Source of the DNA: Gemmatimonadota bacterium | GTDB taxonomy: Bacteria; Latescibacterota; UBA2968 | Assembly: GCA_026706845.1 (NCBI GenBank) | Contig: JAPOXY010000030.1 | Span: 1 to 45,902 of the forward strand | Reading direction: 5' to 3' | DNA length: 45,902 bases | Shown here: positions 1 through 45,902 of the stretch, piece by piece | Layout: each line of letters starts with the position of its first letter | How positions within the stretch are numbered: the first letter of the stretch is position 1 | Made by a program: the position numbers and the translations under genes | The notes under the pieces: generated by a model | Seen by the model: the letters and a program-made list of their open reading frames with translations, nothing else | What the model was told of the DNA's origin: nothing | The model's database searches: none

Positions 1-312
1 GATCCGAGTCCGCCTCCATTTCTCTGTATTGAAGAGCCGGAGAATGGCCTGTATCACAAGCTCTTGGAGACCCTGGCCAATGAGTTTCGAGAGCATGCCG
101 ATACTCCCGGTGGCTCGCAGGTTTTTATCACTACACACCAGCCATACTTTGTCAATGCGCTCGAGCCGGATGAGGTCTGGATTTTGGAAAAGGGTGACGA
201 TGGTTTTTCGACGATTCGCCGGGCAAGTGATGATCCAATCGTGAATAATATGGTCGCAGAGGGTTTGCCATTAGGAGGCCTCTGGTACAGCGATTATTTC
301 GACGAGAGGTGA
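1..312 (+). CDS. AAA-family ATPase (AAA15/AAA21, OLD/RecF-like), C-terminal part
   Basis: The reading frame is open from the first base, so the gene starts outside the window and only its last 103 codons are visible. The fragment begins with a Walker B-type strand and acidic pair (FLCIEEPENGLYH), followed by the ITTHQPYF H-loop segment typical of SMC/RecF/OLD-like ATPases. It closely resembles the C-terminus of the opposite-strand ATPase at 1204-2325. The stop codon lies four bases before a DUF4276-like gene, so the two form a two-gene cassette. Such ATPase plus TOPRIM-like pairs are often anti-phage modules; that role is inferred. Walker A cannot be checked because the N-terminus is missing. 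Confidence 0.85.
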   Translation, partial: DPSPPPFLCIEEPENGLYHKLLETLANEFREHADTPGGSQVFITTHQPYFVNALEPDEVWILEKGDDGFSTIRRASDDPIVNNMVAEGLPLGGLWYSDYFDER

Positions 313-316
313 TTGG

Positions 317-982
317 ATGCACTTTGAAGTACTCGTCGAAGATCAATCCGGTAAGCACGCACTCGATATTTTGATTCGAAAGATCATCGGTAATCAGCAT
401 ACATTCAGGGTTATTGAATACCGGGGCGTCGGACACATTCCCAAAAATCTCAAGAGTAGTACCGATGCGAGTAAGCGCATTTTGCTTGACCAACTTATCA
501 GGTTGCTCAGAGGATATGGAAGGACATTTGCCAGCTACCCCGAGAATTATCCAGCAGCAGTGATTGTGGTTTGCGACCTGGATGACAAATGCCTAAAAGT
601 ATTTCGTCAGGAACTTTTCAGAGTTCTGAATGCGTGCAATCCCAAGCCAGAAACCCGGTTTTGTATTGCCATAGAAGAAGGTGAAGCTTGGTTGCTCGGT
701 GATATTCCCGCGATTAAGACCGCTTACTCGAATGCCCGGGACAATGTTCTGAATAGTTATACAAATGATGCCATTTGCGGCACCTGGGAACTTCTGGCGG
801 ATGCAATATTTCAAGGTGGTGCAACGGGACTGGAAAGCAAGGGATGGAGAGCAATCGGCAGGGAAAAGTCGATATGGGCAGCGCGCATCGCCCCAAATAT
901 GGATGTAAAGAACAACAAATCGCCCAGTTTCCGCTACTTTCGGCAGAAGATTCAAGAGCTTATGGGGTATTCTGCGCAATGA
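317..982 (+). CDS. DUF4276-like (TOPRIM-like) partner of the AAA ATPase
   Basis: A 221-residue protein whose start is preceded by AGAGG overlapping the ATPase stop. The features seen are an early Glu in LVEDQSG, an Asp-x-Asp motif in VVCDLDDK around residue 90, and IEEGEAWLLGD around residue 120. These match the DUF4276 layout (E, DxD, EAWLL), a TOPRIM-like fold usually encoded just after an AAA ATPase. The end has the family's SPSFRYF plus helix signature. The inferred role is nuclease or effector of a defence-type pair with the upstream ATPase. The last codons and stop overlap antisense with a truncated HTH antitoxin (960-1136), so the extreme C-terminus may come from a rearrangement. Confidence 0.7.
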   Translation: MHFEVLVEDQSGKHALDILIRKIIGNQHTFRVIEYRGVGHIPKNLKSSTDASKRILLDQLIRLLRGYGRTFASYPENYPAAVIVVCDLDDKCLKVFRQELFRVLNACNPKPETRFCIAIEEGEAWLLGDIPAIKTAYSNARDNVLNSYTNDAICGTWELLADAIFQGGATGLESKGWRAIGREKSIWAARIAPNMDVKNNKSPSFRYFRQKIQELMGYSAQ

Positions 983-1136
983 CCGATTGCGTTGTCTTCA
1001 GGCGCTCGGCAAGTTGTGCTTGCGTGAGCTTGGCACCAGTGCGGGCCAGGTCAAATTCCGGGCCGAGTTTTTCATAGGCTGCCCGGTATTCTGGGTCATG
1101 GCTCCATTTTTTGTGCAAGTCACTTACGTTACTCAT
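960..1136 (-). pseudogene. Truncated XRE/HigA-type HTH antitoxin
   Basis: The minus strand encodes 58 residues starting MSNVSDLHKKW, with AGGAG about ten bases upstream. The sequence runs through LGPEFDLARTGAKLTQAQLAERLKT and TQSVIA. This is the opening of a HigA/XRE helix-turn-helix antitoxin. In intact relatives SVIA is followed by R-LE-SG and the rest of the HTH. Here it runs into QNTP and a stop inside the 3' end of the DUF4276 gene on the other strand. The recognition helix is therefore cut off and no toxin gene is adjacent. It reads as a remnant left by a rearrangement. Confidence 0.7.
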
Positions 1137-1157
1137 TTTTTTTTATCTCCTGACGGC

Positions 1158-1226
1158 TCACCTGTCAAGTGATCCGAGTTTCTCAAGTCGTTCAAGCCAC
1201 GCATTAAAGTGGGGACATTTGGATCG
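1158..1226 (-). pseudogene. Residual 3' end of a DUF4276 gene behind ATPase 2
   Basis: In a different frame from the ATPase C-terminus, the minus strand reads CPHFNAWLERLEKLG and then a stop. This pattern (S/C-P-x-F, then an amphipathic helix) matches the DUF4276 C-terminus; the intact copy at 317-982 has SPSFRYFRQKIQELM at the same place. Its position just after ATPase 2 is where the partner gene should be. I infer that almost all of the partner has been deleted, leaving about 20 codons. The match is short, so confidence is moderate. Confidence 0.4.
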
Positions 1227-2325
1227 GCAGTCCTCCGCCGATGACGTTTTTCTCCCAGATCTCTCCAAGCGAATAGTCTTCCAGCCATGCGTCGAGTTTT
1301 TCGGCATCTGGCCTGATAAATTCTGTAGCCTCATCATTGCGTTCGACAACCACAATGTCTTCTGGTTCAAAAGCGTTGAGAAACGCGCTGGACTGCGTAC
1401 TGACGAGGACCTGTGTCTGGCCACTTGCTGCTTGAAATAGCGACGCAATTACATCGAGCGCATACGGATGTAGCCCGAGTTCTGGTTCATCCACCACAAT
1501 CAGGTATGGAAGATTTTCTTTCGGCTGTAGCAGTAGCGCAATCAGACAGATTGCCCGTAGCGTACCGTCCGAGAGTTGATGAGGACCGAAAATGAGGTCG
1601 GATTTGCGATGGCGCCAGTTGAGAATGATGTCTCTGGAATCGGTTGGCTCGAGATCAAAGTCTTCGAAAAATGGTGCCACTTGCCGAATTGTCGCCACAA
1701 TCCGGCGATATACCTTTTCCTTATGGGACTTGAGTGCATACAATACCGCCGCCAGATTCGCTGCGTCGGGCATGAGCCAGCGATTGTCGCTGATATAACA
1801 ATATTGTCGGACTCTCGAAGTCGGCGATGTATCGTGGAAGTGATAGACGCGACAATGATTCAGCAGCAAATGTCTGAGTATCTTCGCCGCTGGTTCGCCT
1901 TCTTCTGCCGCGTCTCCAATCCGCGTTTCTCGATGACCAGCTCCCAGTGACACGGCCCTTGGTCTCGGATAGCCTTTTTGATGATAGGCGAGTGTTTCTT
2001 CGGCAAAAATTAGAGAATCACCAGCAGCGTGGAATAGTCTCATGTAGTAGGTATCCGTTCCGTTCTCTACCTCAAATACCATTTTCGCTTCCAATTGAGG
2101 GGTTATATTAGGGCCGAAGTGCAAATTGCCTGTAGCCCGTCCCGTTGCTCCAATATGTTGCTGGAGCCGTCCGCCCATCAATTCATTCACGAATTTAAAA
2201 AAAGCAATGAGATTGCTTTTGCCCGCCCCATTAGCACCAATCAAAATATTGAGGGGTCGAAGCTCCAATGACATTTCTTTGATGGATCGAAAACCGCTGA
2301 TCTTAATGCTTTTTAGTACTGGCAT
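1204..2325 (-). CDS. AAA-family ATPase (AAA15/AAA21, RecF/OLD-like)
   Basis: A 373-residue ATPase. The chosen start MPVLKSIKISGFRSI is preceded by AGGAGAGAG; the frame stays open 53 codons further upstream, but that extension is unlike the family. Walker A is GANGAGKSN (residues 30-38), the ABC-type signature is LSDGTLR, Walker B is VVDEPELGLHP, and the H-loop region is VLVSTQSSAF. Members of this group act as ATP-dependent DNA-end or effector-gating ATPases in defence and repair. The usual C-terminus is EKNxxGGRP; here it reads GGGLPIQMSPL, and a DUF4276 remnant follows in another frame. I infer a deletion fused the 3' ends of the two genes. Catalytic motifs are intact, but the partner protein is lost. 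Confidence 0.85.
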   Translation of the reverse strand: MPVLKSIKISGFRSIKEMSLELRPLNILIGANGAGKSNLIAFFKFVNELMGGRLQQHIGATGRATGNLHFGPNITPQLEAKMVFEVENGTDTYYMRLFHAAGDSLIFAEETLAYHQKGYPRPRAVSLGAGHRETRIGDAAEEGEPAAKILRHLLLNHCRVYHFHDTSPTSRVRQYCYISDNRWLMPDAANLAAVLYALKSHKEKVYRRIVATIRQVAPFFEDFDLEPTDSRDIILNWRHRKSDLIFGPHQLSDGTLRAICLIALLLQPKENLPYLIVVDEPELGLHPYALDVIASLFQAASGQTQVLVSTQSSAFLNAFEPEDIVVVERNDEATEFIRPDAEKLDAWLEDYSLGEIWEKNVIGGGLPIQMSPL

Positions 2326-2413
2326 TCTACTCTCTCCTTCTCCCTCCTGCGCGGTATCCAGGCAATTAACATGTCTCCACAAGACACGGCCCCATTCTGG
2401 TGTATCGCGTGTT

Positions 2414-4159
2414 TTATTTTCGACTATCGCCCGGTTTTCGCACCGGGTATTCATAACGGTCTCCCCTGGCGTCGTAGGAGACACTTAGCTGGCCGTTTTC
2501 TACAACGAGGCGCGGCGTGTTTCTGCTCCGGGCATCGCGGGTGGAACCGCGCATGACGGCAAATTGGGCTTCGGTCATGCCTTCGACTATATCTTCTCCC
2601 CAGCGGTCTTCGGGTTCGATGACGCCGCCGCGGTAGGAGTGGTGGCGGGAATAGTAACTGAAGAAGATGGACCGGCGGCTGATGTCGGATTTCCAGGCCC
2701 AGGCTCCGTGGGTGAGGACAGTGTCCATAAAGAAGAGGATGTCGCCGGCTTTTGGGACCGGTTGGCGGATGGCGCCCATGTCGTCGTCGCTGGTGCGGAT
2801 GCCTTCGGGCATGCGATAATAGGCTTTGTGGCTTCCCGGGACGCAGACGAATCCACCGCCGCCAGGGGTTGTGTCGTGCAATTGCCAGACAGCGCGGACA
2901 AATTCGGCATGGCTGCGGCCGTTCTGGAAGACATAGCTTCGGGAGGGTATGAGGGGTTCATTGCCGCCGTGGAGGGAGTGCCCGGTAGAGCCTTTGACCG
3001 AACAGAAGGCGGTGGCCCCGTTGCACCGGTATCCGCTGCCCATCATCCAGTTGAGGCGGCCGATGACGGCTGGGTGGATGAGCATTTTGCGGAAGGGTTC
3101 GCAATAGGGTTCGGGCAGGTGGAGAAGGCCGCTGAGCGTGGGGCGTCCGGTGCCCCGGAGGCTTTTGGATCCTCGGGCGAGTTCTTCGCCCACGACAATG
3201 CGATCGGAGAATTTGTCGATGGCTTCGTTGGCCCGTGCCAGCCATTCTTCGTCCATGACATTGCGCACGATGAGGTAGCCGGTGAGATCCCAGAAGTAGA
3301 GTTCTTTGTGATCAATGCCAGCGTCGGGGTCGGGTTTGTAAAACGAGGGGTGTATAATGTCCGGCGATTTTTCCAGCCAGGTCTTTTTGCCATCGGTATT
3401 GAGGGTTGGCGGCGGGTCGGTGGTGTCTTTGTATCCGGGGTTGGAGAGGACGGCCACATGTTCGGGCGGCAGATTGGCCATCCATTCCGGTCTGGGTTCT
3501 ATTTTTGCTCCTGGCCCGTTGGATTGCAGGACAGCGCGGTTGGCATATTCGCAGGCGATGAGGCGCTGTGGATTGCGCCCTTTCCAGGGGCGGAGGCCCT
3601 GAAGGGTGGTTCCGCCAATGATGAGCAGGTCGCTGGCTTTGAGTACGGGTTGTTCGACCAGGTCCATGTCGTCTGCGCCTGTGAGGAGGTCTTCGGGTGC
3701 TTCTACATTGCTTTTGTGGCTGGCTGGAACCAGGACCACGCCGCCGTCGTCCGCGTTGACATCGCAGAGTGCCCAGATGACGCGTACGCCGTGGCAGACG
3801 CGGTAGTTGTTCTGAAAGTAGTAGGCCCGAGCCGTGTCTCTGGGTTCGTTGTTGCCCTGTAGCGGGGCGTTGGGATCGTCGCCAGCGGCTTCTCCGATCA
3901 GGCGAGGTGCTCTGTCCAGACGAAAGCCGTGGCCACAGATCTGGTTGAGGTACCAGACCAGGACGGGATGGACAAGAAGGTCGCGGAAGGGGTCCCGCAG
4001 GGGGGCGGATAGTGTCAGGAGATTGTCGGTGGGTCCGGCTTCGTCAAGGGTGTTGTTGAGGGTATCGACTTCTTTCGAGGTGAGGGCACCGGGGACGATG
4101 ATATAGCCTTCGGTGTCAAAGAAGTAATTCTCTTCATTGGTCATAGATTCGCGGTCCAT
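2414..4159 (-). CDS. Tandem-domain phytanoyl-CoA dioxygenase (PhyH) family protein
   Basis: A 581-residue protein, about twice the usual PhyH length, made of two homologous domains (roughly residues 10-215 and 285-510). PhyH proteins are Fe(II)/2-oxoglutarate oxygenases. In the C-terminal domain LHGGNEP (H397) and LTHGAW (H484) are the likely iron ligands, with the PGSH signature at 441-444. The N-terminal domain has LQGNNEP (Q101) and LQGLRPW (Q187) at the same positions, so both His are Gln and it is probably non-catalytic. VPASHKS still marks the shared fold. An alternative ATG (M6) exists; TTCTCC upstream on the plus strand gives a GGAGAA SD for the first ATG. The substrate is unknown. 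It is a single gene, divergent from the TnpB element. Confidence 0.85.
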   Translation of the reverse strand: MDRESMTNEENYFFDTEGYIIVPGALTSKEVDTLNNTLDEAGPTDNLLTLSAPLRDPFRDLLVHPVLVWYLNQICGHGFRLDRAPRLIGEAAGDDPNAPLQGNNEPRDTARAYYFQNNYRVCHGVRVIWALCDVNADDGGVVLVPASHKSNVEAPEDLLTGADDMDLVEQPVLKASDLLIIGGTTLQGLRPWKGRNPQRLIACEYANRAVLQSNGPGAKIEPRPEWMANLPPEHVAVLSNPGYKDTTDPPPTLNTDGKKTWLEKSPDIIHPSFYKPDPDAGIDHKELYFWDLTGYLIVRNVMDEEWLARANEAIDKFSDRIVVGEELARGSKSLRGTGRPTLSGLLHLPEPYCEPFRKMLIHPAVIGRLNWMMGSGYRCNGATAFCSVKGSTGHSLHGGNEPLIPSRSYVFQNGRSHAEFVRAVWQLHDTTPGGGGFVCVPGSHKAYYRMPEGIRTSDDDMGAIRQPVPKAGDILFFMDTVLTHGAWAWKSDISRRSIFFSYYSRHHSYRGGVIEPEDRWGEDIVEGMTEAQFAVMRGSTRDARSRNTPRLVVENGQLSVSYDARGDRYEYPVRKPGDSRK

Positions 4160-4337
4160 GTCCGGGTTCTCCTTAAAAGAATAGCAGGTGGATGATGGGG
4201 TTTAGTTGATGGCAAAATATAGCCTTTGACATGCAGGTGCAAGCCAAATAGATATTCGTTGATGAACTGCTGGCGCAGTCATGTTCTCACGCGAAGCACA
4301 ACGTCAGTAATTACTCGCCTTCATACCCCATTCCGCC

Positions 4338-4369
4338 GATTCGTTGATTCGTTGATTCGTTGATTCGTC
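4338..4369. repeat. Tandem 8-bp repeat (GATTCGTT)x4
   Basis: Three exact GATTCGTT units are followed by GATTCGTC, with a further partial CATTCG copy. Read on the minus strand it would encode Asn-Glu-Ser-Thr-like repeats, but no plausible gene is present. It is probably a simple-sequence or dispersed intergenic repeat. Confidence 0.85.
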
Positions 4370-4473
4370 CATTCGCGCTTTTTGAAGGTTGCGTTCTGCG
4401 GAGCGTATCGCGTATATTGCGGGACAGGGAGTCAGATTTTAGAGAGGAGATATTTATCAAACAGGCCGTAAGC

Positions 4474-4494
4474 CCCGACAGCTTTAGCGTTGGG
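4474..4494 (+). repeat. TnpB-right-end-like stem-loop with TTTA loop
   Basis: CCCGACAGC, TTTA, GCGTTGGG forms an eight-pair stem with one bulged A and a TTTA loop. The right end of the adjacent TnpB element (5954-5972) has the same architecture: GC-TTTA-GC core, a one-base bulge in the 5' arm, and a G-rich 3' arm. It may be the relic end of an earlier insertion in the same orientation. Confidence 0.45.
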
Positions 4495-4774
4495 AAGCAG
4501 ACGCGAGTTAGCGAGCGTTGTTTTGTAAGGGATTCCGATTCTATGGGGTGGTGCTTTAACAGGGTGGTATATCTCACAAGGCGATATGGGCGGCGCATCA
4601 CAAAGACTCATCCGATAGCATCACTTGAATAAAATGTTGTTTTTGTGTATATTTATAGTATCATACAGATTAAGCATAATGCTTTTTTTAGGCTATTTCT
4701 CAAGCCTCAGCGGACAGAGAGCTTTATGCATCTATGTGACAACTGCTGGGGCTTTCTTTACTGAGTGGTTGCCA

Positions 4775-5878
4775 ATGTATGTGACCTACAAATATAAGCT
4801 GTATAGCCGATGTGATCGTAATAAGTATCTCCATCGCGAGATTGACACCTTTGCGGGTGTGTATAATCATTTCATCGCCTTGCACAAGCGATACTATCGG
4901 CGTTTTAAGAAGTATCCAAGCAAGTACACACTGATAAAGCACTTGACAAGGCTGAAAAAGACCGTGCGATATTCTGCCTGGTGTCTATTGCCGAGTCAGG
5001 CATTGCAGAATGTGATCGAGCGCATAGACTTTGGATACCAGAAGTTCTTTGATAAGGACAACAAGAGACCGCCTAAATTTCGCAGTAAATTTAAATACAA
5101 GTCCTATACGCTTAAGCAAGCTGGATACAAGTTTCTGGACGGTAACAAGATGCGTATAGGTAAGCGTGTATTCAGGTATCATAAAAGTAGAGACTTTGAC
5201 ATAGAGAGTGTCAAAACAGTCACCATTAAGCGCGATAGCGCAGGCGACTTGTGGCTATGTGTTGTTGCAAAAGCTGAAGCGTTCAAGTCATTCATTGTCA
5301 AGACGGGTAAAACCGCAGGCTTTGACTTTGGCTTGAAAACATACTTGACTGCAAGTGACGGCACAAAGATACAATCGCCATTGTTCTTCAATCGTAATTC
5401 AAGAAGGGTCAAAAAGGCCAATCGCAATCTTTCTCGCAAGAAGAAGGGTAGCAACAACCGTCATAGGGCAAGAATAAACCTTGCCAGAGTACACAGGCGC
5501 GTGGCTAATCAACGCAGAGACTATCACTGGCAACTTGCCTATCAACTGTGCAAAGAATATGACGTCATGTGCTTTGAAAAACTCAACATCAAAGCCATGA
5601 AACAATTGTGGGGAAGAAAAATTAGTGATCTGGGATTCTCAGACTTTTTGACTATTCTCAAGTATGTCGCAAAAAAGACAGGCAAGCATGTTATTCAAAT
5701 CAAACAGGGGTTGCCCTCGTCAAAGACTTGCTCTGCTTGCGACAATGTAAAAGAGAATCTTGAATTGCGAGAAAGAACATTCCATTGTTGCAAATGTGGT
5801 CTCGAAATAGACAGAGACCTCAACGCAGCGATAAATATTCACAGGTGGGGATGTCCATCTGTGGCGGAGGTAGCGTAA
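4775..5878 (+). CDS. tnpB: RNA-guided endonuclease TnpB (OrfB)
   Basis: A 367-residue TnpB, normal for the family. The start MYVTYKYKLYSRCDRN is chosen because TnpB proteins begin with this beta-strand; the frame is open 50 codons upstream, but that part lies in the left-end palindrome. The RuvC catalytic residues are all present: Asp in GFDFGLKTY (about 184), Glu in CFEKLNIKAM (about 268) and Asp in DRDLNAA (about 346-348). A zinc ribbon with Cys 319/322 and 338/341 sits between the last two. By analogy with ISDra2 TnpB, the protein binds an omega RNA from the element's 3' end and cleaves DNA next to a short motif, helping the element persist. Nothing suggests inactivation. Confidence 0.92.
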   Translation: MYVTYKYKLYSRCDRNKYLHREIDTFAGVYNHFIALHKRYYRRFKKYPSKYTLIKHLTRLKKTVRYSAWCLLPSQALQNVIERIDFGYQKFFDKDNKRPPKFRSKFKYKSYTLKQAGYKFLDGNKMRIGKRVFRYHKSRDFDIESVKTVTIKRDSAGDLWLCVVAKAEAFKSFIVKTGKTAGFDFGLKTYLTASDGTKIQSPLFFNRNSRRVKKANRNLSRKKKGSNNRHRARINLARVHRRVANQRRDYHWQLAYQLCKEYDVMCFEKLNIKAMKQLWGRKISDLGFSDFLTILKYVAKKTGKHVIQIKQGLPSSKTCSACDNVKENLELRERTFHCCKCGLEIDRDLNAAINIHRWGCPSVAEVA

Positions 5879-5980
5879 GACTTGCCGACTTTCGGGAAAG
5901 CAAGCAACTACTGTTGATCCCACAATCCCTGCTGAAGCAACAGGTTCTATAATCCATAAGCTTTAGCTTTGGGAGTACGT
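5879..5980 (+). ncRNA. Candidate omega RNA (TnpB guide scaffold), 3' part
   Basis: The 100 bases after tnpB carry compact stem-loops: CAAC-TACT-GTTG, TGCTGAAGCA and a terminal CCATAAGC-TTTA-GCTTTGG hairpin with one bulged T. This is the usual place for omega RNA, which begins inside the 3' part of tnpB and ends at the element boundary. The guide would be the flanking host sequence from about 5981 onward, here the first codons of the downstream gene. The 5' limit is unknown. Confidence 0.5.
5971..5975 (+). promoter_or_regulatory. Shine-Dalgarno supplied by the TnpB element end
   Basis: GGGAG at the extreme right end of the element lies six bases upstream of the ATG at 5982. It is the only plausible ribosome-binding site for the epimerase gene, so the insertion appears to have replaced the native leader. 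Confidence 0.55.
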
Positions 5981-5981
5981 C

Positions 5982-6581
5982 ATGAATGTGGCAGTGATTG
6001 GCGCAGATCGCCCCTGGGGTGCGCTGCTGGCGACGGGGTTGGGCGCGGGGTTTGAGGTGGTGGCGATTGGTTCGGAAGATGCCCGTGATTTTGCCGGGTA
6101 CCGACAGGTTGATTTGCTCCAGCGAGAATCGGTAGATCCGATGCTGGCGGGCGTAGAGGCTGTTGTGTACGCGGCGGCCAGCGATCCAATAGGGGATAGC
6201 GAGCAGGTTTTGCTCGACGTAGCGGCGCGGGGGACTTATGTGGCGCTGACGGCTGCCTGTGCCGCCGGTATTGAGAAGGTGGTGTTGTTGAGTTGTCTGG
6301 ATTTGGTGCGGGATTATCCGGAGGAATATATCGTTGATCCGCGGTGGAATGCGATACCGCGAGCAGAGGCTGAGGCACTGGCACCGTTTATGGCTGAGCT
6401 GGTGGGGCGGGAGATTGCGCGCACGGGTCAGATTGAGGTGCGTTGTTTGCGCCTTGGTGCGCCGGGTGTGGAGACTATGGCGGAGGATGCGGTGACGGCT
6501 GTGCGCGATGCGCTTATAGCCGAGCGCGAGGGGCACCACTGGTCGCTGTCGCATGTGGCGTCGAGTGGGCGTTTTGCTTGA
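5982..6581 (+). CDS. NAD(P)-binding epimerase/dehydratase-like protein (atypical SDR)
   Basis: A 199-residue Rossmann-fold protein starting MNVAVIGADRPWG, a variant of the GxxGxxG dinucleotide-binding loop, and followed by DLLQRESVDPML and VVYAAAS, the usual second and fourth strands of atypical extended SDRs. The YxxxK catalytic pair is not obvious, so enzymatic activity is uncertain. It is shorter than typical extended SDRs. It starts directly after the TnpB element and is followed after ten bases by a second SDR gene, suggesting co-transcription. Confidence 0.65.
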   Translation: MNVAVIGADRPWGALLATGLGAGFEVVAIGSEDARDFAGYRQVDLLQRESVDPMLAGVEAVVYAAASDPIGDSEQVLLDVAARGTYVALTAACAAGIEKVVLLSCLDLVRDYPEEYIVDPRWNAIPRAEAEALAPFMAELVGREIARTGQIEVRCLRLGAPGVETMAEDAVTAVRDALIAEREGHHWSLSHVASSGRFA

Positions 6582-6591
6582 GGGAAATGTT

Positions 6592-7407
6592 ATGGCGACT
6601 GTAAATGAGGGGAATGTGGTGTTGTTCGGGGCTGGTGGTCCGGTGGGGGCAGCGGCGATTTCTGCGCTTAAAGGCCATTATACTTTGCGGGTGACCGATC
6701 TTCGGCCTATGACAGAGATCGCGGTTTCGCCGCCGCAGAGTCCCCGGGCGCCGATTCCAGAGGTGTTGGGTCCGCCGCACGAGAATCGGGTTGTGGATAT
6801 TACGGATTACGCGCAGGTGCTGGCTGTGTGCGAGGGTATGAATGCGGCGATCAATGTGTCTGTGATTCGGCCACATCCGGTGCTGGCTTTTCAGGTGAAT
6901 ATGGTGGGTGCGTACAATGTGGCTAAAGCCTGCGTGGCTTGTGGGATTAAGCGGCTGATCCACACGGGACCTTTTCACACTTCGCTGGATCACAATGCCG
7001 ATTATTGGCACGATTTTCAGTTGGATGCCGATATCCCGCTGCATCCTGGCGATGATCTCTACGCTGTGACCAAGTATCTGGGCGGGCATGTGACACGCGT
7101 TTTTGCCGAGCGCGAGGGCCTGGAGGTGCTTGCATTTGTTTATACGCAGTTTCGACCGGGAGAGGTGCTGCCCGAAGAATATGGGCGCGGCGCACATCCT
7201 TATACGACGTCGTGGGAGGATACTGGCGAGGCGTTTTTGTACGGATTGCGAGCGCCCGAGATGCCGTCGCCTTATGAGAATTTTTTCATTTGTGCGCGGT
7301 TGCCGCACGATAAGTATCGGCCCGATAAGGCGAAGCGGTTGTTGGGATGGGAGGCGAAGGATCGCTTCGAGGCGTTGTATGTGCGGTCTTCAGGGGTGGG
7401 TGATTAG
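6592..7407 (+). CDS. NAD-dependent epimerase/dehydratase (extended SDR)
   Basis: A 271-residue protein. The start MATVNEGNVVLFGAGG has GAGGGAAA upstream; the frame extends 13 codons into the previous gene. The Rossmann loop is GAGGPVG, and the catalytic Tyr-Lys appears in YAVTKYLGG (YxxxK). HTGPFH lies at the usual Ser/Thr position. The tail (LLGWEAKDRFEALY) is typical of sugar epimerases. Such enzymes oxidise or epimerise nucleotide sugars or related polyols; the substrate cannot be told. It is the second gene of a two-gene operon. Confidence 0.8.
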   Translation: MATVNEGNVVLFGAGGPVGAAAISALKGHYTLRVTDLRPMTEIAVSPPQSPRAPIPEVLGPPHENRVVDITDYAQVLAVCEGMNAAINVSVIRPHPVLAFQVNMVGAYNVAKACVACGIKRLIHTGPFHTSLDHNADYWHDFQLDADIPLHPGDDLYAVTKYLGGHVTRVFAEREGLEVLAFVYTQFRPGEVLPEEYGRGAHPYTTSWEDTGEAFLYGLRAPEMPSPYENFFICARLPHDKYRPDKAKRLLGWEAKDRFEALYVRSSGVGD

Positions 7408-7441
7408 GATGCCCTCACGGTTATACCAGACTGTTTTATAA

Positions 7442-9931
7442 TCATTCATGCCGCAAGGCCTCTATTGGATTTGCCTGAGCTGTTTTGATGACCTTATACG
7501 CTACTGTTATTGTTGTCAGGACAACCATACACACACCACCTACTAAAAACGGCAGTGCCGAAATCTCAATGCGATAGGCAAAATTCTGTAACCATTCATT
7601 GGTTGCCCAATAGGCAATCGGCCATGCCAATAAACAGGATACCAATACCAGGCGAATAAACTCTTTCAAGAACAGCCCTACAACAAGACCTGCAGATGCA
7701 CCCAACACCTTGCGAATACCCACTTCCTTTTTGCGCTGTTCGGTCAAAAATGAGACCAGCCCCAATAGGCCCAGACACGCAACAAAAATAGCCAGAGCAG
7801 CAAAAACGCTCATCGCGCGGCTCAACTGTCGCTCCTGGGTATATTGCTGATTCAGATTGTCATCCATAAACGTGTAAGCAAAAGGGCGAATCGGCAAAAA
7901 ATGTTTCCATACCTTTTCCATGTGTGCAACGGTTTCATCGAAATTATGAGGGCTTACCTTTAGATAAAGTGTCTTGGGTACCGCGTTGTTCGCATATAAA
8001 ACCATAGGGCCAAGCGGCTCGTGCAATGTGCGCGCGTGAAAGTCTTTAACCACGCCTATAACACGCCCTGGTCTTCGTCCCTTCACACCAAATGGTTTGC
8101 CAATGGGGTCTGCCCAATCCAGCATTTTAACAGCGGTTTCATTGAGAATGTATTCTGCCTGACCGTGAACCTTCAATTGCTCCAACTGATCTCGGGGCAC
8201 AAATGATTCCGAATCATACCTTTTCGCTGCGTCTTCTGAAAAGTCTCGACCCGCAACAAGTTCAATATTGAAGAAACTCAGAAAATCTTCATCCACTTCA
8301 TTCCTGCCCATACGCAATTCTTCTTTGCCCGGTTCATAAGCACTAAAAGTCGCTTGTGGCGCAGTGCGTCCGTGTGAAGAACGCGCAATTGTTGCAGCCG
8401 TAATATTGGGATGCTGCAAAAACACATCTTTGACAACATTGTACCGTTCCCACAAGCGATCTTCACGCAAACGAGAATTGCGAGACTCCCACAAAAGACG
8501 GGACTCAATAACGTACTCTTTGTCAAATCCCAGATCTTTGTTTTGGATATACGACATTTGATTAAACACAACCAATGTGATCACAATCAGTGCAATAGAT
8601 GTACTAAACTGAAAAACCACCAGCACTTTGCGCAATAACCTACCGCGAGCACCTGCTGCGAGTGTGCCTTTGAGCACTTCAACAGGCCGAAATCGCGATA
8701 AAAGAAATGCTGGATAAATCCCCGTAATAAGTCCTGTTATCAGAGATAATCCAACCAGAGCAAGTGCCATATTGCCCGTGATATCCAATGTCAAAGAATT
8801 ACCCGTATAGTCGTTGAAATGTGGTAAGAAATCAGAAATAACAACTAACCCCACAATCAAACTCAATACAGAGAAAATCACCGACTCGGCCAAAAATTGC
8901 AAAGCGAGTTGTCCTCGATGCGCGCCGACCACTTTTCGCAATCCCACCTCGCGTGCCCGGTTAGCTGATCGGGCTGTGGTCAAATTGATGAAGTTGATGC
9001 TCGCAATTAAAAAAATGAGAATGGCTGTAGCAGATGCAGCATAAACATGTGCAATATTGCCATGTATCACTGGCCCTTGAATGTCGAATACGTCCTGAAG
9101 TCCATAATCGCGTCTCGAGTACAAATGCACTTCATCCATGGGCTGGAAGTGATACGTCGTGCGTGCTACCATTTCCGGTCCCATATACTGTTCCACCATC
9201 GCGGGTATTTTTAAAGCCAATTTTTCAACTGACGTGTTTTCTTTTAACCGTACGTGGACCGTGATTCCGCCTCGCCAATGTGCTGTTGGCAAATAGGCAT
9301 TCCAGTATCGAGAAAGAAAAGCAGGCCAGACAGAGGCTGAAAGCATATCAAAACGAATCGAAGATCGCCTGGGCAAATCTTTAAGCACACCCGCGACAGT
9401 ATAATCGCCCCCGATATAGGCCCCTTCGACCGTAAGCACTTTGCCGATGGGGTCTTGATCGCCAAAATAATCGCGTACCATAGACTCGGTGATAAAAACA
9501 GAATTATGCTGTAAAAGAGCAGACTTGTCACCCTGTATTATTGGAAAGTTGAATACATCCAGGCAATTCGGGTCCGCGAGACAAAATACCCGATTCAAGA
9601 CTGTCTCTTTATGCTGCACCCAGGCTTGGCGAAGCATTGTGCGTGTGGAGATTTCAACTTCGGGGAAATCGCGTGCCAAAGTGGGGCCAATTGCCCCCGA
9701 AATGCGCCAGTCGTATGTTGTCTGACCATTTTCTGATCGATACTCACCAATGATTCGATACAAGCGATCTGCATGCGGATGTTGTGTGTTAACAGCCAAT
9801 TCGTTTTGTACAAACAGACCGATCAAGATGACACACCCGATGCCAATGCCCAGCCCGATAACATTGATCGCTGAGTACATTTTGTATTTGAGCAAATTGC
9901 GAATCGCGATGACGAGATAGTTTTTGAACAT
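7442..9931 (-). CDS. ABC transporter permease, FtsX/MacB double-permease type (copy 1)
   Basis: An 829-residue membrane protein with SD AGAGGA before ATG. One N-terminal TM segment (about residues 20-42) is followed by a large extracytoplasmic MacB_PCD domain, three TM helices, a short TM plus a second extracytoplasmic domain, and three final TM helices. The conserved cytoplasmic coupling motifs EVGLRKVVGAHR and EVGIRKVLGAS would contact an ATPase subunit. These type VII transporters export peptides or lipoproteins or transmit force to the envelope; they are not classic importers. No ATP-binding gene is nearby. It ends the tandem array of three and starts 52 bases after the previous gene. Confidence 0.9.
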   Translation of the reverse strand: MFKNYLVIAIRNLLKYKMYSAINVIGLGIGIGCVILIGLFVQNELAVNTQHPHADRLYRIIGEYRSENGQTTYDWRISGAIGPTLARDFPEVEISTRTMLRQAWVQHKETVLNRVFCLADPNCLDVFNFPIIQGDKSALLQHNSVFITESMVRDYFGDQDPIGKVLTVEGAYIGGDYTVAGVLKDLPRRSSIRFDMLSASVWPAFLSRYWNAYLPTAHWRGGITVHVRLKENTSVEKLALKIPAMVEQYMGPEMVARTTYHFQPMDEVHLYSRRDYGLQDVFDIQGPVIHGNIAHVYAASATAILIFLIASINFINLTTARSANRAREVGLRKVVGAHRGQLALQFLAESVIFSVLSLIVGLVVISDFLPHFNDYTGNSLTLDITGNMALALVGLSLITGLITGIYPAFLLSRFRPVEVLKGTLAAGARGRLLRKVLVVFQFSTSIALIVITLVVFNQMSYIQNKDLGFDKEYVIESRLLWESRNSRLREDRLWERYNVVKDVFLQHPNITAATIARSSHGRTAPQATFSAYEPGKEELRMGRNEVDEDFLSFFNIELVAGRDFSEDAAKRYDSESFVPRDQLEQLKVHGQAEYILNETAVKMLDWADPIGKPFGVKGRRPGRVIGVVKDFHARTLHEPLGPMVLYANNAVPKTLYLKVSPHNFDETVAHMEKVWKHFLPIRPFAYTFMDDNLNQQYTQERQLSRAMSVFAALAIFVACLGLLGLVSFLTEQRKKEVGIRKVLGASAGLVVGLFLKEFIRLVLVSCLLAWPIAYWATNEWLQNFAYRIEISALPFLVGGVCMVVLTTITVAYKVIKTAQANPIEALRHE

Positions 9932-9983
9932 GAATGCGTCCTCTAAATTTTAAAAAGTACAGTCAAATGGCGCGGGTGGTCGT

Positions 9984-12371
9984 TTACTCCTGACGGAGCA
10001 TTTTAACCGGGTCTTCAGACCAGGCTTTGCCAGCTTGATAGCCCACGATTAATAGGGTGACAATGATGCCTGAGACTGCTCCGATAATAAAAACGACCAC
10101 GCTCTGATTTATTCGGTATGCAAAATTTTGTAGCCATTGCTCCCCGGCATAATAAGCGAGGGGAAGTGCCAACACATAAGCGATCGCGATTAACTTCAGA
10201 AACTCTTTTGAAAGCAATGTGAAAATATCTGCGAGATTCGCACCCAGTACTTTGCGGATTCCAATTTCTTTGATTCTTTGTTCAACACTGAAATTTGCAA
10301 GGCCAAATAGTCCCATACAAGCGACAAAAGAAGCGAGAAGCGTGAAGATTTCAAGGACATTGAATATGTTGATTTCCTTTAGATAAGATCTTTCGAGGTT
10401 TTCGCTTAGAAACGCGCTGTCAAAAGGCCGGTTAGGGATGAATTGCTTCCACTTTGACGCCATGAAATCTATTGTTGATGAGACGTTCTCCCGTCCAATT
10501 TTGACTGATAGCCAATTCCATTGTGTCTGCCACTTGCATATAAAAATTGGCTCTATTTCTTCATGGAGAGACAGCAGATGAAAATCGCGCACGACCCCAA
10601 TTACTGTTCCACGACGATTATTAAGAAGCCAGGTAAATTGCTTTCCAACAGGATCTTTCCATCCGAGTTGTTTAACAGCCGTCTCGTTGAGAATAAATGC
10701 TTCAAAAGAATCGCTCGCAATATCCTTATTCAGATTTCTTCCAGCTATCACATCGATTTCGAATGTGTCCAAAAAATCTTCATCTACTACCAGATGCCTC
10801 ATTCTGACCTCTTCGCCATCAATTCCTTCTGGAATGACAAGCTCACGTCCTCCGTCATACCCGAATGTGATTTGAGATGCAGTTGCACGGTGAATATTGG
10901 GATGCTTGAGAAATTCCTGCTTGATCAATTCATACTTAATGGTGAGAGAACGGTCTGTTGCAAATAGCGGCATCATGACTACCATTTCTTCGTTGAAGCC
11001 AAGTTTTTTGTTTTTGATATAATTCAGTTGTTGATAGACCACGCCAGTGCAAATTATGAGGGCAATAGACACACAGAATTGAAAGACGATCAGGACTTCT
11101 CGCATGCGAACACCTTTTAAGGTGTGTGAGTACTTGCCACCTAATACCTGTATGGGTTGAAAACTTGAGAGAAAGAAAGCGGGATAGCTTCCAGCGATGA
11201 AACCCATCAGCACGGTAAGGATGATCATTATGAGAAGTTCAGAGACGCCAAAACGCAAGTCAATGCCCACAAATTGTTCAAATGCTGGCAGGACAAGTTC
11301 AATCAGTGAAATGGAAAAGAGCAAAGACAGGAGTGATATGAATAGCGATTCACTGAAGAATTGACTGATTAATTGACCTTTGTGTGCGCCGACAGTCTTG
11401 CGAATGCCCACTTCTCTTGCCCTTTTGGCTGAACGCGCTGTTGCCAAATTCATAAAGTTCGCACAAGCGATGAGGAGAATCAACGCACCGATCGCAGAAA
11501 ATAAATAGACATAGGTAATGTCTCCACCGTCTGTTATACCGTAGTCTGAATATGAGTAGAGATAGATCCGGCGAAAAGGTTGCAGGTGATACGTTGTGTT
11601 TGCACGCGTTTCGAGGTCAAAATAGCGGGTGGTAAAATCCGGCAATTTGCGCTCTAAATCAGCAGGAGAAGTGCCTTTGGAAAGCAATAGATAAGTTTGG
11701 ACAGGGCGAAAGGAAGATTTACGCCATCTTTCCCAAACCGCATGCATCAGTGGTAAAGAAGGAACAGTAAACGTCAGAATGTCGAATTGAAGTGTTGATT
11801 GACTCGGCAAATCTTTTAAGATGCCTACAATCTCATAATCTCCTCCCGTGTAACGACTTTCTACAGTAATTACCTTGCCGATAGGATTTTCATTACCAAA
11901 ATATTTTCGTGCAGTGGATTCTGTAACGACTACAGAAGAAGGGTGTTTCAGAATAGCTTGATGATCGCCCTTCAGGAACGGAAATGTGAATACATTGAAA
12001 AAACTATCATCGGCAACACAGAAGTTCTCTTGGAATCCCTTATCTTTGTACCGAACCCACGCATTACGGGTAAAAATTCGGGTCATCGTCTCGATTTCGG
12101 GGAAGTCGGCTTTGAGAGCAGGGCCTAAAGGTCCCAGGGTGCCATAATTGAAGTAGGAATCTCCAGTCGTTTTGTTTTTGACCTGTCTCAATACCCTGTA
12201 AATGCGGTCTCCGTTGAGATGGTGTTGATCGTATTTTATCTCATGCTGTATCCACAGGAGGATTAGGCCACAGCTCGTCAGGCCTACCGATAGTCCGACT
12301 ACGTTAATCAGTGAATAAAGCCTGTGATTGCGGATGTTTCGTATGATTATGGTGAGATAATTTTTCCACAT
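9984..12371 (-). CDS. ABC transporter permease, FtsX/MacB double-permease type (copy 2)
   Basis: A 795-residue permease with the same architecture as its neighbours: TM1, MacB_PCD domain, three TMs, second extracytoplasmic domain and three TMs. Coupling motifs are EVGIRKTVGAHKG and EIGIRKVLGANL. The start MWKNYLTIIIRN is chosen because it aligns with MFKNYLVIAIRN and MFENYLKVAVRN of the paralogues. An upstream ATG at 12491 overlaps the previous stop as ATGA, but it would add 40 unlike residues read through repeat R1. The SD is weak. It is about 116 bases behind the upstream permease, so co-transcription is likely. Confidence 0.9.
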   Translation of the reverse strand: MWKNYLTIIIRNIRNHRLYSLINVVGLSVGLTSCGLILLWIQHEIKYDQHHLNGDRIYRVLRQVKNKTTGDSYFNYGTLGPLGPALKADFPEIETMTRIFTRNAWVRYKDKGFQENFCVADDSFFNVFTFPFLKGDHQAILKHPSSVVVTESTARKYFGNENPIGKVITVESRYTGGDYEIVGILKDLPSQSTLQFDILTFTVPSLPLMHAVWERWRKSSFRPVQTYLLLSKGTSPADLERKLPDFTTRYFDLETRANTTYHLQPFRRIYLYSYSDYGITDGGDITYVYLFSAIGALILLIACANFMNLATARSAKRAREVGIRKTVGAHKGQLISQFFSESLFISLLSLLFSISLIELVLPAFEQFVGIDLRFGVSELLIMIILTVLMGFIAGSYPAFFLSSFQPIQVLGGKYSHTLKGVRMREVLIVFQFCVSIALIICTGVVYQQLNYIKNKKLGFNEEMVVMMPLFATDRSLTIKYELIKQEFLKHPNIHRATASQITFGYDGGRELVIPEGIDGEEVRMRHLVVDEDFLDTFEIDVIAGRNLNKDIASDSFEAFILNETAVKQLGWKDPVGKQFTWLLNNRRGTVIGVVRDFHLLSLHEEIEPIFICKWQTQWNWLSVKIGRENVSSTIDFMASKWKQFIPNRPFDSAFLSENLERSYLKEINIFNVLEIFTLLASFVACMGLFGLANFSVEQRIKEIGIRKVLGANLADIFTLLSKEFLKLIAIAYVLALPLAYYAGEQWLQNFAYRINQSVVVFIIGAVSGIIVTLLIVGYQAGKAWSEDPVKMLRQE

Positions 12372-12382
12372 GGTAAGACCCC

Positions 12383-12438
12383 GTTGACAAATCATTGGAA
12401 AGCCCTTAGTGATATGCAATATGAGATCAGTTCCCACC
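12383..12438. repeat. Dispersed repeat R1 (degenerate copy)
   Basis: Lies between two permease genes. GTTGACAAATCATTGGAAAG, CCCTTAGTG and GCAATATGAGATCAGTTCCC align with R2 (18515-18588) and R3 (21252-21325). It lacks about seven bases in the middle and the AACTGG arm of the hairpin seen in the other copies. Confidence 0.7.
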
Positions 12439-12487
12439 ATTAAATCGGGGAACTTCAGTTTGAATGACAACAGCAACTCAGAAGTAA

Positions 12488-14899
12488 TCATTTATAACGC
12501 AAATGATGAATGGGATTTAACAGAGCAGTTTTTAGGGTATGATAGACGATGGTAAGCAGGGCTATCATCAGGGATATTCCGCCACCCAGGATCAGCGTTA
12601 TAAGATCCACATGAACGCGATAATGAAAATCCTGCAACCAGGCCTCCATGACGAAAAAAGCTATGGGCCAGGCAATGATGTTGGTCAATAAAATGAGTCC
12701 TAAAAAATCCCTCACGAGCAACCACCAGATGTTGAACTTAGAAGCTCCCAGTACCTTTCGGATACTCATTTCGTGGGTGCGATACTGCACGGTAAAAGCG
12801 GTTAGTCCAAATAAGCCCAGACAGGCTACAAAAATTGTAAGCAGTGACACTAATCGGAGCATTTTTTCTAATTTTATCTCAGCCTCATAATTCCATTTAT
12901 CTATGTTTTCATCTAAAAAATGAAAATTGAAGGGGAAATTTGGGATTAGTCGTTTCCACTGGTTTTCCACGAATTGGATCGTGTTGGCAATATTATCTTT
13001 TCGAATTTTGAGGGAGAGATAATTCCATTTGGGAACCCACATGCAGACGAAAACAGGTCCTATTTTTTCGTGCAAAGATAGCAGATGAAAATCCTCGACA
13101 ACGCCAATCACTTTTCCGGGCCTATCATTCCACTCAAACTGTTTGCCAATTGGCTTCTCCCAACCCAGTTGTTTGACCGCCGTTTCATTCAGGATATAGG
13201 CATTTGTGGTGTCGCGTCCAATATCGCTTGAGAAATTTCGGCCTTCTTTAACTTTGATGTCAAAAAAGTTCAGAAAGTCCTCATCAGCAGCCAATATATT
13301 CATCTCCCAACCATCCGAATTACTTCCTTCTGGATAAACCACCCAGCGCTCTCCCCACCCAATATTGGGCAATGTATGAGAAGCCGTTGCCGCCAATATA
13401 TCTGGATGTTTTATAAATTCCTGGTGTATTGCACGATAATTGCTCGTCAATGATCGATCTGTCATGTATAACTCCAAAATCATGACCTGATCTTTATTGA
13501 AACCGAGGTCTTTATTTCTCATGTACTTCATTTGATTAAAGATGGTTATCGTGCCGATGATACATATAACCGAAATTGAGGATTGAAAAATCACCAATCC
13601 CTTTCGGAATCGGGCGTTGTTTTTAGTAGAAACTAATTTACCTCCTTTGAGAATATCCATAGGCTCAAAGGCAGATAAAACAAAAGCAGGATAAATTCCA
13701 GAAAATAGCCCGACCAATACCGTAATGCCGGATAATCCGACCAATAGAGATCCGTTCTGAATATTTAGTGACAATGCCTTAAGTGTAAAAGCATTAAAGG
13801 TAGGCAGGAAAAGCTCGACAAAACTCAATGCCAACAAGAGGGCGAGCAATGATAGCAGAAAGGATTCTCCCAAAAATTGCACAATCAATATCCGCCGATT
13901 AGCACCTACCACTTTCCGCATACCTACTTCCATTGCCCTGGTGGTGGCGCGTGCTGTAGCGAGATTCACGAAATTGATACCGGCAATGAGTAAAATAAAA
14001 AAGGCAAGTGTAGAGAGTAAGTAGATATACGAGATGTCGCTATACATGGTCATACCGTAATCTACGTTAGAATAGAGGTGGATACGATCGAGCGGCTGCA
14101 GGTGATAGACATTGTTTGATTGGATTTCCTCGCCCATATAACGAAGCATAAAATCGCTCAATTTTTGTTCCAATTCGGAAGGTGGATACCCTTCTTGTAG
14201 CAAAATAAAAGTTTCTATTGGCAGCCAACCACTCTCGCGCTGCCATCTTTCCCACACAGTGCCAGCAAACTCTTTTTGTCTCCATTCTGATGATGCAGAC
14301 GAAGCGAGAAAATCGAATTGAATTGTCGAATTTATTGGTATATTTTCCAGGACACCTGTGATTTTGTAATCCCCTCTAAAATATCGGTGTTCAACGGTGA
14401 TTGTTCGGCCTATGGGATTTTCGTCAGGGAAGAATTTATTCGCCATTTCCCGGGTGAGAACAATGGTATAAGGTTCCACCAGAGCTGTCCTCGGATCGCC
14501 TTTTATGAAAGGAAAGGAGAAGATTTCAAAGATTTTAGAATCGGTCATCATAAATTTTTGTTTAAACCATTTGTCTTTATAGTTTATCCAGGTATCAATG
14601 TCCCAGGTCCGGACAGCACTTTGTATTTCTGAAAAATCTTTCAGCAGAGACGGTGCAAGCGCACCTGAAGTGCCCGGATGCGTCTGGGATTCGCCACTAT
14701 TGGCTTCCCTTTCTCTCAGCACCCGGTAAATGCGATTGCTTTTTTCGTGGAACTGGTCATACCCTATTTCATCCTGTATATACAAAAAAACCAAAATACA
14801 ACAGGCCATCCCGATAGCTAAACCACTGATATTCAGGAATGAAAACATCTTAAATTTAATCAGGTTTCGAACTGCAACTTTTAGATAGTTTTCAAACAT
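12488..14899 (-). CDS. ABC transporter permease, FtsX/MacB double-permease type (copy 3)
   Basis: An 803-residue permease beginning MFENYLKVAVRNLIKFKMF, with AAAGGA six bases before ATG. TM1 is around residues 20-40, followed by the MacB_PCD domain, three TMs (about 285-430), a second periplasmic domain and three C-terminal TMs. Coupling motifs are EVGMRKVVGANRR and EMSIRKVLGASK. It is the first gene of the minus-strand array and lies downstream of the predicted sigma-54 promoter at 15090-15105, so it heads that transcription unit. No cognate ATPase is adjacent; one encoded elsewhere would be required. Confidence 0.9.
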   Translation of the reverse strand: MFENYLKVAVRNLIKFKMFSFLNISGLAIGMACCILVFLYIQDEIGYDQFHEKSNRIYRVLREREANSGESQTHPGTSGALAPSLLKDFSEIQSAVRTWDIDTWINYKDKWFKQKFMMTDSKIFEIFSFPFIKGDPRTALVEPYTIVLTREMANKFFPDENPIGRTITVEHRYFRGDYKITGVLENIPINSTIQFDFLASSASSEWRQKEFAGTVWERWQRESGWLPIETFILLQEGYPPSELEQKLSDFMLRYMGEEIQSNNVYHLQPLDRIHLYSNVDYGMTMYSDISYIYLLSTLAFFILLIAGINFVNLATARATTRAMEVGMRKVVGANRRILIVQFLGESFLLSLLALLLALSFVELFLPTFNAFTLKALSLNIQNGSLLVGLSGITVLVGLFSGIYPAFVLSAFEPMDILKGGKLVSTKNNARFRKGLVIFQSSISVICIIGTITIFNQMKYMRNKDLGFNKDQVMILELYMTDRSLTSNYRAIHQEFIKHPDILAATASHTLPNIGWGERWVVYPEGSNSDGWEMNILAADEDFLNFFDIKVKEGRNFSSDIGRDTTNAYILNETAVKQLGWEKPIGKQFEWNDRPGKVIGVVEDFHLLSLHEKIGPVFVCMWVPKWNYLSLKIRKDNIANTIQFVENQWKRLIPNFPFNFHFLDENIDKWNYEAEIKLEKMLRLVSLLTIFVACLGLFGLTAFTVQYRTHEMSIRKVLGASKFNIWWLLVRDFLGLILLTNIIAWPIAFFVMEAWLQDFHYRVHVDLITLILGGGISLMIALLTIVYHTLKTALLNPIHHLRYK

Positions 14900-15089
14900 T
14901 GCGAATCCTTTCTTATTCTATCAAATCGATCAGAAACGGTGTGTCACACTATTGAATTTTCACCATTGTTCGATTCTCCCGGCAAAAAACCTCCAACTTG
15001 CATATGCCACAAATGGAAGAAGATGGCGGTTTTTGCATTTCTATTTTCTTATAGGCAACCACAGTAGTCTCAGGATTACCTATTTTTAA

Positions 15090-15105
15090 AGCAAAAATTA
15101 TGCCA
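15090..15105 (-). promoter_or_regulatory. Sigma-54 (RpoN) -24/-12 promoter for the permease array
   Basis: The minus strand reads TGGCATAATTTTTGCT, matching TGGCAC-N5-TTGC(A/T) with the correct ten bases between GG and GC. Transcription would start near 15079, giving a leader of about 180 nt before the ATG at 14899. Two dyads sit 64-102 bp further upstream, where an NtrC-family activator would bind. Confidence 0.65.
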
Positions 15106-15168
15106 AAGAATCAAATATTGATATTACAATAGGTTACGGAAAATCGCCTGAAATTGATGTCTTAAAAA

Positions 15169-15207
15169 GTGTTCGATTTTGATACAGTGGTGTCCGAAAA
15201 TGAACAC
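15169..15207. promoter_or_regulatory. Two tandem enhancer-like dyads (candidate EBP binding sites)
   Basis: Site 1, GTGTTCGATTTTGATACA (15169-15186), and site 2, GTGTCCGAAAATGAACAC (15190-15207), share GTGTyC-N6-GAwaCA. Their starts are 21 bp apart, two helical turns, so two dimers would lie on the same DNA face. The outer AGTGTTC and GAACACT also form a longer inverted repeat. Site 2 ends five bases before the SD of the HAD gene, so it could also affect that gene. Confidence 0.5.
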
Positions 15208-15222
15208 TGATAGGAGGGGATC

Positions 15223-15921
15223 TTGCGAATTTCAGCGATTTCTTTTGATGGCGATATGACCTTGTGGGACTTCTATAAGGTCATGCGACATTCGTTAACG
15301 CATACATTGCGGGAATTGCGCCAGCATGTTTCGACCCAGCGCGCTTTAGACCTTACTGTTGAGGATATGATTGCGATTCGCAATCGGCTTGCTGAGGAAG
15401 TGAAAGGCGAGGTCTGGAATCTCGAGGAGATCAGACGGCTGGCATTTGAGAAGACGCTTGAATATGTTGGATATCCGGACAGTGATCTGGCCATGCATCT
15501 CAATAAGATATATCTGAAGCATCGTTTCGAAGATATTGAGTTGTATAAAGATGTTGAACCTGCGCTTGATATTTTGGCATCTTATTTCAAGATCGGGCTT
15601 TTGTCAAATGGGAACAGTTACCCGGAACGCTGTGGTCTCGCAGGTCGTTTTGACTTTGTTGTCCTTGCCCAGGATGTACGTGTTGCGAAGCCTGATCGAA
15701 GAATTTTTCAGATTACCGCACAAAAGGCGTGCTGTCCGCTGGCGCGGCTATTACACGTCGGAGATTCCCTGGAACAGGATGTTGCAGGTGCAGGTGCAGC
15801 CGGAGCGCATACGGTCTGGCTAAATCGCGAAGGTCTGACAAATGATACGGGGATCAAAGCGGATTACGAGATCAGTTCATTGACTGACCTCTCCGCGATA
15901 TTGGAGGTAGGTCGAAACTGA
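15223..15921 (+). CDS. HAD-superfamily (HAD-IA) hydrolase
   Basis: A 232-residue protein. The start is TTG (MRISAISFDGDMT) with a strong AGGAGGGG SD four bases upstream; the ATG at 15200 is in another frame. HAD motifs in order: FDGDMTLWD (I, nucleophile Asp), LLSNGN (II, Ser), VAKPDRRIF (III, Lys) and HVGDSLEQDV (IV, acidic pair). The four-helix cap lies between I and II. Such enzymes dephosphorylate small metabolites; the substrate is unknown. It is flanked by the enhancer-like dyads and followed by a terminator, so it forms a single transcription unit. Confidence 0.88.
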   Translation: MRISAISFDGDMTLWDFYKVMRHSLTHTLRELRQHVSTQRALDLTVEDMIAIRNRLAEEVKGEVWNLEEIRRLAFEKTLEYVGYPDSDLAMHLNKIYLKHRFEDIELYKDVEPALDILASYFKIGLLSNGNSYPERCGLAGRFDFVVLAQDVRVAKPDRRIFQITAQKACCPLARLLHVGDSLEQDVAGAGAAGAHTVWLNREGLTNDTGIKADYEISSLTDLSAILEVGRN

Positions 15922-15975
15922 AAGTATTTCGACATATACCGACAGGCACCATCGCAATTTCGCATATTTAAAAAT

Positions 15976-15997
15976 GGGGACCGGACGCTCGGTCTCC
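15976..15997 (+). terminator. Candidate terminator after the HAD gene
   Basis: GGGGACCG pairs with CGGTCTCC (one G-T) around a six-base loop GACGCT, followed by TTAAAATTTACTTT. The U-tract is imperfect. It separates the HAD gene from the permease at 16092. A second inverted repeat, GTCGAAA/TTTCGAC (15911-15933), straddles the HAD stop codon. Confidence 0.55.
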
Positions 15998-16026
15998 TTA
16001 AAATTTACTTTATCGAGGTGCAAACC

Positions 16027-16051
16027 GACACTTTCGGCACTCCAGGAGTGT
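16027..16051. promoter_or_regulatory. Inverted repeat upstream of permease copy 4
   Basis: GACACT (16027-16032) and AGTGTC (16046-16051) form an interrupted palindrome, and CACTCC-A-GGAGTG is nested inside it. It lies about 45-65 bp before the start codon, a typical operator position. No sigma-54 element was found here. Confidence 0.4.
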
Positions 16052-16091
16052 CTGTATTGTAGATATTACTGATACATATAGGGAGTTGATT

Positions 16092-18488
16092 ATGCTCAAG
16101 AATTATCTGGTAGTTGCACTTCGTCATCTTTGGAGACAAAAAGTCTATTCCTTCACGAATATCCTCGGTCTGGCAATAGGGATTGCCTTTTGCATTTTGA
16201 CCTTTCGGTACATTCACAATGAGTGGACATACGATACATTCCACGAAAATCTGGATCGAATTTATCGTGTCTATGAGATTAGAAAGAACCCTAATGGCGA
16301 AATAAGAAATTCTGCACGCGTTCCAACGCCCTTGGCAGCTACATTAAAGCGCGATTTTCCCGAAATAGAAAAAGTCGCGAGATTTAGAGAGGAAAAAAGT
16401 GTTGTAAAATATAAAGACAAAATGTTTGTAGAAAATATGCTCTTTACAGGTCCTGATGTTTTTGAAGTCTTTTCATTTTCCCTTTTGAATGGAGATAAAA
16501 CAGCCCTCCATAATAGATCCTCAATAGTCATTAGCCGAAGGATGGCTCATAAGTATTTTGATCGAGAAAATCCGATTGATAAGACGCTCGCTGTGAGGAT
16601 AAACGCAGAGTATATCGATTTTGTGGTAAAAGGTGTCGTATCGGAGATACCTGAAAATTCGAGCTTAAAATTTGATTTTCTTTTGCCATCTGAAATGCAG
16701 CCAAATTATGAGAGATATGCTGACCTGTGGGGGAGTTCCAGAGTTGTCTCATACGTACTGCTATCGGAAAATGCCAATCCTTTGCAACTTATCTCAAAAT
16801 TTCCCGAGTTTATACAAAAATACTATCAATCAACTATTCAAAAATACCAGGAATACGATGCACTGGCTTTAAGTGATGATGCGCTTCAATTGGATTTACA
16901 GCCATTTCACGATGTTCACTTGAATTCAGACATCCTGGGCGGATTATTGCCAACTGGAGACAGAATATTCTCATTTGTACTTCTTGGAATCGCTCTTGGT
17001 GTTCTACTGGTTGCCTGTATCAATTTTGCCAATATTTCTATGGCTTTAGCCTCTACTCGTATTAAAGAAATAGGTATGCGTAAGGTTGTGGGAGCAGAGA
17101 GATTGCAACTTATGCAACAATTTTGGGGAGAGGCACTGTTATTAAGTCTTATTGGACTATTTGTCGGAATTGCATTCTCAGAACTTGCTCTGCCTCTTTT
17201 TAATAGTGTCGCCAATAAAGAACTGACCTTGGACTATGGTAGTGAAGTGATGGCTTCTCTTGTTCTTCTATCTATTCTTGTTGGCATAATTGCTGGCAGT
17301 TATCCTTCGATCGTTTTGTCCGGGTATTCTCCAATTCACACACTCACAGAGAGTTTGAAATCTGGCGGCTCTAATTTTTTCAGTAAAGCTCTGATAACGA
17401 CCCAATTTTCGGTATCAATATTTTTAATCATTTTTGCGATTGTCACCTTTAGACAGATAGATTATTTGAAAACAAAAGATCGGGGTTTTCAAGACGAACA
17501 AGTCGTGGTCATTGATGCATCCCAACCGAATAAGGGGCAAAGGTCAGATGTTTATACGATTTATAAATCTGAATTATCCCGTTACCCCAGTGTTCTGGGT
17601 ATTACGGCATCTTTTGTCCACTTTGGAGGATTAATTTGGACGACGAACGTTAAGTGCAAGGGGTCTGTGATTGAGGTCCAATTTTTCGATGTTGCGCCCA
17701 ATTTTATTGAAACGCTTGGAATCGAATTAAGTGAAGGAAGGGGATTTATTCAGGATTCGAATTCAGATTTACATGGAAGTATTATTGTAAACGAGGCATT
17801 GGTTAGAGAGTTTGGATGGGCATCGCCTATAGGTAAAATGCTTCCGGAATTTAGCAATAGACAAATTGTAGGTGTTGTCAAAGACTTTCATTCCCGCTCT
17901 CTGCACCATCAGATTGAGCCTGTTGTGTTCGAGTTGGGGCGTCCCGACCAATACCAATATATTTATGTGCGGATCAATCCTGTAGAAGTTCAACATACTT
18001 TGAATCTACTGAAAAAAAAGTGGACAGAATTGAATCCGCATATCCCGTTTCAATTCTCTTTTCTTGACCAGGACCTGGATAGCCAATATCGAGCGGAAGA
18101 ACGCTGGGGAAGGATAAGTAGATCAGGTTCTCTATTTTCAATATTTATTGCCTGTATTGGAATCTTTAGCCTTGCTGCTTTAGCTATGAACAAACGGGTA
18201 AAAGAGATAGGCATCCGTAGAGTTCTTGGAGCATCAATTTGGAATGTTGTATTTTTATTCTTTAGAGGGTATGTAAGGTTGGTTGTGGTGGCTAATCTCT
18301 GCGTATGGCCAATTGCCTATTATGCTGTAGGGCAATGGTTAAATGATTTTGCATACCATATATCTTTTCCAATTTGGGCGTTCGCCGTCAGTGGATTCCT
18401 GACACTTTGTGTTACCCTTTTAACGGTGAGCTATCACGTTTTGAAAGCTGCGCGTTCGAACCCTGTGGATGCGCTTCGGTACGAATAA
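16092..18488 (+). CDS. ABC transporter permease, FtsX/MacB double-permease type (copy 4)
   Basis: A 798-residue paralogue of the three minus-strand permeases, starting at ATG (MLKNYLVVALRHLW) with GGGAG six bases upstream; an in-frame TTG two codons earlier lacks good spacing. TM1, MacB_PCD domain, three TMs, second extracytoplasmic domain and three TMs are recognisable. Coupling motifs are EIGMRKVVGAERL and EIGIRRVLGASIW. It is more divergent than copies 1-3 in its periplasmic domains. The gene is alone in its orientation, and no ATPase is adjacent. Confidence 0.9.
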   Translation: MLKNYLVVALRHLWRQKVYSFTNILGLAIGIAFCILTFRYIHNEWTYDTFHENLDRIYRVYEIRKNPNGEIRNSARVPTPLAATLKRDFPEIEKVARFREEKSVVKYKDKMFVENMLFTGPDVFEVFSFSLLNGDKTALHNRSSIVISRRMAHKYFDRENPIDKTLAVRINAEYIDFVVKGVVSEIPENSSLKFDFLLPSEMQPNYERYADLWGSSRVVSYVLLSENANPLQLISKFPEFIQKYYQSTIQKYQEYDALALSDDALQLDLQPFHDVHLNSDILGGLLPTGDRIFSFVLLGIALGVLLVACINFANISMALASTRIKEIGMRKVVGAERLQLMQQFWGEALLLSLIGLFVGIAFSELALPLFNSVANKELTLDYGSEVMASLVLLSILVGIIAGSYPSIVLSGYSPIHTLTESLKSGGSNFFSKALITTQFSVSIFLIIFAIVTFRQIDYLKTKDRGFQDEQVVVIDASQPNKGQRSDVYTIYKSELSRYPSVLGITASFVHFGGLIWTTNVKCKGSVIEVQFFDVAPNFIETLGIELSEGRGFIQDSNSDLHGSIIVNEALVREFGWASPIGKMLPEFSNRQIVGVVKDFHSRSLHHQIEPVVFELGRPDQYQYIYVRINPVEVQHTLNLLKKKWTELNPHIPFQFSFLDQDLDSQYRAEERWGRISRSGSLFSIFIACIGIFSLAALAMNKRVKEIGIRRVLGASIWNVVFLFFRGYVRLVVVANLCVWPIAYYAVGQWLNDFAYHISFPIWAFAVSGFLTLCVTLLTVSYHVLKAARSNPVDALRYE

Positions 18489-18495
18489 AATAAAA

Positions 18496-18524
18496 CAACT
18501 AAAGTAGTTACTTTGTTTTAGTTG
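18496..18524. terminator. Inverted repeat between convergent genes
   Basis: CAACTAAA (18496-18503) pairs with TTTAGTTG (18517-18524) around a 13-base loop, eight bases after the permease stop. It is AT-rich and lacks a U-tract, so a terminator role is only plausible. Its 3' arm overlaps the start of repeat R2. Confidence 0.35.
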
Positions 18525-18588
18525 ATAAGTCATTGACAAGTTCTTAGTGCCAGGGCCACGCAATATGAGACCAGTTCCCACAACTGGC
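18515..18588. repeat. Dispersed repeat R2 with CCAGTT-CCCAC-AACTGG hairpin
   Basis: A 74-bp copy running from GTTTTAGTTGATAAG to CACAACTGGC. It is shared with R3 (21252-21325) and, more weakly, R1 (12383-12438). The right end has a perfect six-pair hairpin with a CCCAC loop. The copy overlaps the last codons and stop of the C45 hydrolase gene. Confidence 0.75.
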
Positions 18589-19578
18589 CGCTGGTTGTCT
18601 GCCCATGGTGAACTCAGTCTTGCTGGCAGCGGGGCACACGACGACTGAATACGCGGTTGCGAACGTCTCGTCTCTTCGTTCCACTTCGTCGTCGGCGAGA
18701 TATGTCTTCAAATCCGACGGTGTTGGGGACCTTCCGCTGTTGTAGCTGTTTTCGAGAAGTTGCGCCAGGCGATTGTATCTGCTCCAGGTGTCGCGTGGCC
18801 GTTTTCCTTCCTTTCTGCTCCTTCGTCCTATAACGGCGTGGTTTGTTCTCACAGCCCAATCCGTTTTGACTCTCTCCAGTCTCCATTTGGAACATGAGCA
18901 TTCGAAGACGGCTGCTTCATCCGTTTTGCCATCCACAGCTATCAGGATCATGCCTTCTGTCCTGTCTATTTTGTTCAGGAGGCCCTGCACATCATCAATG
19001 GTTTCACACGTCTCCAGAGCTTCAACGATGAAGCCATACGTCGGCAGGACGACTTTTCTACTGTCTGGCTTATCAGTCTCCTTCAAGTGGTCAACGTGTA
19101 GCCATAGCTTTGCCTTGTTGATTCCAGCGGTCGCCCAGATATCTCCCGCAAGTCCGAAGTACATGGTTGGGATGCGACCCTTGATCTCCAGGATAGTGAT
19201 ATATCCCCATAGCTTGGGTACAAAGGTGTCGTTGTTGTGACCAATCCAGACTTTGCCTTTGGACCGACAGATGATGCTGCTACAGCCCTGACTGAGTGCT
19301 ATTTCCTGATAACCCCAATGTGCTATGCGCTCGAACGGTATCCCACTCCCTTCAGAGAGGCCCCGAAACCTGTCACATATATGTTCGGGTAGAGAACTGA
19401 TCCACGCTTCAGCATGAGTTTCCGAGGACTTAGCACAGTTCTTCGCTGCCAGAATTCGGGCAGCAAGGTAATCTTCAAGGTAGGCACCAAAACTACGGCC
19501 GAGACTCTCGCCAAGACGGATGCCGGCAGTATAAGGATCATCGGCTTCTATCCTGACTATGCGGGGTATCGTATCCAT
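18544..19578 (-). CDS. C45-family Ntn hydrolase / acyl-CoA:6-APA acyltransferase-like
   Basis: A 344-residue protein of the C45 (isopenicillin N acyltransferase-like) family. The likely autocatalytic nucleophile is Cys99 in SQGCSSII, followed by KVWIGHNNDTF, the conserved strand after the processing site. Members self-cleave before the Cys and then hydrolyse or transfer linear amide bonds, for example N-acyl amino acids or beta-lactam side chains. There is no signal peptide, so it is cytoplasmic. The C-terminus, ASCGNWSHIAWPWH, is encoded by repeat R2 and recurs as a detached fragment at 21281. It is the last of ten codirectional genes. The SD is weak. Confidence 0.82.
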   Translation of the reverse strand: MDTIPRIVRIEADDPYTAGIRLGESLGRSFGAYLEDYLAARILAAKNCAKSSETHAEAWISSLPEHICDRFRGLSEGSGIPFERIAHWGYQEIALSQGCSSIICRSKGKVWIGHNNDTFVPKLWGYITILEIKGRIPTMYFGLAGDIWATAGINKAKLWLHVDHLKETDKPDSRKVVLPTYGFIVEALETCETIDDVQGLLNKIDRTEGMILIAVDGKTDEAAVFECSCSKWRLERVKTDWAVRTNHAVIGRRSRKEGKRPRDTWSRYNRLAQLLENSYNSGRSPTPSDLKTYLADDEVERRDETFATAYSVVVCPAASKTEFTMGRQPAASCGNWSHIAWPWH

Positions 19579-19622
19579 GATTTTTCGGTAGGGTATAACA
19601 TTTTCGCGGTTTGCAATGAAAC

Positions 19623-20210
19623 TTATTCGATTTTTTGACGTCCATTGGCATCATAAAAAGCAAAGTGACGTGTTTCACCATCATAGGAGGCTGCCCGATT
19701 CCACGCTTCCAGCACTGGCTTATTTTTTTTCAATAACTGATCCAGAAATAATGTCACGAAGATGGTCGTTGACGCGGCATTTTGGTAATCCAGAGATCCG
19801 ATGTAGCATCTCGGCTTACTCTTCAAAAATGCGCTTGCCATTGCGTCTGTCCCGCCTACACAACACGTATTCACAACAATTCGATCAGTCAGATTTGCAT
19901 GTTTTTCAATACTCTCTGGCGGCATGCTCTCGTCCTTTAGCATTGATGTATCAATGCCCTCCATATAATCCCCGAAGACAATCCCATTCTCATCCCCATG
20001 ACCGCAGATGATGATACAGGGAGGCAATTCAGGTTCACGACTGATGACCTTCAGAAAATCACCTGGTGTTCCGATTCTATAGAATCGGACTGCCAGGTTT
20101 AGCTCTTCAGCAAACATTCGGATTGTATGCGCTTGTTGAAAGTCTGCGATGTTTATTATGCCAATGGGATTCTGTTTGGCGTAAAATTGAGTCTCAACCG
20201 GATTCCACAT
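19623..20210 (-). CDS. Caspase/CHAT-like (clan CD) cysteine protease candidate
   Basis: A 195-residue protein. A strand ending IIICGHGDENG provides a candidate His71, and IVVNTCCVGG a candidate Cys116, the His-Gly and Asn-x-Cys-x-x-Gly pattern of caspase-like and CHAT proteases. After the Cys, RCYIGSLDYQNAASTTIFV and the helix LFLDQLLKKNKPVLEAWNRA resemble the CHAT C-terminal strand and helix. No leader or regulatory domain is present. GAGGAAAACAAAC provides the SD. It sits between a GNAT and a C45 hydrolase. Family assignment rests on motif pattern only; the target is unknown. Confidence 0.5.
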   Translation of the reverse strand: MWNPVETQFYAKQNPIGIINIADFQQAHTIRMFAEELNLAVRFYRIGTPGDFLKVISREPELPPCIIICGHGDENGIVFGDYMEGIDTSMLKDESMPPESIEKHANLTDRIVVNTCCVGGTDAMASAFLKSKPRCYIGSLDYQNAASTTIFVTLFLDQLLKKNKPVLEAWNRAASYDGETRHFAFYDANGRQKIE

Positions 20211-20230
20211 GTTTGTTTTCCTCTCATCAG
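20211..20230 (-). promoter_or_regulatory. Leader/SD segment duplicated at 21331-21351
   Basis: On the minus strand CTGATGAGAGGAAAACAAAC precedes the start codon of the protease-like gene and provides GAGGA as SD. A near-identical copy, with one extra A, lies at 21331-21351 next to repeat R3, where no gene of normal size follows. Confidence 0.55.
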
Positions 20231-20273
20231 TAAAGAATGCGGTATTTCACGGAAGATAGGCGCGACTTGTGAG

Positions 20274-20732
20274 TCACTTTTGTTCCAGTTCTTTTTTCAT
20301 CGAGATAAAATATTCGTTAAAGCCCATCTTCCTCCAAAAATTCTGGCCTTCTGAGTTAGTTGCCATGACATCGAGGGCTATAGATTGCACATGCTTTGGA
20401 AAACGCGCGTCTATCAGAATTTGGAAGGCTGCTTTACCCAGGCCAAGCCGACGATGAGAGCGTTCGATGTAATACTGTCGGATATAAATTACTGCCTCAT
20501 TTGGATCATAGTAGTCGGTACGCTTTTGATAGACAGAATAGCCTATTACCTGTCCATCATGTAGAAATACATCTACCGTCCATATATTTGTATCTAACCA
20601 CTCGCGAAACCGGTCCTCGTATTCTTTCAATGAAAATGGATTCTCGCTACCCTGGTCATCCACGAGACAGCTATTCATTTTAGCCAACTGAGGCAAATCA
20701 CTCAATTGTGCCGCGCGGACAGTGATTAACAT
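20274..20732 (-). CDS. GNAT-family N-acetyltransferase
   Basis: A 152-residue protein with the GNAT fold. The acetyl-CoA pyrophosphate-binding loop is RRLGLGKA (residues 94-101, R-x-x-G-x-G), preceded by the beta-4 strand YIRQYYIE and followed by ALDVMATNSEGQNFWRKMGF, the classic helix plus beta-5/motif B. It transfers acetyl to an amine; the substrate is unknown. It overlaps the upstream GrpB-family gene by seven bases, so the two are translationally coupled. Confidence 0.85.
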   Translation of the reverse strand: MLITVRAAQLSDLPQLAKMNSCLVDDQGSENPFSLKEYEDRFREWLDTNIWTVDVFLHDGQVIGYSVYQKRTDYYDPNEAVIYIRQYYIERSHRRLGLGKAAFQILIDARFPKHVQSIALDVMATNSEGQNFWRKMGFNEYFISMKKELEQK

Positions 20733-21241
20733 GCTATCCTCGCTAAGATAAGAATTTTCTCGACAAATTCTGTTTTTCCAGATACATAACCTCCTCGACC
20801 AGTAGGATACTTCTCAAGAAGCCTAATCTTAAGTTCCTGGTAATCTGATAAGGCCTCTGGATGATTTCTGAGATAATCACGAAAAAGAATCTGACGCTCC
20901 CAATATGAACCTCTGTCCTTATAACAGATTGAGCAGTGAAATTCAGTGGGGTTACCCTTCCGAAAAAAATGTCTTTCGCTACTAGAAGACCGTTCTTCAT
21001 AACGGTACTTTATCTTAGCGAGAGGATCTATGAACAAATCCGCGATCTCTGGATTTGCAACCTTCACAGCCAGGTCAATGATCGGTTTCGACATGAGACC
21101 CTTTACAGACGTACTGCCAATGTGCTCTATACCAAGTGCCTTGTCCTTAAAGATTGCTTCTATCTTCAATTTTTCAGTTTCAAACTTCGTACACCAGTAG
21201 GGGTCGTAGGGAATCAACTTTAGATGAGAAATATCAGTCAT
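20726..21241 (-). CDS. GrpB/UPF0157 family nucleotidyltransferase-like protein
   Basis: A 171-residue member of the GrpB family. The hallmark GIEHIGSTSVKGLMSKPIIDL segment is split around residue 45: IEHIGSTSVKG carries the nucleotidyltransferase GS motif and KPIIDL the acidic metal site. HFFRKGNPTEFHCSI is the second conserved strand. The family is predicted to transfer nucleotides, often annotated beside GNATs or CoaE; biochemistry is poorly defined. It starts just after repeat R3 and overlaps the GNAT gene. Confidence 0.85.
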   Translation of the reverse strand: MTDISHLKLIPYDPYWCTKFETEKLKIEAIFKDKALGIEHIGSTSVKGLMSKPIIDLAVKVANPEIADLFIDPLAKIKYRYEERSSSSERHFFRKGNPTEFHCSICYKDRGSYWERQILFRDYLRNHPEALSDYQELKIRLLEKYPTGRGGYVSGKTEFVEKILILARIAC

Positions 21242-21251
21242 GGTGTTAACC

Positions 21252-21325
21252 GTTTTAGTTGATAAATCTCCAGCAAGCCCTTAGTGCCACGGCCACGCAA
21301 TACGGGACCAGTTTCCACAACTGGC
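21252..21325. repeat. Dispersed repeat R3 with CCAGTT-TCCAC-AACTGG hairpin
   Basis: A 74-bp copy similar to R2, in the 133-bp gap between the methyltransferase and GrpB genes. On the minus strand it reads ASCGNWSRIAWPWH and a stop, the same tail as the C45 hydrolase with one change, but no upstream C45 coding sequence exists here. It is followed by a copy of the protease-gene leader (21331-21351). Confidence 0.75.
21281..21325 (-). pseudogene. Detached C45-hydrolase C-terminal fragment
   Basis: Fourteen codons plus stop identical in frame to the C45 C-terminus except His to Arg. They lie inside R3. It is either the relic of a second C45 gene or a repeat unit that happens to provide a stop; see the repeat finding. 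Confidence 0.35.
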
Positions 21326-21374
21326 CTCATATTTGTTTTTCCTCTCATCAGGTGTTCAGTTTTGTCTTTTGCCG

Positions 21375-22088
21375 TCAGAGCTTTCTTCCGCTATATATTC
21401 CGAAAAGCCCATATCGATAATGGCAGGAGACTTCCTCAAAGCCGACTATCTGCAAATCCTCAAGTTGGTTCTCCAAGGTATCATAAAAGTTCTCTGGACG
21501 AACACGCGCTTCATCGGGAATATGTGAAAAGGATTTAGAGAGGTTTTCTCGCTTCTCATGCTTTTGAATCCATTCTCTCCAGAGGTCGTAATACCAGTTT
21601 TCGAGGGTTTCAGTTGTGGGTAAAACAATATCGATATTCAGAAAGTACGAGTTTGGTGCTAACATATTCAAGATTTTTTCAAATAGCCTTCGTCTTTGTA
21701 ATTTCTCCAGGTGGTGGATGGCAAAGCAAGAGACAATGAAGTCGAAAGTGTCCAAATTTACTTTGCCTGCGATTATATCTTCGAAAGGCATTTTGATGAA
21801 GTTTTCCACGTCATATACGGCAAGCCTCTTTTGGGCGGCTGAAAGCATTTCTTCAGAGCCATCGACCGCTACCAGTTGGATATGAGGATCTATAAGGAAT
21901 AGCCTCTCGCTTATAATTCCGTCGCCACATCCGAGATCAAGTACTCGCTTTTTCTGAACAAAATGCTGGTAGAATGAAGCAAGTATCTCGAAATGCGTAT
22001 TTCGTTCCGGTAAAAAGTGTTGCGAATGATCTTGATATTCTTGGGCATATTCTGTTTCGCCCCATCTGGATTCTTCAAATTTTGCCAT
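21375..22088 (-). CDS. Class I SAM-dependent methyltransferase
   Basis: A 237-residue methyltransferase. Motif I is VLDLGCGDGIIS (around residues 50-60), the post-I acidic residue is in LVAVDGSEEML, and motif IV is FDFIVSCFAIHHL. The C-terminal part (WYYDLWREWIQKH, CHYRYGLFGIYSGRK) is typical of small-molecule O/N-methyltransferases. The substrate is unknown. It is codirectional with DUF433 upstream (47-base gap) and is separated from the next gene by R3. Confidence 0.85.
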   Translation of the reverse strand: MAKFEESRWGETEYAQEYQDHSQHFLPERNTHFEILASFYQHFVQKKRVLDLGCGDGIISERLFLIDPHIQLVAVDGSEEMLSAAQKRLAVYDVENFIKMPFEDIIAGKVNLDTFDFIVSCFAIHHLEKLQRRRLFEKILNMLAPNSYFLNIDIVLPTTETLENWYYDLWREWIQKHEKRENLSKSFSHIPDEARVRPENFYDTLENQLEDLQIVGFEEVSCHYRYGLFGIYSGRKL

Positions 22089-22135
22089 AGTCTAATCCGT
22101 TCTTTTGTGCAAGAAGTCCCTCACATGAGGAAAAA

Positions 22136-22336
22136 TTAGGCGACTATCGCTGCATAATGCAATGCAGCGCGTATATCTTCTAATGTGAGCCGGGGATAAG
22201 CGTCAAGCAAATCGTCTTCTGATGCTCCTTCCCCCAGTTTTCTCAAAATCAGATCGACTGGAATGCGCGTCCCCTTCACCACGGGTTTTCCCATCATCAA
22301 CTTGGGATTGATTTCAATGCGGTCTAAGTTAGGCAT
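22136..22336 (-). CDS. DUF433 family antitoxin-like protein (orphan)
   Basis: A 66-residue protein with the DUF433 signature: RIEINPKLMMGKPVVKGTRI, then PVDLILRKL and the ASEDDLLDAYPRLT helix-turn-helix region, ending in LHYAA. These small DNA-binding proteins normally precede a DUF5615 PIN-like toxin. Here the next gene is a methyltransferase 47 bases away, so the toxin is absent. The SD is GAGGA, seven bases from ATG. Confidence 0.85.
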   Translation of the reverse strand: MPNLDRIEINPKLMMGKPVVKGTRIPVDLILRKLGEGASEDDLLDAYPRLTLEDIRAALHYAAIVA

Positions 22337-22393
22337 GGTATGTCCTCAGTATTCCAAAAATTTGTCAACATTGTCCAGGCTATCGTAATCCAT

Positions 22394-22876
22394 TCAGTCT
22401 TGTCTTTCGAAGAAGTCCCGTGCCCATATGAAATGACCAATACCGGCATTTTGAGCCGCCTGCTGATCAATTTCTGTATCTCCAACCAGGACTGATTGTT
22501 TGACATCGACAAAGTGTTTATCGGCAAGGCCAGTGATCATGTTAGGGTTTGGTTTTCTATATGGTGATTCGATGTGCGGGCAGACCCAGTAATCAGTGAT
22601 TATGCCCCCGGTTGCAGTGTTGACCTGATCGATAAAGGATTTCGTACTCTCGATTGATAAGGTTCCCTTTTCTATACCCGATTGATTTGTGATAATAAAT
22701 ATCGCGTCGAAGTTCGATGCCCTTTGCCTGAGAACCTCAACGATATTTGGCAGGATTTCCACGTTTCCAACTGCGTCCGTGAAGATTTCATCATCTTCTA
22801 TCCGAACGAGAGTCCCTCCGAGGTCGAGGAAAAGGGCTTTACACATGCCGCATTGGTCCGCCTGATTCGTTCTCAT
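22394..22876 (-). CDS. HAD-IIIA phosphatase (histidinol-phosphatase/GmhB-like)
   Basis: A 160-residue HAD hydrolase. Motif I is LFLDLGGTL (nucleophile Asp, second Asp replaced by Gly as in several HAD groups), motif II FIITNQSG, motif III via YRKPNPNM, and motif IV LVGDTEIDQQAA. YWVCPH resembles the partial zinc loop of GmhB-like enzymes. The likely role is sugar- or amino acid-phosphate hydrolysis. It follows an APH-fold kinase gene by 12 bases, with AAAGG as SD; a kinase and phosphatase pair may act on the same metabolite. Confidence 0.82.
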   Translation of the reverse strand: MRTNQADQCGMCKALFLDLGGTLVRIEDDEIFTDAVGNVEILPNIVEVLRQRASNFDAIFIITNQSGIEKGTLSIESTKSFIDQVNTATGGIITDYWVCPHIESPYRKPNPNMITGLADKHFVDVKQSVLVGDTEIDQQAAQNAGIGHFIWARDFFERQD

Positions 22877-22888
22877 GTGGGGTAACCT

Positions 22889-23827
22889 TTAAATAGAGAG
22901 CAATGTATGCAGGATATCTAACAATTCTGACACATTGTAATCTTGTATGTTTAAAGCGAGCAAGTAATCCTTAACAGCCAGAAGATCGCTTTCGGCAAAT
23001 TCGGGGGTGTGTTTTCTGTATTCACTCAGGAAGATATGTCCCAATTTGATGTCCAGACCAAATAGATAGGTTAGCCCCCACGCGACATCAACCGCCGCAG
23101 TGCCAAATCCAAGTTCGTCATTATCGATCAAGAAAAGTTCATCCTGATTCATCAGGAGATTATCGGGTGTGAAGTCGCCGTGTGTCAAGCGATGCGTAAG
23201 CGAAGAACGTGTCGAAGTATCCGATAATCGCGATATGGAGTTTTTGATCTCCTGGCTTTCCCCGGATTGCAAATCCCGATCATCTTGAAGAAATGCTTGT
23301 AACTGATTGGGAGATCTATCTACGAAAGTATCAATGTAGTAAAACTTGCTCAGGAGGTCCGAATGAATTTTCTGTCCGAGGAGGTGGAGTTGTCCGAGCA
23401 ATTTCCCCGCTAAGAGAGCTGTGTGCGTATCAGGAGAAAATGGCACGCCGGGGAGAATGATCTGAATTTCATAGAAGATGTTTTCTTCATTTTGCCAGTC
23501 GGAACCCTGTACCAGTGTTTCGCCGGAAGAATTGGCCATAAAGTCTGATACGGGGAAGCCCAGTTGAAGAAGTTGCTTTTGTATGTCTTGTGTTTTATAC
23601 AGTGACTTGACGCCTCTTTGTTCGATGTGGCGCCCCTTTAGGAGATAGGGGGTGCTGCGATATTCAAAGGCAGCCAGAATGTCAAATGGGCCGAAAGGCC
23701 ATGCTTTTAATCTAACTGGATTCTCAATCCCAAAACGAGTGAGGACATCCCGCACTACTGCCGCGGGGAAAGGGGGCATTTTCCCACCTATCAAGCCGTG
23801 CCATGTCGGATTGCGATCCAGTAGCAT
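22889..23827 (-). CDS. Aminoglycoside phosphotransferase (APH) family kinase 2
   Basis: A 312-residue APH-fold protein. The catalytic loop is LTHGDFTPDNLLM (HGD plus Asn) and the metal-binding Asp is in LIDNDELGFG. The N-lobe includes YLLKGRH with a probable ATP-binding Lys. APH-fold enzymes phosphorylate aminoglycosides, choline, homoserine, sugars or maltose; the target is not evident. It begins one base after the stop of another APH-fold gene, so the two are a tandem, probably coupled pair. Confidence 0.82.
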   Translation of the reverse strand: MLLDRNPTWHGLIGGKMPPFPAAVVRDVLTRFGIENPVRLKAWPFGPFDILAAFEYRSTPYLLKGRHIEQRGVKSLYKTQDIQKQLLQLGFPVSDFMANSSGETLVQGSDWQNEENIFYEIQIILPGVPFSPDTHTALLAGKLLGQLHLLGQKIHSDLLSKFYYIDTFVDRSPNQLQAFLQDDRDLQSGESQEIKNSISRLSDTSTRSSLTHRLTHGDFTPDNLLMNQDELFLIDNDELGFGTAAVDVAWGLTYLFGLDIKLGHIFLSEYRKHTPEFAESDLLAVKDYLLALNIQDYNVSELLDILHTLLSI

Positions 23828-23828
23828 A

Positions 23829-24845
23829 TCAGGATGTAGCTTTCAACAATTCAATGATATTTACGACATCCCTAATGTCTTGAATGACTGACCTTCGGAG
23901 ATTCTTTTCCTGGACCCAGGCAGGTATCTCGTCACAGCCCCAATACCACATAAACCGAATCCAACGGTTGAATGGTGCAACAATTTCTGATAGGTAGATT
24001 GTTTCGGGATTAAGTCTGTTTCCGCGAACAGTTTCATATCCCGTTTTAATCCATAACCAGCATTCTAATTGGCTGGGTATAACGGAAGCCATCACAGATC
24101 CCAAAACCAGGACTTCATTGCTGTAGCGCGACATCTCCAGATCTATGAATCCTTGTAGAGTAGAATCCTGGGCGATGATGTTGCTATAGTGAAAATCATC
24201 TAAAAAAATAAAACTGCGATATGCCAGGATCGCATCTCTATTTGTCCGTAGATCGTTGAGAGACTTCTCTAAGAGGGACTGATGTGGTAAATCACACGTT
24301 TCTAAGACGCCAGCGGATATTTCTATAACTGTGTTAAAGAATGTTTCTAAATTTGCAGTACAGTAGAATTTGTAATCAAAACCAGGTTCACGCGGTAGAT
24401 CCTGTCTTCCAGAAATTGCTAAATCAGCACCAGGAGCAATGTTGACAATTCTCGCGATTGCCTGTCCCAGTTGATTAAAAAGTCCTTCCCATTCCTCCAG
24501 GCTTATATTCTCTTCAACCATAAAAAATGGCAGTCCAGGCAATCGTTCGATTATGAGGACTGAGTCGTTTTTGATCGGATAAATTTGTGGGACATATCCA
24601 GTTTTTTGAAAGAGTTTCAATACTTTTTCTTCGTGGTCCTTTCTGTCTTTGTTATGGAAATATTTAAAGACGATGGGTTTGCCATTTAGGTGGCCAAAAA
24701 GAGCTGTATTCGTTCCTCCTGGAAACCCGGGTAAGTAGTCTTCATCAAGTGTTAGATTGGGCGTTGCTTGCACGATGGTGTCTATTTCGGACAAAGCCAA
24801 TGCAAGCCGCGGGTCTATATTGCCGCTTTTTTTGTCTGAAGGCAT
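23829..24845 (-). CDS. APH-fold kinase-like protein 1
   Basis: A 338-residue protein if started at MPSDKKSGNIDPRL, which has AGGGA nine bases upstream; another ATG at 24902 (13 bases after the preceding stop) would add 19 residues. GKPIVFKYFH has the ATP-binding Lys. The catalytic loop is IFLDDFHYSNII, where the usual H-G-D reads L-D-D, but Asp and Asn remain; FIDLEMSRYS provides the second metal Asp. The divergent loop means activity is likely but not certain. It is followed by a second APH-fold kinase. Confidence 0.72.
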   Translation of the reverse strand: MPSDKKSGNIDPRLALALSEIDTIVQATPNLTLDEDYLPGFPGGTNTALFGHLNGKPIVFKYFHNKDRKDHEEKVLKLFQKTGYVPQIYPIKNDSVLIIERLPGLPFFMVEENISLEEWEGLFNQLGQAIARIVNIAPGADLAISGRQDLPREPGFDYKFYCTANLETFFNTVIEISAGVLETCDLPHQSLLEKSLNDLRTNRDAILAYRSFIFLDDFHYSNIIAQDSTLQGFIDLEMSRYSNEVLVLGSVMASVIPSQLECWLWIKTGYETVRGNRLNPETIYLSEIVAPFNRWIRFMWYWGCDEIPAWVQEKNLRRSVIQDIRDVVNIIELLKATS

Positions 24846-24915
24846 TTTTCTTGATCCCTGAATGATGTTAGGGATGGTCTTCCTAGAAAAACGATGATCC
24901 ATCAAGGGAAAGTAC

Positions 24916-25722
24916 TCAAGGTTTCCTGGCCACTGCCATAATATGCGGCGAAGCGCCAAGTAGAGATGGCTCTGTCTCGAGTTTCTGTATTGCATCGAGA
25001 AGTATCTCGCGGCGTGCGGGGTCTTCCAATTGATCTTTTATATCTCCGAGCAACCAGGCGGCACCTTCTACGGCAAGTGTCTGGCATTGGGTGAATCCGC
25101 ATTCAGTGATTTCGACAGTTAGTTCCTCTGGGCGATGGAAGTAGGCAGTGGTAAAGTAGTCTTTGTTTTCGTCGGGGTTGCGATGTTGTCCGTCCTTTAA
25201 GTCACGCGCTACAATTGCTCGGAAGGCTGGATCGAGGATCGCCCCGGATCTTACTCCGTCAAGTAGAGATGCAAATCGCGTGATTGCAGCTGCAAATAGG
25301 ATCCCTCCAGGTTTCAGAACTCTTCTGGCCTCACCAAGCGCCTTTTTTCGATCTTCGGCCTTCGTAAGGTGATATAATGGCCCCATGAGCAAGACGATGT
25401 CCAGGGTTTCGTCTGACCATTTCAGGCTACGCGCATCTCCCTTCTGGATGCTTTTTAGAGGGTGTTTTCTTGTGCGTTCCTCCGCCTCCTTGAGATGTCG
25501 AGGAACCGGATCAACCAGATGGACTTTGTGTCCTTTCTCTGCAAGCCAGGACGCGTACGCGCCTGGACCACCACCGACATCAAGGATGTTGACAGGGGTT
25601 TGGGGTAAGTACCGATCCAGTATCTGTTTCGAGCGTATGTACTCCAGGCGACCGCTACCGTCATTGAATCGGTCAATTTCATTATAATAGGTTCCGTAAT
25701 AATTAAGGATGGATGGGTCCAT
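24916..25722 (-). CDS. Class I SAM-dependent methyltransferase
   Basis: A 268-residue methyltransferase from ATG (MDPSILNYYG); a TTG three codons earlier is the alternative start with GGAG close by. Motif I is ILDVGGGPGAYASWL, the acidic residue is in VHLVDPVP, motif IV is LDIVLLMGPLYHL, and post-motif ARRVLKPGGILFAAA is classic UbiE/SmtA type. It lies between a NUDIX and the APH-fold pair on the same strand. The substrate is unknown. Confidence 0.88.
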   Translation of the reverse strand: MDPSILNYYGTYYNEIDRFNDGSGRLEYIRSKQILDRYLPQTPVNILDVGGGPGAYASWLAEKGHKVHLVDPVPRHLKEAEERTRKHPLKSIQKGDARSLKWSDETLDIVLLMGPLYHLTKAEDRKKALGEARRVLKPGGILFAAAITRFASLLDGVRSGAILDPAFRAIVARDLKDGQHRNPDENKDYFTTAYFHRPEELTVEITECGFTQCQTLAVEGAAWLLGDIKDQLEDPARREILLDAIQKLETEPSLLGASPHIMAVARKP

Positions 25723-25754
25723 ATTTGACAATATCTCCGATTAAATAGAGTGCA

Positions 25755-26246
25755 TTAAAGGTATTTCTGCACTTTGTCGGGGTTGATGGGTTCGCAGAGA
25801 TAGATTGGGTAGTGGTTTCCCCGTTTGTTCGCGTAGGCCAGAATGTGATCTGTGACGTGTGGGAGTAGTTCCACTTTTTCGAGGTCAACGAGGGGAATCC
25901 ATTTGACCGCTGTTTGATTGGGATCCGGGATTTGTGGCATCTGGGGTTCTGTATCACCTGTGAGCTTGCACTCGAAGATTACTGTGAGTGAGTGGCGCAT
26001 TCCTCCCCAGAATGCGTTTCTCTTCGGCTCGTATTCCGTAATGATGAGCGGCTGACCTATTTCGACTTCGGCGCAGGTCTCTTCTTGCACTTCTCTTTTA
26101 AGTGTCTCTTCCAAAGTCTCATCCGGCTCTACACCGCCTCCCGGCATGTTGTAGTGAAGGCCCGATTCGTCATCGTATTCCACGAGTAGAATGGCGTTGT
26201 CTCGAAGAATGAGAGCTTTTGTGCTGACTCTGATGTGTGTGTCCAT
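25755..26246 (-). CDS. NUDIX hydrolase
   Basis: A 163-residue protein. The NUDIX box is G-VEPDE-TLEETLK-REVQEET (G-x5-E-x7-REVQEE), preceded by YNMPGGG. It hydrolyses nucleoside diphosphate-linked or similar compounds in the cytoplasm. The SD is GAGGGAA. It is the first gene of the minus-strand run ending at 18544; the strong terminator at 26363 marks the upstream border. Confidence 0.92.
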   Translation of the reverse strand: MDTHIRVSTKALILRDNAILLVEYDDESGLHYNMPGGGVEPDETLEETLKREVQEETCAEVEIGQPLIITEYEPKRNAFWGGMRHSLTVIFECKLTGDTEPQMPQIPDPNQTAVKWIPLVDLEKVELLPHVTDHILAYANKRGNHYPIYLCEPINPDKVQKYL

Positions 26247-26362
26247 TGCGATTATTCCCTCAGTTCAATACTTAAATGACAACGGAGATTTATCTTTTGA
26301 CAGTTCTATCAGCAGGATGGTTTCTATATTGCGCGGAAGGGGAGAGTAAAGATTAATGCGAA

Positions 26363-26394
26363 AAAAGCCTTACAGAAGATTCTGCAAGGCTTTT
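26363..26394. terminator. Bidirectional Rho-independent terminator
   Basis: AAAAGCCTT-A-CAG pairs with CTG-C-AAGGCTTTT around AAGATT: 12 pairs with one mismatch and A/T tracts on both sides. It lies between the nucleotidyltransferase (ends at 26425) and the NUDIX gene, and so ends transcription from the former. Confidence 0.85.
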
Positions 26395-26424
26395 GTACAA
26401 TAGGGAACAACATTTCGGCGATTT

Positions 26425-26874
26425 TTACCCGCTTTCTTCCAGTGCCTCCAGGTCGGCCAAATCCTTTTGGCGACCAGTAAGACGTTTGTTTTTCACCAGT
26501 TGAGGTCGCCCGATATAAAAGACCTCAATGCCGCCATATATTCCCGTTTCCTTATTTTCTGCTACTTCTTCCCACGAGACACCTGTAATTGACGTAATCA
26601 GATCAATACGCACGGGAGGATATCCAAGTTGAATGACATGATCGGGCATGGAAAAGTCTGTCAATGTCAATTCCAGATTTCCGAATCCAAATTCAGACAG
26701 AGCATCTAAAATTCGTCGCGCATTTTCGGTTTCTGCCCGAATTAAAATGTCCAGATCCCCGGTGTATCTCGGTACACCATGATGTGAAAGCGCGTAAGCC
26801 CCCACGATCACATATTCGACATCATGCGCGTTTAATAACGCGAGCAACTCTTTGAAGTCTTCCTGTACTTCCAT
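26425..26874 (-). CDS. Nucleotidyltransferase-like protein (DUF6036/AbiEii type)
   Basis: A 149-residue protein. YVIVGAYALSHHG and RYTGDLDILI carry the nucleotidyltransferase G-S-like and DxD elements found in DUF6036/MNT-type proteins. IDLITSITGVSW supplies the third acidic residue. The C-terminus RQKDLADLEAL matches the family. These often serve as one half of toxin-antitoxin-like pairs. It overlaps the upstream 60-residue gene by 53 bases, an arrangement found in this pair. Confidence 0.82.
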   Translation of the reverse strand: MEVQEDFKELLALLNAHDVEYVIVGAYALSHHGVPRYTGDLDILIRAETENARRILDALSEFGFGNLELTLTDFSMPDHVIQLGYPPVRIDLITSITGVSWEEVAENKETGIYGGIEVFYIGRPQLVKNKRLTGRQKDLADLEALEESG

Positions 26875-27004
26875 GGTGTTGTCGCCTGAGATATTCTACG
26901 GCCAAAACCCGCTCTTCTGCGGGCCGACTTAGCCAGTAGGCCAGATCTTCTTTTGCCTGGGAATGGGTTGTCAGGTTTCGCTTTCGAACGACTTTTTGTA
27001 TCAT
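26822..27004 (-). CDS. Small partner of the nucleotidyltransferase
   Basis: A 60-residue basic protein (MIQKVVRKRNLT) with AKEDLAYWLSRPAEERVLAV and EYLRRQHHGSTGRLQRVARV. This pattern (YWLxRPxEER..EYLRRQxHG) is a recurring partner that overlaps DUF6036-type genes. The inferred role is toxin- or antitoxin-like; no biochemistry is known to me. The SD is GGAG seven bases away. Confidence 0.72.
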   Translation of the reverse strand: MIQKVVRKRNLTTHSQAKEDLAYWLSRPAEERVLAVEYLRRQHHGSTGRLQRVARVIKRA

Positions 27005-27181
27005 GTGCTTTCTCCGGAATTCCAGGGCTTATAAAAAATATAGATTAAATTTCTCAAAAGACAATGCCCGTTTTCACAGTGCCACAATAGAATTTGTAGT
27101 ACCTATGCTAACGCTCGTATAGTGTTCTACTTCGAAAAATGGATCGTATCCCTGCCTCCATATATTATAAGGATTTTAGCC

Positions 27182-27407
27182 ATGAATAAAATGATAAAAA
27201 CAAAAGTAACTGCCCAGGGAGTTTGATCCCTCGGCAGTTGTTGGCAGGTATTGAGGAAGTGGAAATAAAAGAAAATAATGTGATTACAATTATGCCGACG
27301 GAACAGATGAATTCCGATAAAATGGGTCAAGTCCGCCGCTGGGAGAAGAAGCGTTTGTGGATGGTCCGGTTGTGGGCATTCATTCTGGATATCAAAAATA
27401 CTGCTGA
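27182..27407 (+). pseudogene. Frameshifted AbrB/MazE-like antitoxin
   Basis: ATG at 27182 reads MNKMIKTKVTAQGV and then a stop. One base later, in the next frame, the sequence continues LIPRQLLAGIEEVEIKENN and VITIMPTEQ, the usual AbrB-type barrel of these antitoxins. The break is at GTTTGATC; one extra T would restore the frame. A second shift may occur near 27310, because a third frame gives SSPPLGEEAFVDGPV and ends SGYQKYC at 27407. Only the first break is clear. No toxin follows. Confidence 0.6.
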
Positions 27408-27533
27408 TTATTTCGCACTCTACCTTGACAACGAGTTTTTAATTGGCTATTTTTTTAAAAATTATATGCTAATTATTTCGCATAATATCATTACATAGAA
27501 ATGAATATGCTCGTATTTTCTGGAGGTATGCTC
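27408..27533 (+). other. AT-rich intergenic region before the dockerin-thioredoxin gene
   Basis: About 125 bp, AT-rich, with no gene. GGAGG at 27522-27526 is the SD of the next gene. Candidate -10-like TATGCT lies near 27464, but no promoter is certain. Confidence 0.35.
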
Positions 27534-28223
27534 ATGTTTAAGTATGTCCTCACATTGATTTTTCTGCTCCTGCATGCCTATGTACACGCAGCACCAACCG
27601 CATCAGATTGCGATTTCAACAACAGCGGCAAAGTGGATTTTGCCGATTTTGTCGCATTTTCACAGGGATATGGGACAACCCAGACCCAGTTTGACTTGAA
27701 TGGGGATGGCGCAGTCAACTTTCGGGACTTTGTCATTTTTGCCCAATTCTACGGGCAGACAATCACAACCCCTCCACCAACTACCGACGCTCCCGTTGGC
27801 ATTCGAGTTGGGATGCAAGCTCCCGACTTTACGCTGAGTACTCTTACTGGTGAGCGATTCAATCTCTATGAACAGCGCGGCAAACCCGTATTCCTCAACT
27901 TTTGGGCAACCTGGTGTGGTCCCTGTGTTGCCGAAATGCCCGACATGCAAAAGTTGCAAAATACGATGAGCGATTCTATCCAGATCGTCGGCGTTGGCAC
28001 ACGCGAAACACGCATCCAGGAACTGCGTTTTATCAGAAGATATGGCTACACCTGGACTTTTGTTCTCGACTCGGCGGGAGAAGTGAACAATGCGTATGAG
28101 AACACTGGTATTCCCAGGTCATTTTTTATTGACGCCAAAGGTGTGATTGTTCGCGTATTGCGCGGAGGTCCTCAAAGATACGAAACGTTCCTGGAAGCGA
28201 CGCGACAGGCGATCAATAATTAA
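27534..28223 (+). CDS. Exported dockerin-type, thioredoxin-fold (TlpA-like) protein
   Basis: A 229-residue secreted protein. The ATG at 27534 is chosen because GGAGG lies eight bases upstream; earlier ATGs are too close or lack an SD. A signal peptide (MFKYVLTLIFLLLHAYVHA) is followed by two dockerin-like Ca-binding repeats, DFNNSGKVDFADFVAF and DLNGDGAVNFRDFVIF, a Pro/Thr linker and an AhpC/TSA-TlpA thioredoxin domain with WATWCGPC. TlpA-like proteins reduce or isomerise disulfides in the envelope. The dockerin pair could tether it to cohesin-bearing partners such as the next gene's product. Confidence 0.85.
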   Translation: MFKYVLTLIFLLLHAYVHAAPTASDCDFNNSGKVDFADFVAFSQGYGTTQTQFDLNGDGAVNFRDFVIFAQFYGQTITTPPPTTDAPVGIRVGMQAPDFTLSTLTGERFNLYEQRGKPVFLNFWATWCGPCVAEMPDMQKLQNTMSDSIQIVGVGTRETRIQELRFIRRYGYTWTFVLDSAGEVNNAYENTGIPRSFFIDAKGVIVRVLRGGPQRYETFLEATRQAINN

Positions 28224-28228
28224 AGGCA

Positions 28229-28274
28229 GTCAGCGATCAGCAGTCAGGAAAACAAGCTATCAGTGGTCAGCTTT
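28229..28274. repeat. Dispersed GTCAGC/GATCAGC-type repeat fragment
   Basis: GTCAGCGATCAGCAGTCAGG (28229-28248) and AGCTATCAGTGGTCAGCTTT (28255-28274) are degenerate copies of a short CAGC-rich unit just downstream of the thioredoxin gene. It looks like a dispersed intergenic repeat. Confidence 0.5.
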
Positions 28275-28304
28275 AATCGAAAGGCATTTGTAATGGAGAA
28301 ACCG

Positions 28305-30728
28305 ATGCGTAAAACGATTCTGTTTATCTTATCGACATTCGCGCTTTTGATATATCCGATGTCTCTTTTGGCGCAGAATAGCTTTTCCGTTTCGGTAGAT
28401 GTAAATGGTGCGGCGGGAGACCAGGCGGTCACGTCCCTCAATGTGTCCGCGGATCAGGTTATTGCCATTCAGATATTTGGCACAGGTATTCAGAATGCGA
28501 ACGGCCTTGCTGCGCGCTTTGAATACGATGCCGCGCAGGTTGTGTATGAGGGGTTTGAGGTAGGCGATGTGTTGCCCAATGCTCAGGCTCTCCCAGAGCA
28601 AGGTACAGGTTTTGTCGAAATAGGCATTGCATCTCTGGGTGGTCAAGCAACTGCCAATAGCGGTCTGGTGGGTACAGTTCGCTTTCGCACAACGGCTGGA
28701 TTTTCAGGCACGGCGATTCGGCTGGTGCGTGCAGAACTCAGTCGGGATGGGCAATTTGAGACTGTGAATCTGGATATTCGCATTGCGTTACAGTTTCAAG
28801 CCGTTACATCGGACTTCGACGGAGATGGTGTGGTTAATTTTTCCGACTTTTTGGCGTTTGCGGGTCAGTTTGGGGCACGTCAGGGGGATGGGAGATATGA
28901 AGCGAAGTACGATTTGGACAGCGACGGCGCGATTGACTTTGGCGATTTTCTGCTCTTTAGCAGTAGCTTTGGCAAAGAGGTATCTACGTCTAACGATGGT
29001 GGCGGTGGAATGGAAACGCCGGTTGCCATTCCGGATGCGAATCTGCGCACAGCAATCGAGTTCGCACTGGGTAAGGCGAGTGGTGCGTCGATCAGCAGGG
29101 CAGAGATGGCGATTTTGACAAGCCTTGAGGCATCGACATCGGATATTCGCGATTTAACCGGACTCGAATTTGCAACTGGTCTGACATCGCTGAACCTTTC
29201 CGCTAATATCATCACAGACCTCACACCTCTATCGGGCTTGACGAACCTGTCAGTGCTGATTCTTTCCGATAATAGTATCTCGGACCTCACACCTCTGTCG
29301 GGCTTAACTAATCTGACAACGCTGAATCTTTCCTATAATACCATCATAGATATCTCGCCGTTGTCGGGCTTGACGAACCTGTCAGTGCTGATTCTTTCCG
29401 GCAATTTCTTCTCAGATATCTCGCCGTTGTCGGGTTTGACCAATCTGATAACGCTGAATCTTTCCTATAATAGTATCTCAGATATCACACCTCTATCAAG
29501 CTTAATCAACCTGTCAGTGCTGTTTCTTTACGACGATACTATGATCAGGGACAGGTCAGTACTGGCGCGTCTGTCCAACCTGTCAGAAGCAGATATACCG
29601 GATGCCAACTTGCGTGCGGCGATTAAGACCGCTATGGGCAAGGCATCAGATATCCCGATCACCGATTTTGAGATGGCATTTTTGTCAGAACTTGAAGCTC
29701 CGAACGCGAACATCAGGGACTTGACCGGGCTTGAGTTGGCAACCAGTCTGACGAGTTTGAACCTCGGCACAGAATTTGTGTCTCGTGTGGGGTATGTTAA
29801 TAGTAACCATATTTCCAATTTCTCGCCTCTATCGGGCTTGACCAGCCTGACAAGGCTGGATCTTAGCGGCAACTCAATTTCAGACCTTTCTGCACTATCG
29901 GATGCCATATCGGGCTTGACCAGACTGGAACGGCTGTATCTTGACAACAACGGCATCTCGGATGTGTCTGCACTCTCAGGATTTACCAGGCTGGAACGGC
30001 TGATTCTTTTCAACAACAGCATCTCTGACCTCTCGCCCCTGTCCGGTTTGACCAATCTGGAACAGTTGTATCTTGAAAACAACAACATCTCGGATGTGTC
30101 CTCACTGTCCGGTTTGACCAATCTGGCATGGCTGGGGCTTTCCGCCAACAACATCTCGGATGTGTCCTCACTGTCCGGCTTGCCCAATCTGATACGGCTG
30201 TTTCTTCGCAGCAACAGCATGTCGGATGTGTCCTCACTGTCCGGCTTGACCAGCCTGCTATCGCTGACTCTTGACAACAACAACATCTCGAACATCACAC
30301 CTCTGTCGGGCTTGACCAGCCTGACCTCGCTGACTCTTGCCAACAACAGCATCTCGGATGTGTCCTCATTATCCGGCTTGACCAGCCTGATATCGCTGTT
30401 TCTTTACGGCAATAACATCTCGGATATATTTGTACTGTCCGGCTTGACCAGCCTGAGGTCGCTGTCTCTTTCCAGCAACAACGTCTCGGATCTTTCGCCC
30501 CTGGTCGCAAATACGGGATTGGGCAGTGGAGATCAGGTTGATGTACGGAATAATCCGTTGAATACTACATCAATCAATGCGCATATTCCAACCCTTCAGA
30601 GCAGAGGAGTTGAGGTGCGCTTTGGCGCGTTGAAGCCCGCAGTGGCGAAGATAGAACAAGACATTTCCCGCGAGATGATGGAATTGTTGGGGATTGAGGA
30701 ATGGGAGGGTGTGATCAACTCAAAATGA
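28305..30728 (+). CDS. Secreted cohesin-like/dockerin/leucine-rich-repeat protein
   Basis: An 807-residue exported protein starting MRKTILFILSTFALL with GGAGA six bases before ATG. After the signal peptide comes a cohesin-like beta-sandwich (about residues 25-180), then two dockerin-like repeats (DFDGDGVVNFSDFLAF, DLDSDGAIDFGDFLLF). Two blocks of 22-residue LRRs follow, each opened by a cap (IPDANLRTAIEFALGKA, IPDANLRAAIKTAMGKA); the repeats have the form SDxSxLSGLTxLxxLxLxxN. The C-terminus NPLNTTSINAHIPTLQSRGV is a typical LRR end cap. The likely role is extracellular recognition or scaffolding. It is followed by a strong terminator, so it closes this unit. Confidence 0.88.
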   Translation: MRKTILFILSTFALLIYPMSLLAQNSFSVSVDVNGAAGDQAVTSLNVSADQVIAIQIFGTGIQNANGLAARFEYDAAQVVYEGFEVGDVLPNAQALPEQGTGFVEIGIASLGGQATANSGLVGTVRFRTTAGFSGTAIRLVRAELSRDGQFETVNLDIRIALQFQAVTSDFDGDGVVNFSDFLAFAGQFGARQGDGRYEAKYDLDSDGAIDFGDFLLFSSSFGKEVSTSNDGGGGMETPVAIPDANLRTAIEFALGKASGASISRAEMAILTSLEASTSDIRDLTGLEFATGLTSLNLSANIITDLTPLSGLTNLSVLILSDNSISDLTPLSGLTNLTTLNLSYNTIIDISPLSGLTNLSVLILSGNFFSDISPLSGLTNLITLNLSYNSISDITPLSSLINLSVLFLYDDTMIRDRSVLARLSNLSEADIPDANLRAAIKTAMGKASDIPITDFEMAFLSELEAPNANIRDLTGLELATSLTSLNLGTEFVSRVGYVNSNHISNFSPLSGLTSLTRLDLSGNSISDLSALSDAISGLTRLERLYLDNNGISDVSALSGFTRLERLILFNNSISDLSPLSGLTNLEQLYLENNNISDVSSLSGLTNLAWLGLSANNISDVSSLSGLPNLIRLFLRSNSMSDVSSLSGLTSLLSLTLDNNNISNITPLSGLTSLTSLTLANNSISDVSSLSGLTSLISLFLYGNNISDIFVLSGLTSLRSLSLSSNNVSDLSPLVANTGLGSGDQVDVRNNPLNTTSINAHIPTLQSRGVEVRFGALKPAVAKIEQDISREMMELLGIEEWEGVINSK

Positions 30729-30759
30729 GTGTCTGTCTTGGTGTAGGATTGCTGTAATG

Positions 30760-30792
30760 AAAAGAGCGAGTCTAAAAAAGGCTCGCTCTTTT
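30760..30792. terminator. Strong bidirectional Rho-independent terminator
   Basis: AAAAGAGCGAG pairs with CTCGCTCTTTT (11 perfect pairs) around TCTAAAAAAGG, followed by TTT. It sits between the LRR gene and the convergent TIM-barrel gene. Confidence 0.92.
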
Positions 30793-30812
30793 TTGTTGAT
30801 AGATTGACGCGG

Positions 30813-31562
30813 TTAGCCAGCCAATGCGCGCATGGTTTCGACGCATCGGGTCAGGGCGGGGACGGGGTTTTCGACGTCGGCTTCGTATTCGATGACGGCC
30901 ATGCCATCAAAGCCGCTTTTTTCGAGACCGGCGACAAAGGCCGGGAGGTCGAGTGTGCCTTCGCCGACGACGGTGTCGTGCCATTGGCCGTTGGGGTCAA
31001 AGACGAAGTCTTTGTAGTGGATGCCGTAGATTTGTCCGGCGAAGTCTTCTGTCCATTTGACGGGGTTGCCCTGGCGAGGACCGATTTGCAAGGCCCAGGC
31101 TGTGTCGATGCACAGGCCAATTTCGGGCGCGCCGAGGCCGATGAGGTGTTTGAGGACGCCGGGTTGTCCGCCAAAGTGATATCCGCCGTGACAGTGTATG
31201 CCCACGCGGATGCCGTATGCCCGACTCCAGGCGCGTACCTGTGTGATGGCTTTGGGATAGGATTCGAGCTGGAAGTGGCAGGAGATGTGTTTGGCGCCGG
31301 CAATGGCGGCGCATTCAAAGTAGGATTTTTCAGCGGGGTCGCCCGTGAAGGTTTGTACGCCGATGGAGATGACGGATACGCCCGCGTCGTTGTAGGTTTT
31401 GACGATGTCTTTCCAGGCGTCGGGGTTTTTGAAGTCGGCGTGGGCCTGGCAGACTTCGATTTTGTCGAGGCCGATGTCTTTTACTTTTTGGGCGACGTCG
31501 GCGTTGTCTTTGAAGTAGCGAAAGCAAAAACTTTGGACTCCGTAATCCAGTGCTGCACTCAT
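30813..31562 (-). CDS. Sugar phosphate isomerase/epimerase (AP endonuclease 2-like TIM barrel)
   Basis: A 249-residue TIM barrel with SD AAGGAG six bases before ATG. Conserved features are IEVCQAH, GIHCHGGYHFGG, GLCIDTAWAL (metal Asp), GIHYKD and AVIEYE, the metal-binding His/Asp/Glu scaffold of xylose-isomerase-like enzymes. It is 38 bases downstream of a nucleoside hydrolase gene, so ribose or another sugar from that reaction may be its substrate. Confidence 0.82.
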   Translation of the reverse strand: MSAALDYGVQSFCFRYFKDNADVAQKVKDIGLDKIEVCQAHADFKNPDAWKDIVKTYNDAGVSVISIGVQTFTGDPAEKSYFECAAIAGAKHISCHFQLESYPKAITQVRAWSRAYGIRVGIHCHGGYHFGGQPGVLKHLIGLGAPEIGLCIDTAWALQIGPRQGNPVKWTEDFAGQIYGIHYKDFVFDPNGQWHDTVVGEGTLDLPAFVAGLEKSGFDGMAVIEYEADVENPVPALTRCVETMRALAG

Positions 31563-31600
31563 GTAAAACTCCTTGTGTTGGGTGTGATGAATGATACTGT

Positions 31601-32515
31601 CTAACCAGCTTTTTCCAATTTTTTGAATACGTCGGCGAAGATGGCGTTGCGGTTGAGTTGTGTAGCTACGCGCATGAAATGCCGACTGGGGTCATGGCTC
31701 CAGGTTATTTGATCGGTGAGTATGGGGCTGTGTACCAGCCGGGTTGTGACCCAGTTTGGGTTGACGAGATACGCGGTGGCGGAGAGGTCCCAGATTTCTT
31801 TTGCCCAGGCGTAGTGGTCTTTGTGATAGCCGCGTACGGTTTCGGTGAGGAAGTCGCCTATGGCGCTTTTGCCCGCCACATGGGTTTCGAGTTCGGGCAG
31901 TGTGGTGAGGAGATGAGAGGCGACATTGCGGCAGGGGATCTGGACGAGGGGTACACCGCTGTCGAAGATGATGCGCGCGGCAAAGATGTCTTGTCGCAGG
32001 TTAAATTCAAGGGTGTTTGCCCAACTGTGTTCGTGTCCGCCAAGCCAGACGACGACGATGTGTTTGATGATTTCAGGTTCGAGTAGGATGGCGGAGGCTA
32101 CGTTGGTTATGGCGCCGATGGCGGCGACGTAGAGCGGGTCATGAGATGCGATGGCTTTGTCGATGAGGTCGCGCACGGCGTCGTTGTCTTGCGGTGTGTC
32201 TGGTTCTGTGAGATAGTTTGTGGAGCCGCGGAATACGAGGTTGTTGTCGGGGATATTTAAGCGGTTGAGGAGGCGAAGGATTTCGTCATAGCTTCGTTCC
32301 ATGCCGTCGCCCGGTCCGCTGGAACGCTGGTTGTGAAAGGGCGCGGCATAGATGGCTTCAACCGAGATTTTCTCGGGCGATAAGAGCACGTGTGCTACGG
32401 CGAATTGATCATCGACTTCGTTATATGTATCCGTGTCGAGCACCACGCGCACTTTGCCTGATGGCGGTGCTAATCTGTCAATGCGCTGGGCATGTGTGAG
32501 GATGGGGAAATTCAT
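31601..32515 (-). CDS. Inosine-uridine preferring nucleoside hydrolase family protein
   Basis: A 304-residue protein. The family's Asp-rich calcium site appears as VVLDTDTYNEVDDQFA (a variant of DxDxGxDD, with Asn-Glu inserted), and IGAITNVASA, WLGGHEHSW and NLRQDIFAARIIF are the other hallmark segments. These enzymes cleave N-glycosidic bonds of nucleosides into base and ribose. The start has no clear SD. It lies just upstream of the TIM-barrel gene on the same strand. Confidence 0.8.
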   Translation of the reverse strand: MNFPILTHAQRIDRLAPPSGKVRVVLDTDTYNEVDDQFAVAHVLLSPEKISVEAIYAAPFHNQRSSGPGDGMERSYDEILRLLNRLNIPDNNLVFRGSTNYLTEPDTPQDNDAVRDLIDKAIASHDPLYVAAIGAITNVASAILLEPEIIKHIVVVWLGGHEHSWANTLEFNLRQDIFAARIIFDSGVPLVQIPCRNVASHLLTTLPELETHVAGKSAIGDFLTETVRGYHKDHYAWAKEIWDLSATAYLVNPNWVTTRLVHSPILTDQITWSHDPSRHFMRVATQLNRNAIFADVFKKLEKAG

Positions 32516-32539
32516 GGATATTTTTTTTAAGTGATTCAG

Positions 32540-32842
32540 CTAAGGTGCCGCTTGGATAGCGACACGGCCACCATCCATTTTCAGGGGGCGTCCGCCAATA
32601 CGATGCAGTGCCCGATGGCCAACGCGCACGCACCAGATTTCAGCTTTGGGGTATTGTTTAAGGAGACGCTCTGATGCAACAAGGGCATTATCGGCAATGA
32701 TATAGCTTTCAGTGTCGATGTCGATGGCAACGACTTTCCCATAGTGTGTTGTTTCTACATGGGGGCGAATAGCTCGGTCATATATTTCATCGCCACGCCG
32801 CGCTGTTTCCTCGGCTGAATAGCGGGATTGATCAGTAGGCAT
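32540..32842 (-). CDS. Small conserved hypothetical protein
   Basis: A 100-residue protein with AGGAGAAC seven bases before ATG. YSAEETARRGDEIYDRAIRP, VVAIDIDTESYIIADN and RVGHRALHRIGGR are recurring features of a family seen in cyanobacteria and related genomes as small orphans, sometimes near proteases. I do not know a function. It is codirectional with the nucleoside hydrolase, 24 bases upstream. Confidence 0.7.
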   Translation of the reverse strand: MPTDQSRYSAEETARRGDEIYDRAIRPHVETTHYGKVVAIDIDTESYIIADNALVASERLLKQYPKAEIWCVRVGHRALHRIGGRPLKMDGGRVAIQAAP

Positions 32843-32900
32843 GGTAGTTCTCCTGATTATAGTGTAAAATATCTATTACTAAAGTGGACGGTCATTAAAC

Positions 32901-33086
32901 TCATCCAGGCTCCTCGCTCGCGCCTTGTCTAGCGTTCTCTTTCAAGGCACTCAGATCTACAACTTTCTGACCTTTCGTCCGCTTTTTGGTTTGGAGATGG
33001 GTAACGAGAGCCTCGATATCATACCCGTGTTCCTGTGCGATGCTGTCTTTGACCTGCCAGAGTTCTTTGATGATTTCGTCAGACAT
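32901..33086 (-). CDS. Small conserved hypothetical protein (antitoxin-like)
   Basis: A 60-residue acidic/basic protein. The start MSDEIIKELWQVKDSIA is preceded by GGGAG nine bases away; an earlier frame position lacks an SD. GYDIEALVTHLQTKKRTKG and VVDLSALKE are typical of a short family that often precedes toxin-like genes. No partner is adjacent here. Function unknown. Confidence 0.65.
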   Translation of the reverse strand: MSDEIIKELWQVKDSIAQEHGYDIEALVTHLQTKKRTKGQKVVDLSALKENARQGASEEPG

Positions 33087-33420
33087 CTTCAAATACTCCC
33101 AAATCAAAAACGACATACAACCAATAATTGATTAGCCAAATTGATTAGCTAAAACCATTAAGCACAGCGTGTGAGTCCGTCTCGCAGGGAACATCTTTCT
33201 GCCGTTATAACTGTGCAGGCCACATCAGGTCGTATTACCACAGAAACGATTTGCGCTGTGCCAGCCCCTCGGCGATTGAGAGCGGCATTTTTTGCCTACT
33301 TTTTTTTGCTGCTGAAAAAAAGTAGGTCGCCGAAGGCATGAAAAGTAAAATAATAGAAAAAACTCTATACGTCGTTGTACCACAACAAATGAATTATACA
33401 CACCCCTCAAATAACTATCC
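33087..33420. other. Intergenic region with long hairpin
   Basis: About 330 bp without a plausible gene. The main feature is the CCTACTTTTTTT hairpin at 33295-33326. A short GATTAGC repeat occurs at 33130-33150. A small minus-strand frame here has no protein-like character. Confidence 0.5.
33295..33326. repeat. Perfect 12-bp poly-A/T hairpin
   Basis: CCTACTTTTTTT (33295-33306) pairs perfectly with AAAAAAAGTAGG (33315-33326) around TGCTGCTG. GTCGCCGAAGGC follows. It can act as a bidirectional terminator-like structure, or be a dispersed palindromic element. Confidence 0.65.
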
Positions 33421-34233
33421 CTATGCAAGCACGGCTACACCCTCAACATATTCCTCAAAGAGCGCGATGTCTTCTCGCATCATGTCGGGGTTGTCTTTGA
33501 GGAAGAAGCCGACGAGGGCTACGTCGTTTTCGCGCATGGCTTTGCCCATGGTTTCAAAGGCTTCGAGGATGGGTTTGTTGCCGCCTGCGAAGACTTTGTA
33601 GTGTACGACGGGACAGAGGATGGTGGCGATTACGCCGAGCATTTTGGCGCGGTCTTTTTCTTCCCATTTTTCGCCTTCGTCACTGTGGTGCGCGCTGCGA
33701 GAGCGGTCCGTGGGGTTGTAATAGCTGCACATCTGGAAGTCGGGGTCGAGGTTGTCGCGCACCCATTCGTGTGCCGCGGGTTGATGGGCTGCAAATCCAG
33801 ATGCGACGCCCGCTTCGCACATGATGTCGATTGCTTCGTAAAAATTGTCCCACTGTTCTGTGGCGTACCAGTTATCGACTACGCCGCCGTGGATATAGGT
33901 GCCGCTTGCGCCCAGTTCGATGGATGCTCTGAGCCATTTGCGCCAGGCATCGGGTTTGCCGCGTTCGATGCATACTTGCGCAAACCACTGGATGCTGCCG
34001 CCTTCATCCCAGTATTCTTTGAGGAGTCCCATGATGTGGTCGTCGGTGCGCCCAAAGAAGGTGTTGATGCCGAGTTCTTCTGCCTGTCGCCAGGTGTCTT
34101 TAATGCGCCTGGGGGTGTAATAATCGGTCATTTCTTTGCTGCGTTCTCTGGTCTGGTGCGAAAATCCGCTGAACGGGTTGCCGCCAATACAAAGGCCCGA
34201 GACGCTGACGCTGCCTATGTTTGCGTATCGCAT
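33421..34233 (-). CDS. Aldo-keto-reductase-like TIM-barrel protein
   Basis: A 270-residue protein with AGAGGAGCAAC before ATG. MRYANIGSVSVSGLCIGGNP resembles the aldo/keto reductase N-terminal strand, and later segments (FNTFFGRTDDH, GSIQWFAQVC, CGSYYNPTD-like) fit a TIM barrel. The Tyr-Lys-Asp tetrad of canonical AKRs is not obvious, so oxidoreductase activity is uncertain. It is 11 bases downstream of the fumarase gene and forms the last gene of that operon. Confidence 0.6.
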   Translation of the reverse strand: MRYANIGSVSVSGLCIGGNPFSGFSHQTRERSKEMTDYYTPRRIKDTWRQAEELGINTFFGRTDDHIMGLLKEYWDEGGSIQWFAQVCIERGKPDAWRKWLRASIELGASGTYIHGGVVDNWYATEQWDNFYEAIDIMCEAGVASGFAAHQPAAHEWVRDNLDPDFQMCSYYNPTDRSRSAHHSDEGEKWEEKDRAKMLGVIATILCPVVHYKVFAGGNKPILEAFETMGKAMRENDVALVGFFLKDNPDMMREDIALFEEYVEGVAVLA

Positions 34234-34244
34234 GTGTTGCTCCT

Positions 34245-35864
<1,620 letters not shown>

Positions 35865-35883
35865 TTTTCCCTTTCTTTTGGCT

Positions 35884-36972
35884 TTATTGTTCCAGCCATT
35901 CGAGGTCAAAGCGGGCGACGGTGACGTATCGCGTGTCGTTTTGTCGCGTGAAGGTCTGGTTTTCGTATATGCAGCATATTGTGCCGTCGGCTGTTTGGGC
36001 GAGGTCGGAATAACTCGAGGGCCCCGGTTCGAGGATTTTGGAGACGGGCCAGGTCTGGCAGTCGTCGGTGCTCATTTTGACGGTGATGCGTTTGCGGTCA
36101 TAAGAGACGCGGCCAGGTCTGGTAAATTCGCGTTCGAGGTTGTCGGGGTTGGCAAAAATGATGTTGCCGTTTTGGAGTTTGAGGATGCTGCCCATGCACA
36201 CGGGTTCGAGCAGGGCGTCGTCAAATTTTAGCTCTGACCAGTTGGTCGCGCCATCGGGGCTGGTGGTGATGAGGCGGCGATGGCGTTTGGATTCTGTGCG
36301 GATGTTGAATAAGACGCGCCCGTCGTTGAGTTCAACGGGGAGTGTTTCGCTGGGGTTGATGTATTCGCCTTCTGTGCGCACGATAATGTCACTGCGCTGC
36401 CATGTTTGTGCGTGGTCGTCGCTGTAGATGCCCGCGACTGTGGAGGGGCGATGCCCGAGTTTGCCCGGACCAAATTCCGTGCCGCCGCCGTCCGACATCC
36501 AGATGGGTACGATGAGGCGTCCGTTTTGAAGTTGAATGCCGTGCCCGGGTCCCGTGGCGATGACGCGCCAGGGATATTGTTCGCGGAAGGGTGTGAGTTC
36601 ATCTGTGATTTCAGTGGGGTCGGACCACGTGGCGCCGCCGTCTTTGCTTTGCATGTAAAAGACGCGGGCGTAGTTGTGACAATAGAGGGCGTGTACTGCG
36701 CCGTCTTTGCGATCGAAGATCATGACGAAGTTGCTGATGGGGCCTTCGCCATATGTGTCGCAACGAGCGACAACGGTGGGTGAGTCCCAGGTCTGACCAT
36801 TGTCTGCGCTGCGCCGCAGGACTACGTCATTGCCGTCCCAATCGCCGCCTCTGCCACGTCGCGCCTCTGCCGTGGCGAGGAGGATGTTGTTTTGTGTACA
36901 GAGAATGCCAGGTACGCGGTAGATGTGATACCCGTTTGTCCGACCTTCAAAGAGGTGGGTTTTGTCTATCAT
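35884..36972 (-). CDS. Sialidase/neuraminidase-like (BNR, GH33-type) beta-propeller
   Basis: A 362-residue six-bladed beta-propeller. The catalytic-loop motif YRVPG (F/YRIP) is near residue 20. Asp boxes: [25 protein letters not shown] and [10 protein letters not shown] Glu/Tyr pair typical of GH33 is not certain. No signal peptide is visible, so the protein would be cytoplasmic, unlike classical secreted sialidases. The SD CGGAG is eight bases away. It is the first gene of the operon with fumarase. Confidence 0.78.
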
Positions 36973-37150
36973 GTGACGCTCCGTTTATGTTGGGGATTTT
37001 TATTGGGATATAATTATACTATAAAAAGATAAAGAACAAGCCAAAAAATTGCGAATGGGTTGAGAGAGATGAACCACCTGGAACATATTCCGCTTGTAGA
37101 AAGCAGTACAGACCTTATATTGTTTTTTCGGAAACCACAAGGGAGGCAAT
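36973..37150. promoter_or_regulatory. Divergent promoter region
   Basis: About 180 bp between divergent operons. The AT-rich block TATAATTATACTATAAAAAG (near 37008-37027) contains TATAAT- and TATACT-like -10 elements that could serve either strand. GGGAGG lies five bases before the ATG at 37151. Confidence 0.45.
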
Positions 37151-37990
37151 ATGTCTGCTCCACGTATCGATGACCGCGACTGGTCCGCCCTGACTTCGGG
37201 CGAACGCATTCGCCAGATTGAGGTCGAGGGCTATCTTCTGATCCCCGATCTGTTGACACCCGAGCATCTGGCCCGGCTCAAGGCGATAACCGATAGCCTG
37301 GAAACCACCCCGGTGGATTACAGTATTCACCAGAGGGGACGGAGTGACATCCAGTTCTTCGGCGGTGAAATCACCGACCTCATCGCCCATCCCCCGACGG
37401 TCGCCTTTCTGAGGGAACTCCTGGGGGAGGATATCATCCTGTCGCATTACGGCTATGCCCGCTCAGAGCCAGGGCACCCCGGCATTAGCCTCCATACGGA
37501 CGGTCAACCCTACGGTTCGCGTATCTTTGGTTACCTGGGTAGCGTACCGGTCATGGTCCGGGTGCTGTATTATCTGGACGACCTGACCCCGGAAGTCTCT
37601 CCATTTCGCGTAATTCCCCGATCGCACCTTTCCATGCACGCAGACGGCAATCCCTACCAGCGCTTCGAGTCCCATCCAGAGGAGGTCCTGGTTCCCGCAA
37701 AAGCCGGTTCTGCGATGTTCATCAACCACAAGGTTTTCCACGGCAACTTCCCCAATGTTGGCGACTGGCCCCGCTCGATGCTGGCTATTGCTTATCGCCC
37801 GGCCTGGGCAGGTCCTGTCCAGAAAGTTGAGGCGTGGGATCCGCAGGCCGTCGCTGCGCTGCCCGATGCAGTGAAGCCCTTCTTCGGCGACCGCAACACC
37901 CGCCACTGGACCCCCGAAGGGGGCAACAAACCATCCAACATGGCCAGCTATGCGCCTGGCATCAATCCCAGCCGATGGGAACGCAAGTAA
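37151..37990 (+). CDS. Phytanoyl-CoA dioxygenase (PhyH) family protein
   Basis: A 279-residue Fe(II)/2-oxoglutarate oxygenase. The iron triad is intact: His115 and Asp117 in SLHTDGQ and His197 in VFHGNFPN. RVIPRSHLS is the PhyH PGSH-like segment. It probably hydroxylates a small organic acid or lipid-like substrate. The stop overlaps AAGGAG, the SD of the aldolase gene, so the four plus-strand genes (37151-40562) form an operon. Confidence 0.88.
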   Translation: MSAPRIDDRDWSALTSGERIRQIEVEGYLLIPDLLTPEHLARLKAITDSLETTPVDYSIHQRGRSDIQFFGGEITDLIAHPPTVAFLRELLGEDIILSHYGYARSEPGHPGISLHTDGQPYGSRIFGYLGSVPVMVRVLYYLDDLTPEVSPFRVIPRSHLSMHADGNPYQRFESHPEEVLVPAKAGSAMFINHKVFHGNFPNVGDWPRSMLAIAYRPAWAGPVQKVEAWDPQAVAALPDAVKPFFGDRNTRHWTPEGGNKPSNMASYAPGINPSRWERK

Positions 37991-37999
37991 GGAGAACGA

Positions 38000-38782
38000 A
38001 TGTATCCCAATCCGCTCAAACAGAAACTCAGAAAGGGCGATATCGTGCTGGGGACCTCCCTGCCGGTCCCCTCATCCCTCGTCCTTGGAACCATCGTGCA
38101 GGCCCGGCCAGACTTTGTCTGGATCGATACGGAACACGCTCCGTTCGCCACTGAATCTCTGGACGCTATTCCCGTCCTTGCCCGGCAGAATGGCGTGGCG
38201 CCGATGATCCGCGTGGCCTGGAACGACCCGGCTCTGATCAAGAAGGCCTTCGATGTCGGCGCCGTGGCTGTGATGGTGCCCCAGGTCAATACCGCCGAAG
38301 AAGCTGCCCGGGCAGTGCAATATGCCCGTTATCCCCCTGAGGGACAGCGCGGGCTTTCCCCGATGTGGACCCGCATAGCTGGCGAAGACTGGAACCACGT
38401 CATCAAAACCGCAAACGCAGAAACCGTATTGATCCTCCAGGTCGAGAGCCAGGAGGCTTACGATAACATCGACGAAATCAAGCAGGTCGCAGGCATTGAC
38501 GTTCTGCTCGTAGGCCCGCTCGATCTGTCCGCATCGGTCGGAAAGATCACCGAAACCAGCGCCAGGGAAGTCCAGGAGATTATGCGGGATGTTCCCGGGC
38601 GGTTGGAAGGGTCCGGCATTGTCGCTGGCACTACGCTTGTGGATCTCTCCGAGATTCAGGAGAAACTTCGCTGGGGCTACCGCTTTATGAATGTCGGCAA
38701 TATTCTCGCTTATGGCACGCAGGTCCTGACCCAAAATCTCGAAACCTTACGCGCCAATCCTGGTGGGGGGGCTGAAGAATGA
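38000..38782 (+). CDS. HpcH/HpaI-family aldolase
   Basis: A 260-residue aldolase of the 2,4-dihydroxyhept-2-ene-1,7-dioate/2-keto-3-deoxy-L-rhamnonate group. DFVWIDTEHAPF is the conserved N-terminal barrel segment, GVAPMIRV follows, and VAVMVPQVNTAEEAA and LILQVES hold the metal-binding Glu. VGPLDLSASVG is the C-terminal signature. It makes pyruvate plus an aldehyde from a 2-oxo sugar acid. It overlaps the PIG-L gene by four bases (ATGA). Confidence 0.9.
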   Translation: MYPNPLKQKLRKGDIVLGTSLPVPSSLVLGTIVQARPDFVWIDTEHAPFATESLDAIPVLARQNGVAPMIRVAWNDPALIKKAFDVGAVAVMVPQVNTAEEAARAVQYARYPPEGQRGLSPMWTRIAGEDWNHVIKTANAETVLILQVESQEAYDNIDEIKQVAGIDVLLVGPLDLSASVGKITETSAREVQEIMRDVPGRLEGSGIVAGTTLVDLSEIQEKLRWGYRFMNVGNILAYGTQVLTQNLETLRANPGGGAEE

Positions 38783-39642
38783 CAGAATCACTACGCCTGC
38801 TCTCTATTGGGGCGCATCCGGCCGATATCTTCGACCAATCGGGCGGTACTATGGCCCATCACGTCAGCCGCGGCGACGATGTGCGGTGTGCGGTGCTGAC
38901 CCACGGCGCACGGGTGCACGATGCCGTGATCAGCGACGCGATGTTTCACCAGGAGGAAGTGCCGGAAGGGGCCGAGCTTCTGAAACTGATGCAAGAACGC
39001 TCCGATGTCAAAGCGGCGGAGGTTCGCGCGGCCTGTGCGATTCTGGGTGTAGAAGAGATTTATTTTTTTGGCGCCGATGATTCGGTTCTGCTCGTCAAGG
39101 ACGAGACGGTGAGGCGCCTGGCAAGGCTGCTGCGGGAACTCCGTCCCGATATTGTCCTGACCCACTTTCCCAAAGAAGGTGACGGCCTGACCAACGCGCA
39201 CGCCACCGCCGGGCAGATTGTGATGCACGCCATCGGACTGGCCAACAGCGTCGATCCCGGTGACCGAAATCCCCCTCATCGGGTCGCGCAGGTTTTTTAT
39301 TTTGGGGGAGGTGGTGCGGGGATTCCTCGACAGGTCTGGGATTCCGAGGGGGGCTACTACAACGATGTCTTCATCGACATCACTGATGTTGTGGAGAAAA
39401 AGCTGGCGGCGCTGGACTGCCTGGTGAGCCAGGGATACGGCGGTGCCTATGCCCGGAAACGGATCGAGACCAGCGACGGCGCATTCGGCAGCGCAGGGCG
39501 TTGCGCGTACGCAGAAGGCTTCATTTCCCTGCACGCCGAAACCCATTCCTTCCTTCCGCTGACCGAGCACGCGCTCAGGGTTGCCCGTTCATCCGACCAC
39601 GAGAATATCAGTCGCAGTTCCTACCGCACCCCTGTGGATTGA
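38779..39642 (+). CDS. PIG-L/LmbE-like deacetylase with variant active-site motif
   Basis: A 287-residue PIG-L-like protein. SIGAHPADIFDQSGGTMA is the family's first motif, normally AHPDD; here Ala15 replaces the catalytic-base Asp while His13 and Asp16 remain. The second motif is LTHFPKEGD, and NAHATAG contributes the last His. PIG-L enzymes deacetylate N-acetyl amino sugars or mycothiol precursors. The replaced base makes activity uncertain. Start is ATGA-coupled to the aldolase gene. Confidence 0.72.
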   Translation: MTESLRLLSIGAHPADIFDQSGGTMAHHVSRGDDVRCAVLTHGARVHDAVISDAMFHQEEVPEGAELLKLMQERSDVKAAEVRAACAILGVEEIYFFGADDSVLLVKDETVRRLARLLRELRPDIVLTHFPKEGDGLTNAHATAGQIVMHAIGLANSVDPGDRNPPHRVAQVFYFGGGGAGIPRQVWDSEGGYYNDVFIDITDVVEKKLAALDCLVSQGYGGAYARKRIETSDGAFGSAGRCAYAEGFISLHAETHSFLPLTEHALRVARSSDHENISRSSYRTPVD

Positions 39643-39680
39643 GAAGCTCTGCGCACGGCCCATTGATTCGCCCCAAACGG

Positions 39681-40562
39681 ATGGATCCCATGATCAAACT
39701 CGGTTGTACCGCCATGCTGCGGGACGAAGAGAATCCCGGGCAGTTCATCGATGTCGAATCCCTGATCGACCTGATCCACGACCTGAGGCTGGACATTGTC
39801 GATTTGCACCTCTACAGAGGGTTCCGTTCCAGGAGTTTTGAGTACCTGCGCCAGATTAAGGGTAAGTGCCTGAGGTACGGGCTGCCGATCGGCTATGTGG
39901 GGATCGGAGATGGGTTCGTGGGCGCGGTGACCGGCGCGAACCAGCGCGTGGTCGGCGTTCCGCTGCCGCCGGAGGAATTGCGCAGGCGGGTGGCAGAGGC
40001 GAAAGAGGCCGTGGATGTGGCGGCATTTATGGGTGCGCCTCTGGTCCGCCTGTTTGGGGGTGGCTTGCCAGAGGGGACAGAGGACCGGGAAGCGCTCTGG
40101 TCCGCGATGATCCGCAGTTTCCAGGAAGTCGCCGACTATGCGATTGATAAGGGCATTTTCCTGGGTCTCCACAATCATCCGCCCGCCGTGGCTCCCACCG
40201 GTGACGACATCCTCCGCATCCTGCACGATACCGACCGCGAGAATTTCACCTTCATACTGGATACTGGCCAGTGGTTCGGTTCACCCGGATCAAATCTGGC
40301 GGGAAAATTCGATCCCGGTCTGGCGTTTTACCGCTACATGGAACAAACCGCCCCGTATGCCACCTGCGTGCGTGCCAAGATCTACAAAATCGACAGTGGA
40401 CGGGAAGAATGGCTCGATTACGAGCGCATTGTGCCGATCCTGAGAGCTGTCAACTACAACGGCAATGTGTCGATTATCTTCGAAGACCGCAACAACCGTT
40501 GTGATTATGCCGAAGCGATCGGCCTGGCGGCCAGGTATCTGCGCGGACTGCTCGCGGATTGA
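39681..40562 (+). CDS. Sugar phosphate isomerase/epimerase-like TIM barrel
   Basis: A 293-residue protein if started at MDPMIKLGC (39681); ATG at 39690 is also possible and the frame extends further upstream into the PIG-L gene. AFMGAPLVRLFGGG, LHNHPPAVAPT, FTFILDTGQWFG and VSIIFEDRNN give the His/Asp/Glu metal site of xylose-isomerase-like enzymes. It ends the plus-strand operon with a convergent acetate kinase 18 bases away. Confidence 0.75.
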   Translation: MDPMIKLGCTAMLRDEENPGQFIDVESLIDLIHDLRLDIVDLHLYRGFRSRSFEYLRQIKGKCLRYGLPIGYVGIGDGFVGAVTGANQRVVGVPLPPEELRRRVAEAKEAVDVAAFMGAPLVRLFGGGLPEGTEDREALWSAMIRSFQEVADYAIDKGIFLGLHNHPPAVAPTGDDILRILHDTDRENFTFILDTGQWFGSPGSNLAGKFDPGLAFYRYMEQTAPYATCVRAKIYKIDSGREEWLDYERIVPILRAVNYNGNVSIIFEDRNNRCDYAEAIGLAARYLRGLLAD

Positions 40563-40580
40563 AGGGTGGTCGCGCTGTGT

Positions 40581-41777
40581 TTAGCTCTTAATCACCTGTA
40601 GTGTGTCTCGCGCGATCATCAGTTCTTCGTTGGTGGGGATGACGAGGACGGATACCGGGGCAGTCTCATGATGAATTGTTTCGTTCATGGGGTTGCCCTC
40701 GTTTTTTGCCCGGTCGAGATGCACGCCCAGGAATCCGAGTTTTTCACAGATGCGCGCCCGTATGAGTGGCGCATTTTCCCCTATTCCGGCGGTGAATACA
40801 ATCGCGTCTATTCCGTCGAGTACCGCCGCGTATTTTCCGATGTACTGGCGGATGCGGTAGCAGAAGATGTCGATTGCAAGTGCCGCACGCCGATTTTCCT
40901 CATGGACGGCGATTAGATCTCTGAGGTCTGATCCGATTCCGGATACGCCGATGAGACCGCTTTGATGGTTGAGTATCTGGTCGATTTGATCGGGCGTCAT
41001 CTGGTGTTCTCTGATCAGGTAGAGGATGATTGCCGGGTCGATGTCTCCGCTGCGCGTTCCCATTACGAGTCCCTGAAGGGGTGTAAAACCCATACTGGTG
41101 TCGATTGATTTTCCATTTTCGATGGCGGTGATGCTACAGCCGTTTCCCAGATGGCATGTGATCAGTTTTAGCGTTTTCAAAGGCGAGCCGAGAATTTCCG
41201 CTGCACGCATGGCGACGTATTGATGCGATATGCCGTGGAAACCGTATTGTCGGATTTGGTACTGTTCGGAAATCGCGTGGGGCAGGGCGTATGTGTGGGC
41301 GTATTCCGGGATGGTCTGGTGGAATGCGGTGTCGAATACCGCGACGTGTGGGATGTCGGGTAGTATGGTCTGGCAGGCGCGAATTCCGCGCAGGTTGAAG
41401 GGGTTGTGTAGTGGGGCGAGGGGGGCGCACTGTTCGATTGTTTTTTCGACTTCGGGCGTGATCCGGGTCGAGGCCGCGAAGTGGCTGCCGCCGTGTACAA
41501 CGCGATGGCCGACTGCGTGGATTTCATCGGGCGTGCGGAGGATTCCCCTGTCCGGGTGGAGAAGGATTTCAAAGATGCGTTGAAATACGGCTTCAGGAGC
41601 GGTTTGAGGCACGGGGACCTGATGGGTGACGCCATCCCGCCGCGTGTAAGACAATTCTGCGGATGAAGAGAGCAGCCGTTCGACGTGTCCTTTTGCGAGG
41701 CATTCTTCGCTGTGCATGTCGAAGCATTGATATTTGATGGAAGAACTGCCGGCGTTGATGGTGAGTATTACAGGCAT
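40581..41777 (-). CDS. ackA: Acetate kinase
   Basis: A 398-residue acetate kinase beginning MPVILTINAGSSSIKYQ; the in-frame start 13 codons upstream lies in the PhyH gene. Hallmarks: N-terminal NAGSSSIKY (phosphate-1), GHRVVHGGSHF (Arg/His catalytic), FDTAFHQTIPEYA, HLGNGCSI, GLVMGTRSGDIDPA and FTAGIGENAPLIR. It transfers phosphate between acetyl phosphate and ADP, feeding substrate-level phosphorylation. No phosphotransacetylase is adjacent, which is unusual. It lies ten bases after the PhyH gene. Confidence 0.92.
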   Translation of the reverse strand: MPVILTINAGSSSIKYQCFDMHSEECLAKGHVERLLSSSAELSYTRRDGVTHQVPVPQTAPEAVFQRIFEILLHPDRGILRTPDEIHAVGHRVVHGGSHFAASTRITPEVEKTIEQCAPLAPLHNPFNLRGIRACQTILPDIPHVAVFDTAFHQTIPEYAHTYALPHAISEQYQIRQYGFHGISHQYVAMRAAEILGSPLKTLKLITCHLGNGCSITAIENGKSIDTSMGFTPLQGLVMGTRSGDIDPAIILYLIREHQMTPDQIDQILNHQSGLIGVSGIGSDLRDLIAVHEENRRAALAIDIFCYRIRQYIGKYAAVLDGIDAIVFTAGIGENAPLIRARICEKLGFLGVHLDRAKNEGNPMNETIHHETAPVSVLVIPTNEELMIARDTLQVIKS

Positions 41778-41787
41778 GGTTGGTCCG

Positions 41788-42642
41788 CTATCTGTGGCTC
41801 CACGTAAGGGATTCATCGCTGTTCGCCTTCAGCCAGGTACGTAGAGGTACGTCCTCTTCTGAAGGTAGATAGTAGCCCGCCTGTTTGGTTGTCGCTCCGA
41901 GGAGTTGTCGGCGAATCGGGTCCAGATGCTCGAAGAGATGGTCAACTTCCATGATGCACTTGGGCCGGATCCAGCGATATGCATAGCCGTAGAAGAGGAC
42001 TTTTCTCGGTCTATTTAAGTAGTTGGGACTCGAGGCGTGCCACAGTCGCCGGTCGAACAGGACGGCCGACCCGGCGTTGACCCGTATGGGCATGCCGTTG
42101 ATGGGCATTTCGTCATCGGAATAGGTGAGTTGCTTGTTTGCCTGCTGCCTTGGCGCAATATAGAAGTTCGCTACGCCGACATCGGTGGTGTCGGTCAGGA
42201 AGAAGGCAACCTTCAGCGACAACATAGGATTCACCGGAAGTCCCTCCATGTCGAGGTCGCCATTGGATTGATTCTGGTCCTGATGCCAGCCTAATTTTTT
42301 GCTGGTAGGCGGGGGCTTGCTCGTTGGCGGCGTAGTAACCATCTGCGTGTGGAATAGATATATATTCCATCCCATGAGGCCCCAGACCTTTGGGAAGGTG
42401 GTGGGATAGTCTATGAGGTCCAGAAGCGATGCGTCCTTGCCAATGCAGTCGTGTGCGTTTACCCGCTGCGCCGGATTCATGCCCTCCTTTTGCCGGATTC
42501 GTGCGTCAATGCGATCGACTGCGGCTATAGCTGTTTCGAGCATCTCTTCGTCGAGTGCGTTTTCTATGACGAAATAGCCGTCGCGCTGAAACTGCTGGCG
42601 TTCCTCGTCTGTGAGTCTGTAGTCCAGGCAGGATCTATCCAT
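41788..42642 (-). CDS. Phytanoyl-CoA dioxygenase (PhyH) family protein
   Basis: A 284-residue oxygenase with AAGGAG nine bases before ATG. The iron triad is intact: GWHQDQ (His120, Asp122) and RLWHASSPN (His202). YFVIENAL near residue 25 is the usual N-terminal strand. Its start follows the sulfatase stop directly (TAG-ATG). The substrate is unknown. Confidence 0.88.
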   Translation of the reverse strand: MDRSCLDYRLTDEERQQFQRDGYFVIENALDEEMLETAIAAVDRIDARIRQKEGMNPAQRVNAHDCIGKDASLLDLIDYPTTFPKVWGLMGWNIYLFHTQMVTTPPTSKPPPTSKKLGWHQDQNQSNGDLDMEGLPVNPMLSLKVAFFLTDTTDVGVANFYIAPRQQANKQLTYSDDEMPINGMPIRVNAGSAVLFDRRLWHASSPNYLNRPRKVLFYGYAYRWIRPKCIMEVDHLFEHLDPIRRQLLGATTKQAGYYLPSEEDVPLRTWLKANSDESLTWSHR

Positions 42643-44109
42643 CTATATTATCTCCTTGTGAACTTGCCGCAGGCGGTCGTGAATGATGCGTTTTCTGTCT
42701 GTGGGGTCTTCTGTTGGGAATTGCATGCCGATGCGGGTGAACAGGGGTTTGTACCCGCGGGCGTGGTTGAGTTGCGTGTCGGTGAGAAATGTCAGCAGTC
42801 TGTTGCGGAGACGCTGGGCTGTGTCTGCATGTGCGAGTGACTGGGCGAGGTTTTGCATTTCATGCGGGTCGTTTTGCAGGTCGTACAGGCGTTCATTTTG
42901 GGCCTGGATGGACCATTTCCACCGGGTGTCGCGGACCATGTAACAGAACTGGTCTTGGCGGGAGATTTCAGAGAAGACGGCGTCGTGAACGCGGTCGGTT
43001 TCGCCGCTGACGATGGGCAGGAGTGAGACTGCCTGGCAGTAGTCCGGGATTTCCGTGCCCGCGAGGTCCAGGAAGGTTGGAAACAGGTCCAGGAAGGAGA
43101 CAGGCGAGGCGTTGCGGTGCCCGCTGGCGACGGGCGCTGCCGGTCCGCCGATGATGAGGGGTACGCGCGCGGATCCTTCCTCAAAGCCGGTTTTGGAGAC
43201 GAGGCCGTGCTCACCCATGCGTTCTCCGTGGTCTGAGGTAAATACGATGACGGTGTTTTTCCAGTTGCCGCGTTTTTTTAAGGCGGCTATGATTTCTCCT
43301 ACGCGGTCATCGAAGTGGGTGATTTTGCCCATGTACTGGGCGGTCATTTCGGCGATGGCCTGGCGACCGTATTTGCAGCGTTTCTCGTTGTAGTTCTCTG
43401 GCAGGACGATATCGGCGGGATCGTACATTTTGGCGTATTTGCCGGGTGCGTCCAGAGGTGGATGAGGTCCTGGAAAGCTGGCGAAGAGGAATAGGGGTTT
43501 GTCGGTGGGGGCGCGATCGAGGTACGCCAGCGTTTGTCGGCAGACGTAGCCGTCCGGCGTCATGTCTGGCGGTAGGGGCGAGGGCCGGGGGGTGTATTGC
43601 CCATCTACATAGCGGTCGCCAATGTCGGTGATGAAGGTGTCGAGGAGTCCTTTCTCTTTTAGCAGACGGCTGTAGCCCGTGTTCAGGAAGGGGCCCTGGA
43701 ATGGTGTCGAGGTTTCTTCGGCCCAGTCCAGTCCGAGCTGGTCGTAGTAGTCCCGATAGTCTTCATAGTCCTGGCCCCATTCCAGGCTGAAGTAATGGTA
43801 TTTTCCGATCTTTGCTGTGGTGTAGCCAGTTTCTTGCAGGCAGCGGAAGAGGGTGACTTGTTCGGGTGGGAATAGTTTGCCGGTGTAGTTGCAAAAGAAT
43901 CCGTGCGCGTGTGGGTAGAGGCCGCTGGCGAGCGATGCGCGCGCTGGCATGCATACGGGCGCTGGCGTGTAGGCCGCGTCGAAGATACAGCCGCTGGCCG
44001 CAAGCGCGTCGAGGTGCGGGGTTTGTACTTGCGGATGTCCTGCGCATCTTAGATATCGCGCGTTCCACTGGTCGGAACAGATGAAGATTATGTCGGGTCT
44101 GGTATTCAT
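42643..44109 (-). CDS. Formylglycine-dependent sulfatase
   Basis: A 488-residue arylsulfatase-family protein. Metal ligands begin with DIIFICSDQW (Asp13). Cys53 in PVCMPARASLASG is the C-x-P-x-R site for formylglycine conversion. TSDHGERMGEHG supplies the C-terminal metal Asp/His. No signal peptide is visible, so it likely acts in the cytoplasm on small sulfated substrates. It overlaps the Gfo gene by four bases (ATGA) and is directly followed by a PhyH gene. An FGE is needed and none is seen here. Confidence 0.9.
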   Translation of the reverse strand: MNTRPDIIFICSDQWNARYLRCAGHPQVQTPHLDALAASGCIFDAAYTPAPVCMPARASLASGLYPHAHGFFCNYTGKLFPPEQVTLFRCLQETGYTTAKIGKYHYFSLEWGQDYEDYRDYYDQLGLDWAEETSTPFQGPFLNTGYSRLLKEKGLLDTFITDIGDRYVDGQYTPRPSPLPPDMTPDGYVCRQTLAYLDRAPTDKPLFLFASFPGPHPPLDAPGKYAKMYDPADIVLPENYNEKRCKYGRQAIAEMTAQYMGKITHFDDRVGEIIAALKKRGNWKNTVIVFTSDHGERMGEHGLVSKTGFEEGSARVPLIIGGPAAPVASGHRNASPVSFLDLFPTFLDLAGTEIPDYCQAVSLLPIVSGETDRVHDAVFSEISRQDQFCYMVRDTRWKWSIQAQNERLYDLQNDPHEMQNLAQSLAHADTAQRLRNRLLTFLTDTQLNHARGYKPLFTRIGMQFPTEDPTDRKRIIHDRLRQVHKEII

Positions 44110-45203
44110 GGGTGGTCCTCTGTTATTGGGAATACTTTTTCTACATTTCCGCTGGCTATGGAAGCTTCAATGGCATGGAGCAGTGCTGTGGTGCGGGCCG
44201 CATCTGCAAAATCCGATCGGATTGCAGAGGTCAACGACGGGTTGCGGATGGCGTTTAAAAATACTTCTATTTCCTCATAATGTGGGGGGTCGGGTGGGTC
44301 TTGCGGTTGTCGGTTGGGGTGGATTTCGCCGCTTCGCCCCATGGCCGGTCCCTGCGGAAATTGTTCGGTAATGCTTTTGGGTTTTTCATCTGGTGCTCCG
44401 ACCGAGCCTTCAATTCTGGGGGGGATGGTGGAAAGCGAAAGCCGAATATCTCTGCCGAAGAAGGTGAGGTCGTTCCGCCTTTGTGCGCAGGCCCACGATA
44501 GGAGAATACAGCCGATTGCTCCGGAGGAGAACTGGAGATTGATCGACATGCTGTCTTCGATTGTGAAGCTGTCGCTGATGGGAATTGTCAGGTTGCTGCC
44601 AAGAGCGTGTACAGCGTCAATATCACCGGCAATATAGCGGATTACGTCGAGGGTGTGGATCGTGTTGTCGAATAGTGATCCGCCTTTTTCTTTGAGGTAA
44701 AACCAGTCGGCTCCGAGATTGCGGGTCAATCCCGGGCTGGTGATTACAGAGGCATTCACCAGATTGATCTGCCTACCTTCCAATAGCTCCAGGCATCGAT
44801 CTACAGAGGGCGCGTAGCGCTGGTTAAAGCCGACGCTGTGAATTAGTCTGGTGTTTTGTAGGAGTGCGACGATTTCACGTGCTTCTTGCAGGGATTGGGC
44901 GGGGGGTTTTTCGCAGAGGAAGGGCACATTGTGCTGTACAGCGGCCTGTATGACTGGTTTGCGAAGAACGGGAGGCGTGCAGATGAGTATCGCGCCCAGG
45001 TCCTCGATTTCTTCGAAGATTTTTTCCCAATCTGTGTATGCCTGTGCTCCATAAGTAGCGGCTTTGGCGCGTGCCAGGTTTTCGTCCAGGTCGCATATCG
45101 CGGCGATGCGATTGCCACCGAGAAATGCGAGGTTTTCCAGGTGTCGCGTGGCGATGTTTCCCGCGCCTATTACAGCTATGTTGATCAATCTCTCCCGGTC
45201 CAT
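44106..45203 (-). CDS. Gfo/Idh/MocA-family oxidoreductase
   Basis: A 365-residue protein. The start at 45203 (MDRERLINIAVIGAGN) has TGAGGAAA seven bases upstream; ATGs at 45215 and 45239 lack good spacing or overlap the preceding gene. Rossmann loop GAGNIATRH, AICDLDENLARAKA and VPFLCEKPPAQSL (EKP, conserved catalytic Lys) are typical. FNQRYAPSV and GGSLFDNTIHTLDVIRY match the C-terminal domain. NAD(P)-dependent oxidation of sugars or inositols is likely. It lies between the truncated PhyH and the sulfatase in one operon. Confidence 0.88.
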   Translation of the reverse strand: MDRERLINIAVIGAGNIATRHLENLAFLGGNRIAAICDLDENLARAKAATYGAQAYTDWEKIFEEIEDLGAILICTPPVLRKPVIQAAVQHNVPFLCEKPPAQSLQEAREIVALLQNTRLIHSVGFNQRYAPSVDRCLELLEGRQINLVNASVITSPGLTRNLGADWFYLKEKGGSLFDNTIHTLDVIRYIAGDIDAVHALGSNLTIPISDSFTIEDSMSINLQFSSGAIGCILLSWACAQRRNDLTFFGRDIRLSLSTIPPRIEGSVGAPDEKPKSITEQFPQGPAMGRSGEIHPNRQPQDPPDPPHYEEIEVFLNAIRNPSLTSAIRSDFADAARTTALLHAIEASIASGNVEKVFPITEDHP

Positions 45204-45216
45204 AGTTTTCCTCATA

Positions 45217-45606
45217 TCAAGATTCTCGCACGCCTTCAAATTCTCGCCAGATATCTGTCAGCACTTCGGTCCCGTTTTTCTGGATATCTACGTGGTTTAG
45301 ACGGAAGATCACTGCATACCGGATATGCGGCGATAGATTGGGGCCAGCCGCGTGTACCATCTGGTGATGCACCAGCACTGCGTCTCCTGCTTTTGCGGTG
45401 ATCTGCACCGGGCGATGGGGCAATTCTTCTCTCAGTCTGGGAAGGTCCTGGAATAGCTGGCCGTGTCCGTTTGTTCGAAAATACGACTCCAAATAGCGGT
45501 GGGATCCCGGCCATACCGTAAAATTGCCCATATACGGCTCGGGCAAGTCCGATAGCATTACCACGCAAATAGCGGTAAAGTTTCGCCAGAATTCTCCTTC
45601 GGGCAC
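45217..45606 (-). pseudogene. 5'-truncated phytanoyl-CoA dioxygenase
   Basis: Only the last ~129 residues of a PhyH remain, opening VPEGEFWRNFTAICVVMLS and including GNFTVWPGSHRY, HHQMVHAAGPN (distal His) and the 2-oxoglutarate Arg. The usual N-terminal half with the HxD/G motif is missing: upstream the frame hits a stop within 20 codons at about 45635. The apparent start is GTG at 45606. Sequence 45607-45902 does not encode the missing part. It heads the minus-strand operon, so the truncation probably removed its promoter too. Confidence 0.75.
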
Positions 45607-45902
45607 TTTGGTTTTTTTTCTGCGGTGAAGATTGTCTTAAGTTGGGTGAATCGGACGGATTGTAGTAGATGATCGAGCGGAGAAGAATTTACAGAAGCCC
45701 ACACGGGAAGGGTTCTATCCAGTGATTAAAAGGCAAGGAACCACCTGAAGTCATACATCGCGTTGGTTTGAATCAGAAACCGCTTCTTTTTTTGATGCCA
45801 TGAATTTTCAGCGATGGCAGATCAACTTTGCACATTATGTTGTGCCAGTCTGTCCTGCTACGGAGATGCAATCAGCGGTTCTATCTCCCGCTCAATTTGG
45901 CG
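45607..45902. other. Non-coding or foreign sequence upstream of the truncated PhyH
   Basis: About 295 bp with several stops in all frames. At the far end the minus strand reads RQIEREIEPLIASP and a stop, possibly the last codons of an unseen gene. It may be the remnant of an insertion that cut the PhyH gene; I could not identify it. Confidence 0.35.

Follow-up and report, generated by a model that had tools for sequence, protein, structure and literature searches.

An epimerase-like gene separated from its own leader by a complete IS200/IS605-type TnpB element in a Latescibacterota MAG

We have analyzed a 45,902-nucleotide stretch of DNA (the window) from a Latescibacterota MAG, in which a complete IS200/IS605-type TnpB element separates an epimerase-like gene from its own leader. 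The window is one contig of a 5.46-Mb bin that is 95.7% complete and comprises 279 contigs. A search with the epimerase protein placed its nearest named relatives among Latescibacterota MAGs. The whole stretch was searched against a comparison set of 11 genomes of the genus, the window MAG included. The best overall explanation of the locus, which we consider probable, is that the element entered TTTATGAATG immediately 3' of TTTAT and so parted the T of the epimerase start codon from its G; that a later change of its last base from A to T, presumably retained by selection, rebuilt the ATG; that GGGAG at the right end replaced the native Shine-Dalgarno sequence as ribosome-binding site; that the gene would be expressed by read-through from the native or the tnpB promoter, with the omega-RNA fold over GGGA setting a limit to its level; and that the guide, which equals the first codons of the gene, would direct TnpB at the element-free allele. 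The element family itself is ordinary; what is unusual is that a start codon has been split and rebuilt and that an omega-RNA scaffold has become the leader of a gene, which makes the locus an unusual variant of an insertion sequence fused to a gene leader. The features of the locus are summarized in Table 1.

Table 1. Features of the TnpB element, its insertion site and the downstream gene (window coordinates)
Feature	Position	Strand	Basis
Putative native promoter block TTGCGT-18-TATATT of the epimerase gene, now 5' of the element	4389..4418	+	Block largely conserved in 6 orthologous leaders; promoter scan did not return it
Native Shine-Dalgarno GGAG, 1.5 kb from the start codon	4446..4449	+	Aligned with GGAG-type leaders of 6 element-free orthologs
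Target site/TAM TTTAT (core TTAT), 5' flank of the element; final AT is the former AT of ATG	4453..4457	+	TTAN^ boundary from 5 other insertions with empty sites; 17/27 other left ends TTAT
IS200/IS605-type TnpB element, both ends present, without tnpA	4458..5983	+	End comparisons, empty sites
Left-end hairpin CCCGAC ... GUUGGG	4474..4494	+	Read from sequence; same position in other left ends
Candidate tnpB promoter TTGAAT-17-TATATT	4625..4653	+	Consensus scan only; 4 sites against a shuffle mean of 3.4, not above shuffles
tnpB, 367 aa	4775..5878	+	Pfam, NCBIfam and structure-chain matches
Omega-RNA scaffold region (tnpB 3' end and right end)	5802..5983	+	18-copy alignment; exact 5' end approximate
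UCCC, predicted partner of GGGA 5971-5974	5926..5929	+	Alignment and folds; pairs nearly invariant, no covariation support
Right-end GGGAG, now at Shine-Dalgarno position, 6 nt to ATG	5971..5975	+	GGGA in 29/29 right ends, GGGAG in 27/29
Right cleavage-site tetranucleotide TCAT (TCAA in 28 other right ends); T5983 rebuilds ATG	5980..5983	+	Right-end alignment, empty sites
Epimerase/dehydratase-like gene, 199 aa, intact	5982..6581	+	Domain search; orthologs 94% and 93% identical
Predicted omega-RNA guide GAATGTGGCAGTGATTGGCG, within codons 1-8 of the epimerase-like gene	5984..6003	+	Position by TnpB rule

Orthologs of the epimerase-like gene without an element are found in 6 of the 10 other genomes of the genus (L008 to L013, 94 to 84% identity), and a close ortholog is missing from the other four. 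The orthologous loci share the same intergenic region, which in each of them leads to the beginning of one divergent gene (phytanoyl-CoA dioxygenase-like in the window). Five of the six element-free leaders have GGAGAT, then three or four bases, then ATG; the leader of L013 reads GGAGGATTACT. The left flank of the element ends GAGAGGAGATATTTAT and the right flank begins GAATGTGG. Joined, these give GGAGATATTTATGAATG, which aligns without gaps at the junction to all six leaders, save for one base of leader-length variation: the length from GGAGAT to ATG is the same in the joined window sequence, L010 and L008, and one base shorter in L009, L011 and L012. Since the joined flanks match the element-free leaders, the insertion split the start codon as AT^G (TTTAT^GAATG). 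The preliminary description of this DNA had called for a comparison of the empty site in relatives, which might have turned out to lack the gene or to carry the same GGGAG leader. Neither is the case for the six element-free relatives, which keep the gene behind a GGAG-type leader of their own and not behind the element's GGGAGTACGTC. Elsewhere between the divergent genes, the window has about 110 extra bases with GATTCGTT repeats (4255-4375); five of the six orthologous loci lack these bases, and the extra stretch that L010 has at this place is a different one. The minus strand at 7442-14899 contains three consecutive large ORFs (829, 835 and 803 aa) that by eye resemble repeated MacB/FtsX-type ABC-transporter permeases.

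Matches to the window stretch occur in 10 of the 11 genomes, and the 29 that reach the right end all stop at one base, so this end of the element is real. The aligned right ends read GGGAGTA[C/T]GTC, followed by AA in 28 copies and by AT only in the window. The count leaves out the duplicate window loci L007 and L032 and pattern matches that lacked the conserved context upstream; judged by their right flanks, L040 and L051 occupy a single insertion site, so that the 29 ends represent 28 sites. GGGA is present throughout and GGGAG in all but two copies (GGGAT in L034, GGGAA in L042), which identifies GGGAG as element sequence. On the left, the flanks of 27 other copies end in TTAT (17), TTAG (4), TTAC (4) or TTAA (2), in a search whose pattern required TTA and from which the window copy was excluded. 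To place both boundaries, the flanks of 11 copies were joined at TTAN^ and GTCAA^ and searched against the genus. Five insertion sites (targets TTAG, TTAC and three times TTAT) were found empty in relatives, with the joined flanks gapless in most rows; at the L002 site, small indels near the junction occur in three (L153, L155 and L147) of the seven relatives shown. From these matched empty sites it follows that the element ends in GTCAA, that its target is TTAN and that it makes no target duplication.

These comparisons change the limits of the element. The preliminary description had recognized a TnpB element and given it the coordinates 4690-5985; the element is there, and it extends instead from 4458 to 5983. 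A left boundary at 4690 was rejected, as the left ends of other copies begin 3' of TTAN; the actual end follows TTTAT at 4453-4457, some 230 bases further left. On the right, the reported stem with GGGAG (here placed at 5971-5975) and the ATG at 5982 are borne out. The proposed end, 1 to 3 nt short of the ATG, is not: because the family right end is GTCAA at the five empty sites, the element extends to 5983, and the A and the T of the ATG are its own bases. The same five sites also rule out an element that stops one or two bases sooner, in which case the AA of other copies would be target sequence.

In a search for copies outside the genus, a right-end model matched 10 of 47 genomes of the class, all of the window genus. 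Its two weak matches in G008 (L089 and L095) were left out of the set of 29; these distant right ends have GGGGAGTTCGTC and then AC, and represent a diverged subfamily in the sole genome of the genus without close copies. A further set of loci (L041, L048, L049, L054 and L070-L079) match the left end and have no match to the remainder of the window element; they are either further members, copies that have decayed, or small derivatives with a common left end, and a number of them lie at contig ends. The L052 copy lies within a reading frame (right flank from 2722) that, judged by eye, presumably encodes the C-terminal portion of a protein of the methionine aminopeptidase type.

The last base of the element is A in 28 of the 29 copies, and the sole exception is the copy at the start codon, where T5983 restores ATG. 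The closest copies, L033 (95%) and L034 (93%), both end in GTCAA. With this standard end the window site would read GTCAAGAATG (GTCAA, then GAATG), with no ATG; the actual sequence is GTCATGAATG. We infer that the ATG was rebuilt from two element bases and one gene base through a single change at the last position of the element. For a copy that differs by 5% from its nearest relative, a neutral change to T at just this position is estimated to occur in roughly 1 to 2 of 100 cases, and with one copy and one base the coincidence with a start codon may be due to chance. GTG codons at +6 and +12 would yield nearly the same protein, so the gene might have survived without T5983.

An alternative is that T5983 came with the element, either because the donor copy already ended in GTCAT or because an excised circle had joined its ends imprecisely, and that the fit to the start codon was luck. 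Both junctions read AT (4456-4457 and 5982-5983), which is compatible with this; for that reason a shifted junction and a substitution look the same in the sequence. However, all 28 other right ends of the genus have AA, the two distant ends of G008 are GTCAC, GTCAT occurs in none, and the exact ends of five other insertions speak against imprecise joining. We therefore regard an imported T as unlikely. Five of the 29 right ends, including that of the window, have an ATG, GTG or TTG within 13 bases that opens at least 50 codons, and inspection by eye of the other four found no authentic gene start; the gene at L064 apparently starts at an internal ATG downstream. A general rule by which elements of this TnpB family supply start sites is unsupported.

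The TnpB protein has the Pfam domains OrfB_IS605 and Cas12f1-like_TNB and scores 239 bits against the NCBIfam model guided_TnpB (cut-off 100). In a search of solved structures it matched chain 8bf8, which we take to be ISDra2 TnpB, with an E value of 6.3e-39; the RuvC D/E/D residues and the four zinc cysteines could be aligned by eye to the top solved chain (u177240). The element thus combines an OrfB and zinc-ribbon TnpB with insertion on the 3' side of a short fixed target, which is not duplicated, and with hairpins near both ends, all traits of IS200/IS605 elements. The family-specific right cleavage site TCAA is not intact in the window copy, which has TCAT; since TCAA does not define IS200/IS605 as a whole, the element remains a member with an altered right end. 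The Y1 transposase gene tnpA (PF01797), by which an autonomous element is recognized, is absent from the window copy, which carries tnpB only, and was not found in the window MAG at its 95.7% completeness. It is present in 6 of the 11 genomes of the genus and adjoins tnpB of the same family in G001, G005 and G006. A tnpA-bearing copy occupies apparently one site in G001 and G006 (L051 and L040/L046), and because these loci have the same right flank, that insertion may predate the split of the two genomes.

The native GGAG now lies 1.5 kb upstream, and the GGGAG of the element is 6 nt before the ATG. The preliminary description had proposed that the leader of this gene is element sequence and that its expression depends on it. 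The first point holds, for GGGAG is conserved in right ends and the leaders of the relatives have GGAG-type sequences of their own; the dependence of expression is plausible. Duplex energies with the anti-Shine-Dalgarno sequence were calculated at -6.8 kcal/mol for the element GGGAG, against -8.4 kcal/mol for the joined native leader and L010 and -11.4 kcal/mol for L008 and L009. The anti-Shine-Dalgarno sequence was taken from the 16S of G007, as the 16S of the bin itself lacks its 3' end. By this calculation the element supplies a Shine-Dalgarno-like sequence that is weaker than the native one.

The site is moreover predicted to be folded. UCCC (5926-5929) pairs with GGGA in the consensus of both the 18-copy and the 24-copy alignments. 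The 18-copy scaffold alignment has 36 consensus pairs, seven of them with changes on both sides; this covariation is confined to a stem upstream, and the UCCC:GGGA stem has none because it hardly varies. In folds of RNAs starting at 4660, 4779, 5800, 5860 and 5900, the probability that GGGA is unpaired is 0.03 to 0.05; it rises to 0.21 to 0.66 for the later starts tried. In such folds the native GGAG is open with a probability of 0.57 to 0.96 across seven leaders, those of the six relatives and that of the joined window sequence. The 144-nt fold is no more stable than shuffled sequences (z -0.11), and a search of Rfam returned no match up to an E value of 1. With GGGA predicted to be about 95% paired in transcripts that cross the element, the new Shine-Dalgarno-like site may be weak or controlled, and the predicted pairing suggests that initiation at the rebuilt ATG is not strong.

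Taken further, this fold could mean that the gene is silenced, with negligible translation because GGGA is locked in the scaffold, and that it is a young pseudogene without time to decay. The predicted pairing above 95%, the removal of the native Shine-Dalgarno sequence to a distance of 1.5 kb and the four of ten other genomes without a close ortholog, which mark the gene as dispensable in the genus, all agree with such a state. The frame of 199 aa is nevertheless open, and its dN/dS is low (0.13 against L008 and 0.14 against L009), with seven synonymous and three non-synonymous changes private to the window lineage. These values agree with a constrained gene, although the constraint may predate the insertion. 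ATG is, in addition, restored in the one copy of 29 whose last base differs, and altogether silencing seems to us quite improbable.

Another possibility is that the scaffold, as leader of a host gene, acts as a switch. Either TnpB would bind a transcript and process its 5' side, in a state in which the guide is loaded and GGGA is paired, or ribosomes starting at the rebuilt ATG would open it, so that the level of TnpB would set expression of the epimerase; the base change that saved the gene would also have impaired the right cleavage site and left the element fixed at this locus. We offer this as a speculation of low probability.

The start-codon rebuild with read-through is supported by a scan of the plus strand between 5643 and 5982, which found no terminator-like site. 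Between the end of tnpB and the ATG no promoter-like site was found on the plus strand, in a scan that gave hardly more sites than shuffles. As no promoter-like site is nearer, transcription would come from the putative native block (4389-4418) or from the tnpB candidate (4625-4653).

The RNA of ISDra2 is described as about 150 nt long, comprising the 3' end of tnpB, the right end and about 16 nt of flank (PMC8612924), and TnpB takes its guide from the sequence next to the right end (PMC8612924, PMC10278001). TnpB is also described as processing its own mRNA by trimming on the 5' side, and in Dra2TnpB it is about 12 nt of the guide that count (PMC10278001). By this established rule the guide would occupy 5984-6003, beginning at the G of ATG, which agrees with the earlier proposal that it reads into the first codons of the gene. 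The predicted guide contains GAAUGUGGCAGUGAUU. Because it equals the first codons of the epimerase-like gene, TnpB would be aimed at the element-free allele, and by the guide rule such an allele would be cut only if both TAM and seed match. Among the six element-free relatives, TTAT is found only in G001 (L009), where guide position 9 is mismatched, and a perfect 12-base seed only in G007 (L010), where the target motif is TCAT; the two occur together in none of the six.

That the junction is a repeat assembly artefact of the metagenome bin is very improbable: several other MAG copies do lie at contig ends (C97, C23, C211 and C52), but here both flanks come from one locus that is contiguous in six relatives, and the left junction has a standard target site.

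The locus shows how a gene may survive insertion into its start codon, at a cost of one base of the element's right end. A search of titles, the beginnings of abstracts and open-licence texts found no report of a TnpB element that forms a start codon. ISDra2 is described as preferring TTGAT^G (PMC5934647), and as AT-ending motifs followed by G (TTAT^G, TTGAT^G) contain ATG, start codons are natural targets of such elements.

The closest known systems are ISDra2, IS608, the processing of TnpB mRNA and the TldR repressors. The TnpB/reRNA system of ISDra2 in Deinococcus radiodurans likewise has RuvC residues, an RNA derived from the tnpB 3' end together with the right end, a guide from the flank and a target motif at the left flank (TTGAT, against TTAT here); the window copy differs in that it has no tnpA, with none found in the MAG, and in that its scaffold and guide run into a start codon (PMC8612924). 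IS608 likewise has the right cleavage site TCAA, a target (TTAC) close to TTAT/TTAC, and insertion 3' of the target without duplication, in contrast to the TCAT and the lone tnpB of the window copy (PMC5934647). A transcript with tnpB, scaffold and flank is the precursor expected from the known processing of TnpB mRNA to omega RNA, except that the 3' extension here is the coding sequence of a host gene (PMC10278001). Since the predicted guide and the coding sequence would lie on a single transcript, the locus lends itself to direct measurement of how TnpB and its RNA affect an adjacent gene. The nearest regulatory analogues are the TldR proteins, TnpB-derived guide-RNA repressors whose guide is aimed at a chromosomal gene; the window TnpB differs in that its RuvC residues are intact, and a regulatory role would follow by analogy only (PMC13418256).

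Follow-up and report, generated by a model that had tools for sequence, protein, structure and literature searches.

A sigma-54 promoter with a 39-bp double-dyad enhancer ahead of three large MacB/FtsX-type permeases and its probable shared regulon in Latescibacterota

Introduction

Promoters of the NtrC-family (bEBP)/sigma-54 type combine a -24/-12 element, tandem dyads located 100-120 bp upstream in helical phase, an IHF-like site, and an activator built of receiver, AAA+, and Fis-type domains. Sigma-54 control has also been associated with COG0577 (FtsX/MacB-like) permeases, for which a COG enrichment was described in 2025 in Gammaproteobacteria, Opitutia, and Bacteroidia (PMC12316311); neither an enhancer nor a cognate activator for these permeases was found in the text of that study, where Latescibacterota are unmentioned and only activators with the GAFTGA motif were kept. 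Two further families, ADOP (TIGR03434) and DarB (NF038008), comprise proteins of about 800 aa with two MacB_PCD and FtsX halves, mostly without an adjoining ATPase gene. In the Bce modules (BceAB-BceRS), finally, an FtsX-type permease is paired with a kinase lacking a sensor domain, and the transporter itself acts as the sensor (PMC10314905).

The locus analysed here belongs to a latescibacterotal genome and shares features with each of these systems. It has all the named parts of NtrC-family promoters and differs from them in a 39-bp asymmetric double dyad that is, by pattern, essentially confined to Latescibacterota, and in an activator candidate (K) carrying GAFTDA, which would fail the filter of the 2025 survey. 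With the COG0577 cases it has sigma-54 control and the permease class in common, and with ADOP and DarB the size, the duplicated halves, and the usual lack of a neighbouring ATPase gene. It resembles Bce in joining FtsX-type permeases with a kinase that seems to lack a sensor domain, their physical coupling being putative here, and differs from it in the output, since K is an NtrC-type and not an OmpR-type response regulator, in the duplicated-half permeases, in the HlyD adaptor present in some operons, and in the Gram-negative lineage. In the literature no report was found of this enhancer, of its activator, or of a sigma-54 regulon in Latescibacterota. What is new is thus the enhancer together with its likely activator and the regulon it heads; sigma-54 control of the permease class has been reported, by enrichment, for other phyla.

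Promoter and Enhancer Architecture

The window, that is, the whole stretch of 45,902 nucleotides analysed, is contig 30 of a 5.46-Mb assembly in 279 contigs. The original prediction had placed an exactly spaced -24/-12 element on the minus strand about 180 bp ahead of the first permease, and this was borne out: TGGCATAATTTTTGCT lies at 15105-15090 (minus), fits TGGCAY-N5-TTGCW, and shows the 12-bp distance between GG and GC that sigma-54 needs. According to the -12 spacing the transcript is predicted to start at 15079, and the ATG follows 180 bp later at 14899, which leaves a putative 5' untranslated region at 14900-15079 (minus). No sigma-70-like promoter, which had been named as a competing explanation, was seen in 14880-15240.

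Further upstream the enhancer occupies 15169-15207 (minus) and reads GTGTTCATTTTCGGACAC-CAC-TGTATCAAAATCGAACAC. Dyad 1, GTGTTCATTTTCGGACAC (15190-15207, minus), is centred at about -119.5 and dyad 2, TGTATCAAAATCGAACAC (15169-15186, minus), at about -98.5 from the predicted start; they are 21 bp apart and lie 64-102 bp upstream of the sigma-54 element, exactly as had been proposed. Read toward the permease they are GTGTTC-N6-GGACAC and TGTATC-N6-GAACAC (GGACAC at most other sites), so the dyads of the predicted consensus GTGTyC-N6-GAwaCA stand while its right arm, GAwaCA, fits one of them only. Between enhancer and promoter a candidate IHF/HU bend site, TAACCTATTG, is located at 15127-15136 (minus).

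Statistics confined to the window are uninformative for both elements: the sigma-54 pattern with one mismatch gave 2 matches vs 3.3 expected, and the dyad pattern with two mismatches 5 vs 4.5. Because these matches do not exceed chance, the question was put to the whole genome. There TGGCAYN5TTGCW has 58 matches vs 2 for its reversed control, and GTGTYCN6GAACAC has 8, all of them the identical 18-mer GTGTCCGAAAATGAACAC that dyad 1 represents, vs 1 in the control; a dyad variant on C52 forms a ninth enhancer promoter. The nine enhancers, oriented to their genes, have AAGTGTTCATTTTCGGACACCACTGTATCAAAATCGGACACTT in common. A sigma-54 element on the correct strand follows at 101-103 bp from the enhancer start in seven of the eight identical-dyad sites and in the C52 variant, while the site on C267 has an imperfect sigma-54-like element 201 bp downstream, likewise in its orthologues. 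This C267 locus (L184) belongs to a set with L125, L137, L157, and L164, where a perfect enhancer stands some 190-203 bp from a sigma-54-like TGGCACGATTTTTGTT or TTTTCGCT, an arrangement conserved in orthologues.

The bend site recurs as well: TAACNNNTTG is found at -31/-32 from TGGC in 8/8 promoters of the genome, the IHF score of these promoters exceeded 500/500 shuffles, and four HU/IHF-family genes are present. The sigma factor itself, whose absence would have contradicted the prediction, is encoded on C43 as a 496-aa frame (PF04552, E 1.9e-58) with visible RpoN box and region I. According to these data 15090-15207 is almost certainly a sigma-54 promoter with its enhancer, and the proposed NtrC-family architecture gains support from the recurrence of dyad and sigma-54 element, from rpoN, and from a likely NtrC-type activator.

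Permeases and Other Members of the Regulon

Three large permeases follow the promoter on the minus strand. Permease 1 (12488-14899, 803 aa) has a duplicated MacB_PCD and FtsX organization by Pfam; permease 2 (9984-12491) overlaps it by 4 bp as an ORF of 835 aa, where the domain position suggests a true start about 40 codons inside the frame; permease 3 (7442-9931) has 829 aa. Their MacB_PCD and FtsX domains assign them to the MacB/FtsX superfamily, and the model of permease 1 (pLDDT 85) has YbbP, MacB, and LolCDE as nearest folds. The scores of 278-297 bits against ADOP (cut-off 622) and of 109-134 bits against DarB (cut-off 700) indicate proteins that, by sequence, are related to these families and are not members of them. 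On the plus strand the window encodes a fourth large permease (16086-18488) without an enhancer, separated from the enhancer side by a HAD-like hydrolase (15223-15921), and a leucine-rich-repeat protein with a dockerin-like match (28263-30728).

In the genome as a whole MacB_PCD occurs in 47 frames, of which 34 are permease frames of 780-900 aa, many of them paralogues, and about 17 of these 34 fall within same-strand runs headed by an enhancer, the operon limits being predicted. The check proposed along with the original prediction succeeded, since the same dyad and sigma-54 element precede other permease arrays in this genome and in relatives. The targets are diverse: on C100 permeases, an ECF sigma factor, a thioredoxin-like protein, and a DarD/LolD-like ATPase; on C189 an ABC ATPase without an adjoining permease; on C141 a propeller lipoprotein and then two permeases; on C85 permeases, TPR proteins, and methyltransferases; on C11 a TPR/GWxTD protein. 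Overall the targets comprise permeases of about 800 aa, DarD/LolD-like ATPases, HlyD-type adaptors, and an ECF sigma factor. In the related genome G039 (L291) several are lined up in the order enhancer, sigma-54 element, ECF sigma factor, HlyD adaptor, ATPase, permease, and the enhancer precedes an ATPase again in G026 and G027. It is very likely, only slightly less so than the promoter assignment, that about nine operons under one enhancer form a shared regulon.

The permease substrate could be a toxic peptide, a peptide of the cell's own, or lipoproteins, and here the strongest alternative arises: with the same promoter mechanism, the permeases may serve routine export of self-made lipoproteins or RiPP-like peptides and not defence or stress. 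The single operon of adaptor, DarD-like ATPase, and permease in G039 points in this direction, as do DarD as the best profile for the ATPase of the own genome, the below-cut-off matches of the permeases to DarB and ADOP, and the near folds LolCDE and YbbP; against it, the lack of a periplasmic domain in the kinase and the large number of parallel permeases would suit a peptide-resistance module as well (PMC10314905). Routine export is a serious possibility, somewhat short of evenly balanced.

Candidate Activator

The cognate activator that the prediction called for is very likely K (L274:9148-10530), an NtrC-family protein by its receiver (PF00072), Sigma54_activat AAA+ (PF00158), and Fis-type HTH (PF02954) domains. 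Downstream of it lies the gene of a histidine kinase that appears to begin with a hydrophobic hairpin and to lack a periplasmic domain; by reading, its two hydrophobic segments are about 5 residues apart, and a hydropathy scan called both helices in two homologues only. Each of the 11 genomes of the genus has K, full-length and 87-100% identical in ten, and as a 96% identical fragment in the own genome, where it is cut at the edge of contig C167 and does not adjoin an enhancer.

The adjacency is found in genomes of several families. The K gene of G022, G023, G024, G026, G048, G051, and G003 is transcribed away from a permease, adaptor, or ECF-sigma operon, with an enhancer variant in the gap some 100 bp ahead of a sigma-54-like element; this layout recurs in G056 with weaker dyad variants. 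In G026 (C317) two complete enhancers 122 bp apart (L273:6083-6121 and 6205-6243) lie between K and an ECF sigma gene, at a promoter with an imperfect -12. Over 64 genomes of the phylum enhancer and K occur both in 21, enhancer only in 3, K only in 8, and neither in 32 (Fisher p = 2e-7, uncorrected for phylogeny). For two of the eight K-only genomes the missing enhancer pattern is explained by a contig end at K or close to it.

The main caveat for K as an activator is its loop L1. Receiver Asp, Walker A, Walker B, and HTH are intact in 12/12 orthologues checked, and in the same 12/12 L1 reads GAFTDA in place of GAFTGA; the family placement of K rests on its domains, and activation of sigma-54 by K is a prediction. 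Single changes in GAFTGA mostly reduce or abolish activity, as noted by Francke et al. (PMC3162934). GAFTSA, however, is present in other activators of the two genomes, several of which have sigma-54 sites directly downstream, so that position 5 of the motif seems to be tolerant in this lineage.

A second alternative accepts the shared enhancer and assigns it to one or more other activators among the roughly 20 strong Sigma54_activat genes of the own genome. It draws on this number, on the lack of adjacency between K and an enhancer in the own genus, and on three enhancer-bearing genomes (G020, G025, and G027, one enhancer each) where no K orthologue was recognised. K, however, is the only activator seen next to the enhancer, and this in seven or eight genomes from several families; the promoters that directly follow the genes of many other activators carry different sites. 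This explanation is therefore improbable. Around the 51 public enhancer loci described below no activator genes were found within the flanks examined. From adjacency and co-occurrence, K is in all likelihood the cognate activator of the enhancer.

Propeller-type activators of about 1000 aa (Reg_prop, AAA+, and HTH) were also considered as enhancer binders and rejected, as those checked have downstream sigma-54 sites without the dyad, some with other palindromes. Such proteins of 1000-1100 aa, mostly with GAFTSA, are numerous (L186:1574-4774, L188, L189, L110, L201-L212), and several have sigma-54 sites directly 3' and some palindromes of their own. A second, different enhancer family is seen at L065 (C37:2222) and L101 (C148:22942), where 2-3 TGTTTCATTTGRAACA-like palindromes repeated in tandem at a spacing of 21 bp lie 93-135 bp upstream of TGGCACGSTTTTTGCA and precede an integrase-like and an ATPase-like gene. 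Elsewhere (L005/L105 on C174, L008/L117 on C233, L194, and L197) large activators ending in NITHTARELGMTR have sigma-54 sites behind them, together with short ORFs of 62-64 aa (MAT..LINGT..); at L194/L197 the next protein has a GGEPLLNF stretch resembling that of radical-SAM maturases, possibly marking a sigma-54 peptide-maturation cluster.

Conservation and Distribution of the Enhancer

A scan of 257 Gb of genomes with the 39-bp pattern returned 51 copies, nearly every one from a Latescibacterota MAG; the stretches are titled Latescibacterota or Latescibacteria and a few Poribacteria, Gemmatimonadota, or Ekhidna. The Ekhidna match (L160) was set aside as contamination or chimera, as it ends right after the enhancer, lacks a sigma-54 element, and agrees at its start with a latescibacterotal site. 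Of the 64 genomes examined for the phylum, 13 contain the strict pattern, among them every one of the 11 in the genus, and 24 a looser version. The own and related genomes together yield 67 distinct sites, a set that includes orthologues and is not independent. A sigma-54 element follows within 320 bp downstream in 58 of these and at 101-103 bp in 57; in none is it upstream of the enhancer or on the opposite strand. The IHF-like motif TAAN4TTG is present in 56 of the 67 vs 2-3 in control segments.

That the element is merely a mobile repeat, or was copied with duplicated genes and has no regulatory role, is highly improbable: its copies are indeed numerous and near-identical (mean identity 90% over nine) and many of the permeases are paralogous, but the flanks are unrelated (26.5% in the preceding 100 bp or so, 35% in 20 bp shortly after the enhancer), the genes downstream are non-homologous (permeases, the C189 ATPase, the C141 lipoprotein, the C11 TPR/GWxTD protein), offset and strand relative to the sigma-54 element are fixed, and the variants keep half-sites and the spacing of about 100 bp across families.

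Proposed Mechanism and Significance

The preferred reading, a sigma-54 operon of three large permeases switched on by K through the dyads within a shared regulon, is considered very probable. Sigma-54 RNA polymerase would be held in a closed complex at -24/-12 until the membrane histidine kinase, responding perhaps to an envelope or peptide-related stimulus such as the envelope or antimicrobial stress of the original prediction, phosphorylates K; phosphorylated K would bind the two dyads about 100 bp upstream, a bend by IHF or HU at the IHF-like site would carry its AAA+ ring to the polymerase, and the ring would open the promoter. With this enhancer-promoter pair repeated ahead of about nine operons, one signal would induce the whole dispersed regulon of orphan permeases, ATPases, adaptors, ECF sigma factor, and lipoproteins, and the LolD/DarD-like ATPases could assemble with the orphan permeases and serve them in trans. 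A more speculative and rather doubtful extension is that a Gram-negative phylum has a Bce-like sensing loop whose output runs through sigma-54: the sensor-less kinase would read the working state of dispersed orphan permeases sharing ATPases in trans, and one GAFTDA activator with one enhancer would amplify the set.

In summary, these observations give Latescibacterota a concrete and testable regulon with enhancer, promoter, likely activator, and targets. Orphan duplicated permeases become tied to ATPases by shared control, which offers an answer on their energy source. Activators with GAFTDA or GAFTSA, discarded by GAFTGA-filtered surveys, may be real sigma-54 activators.
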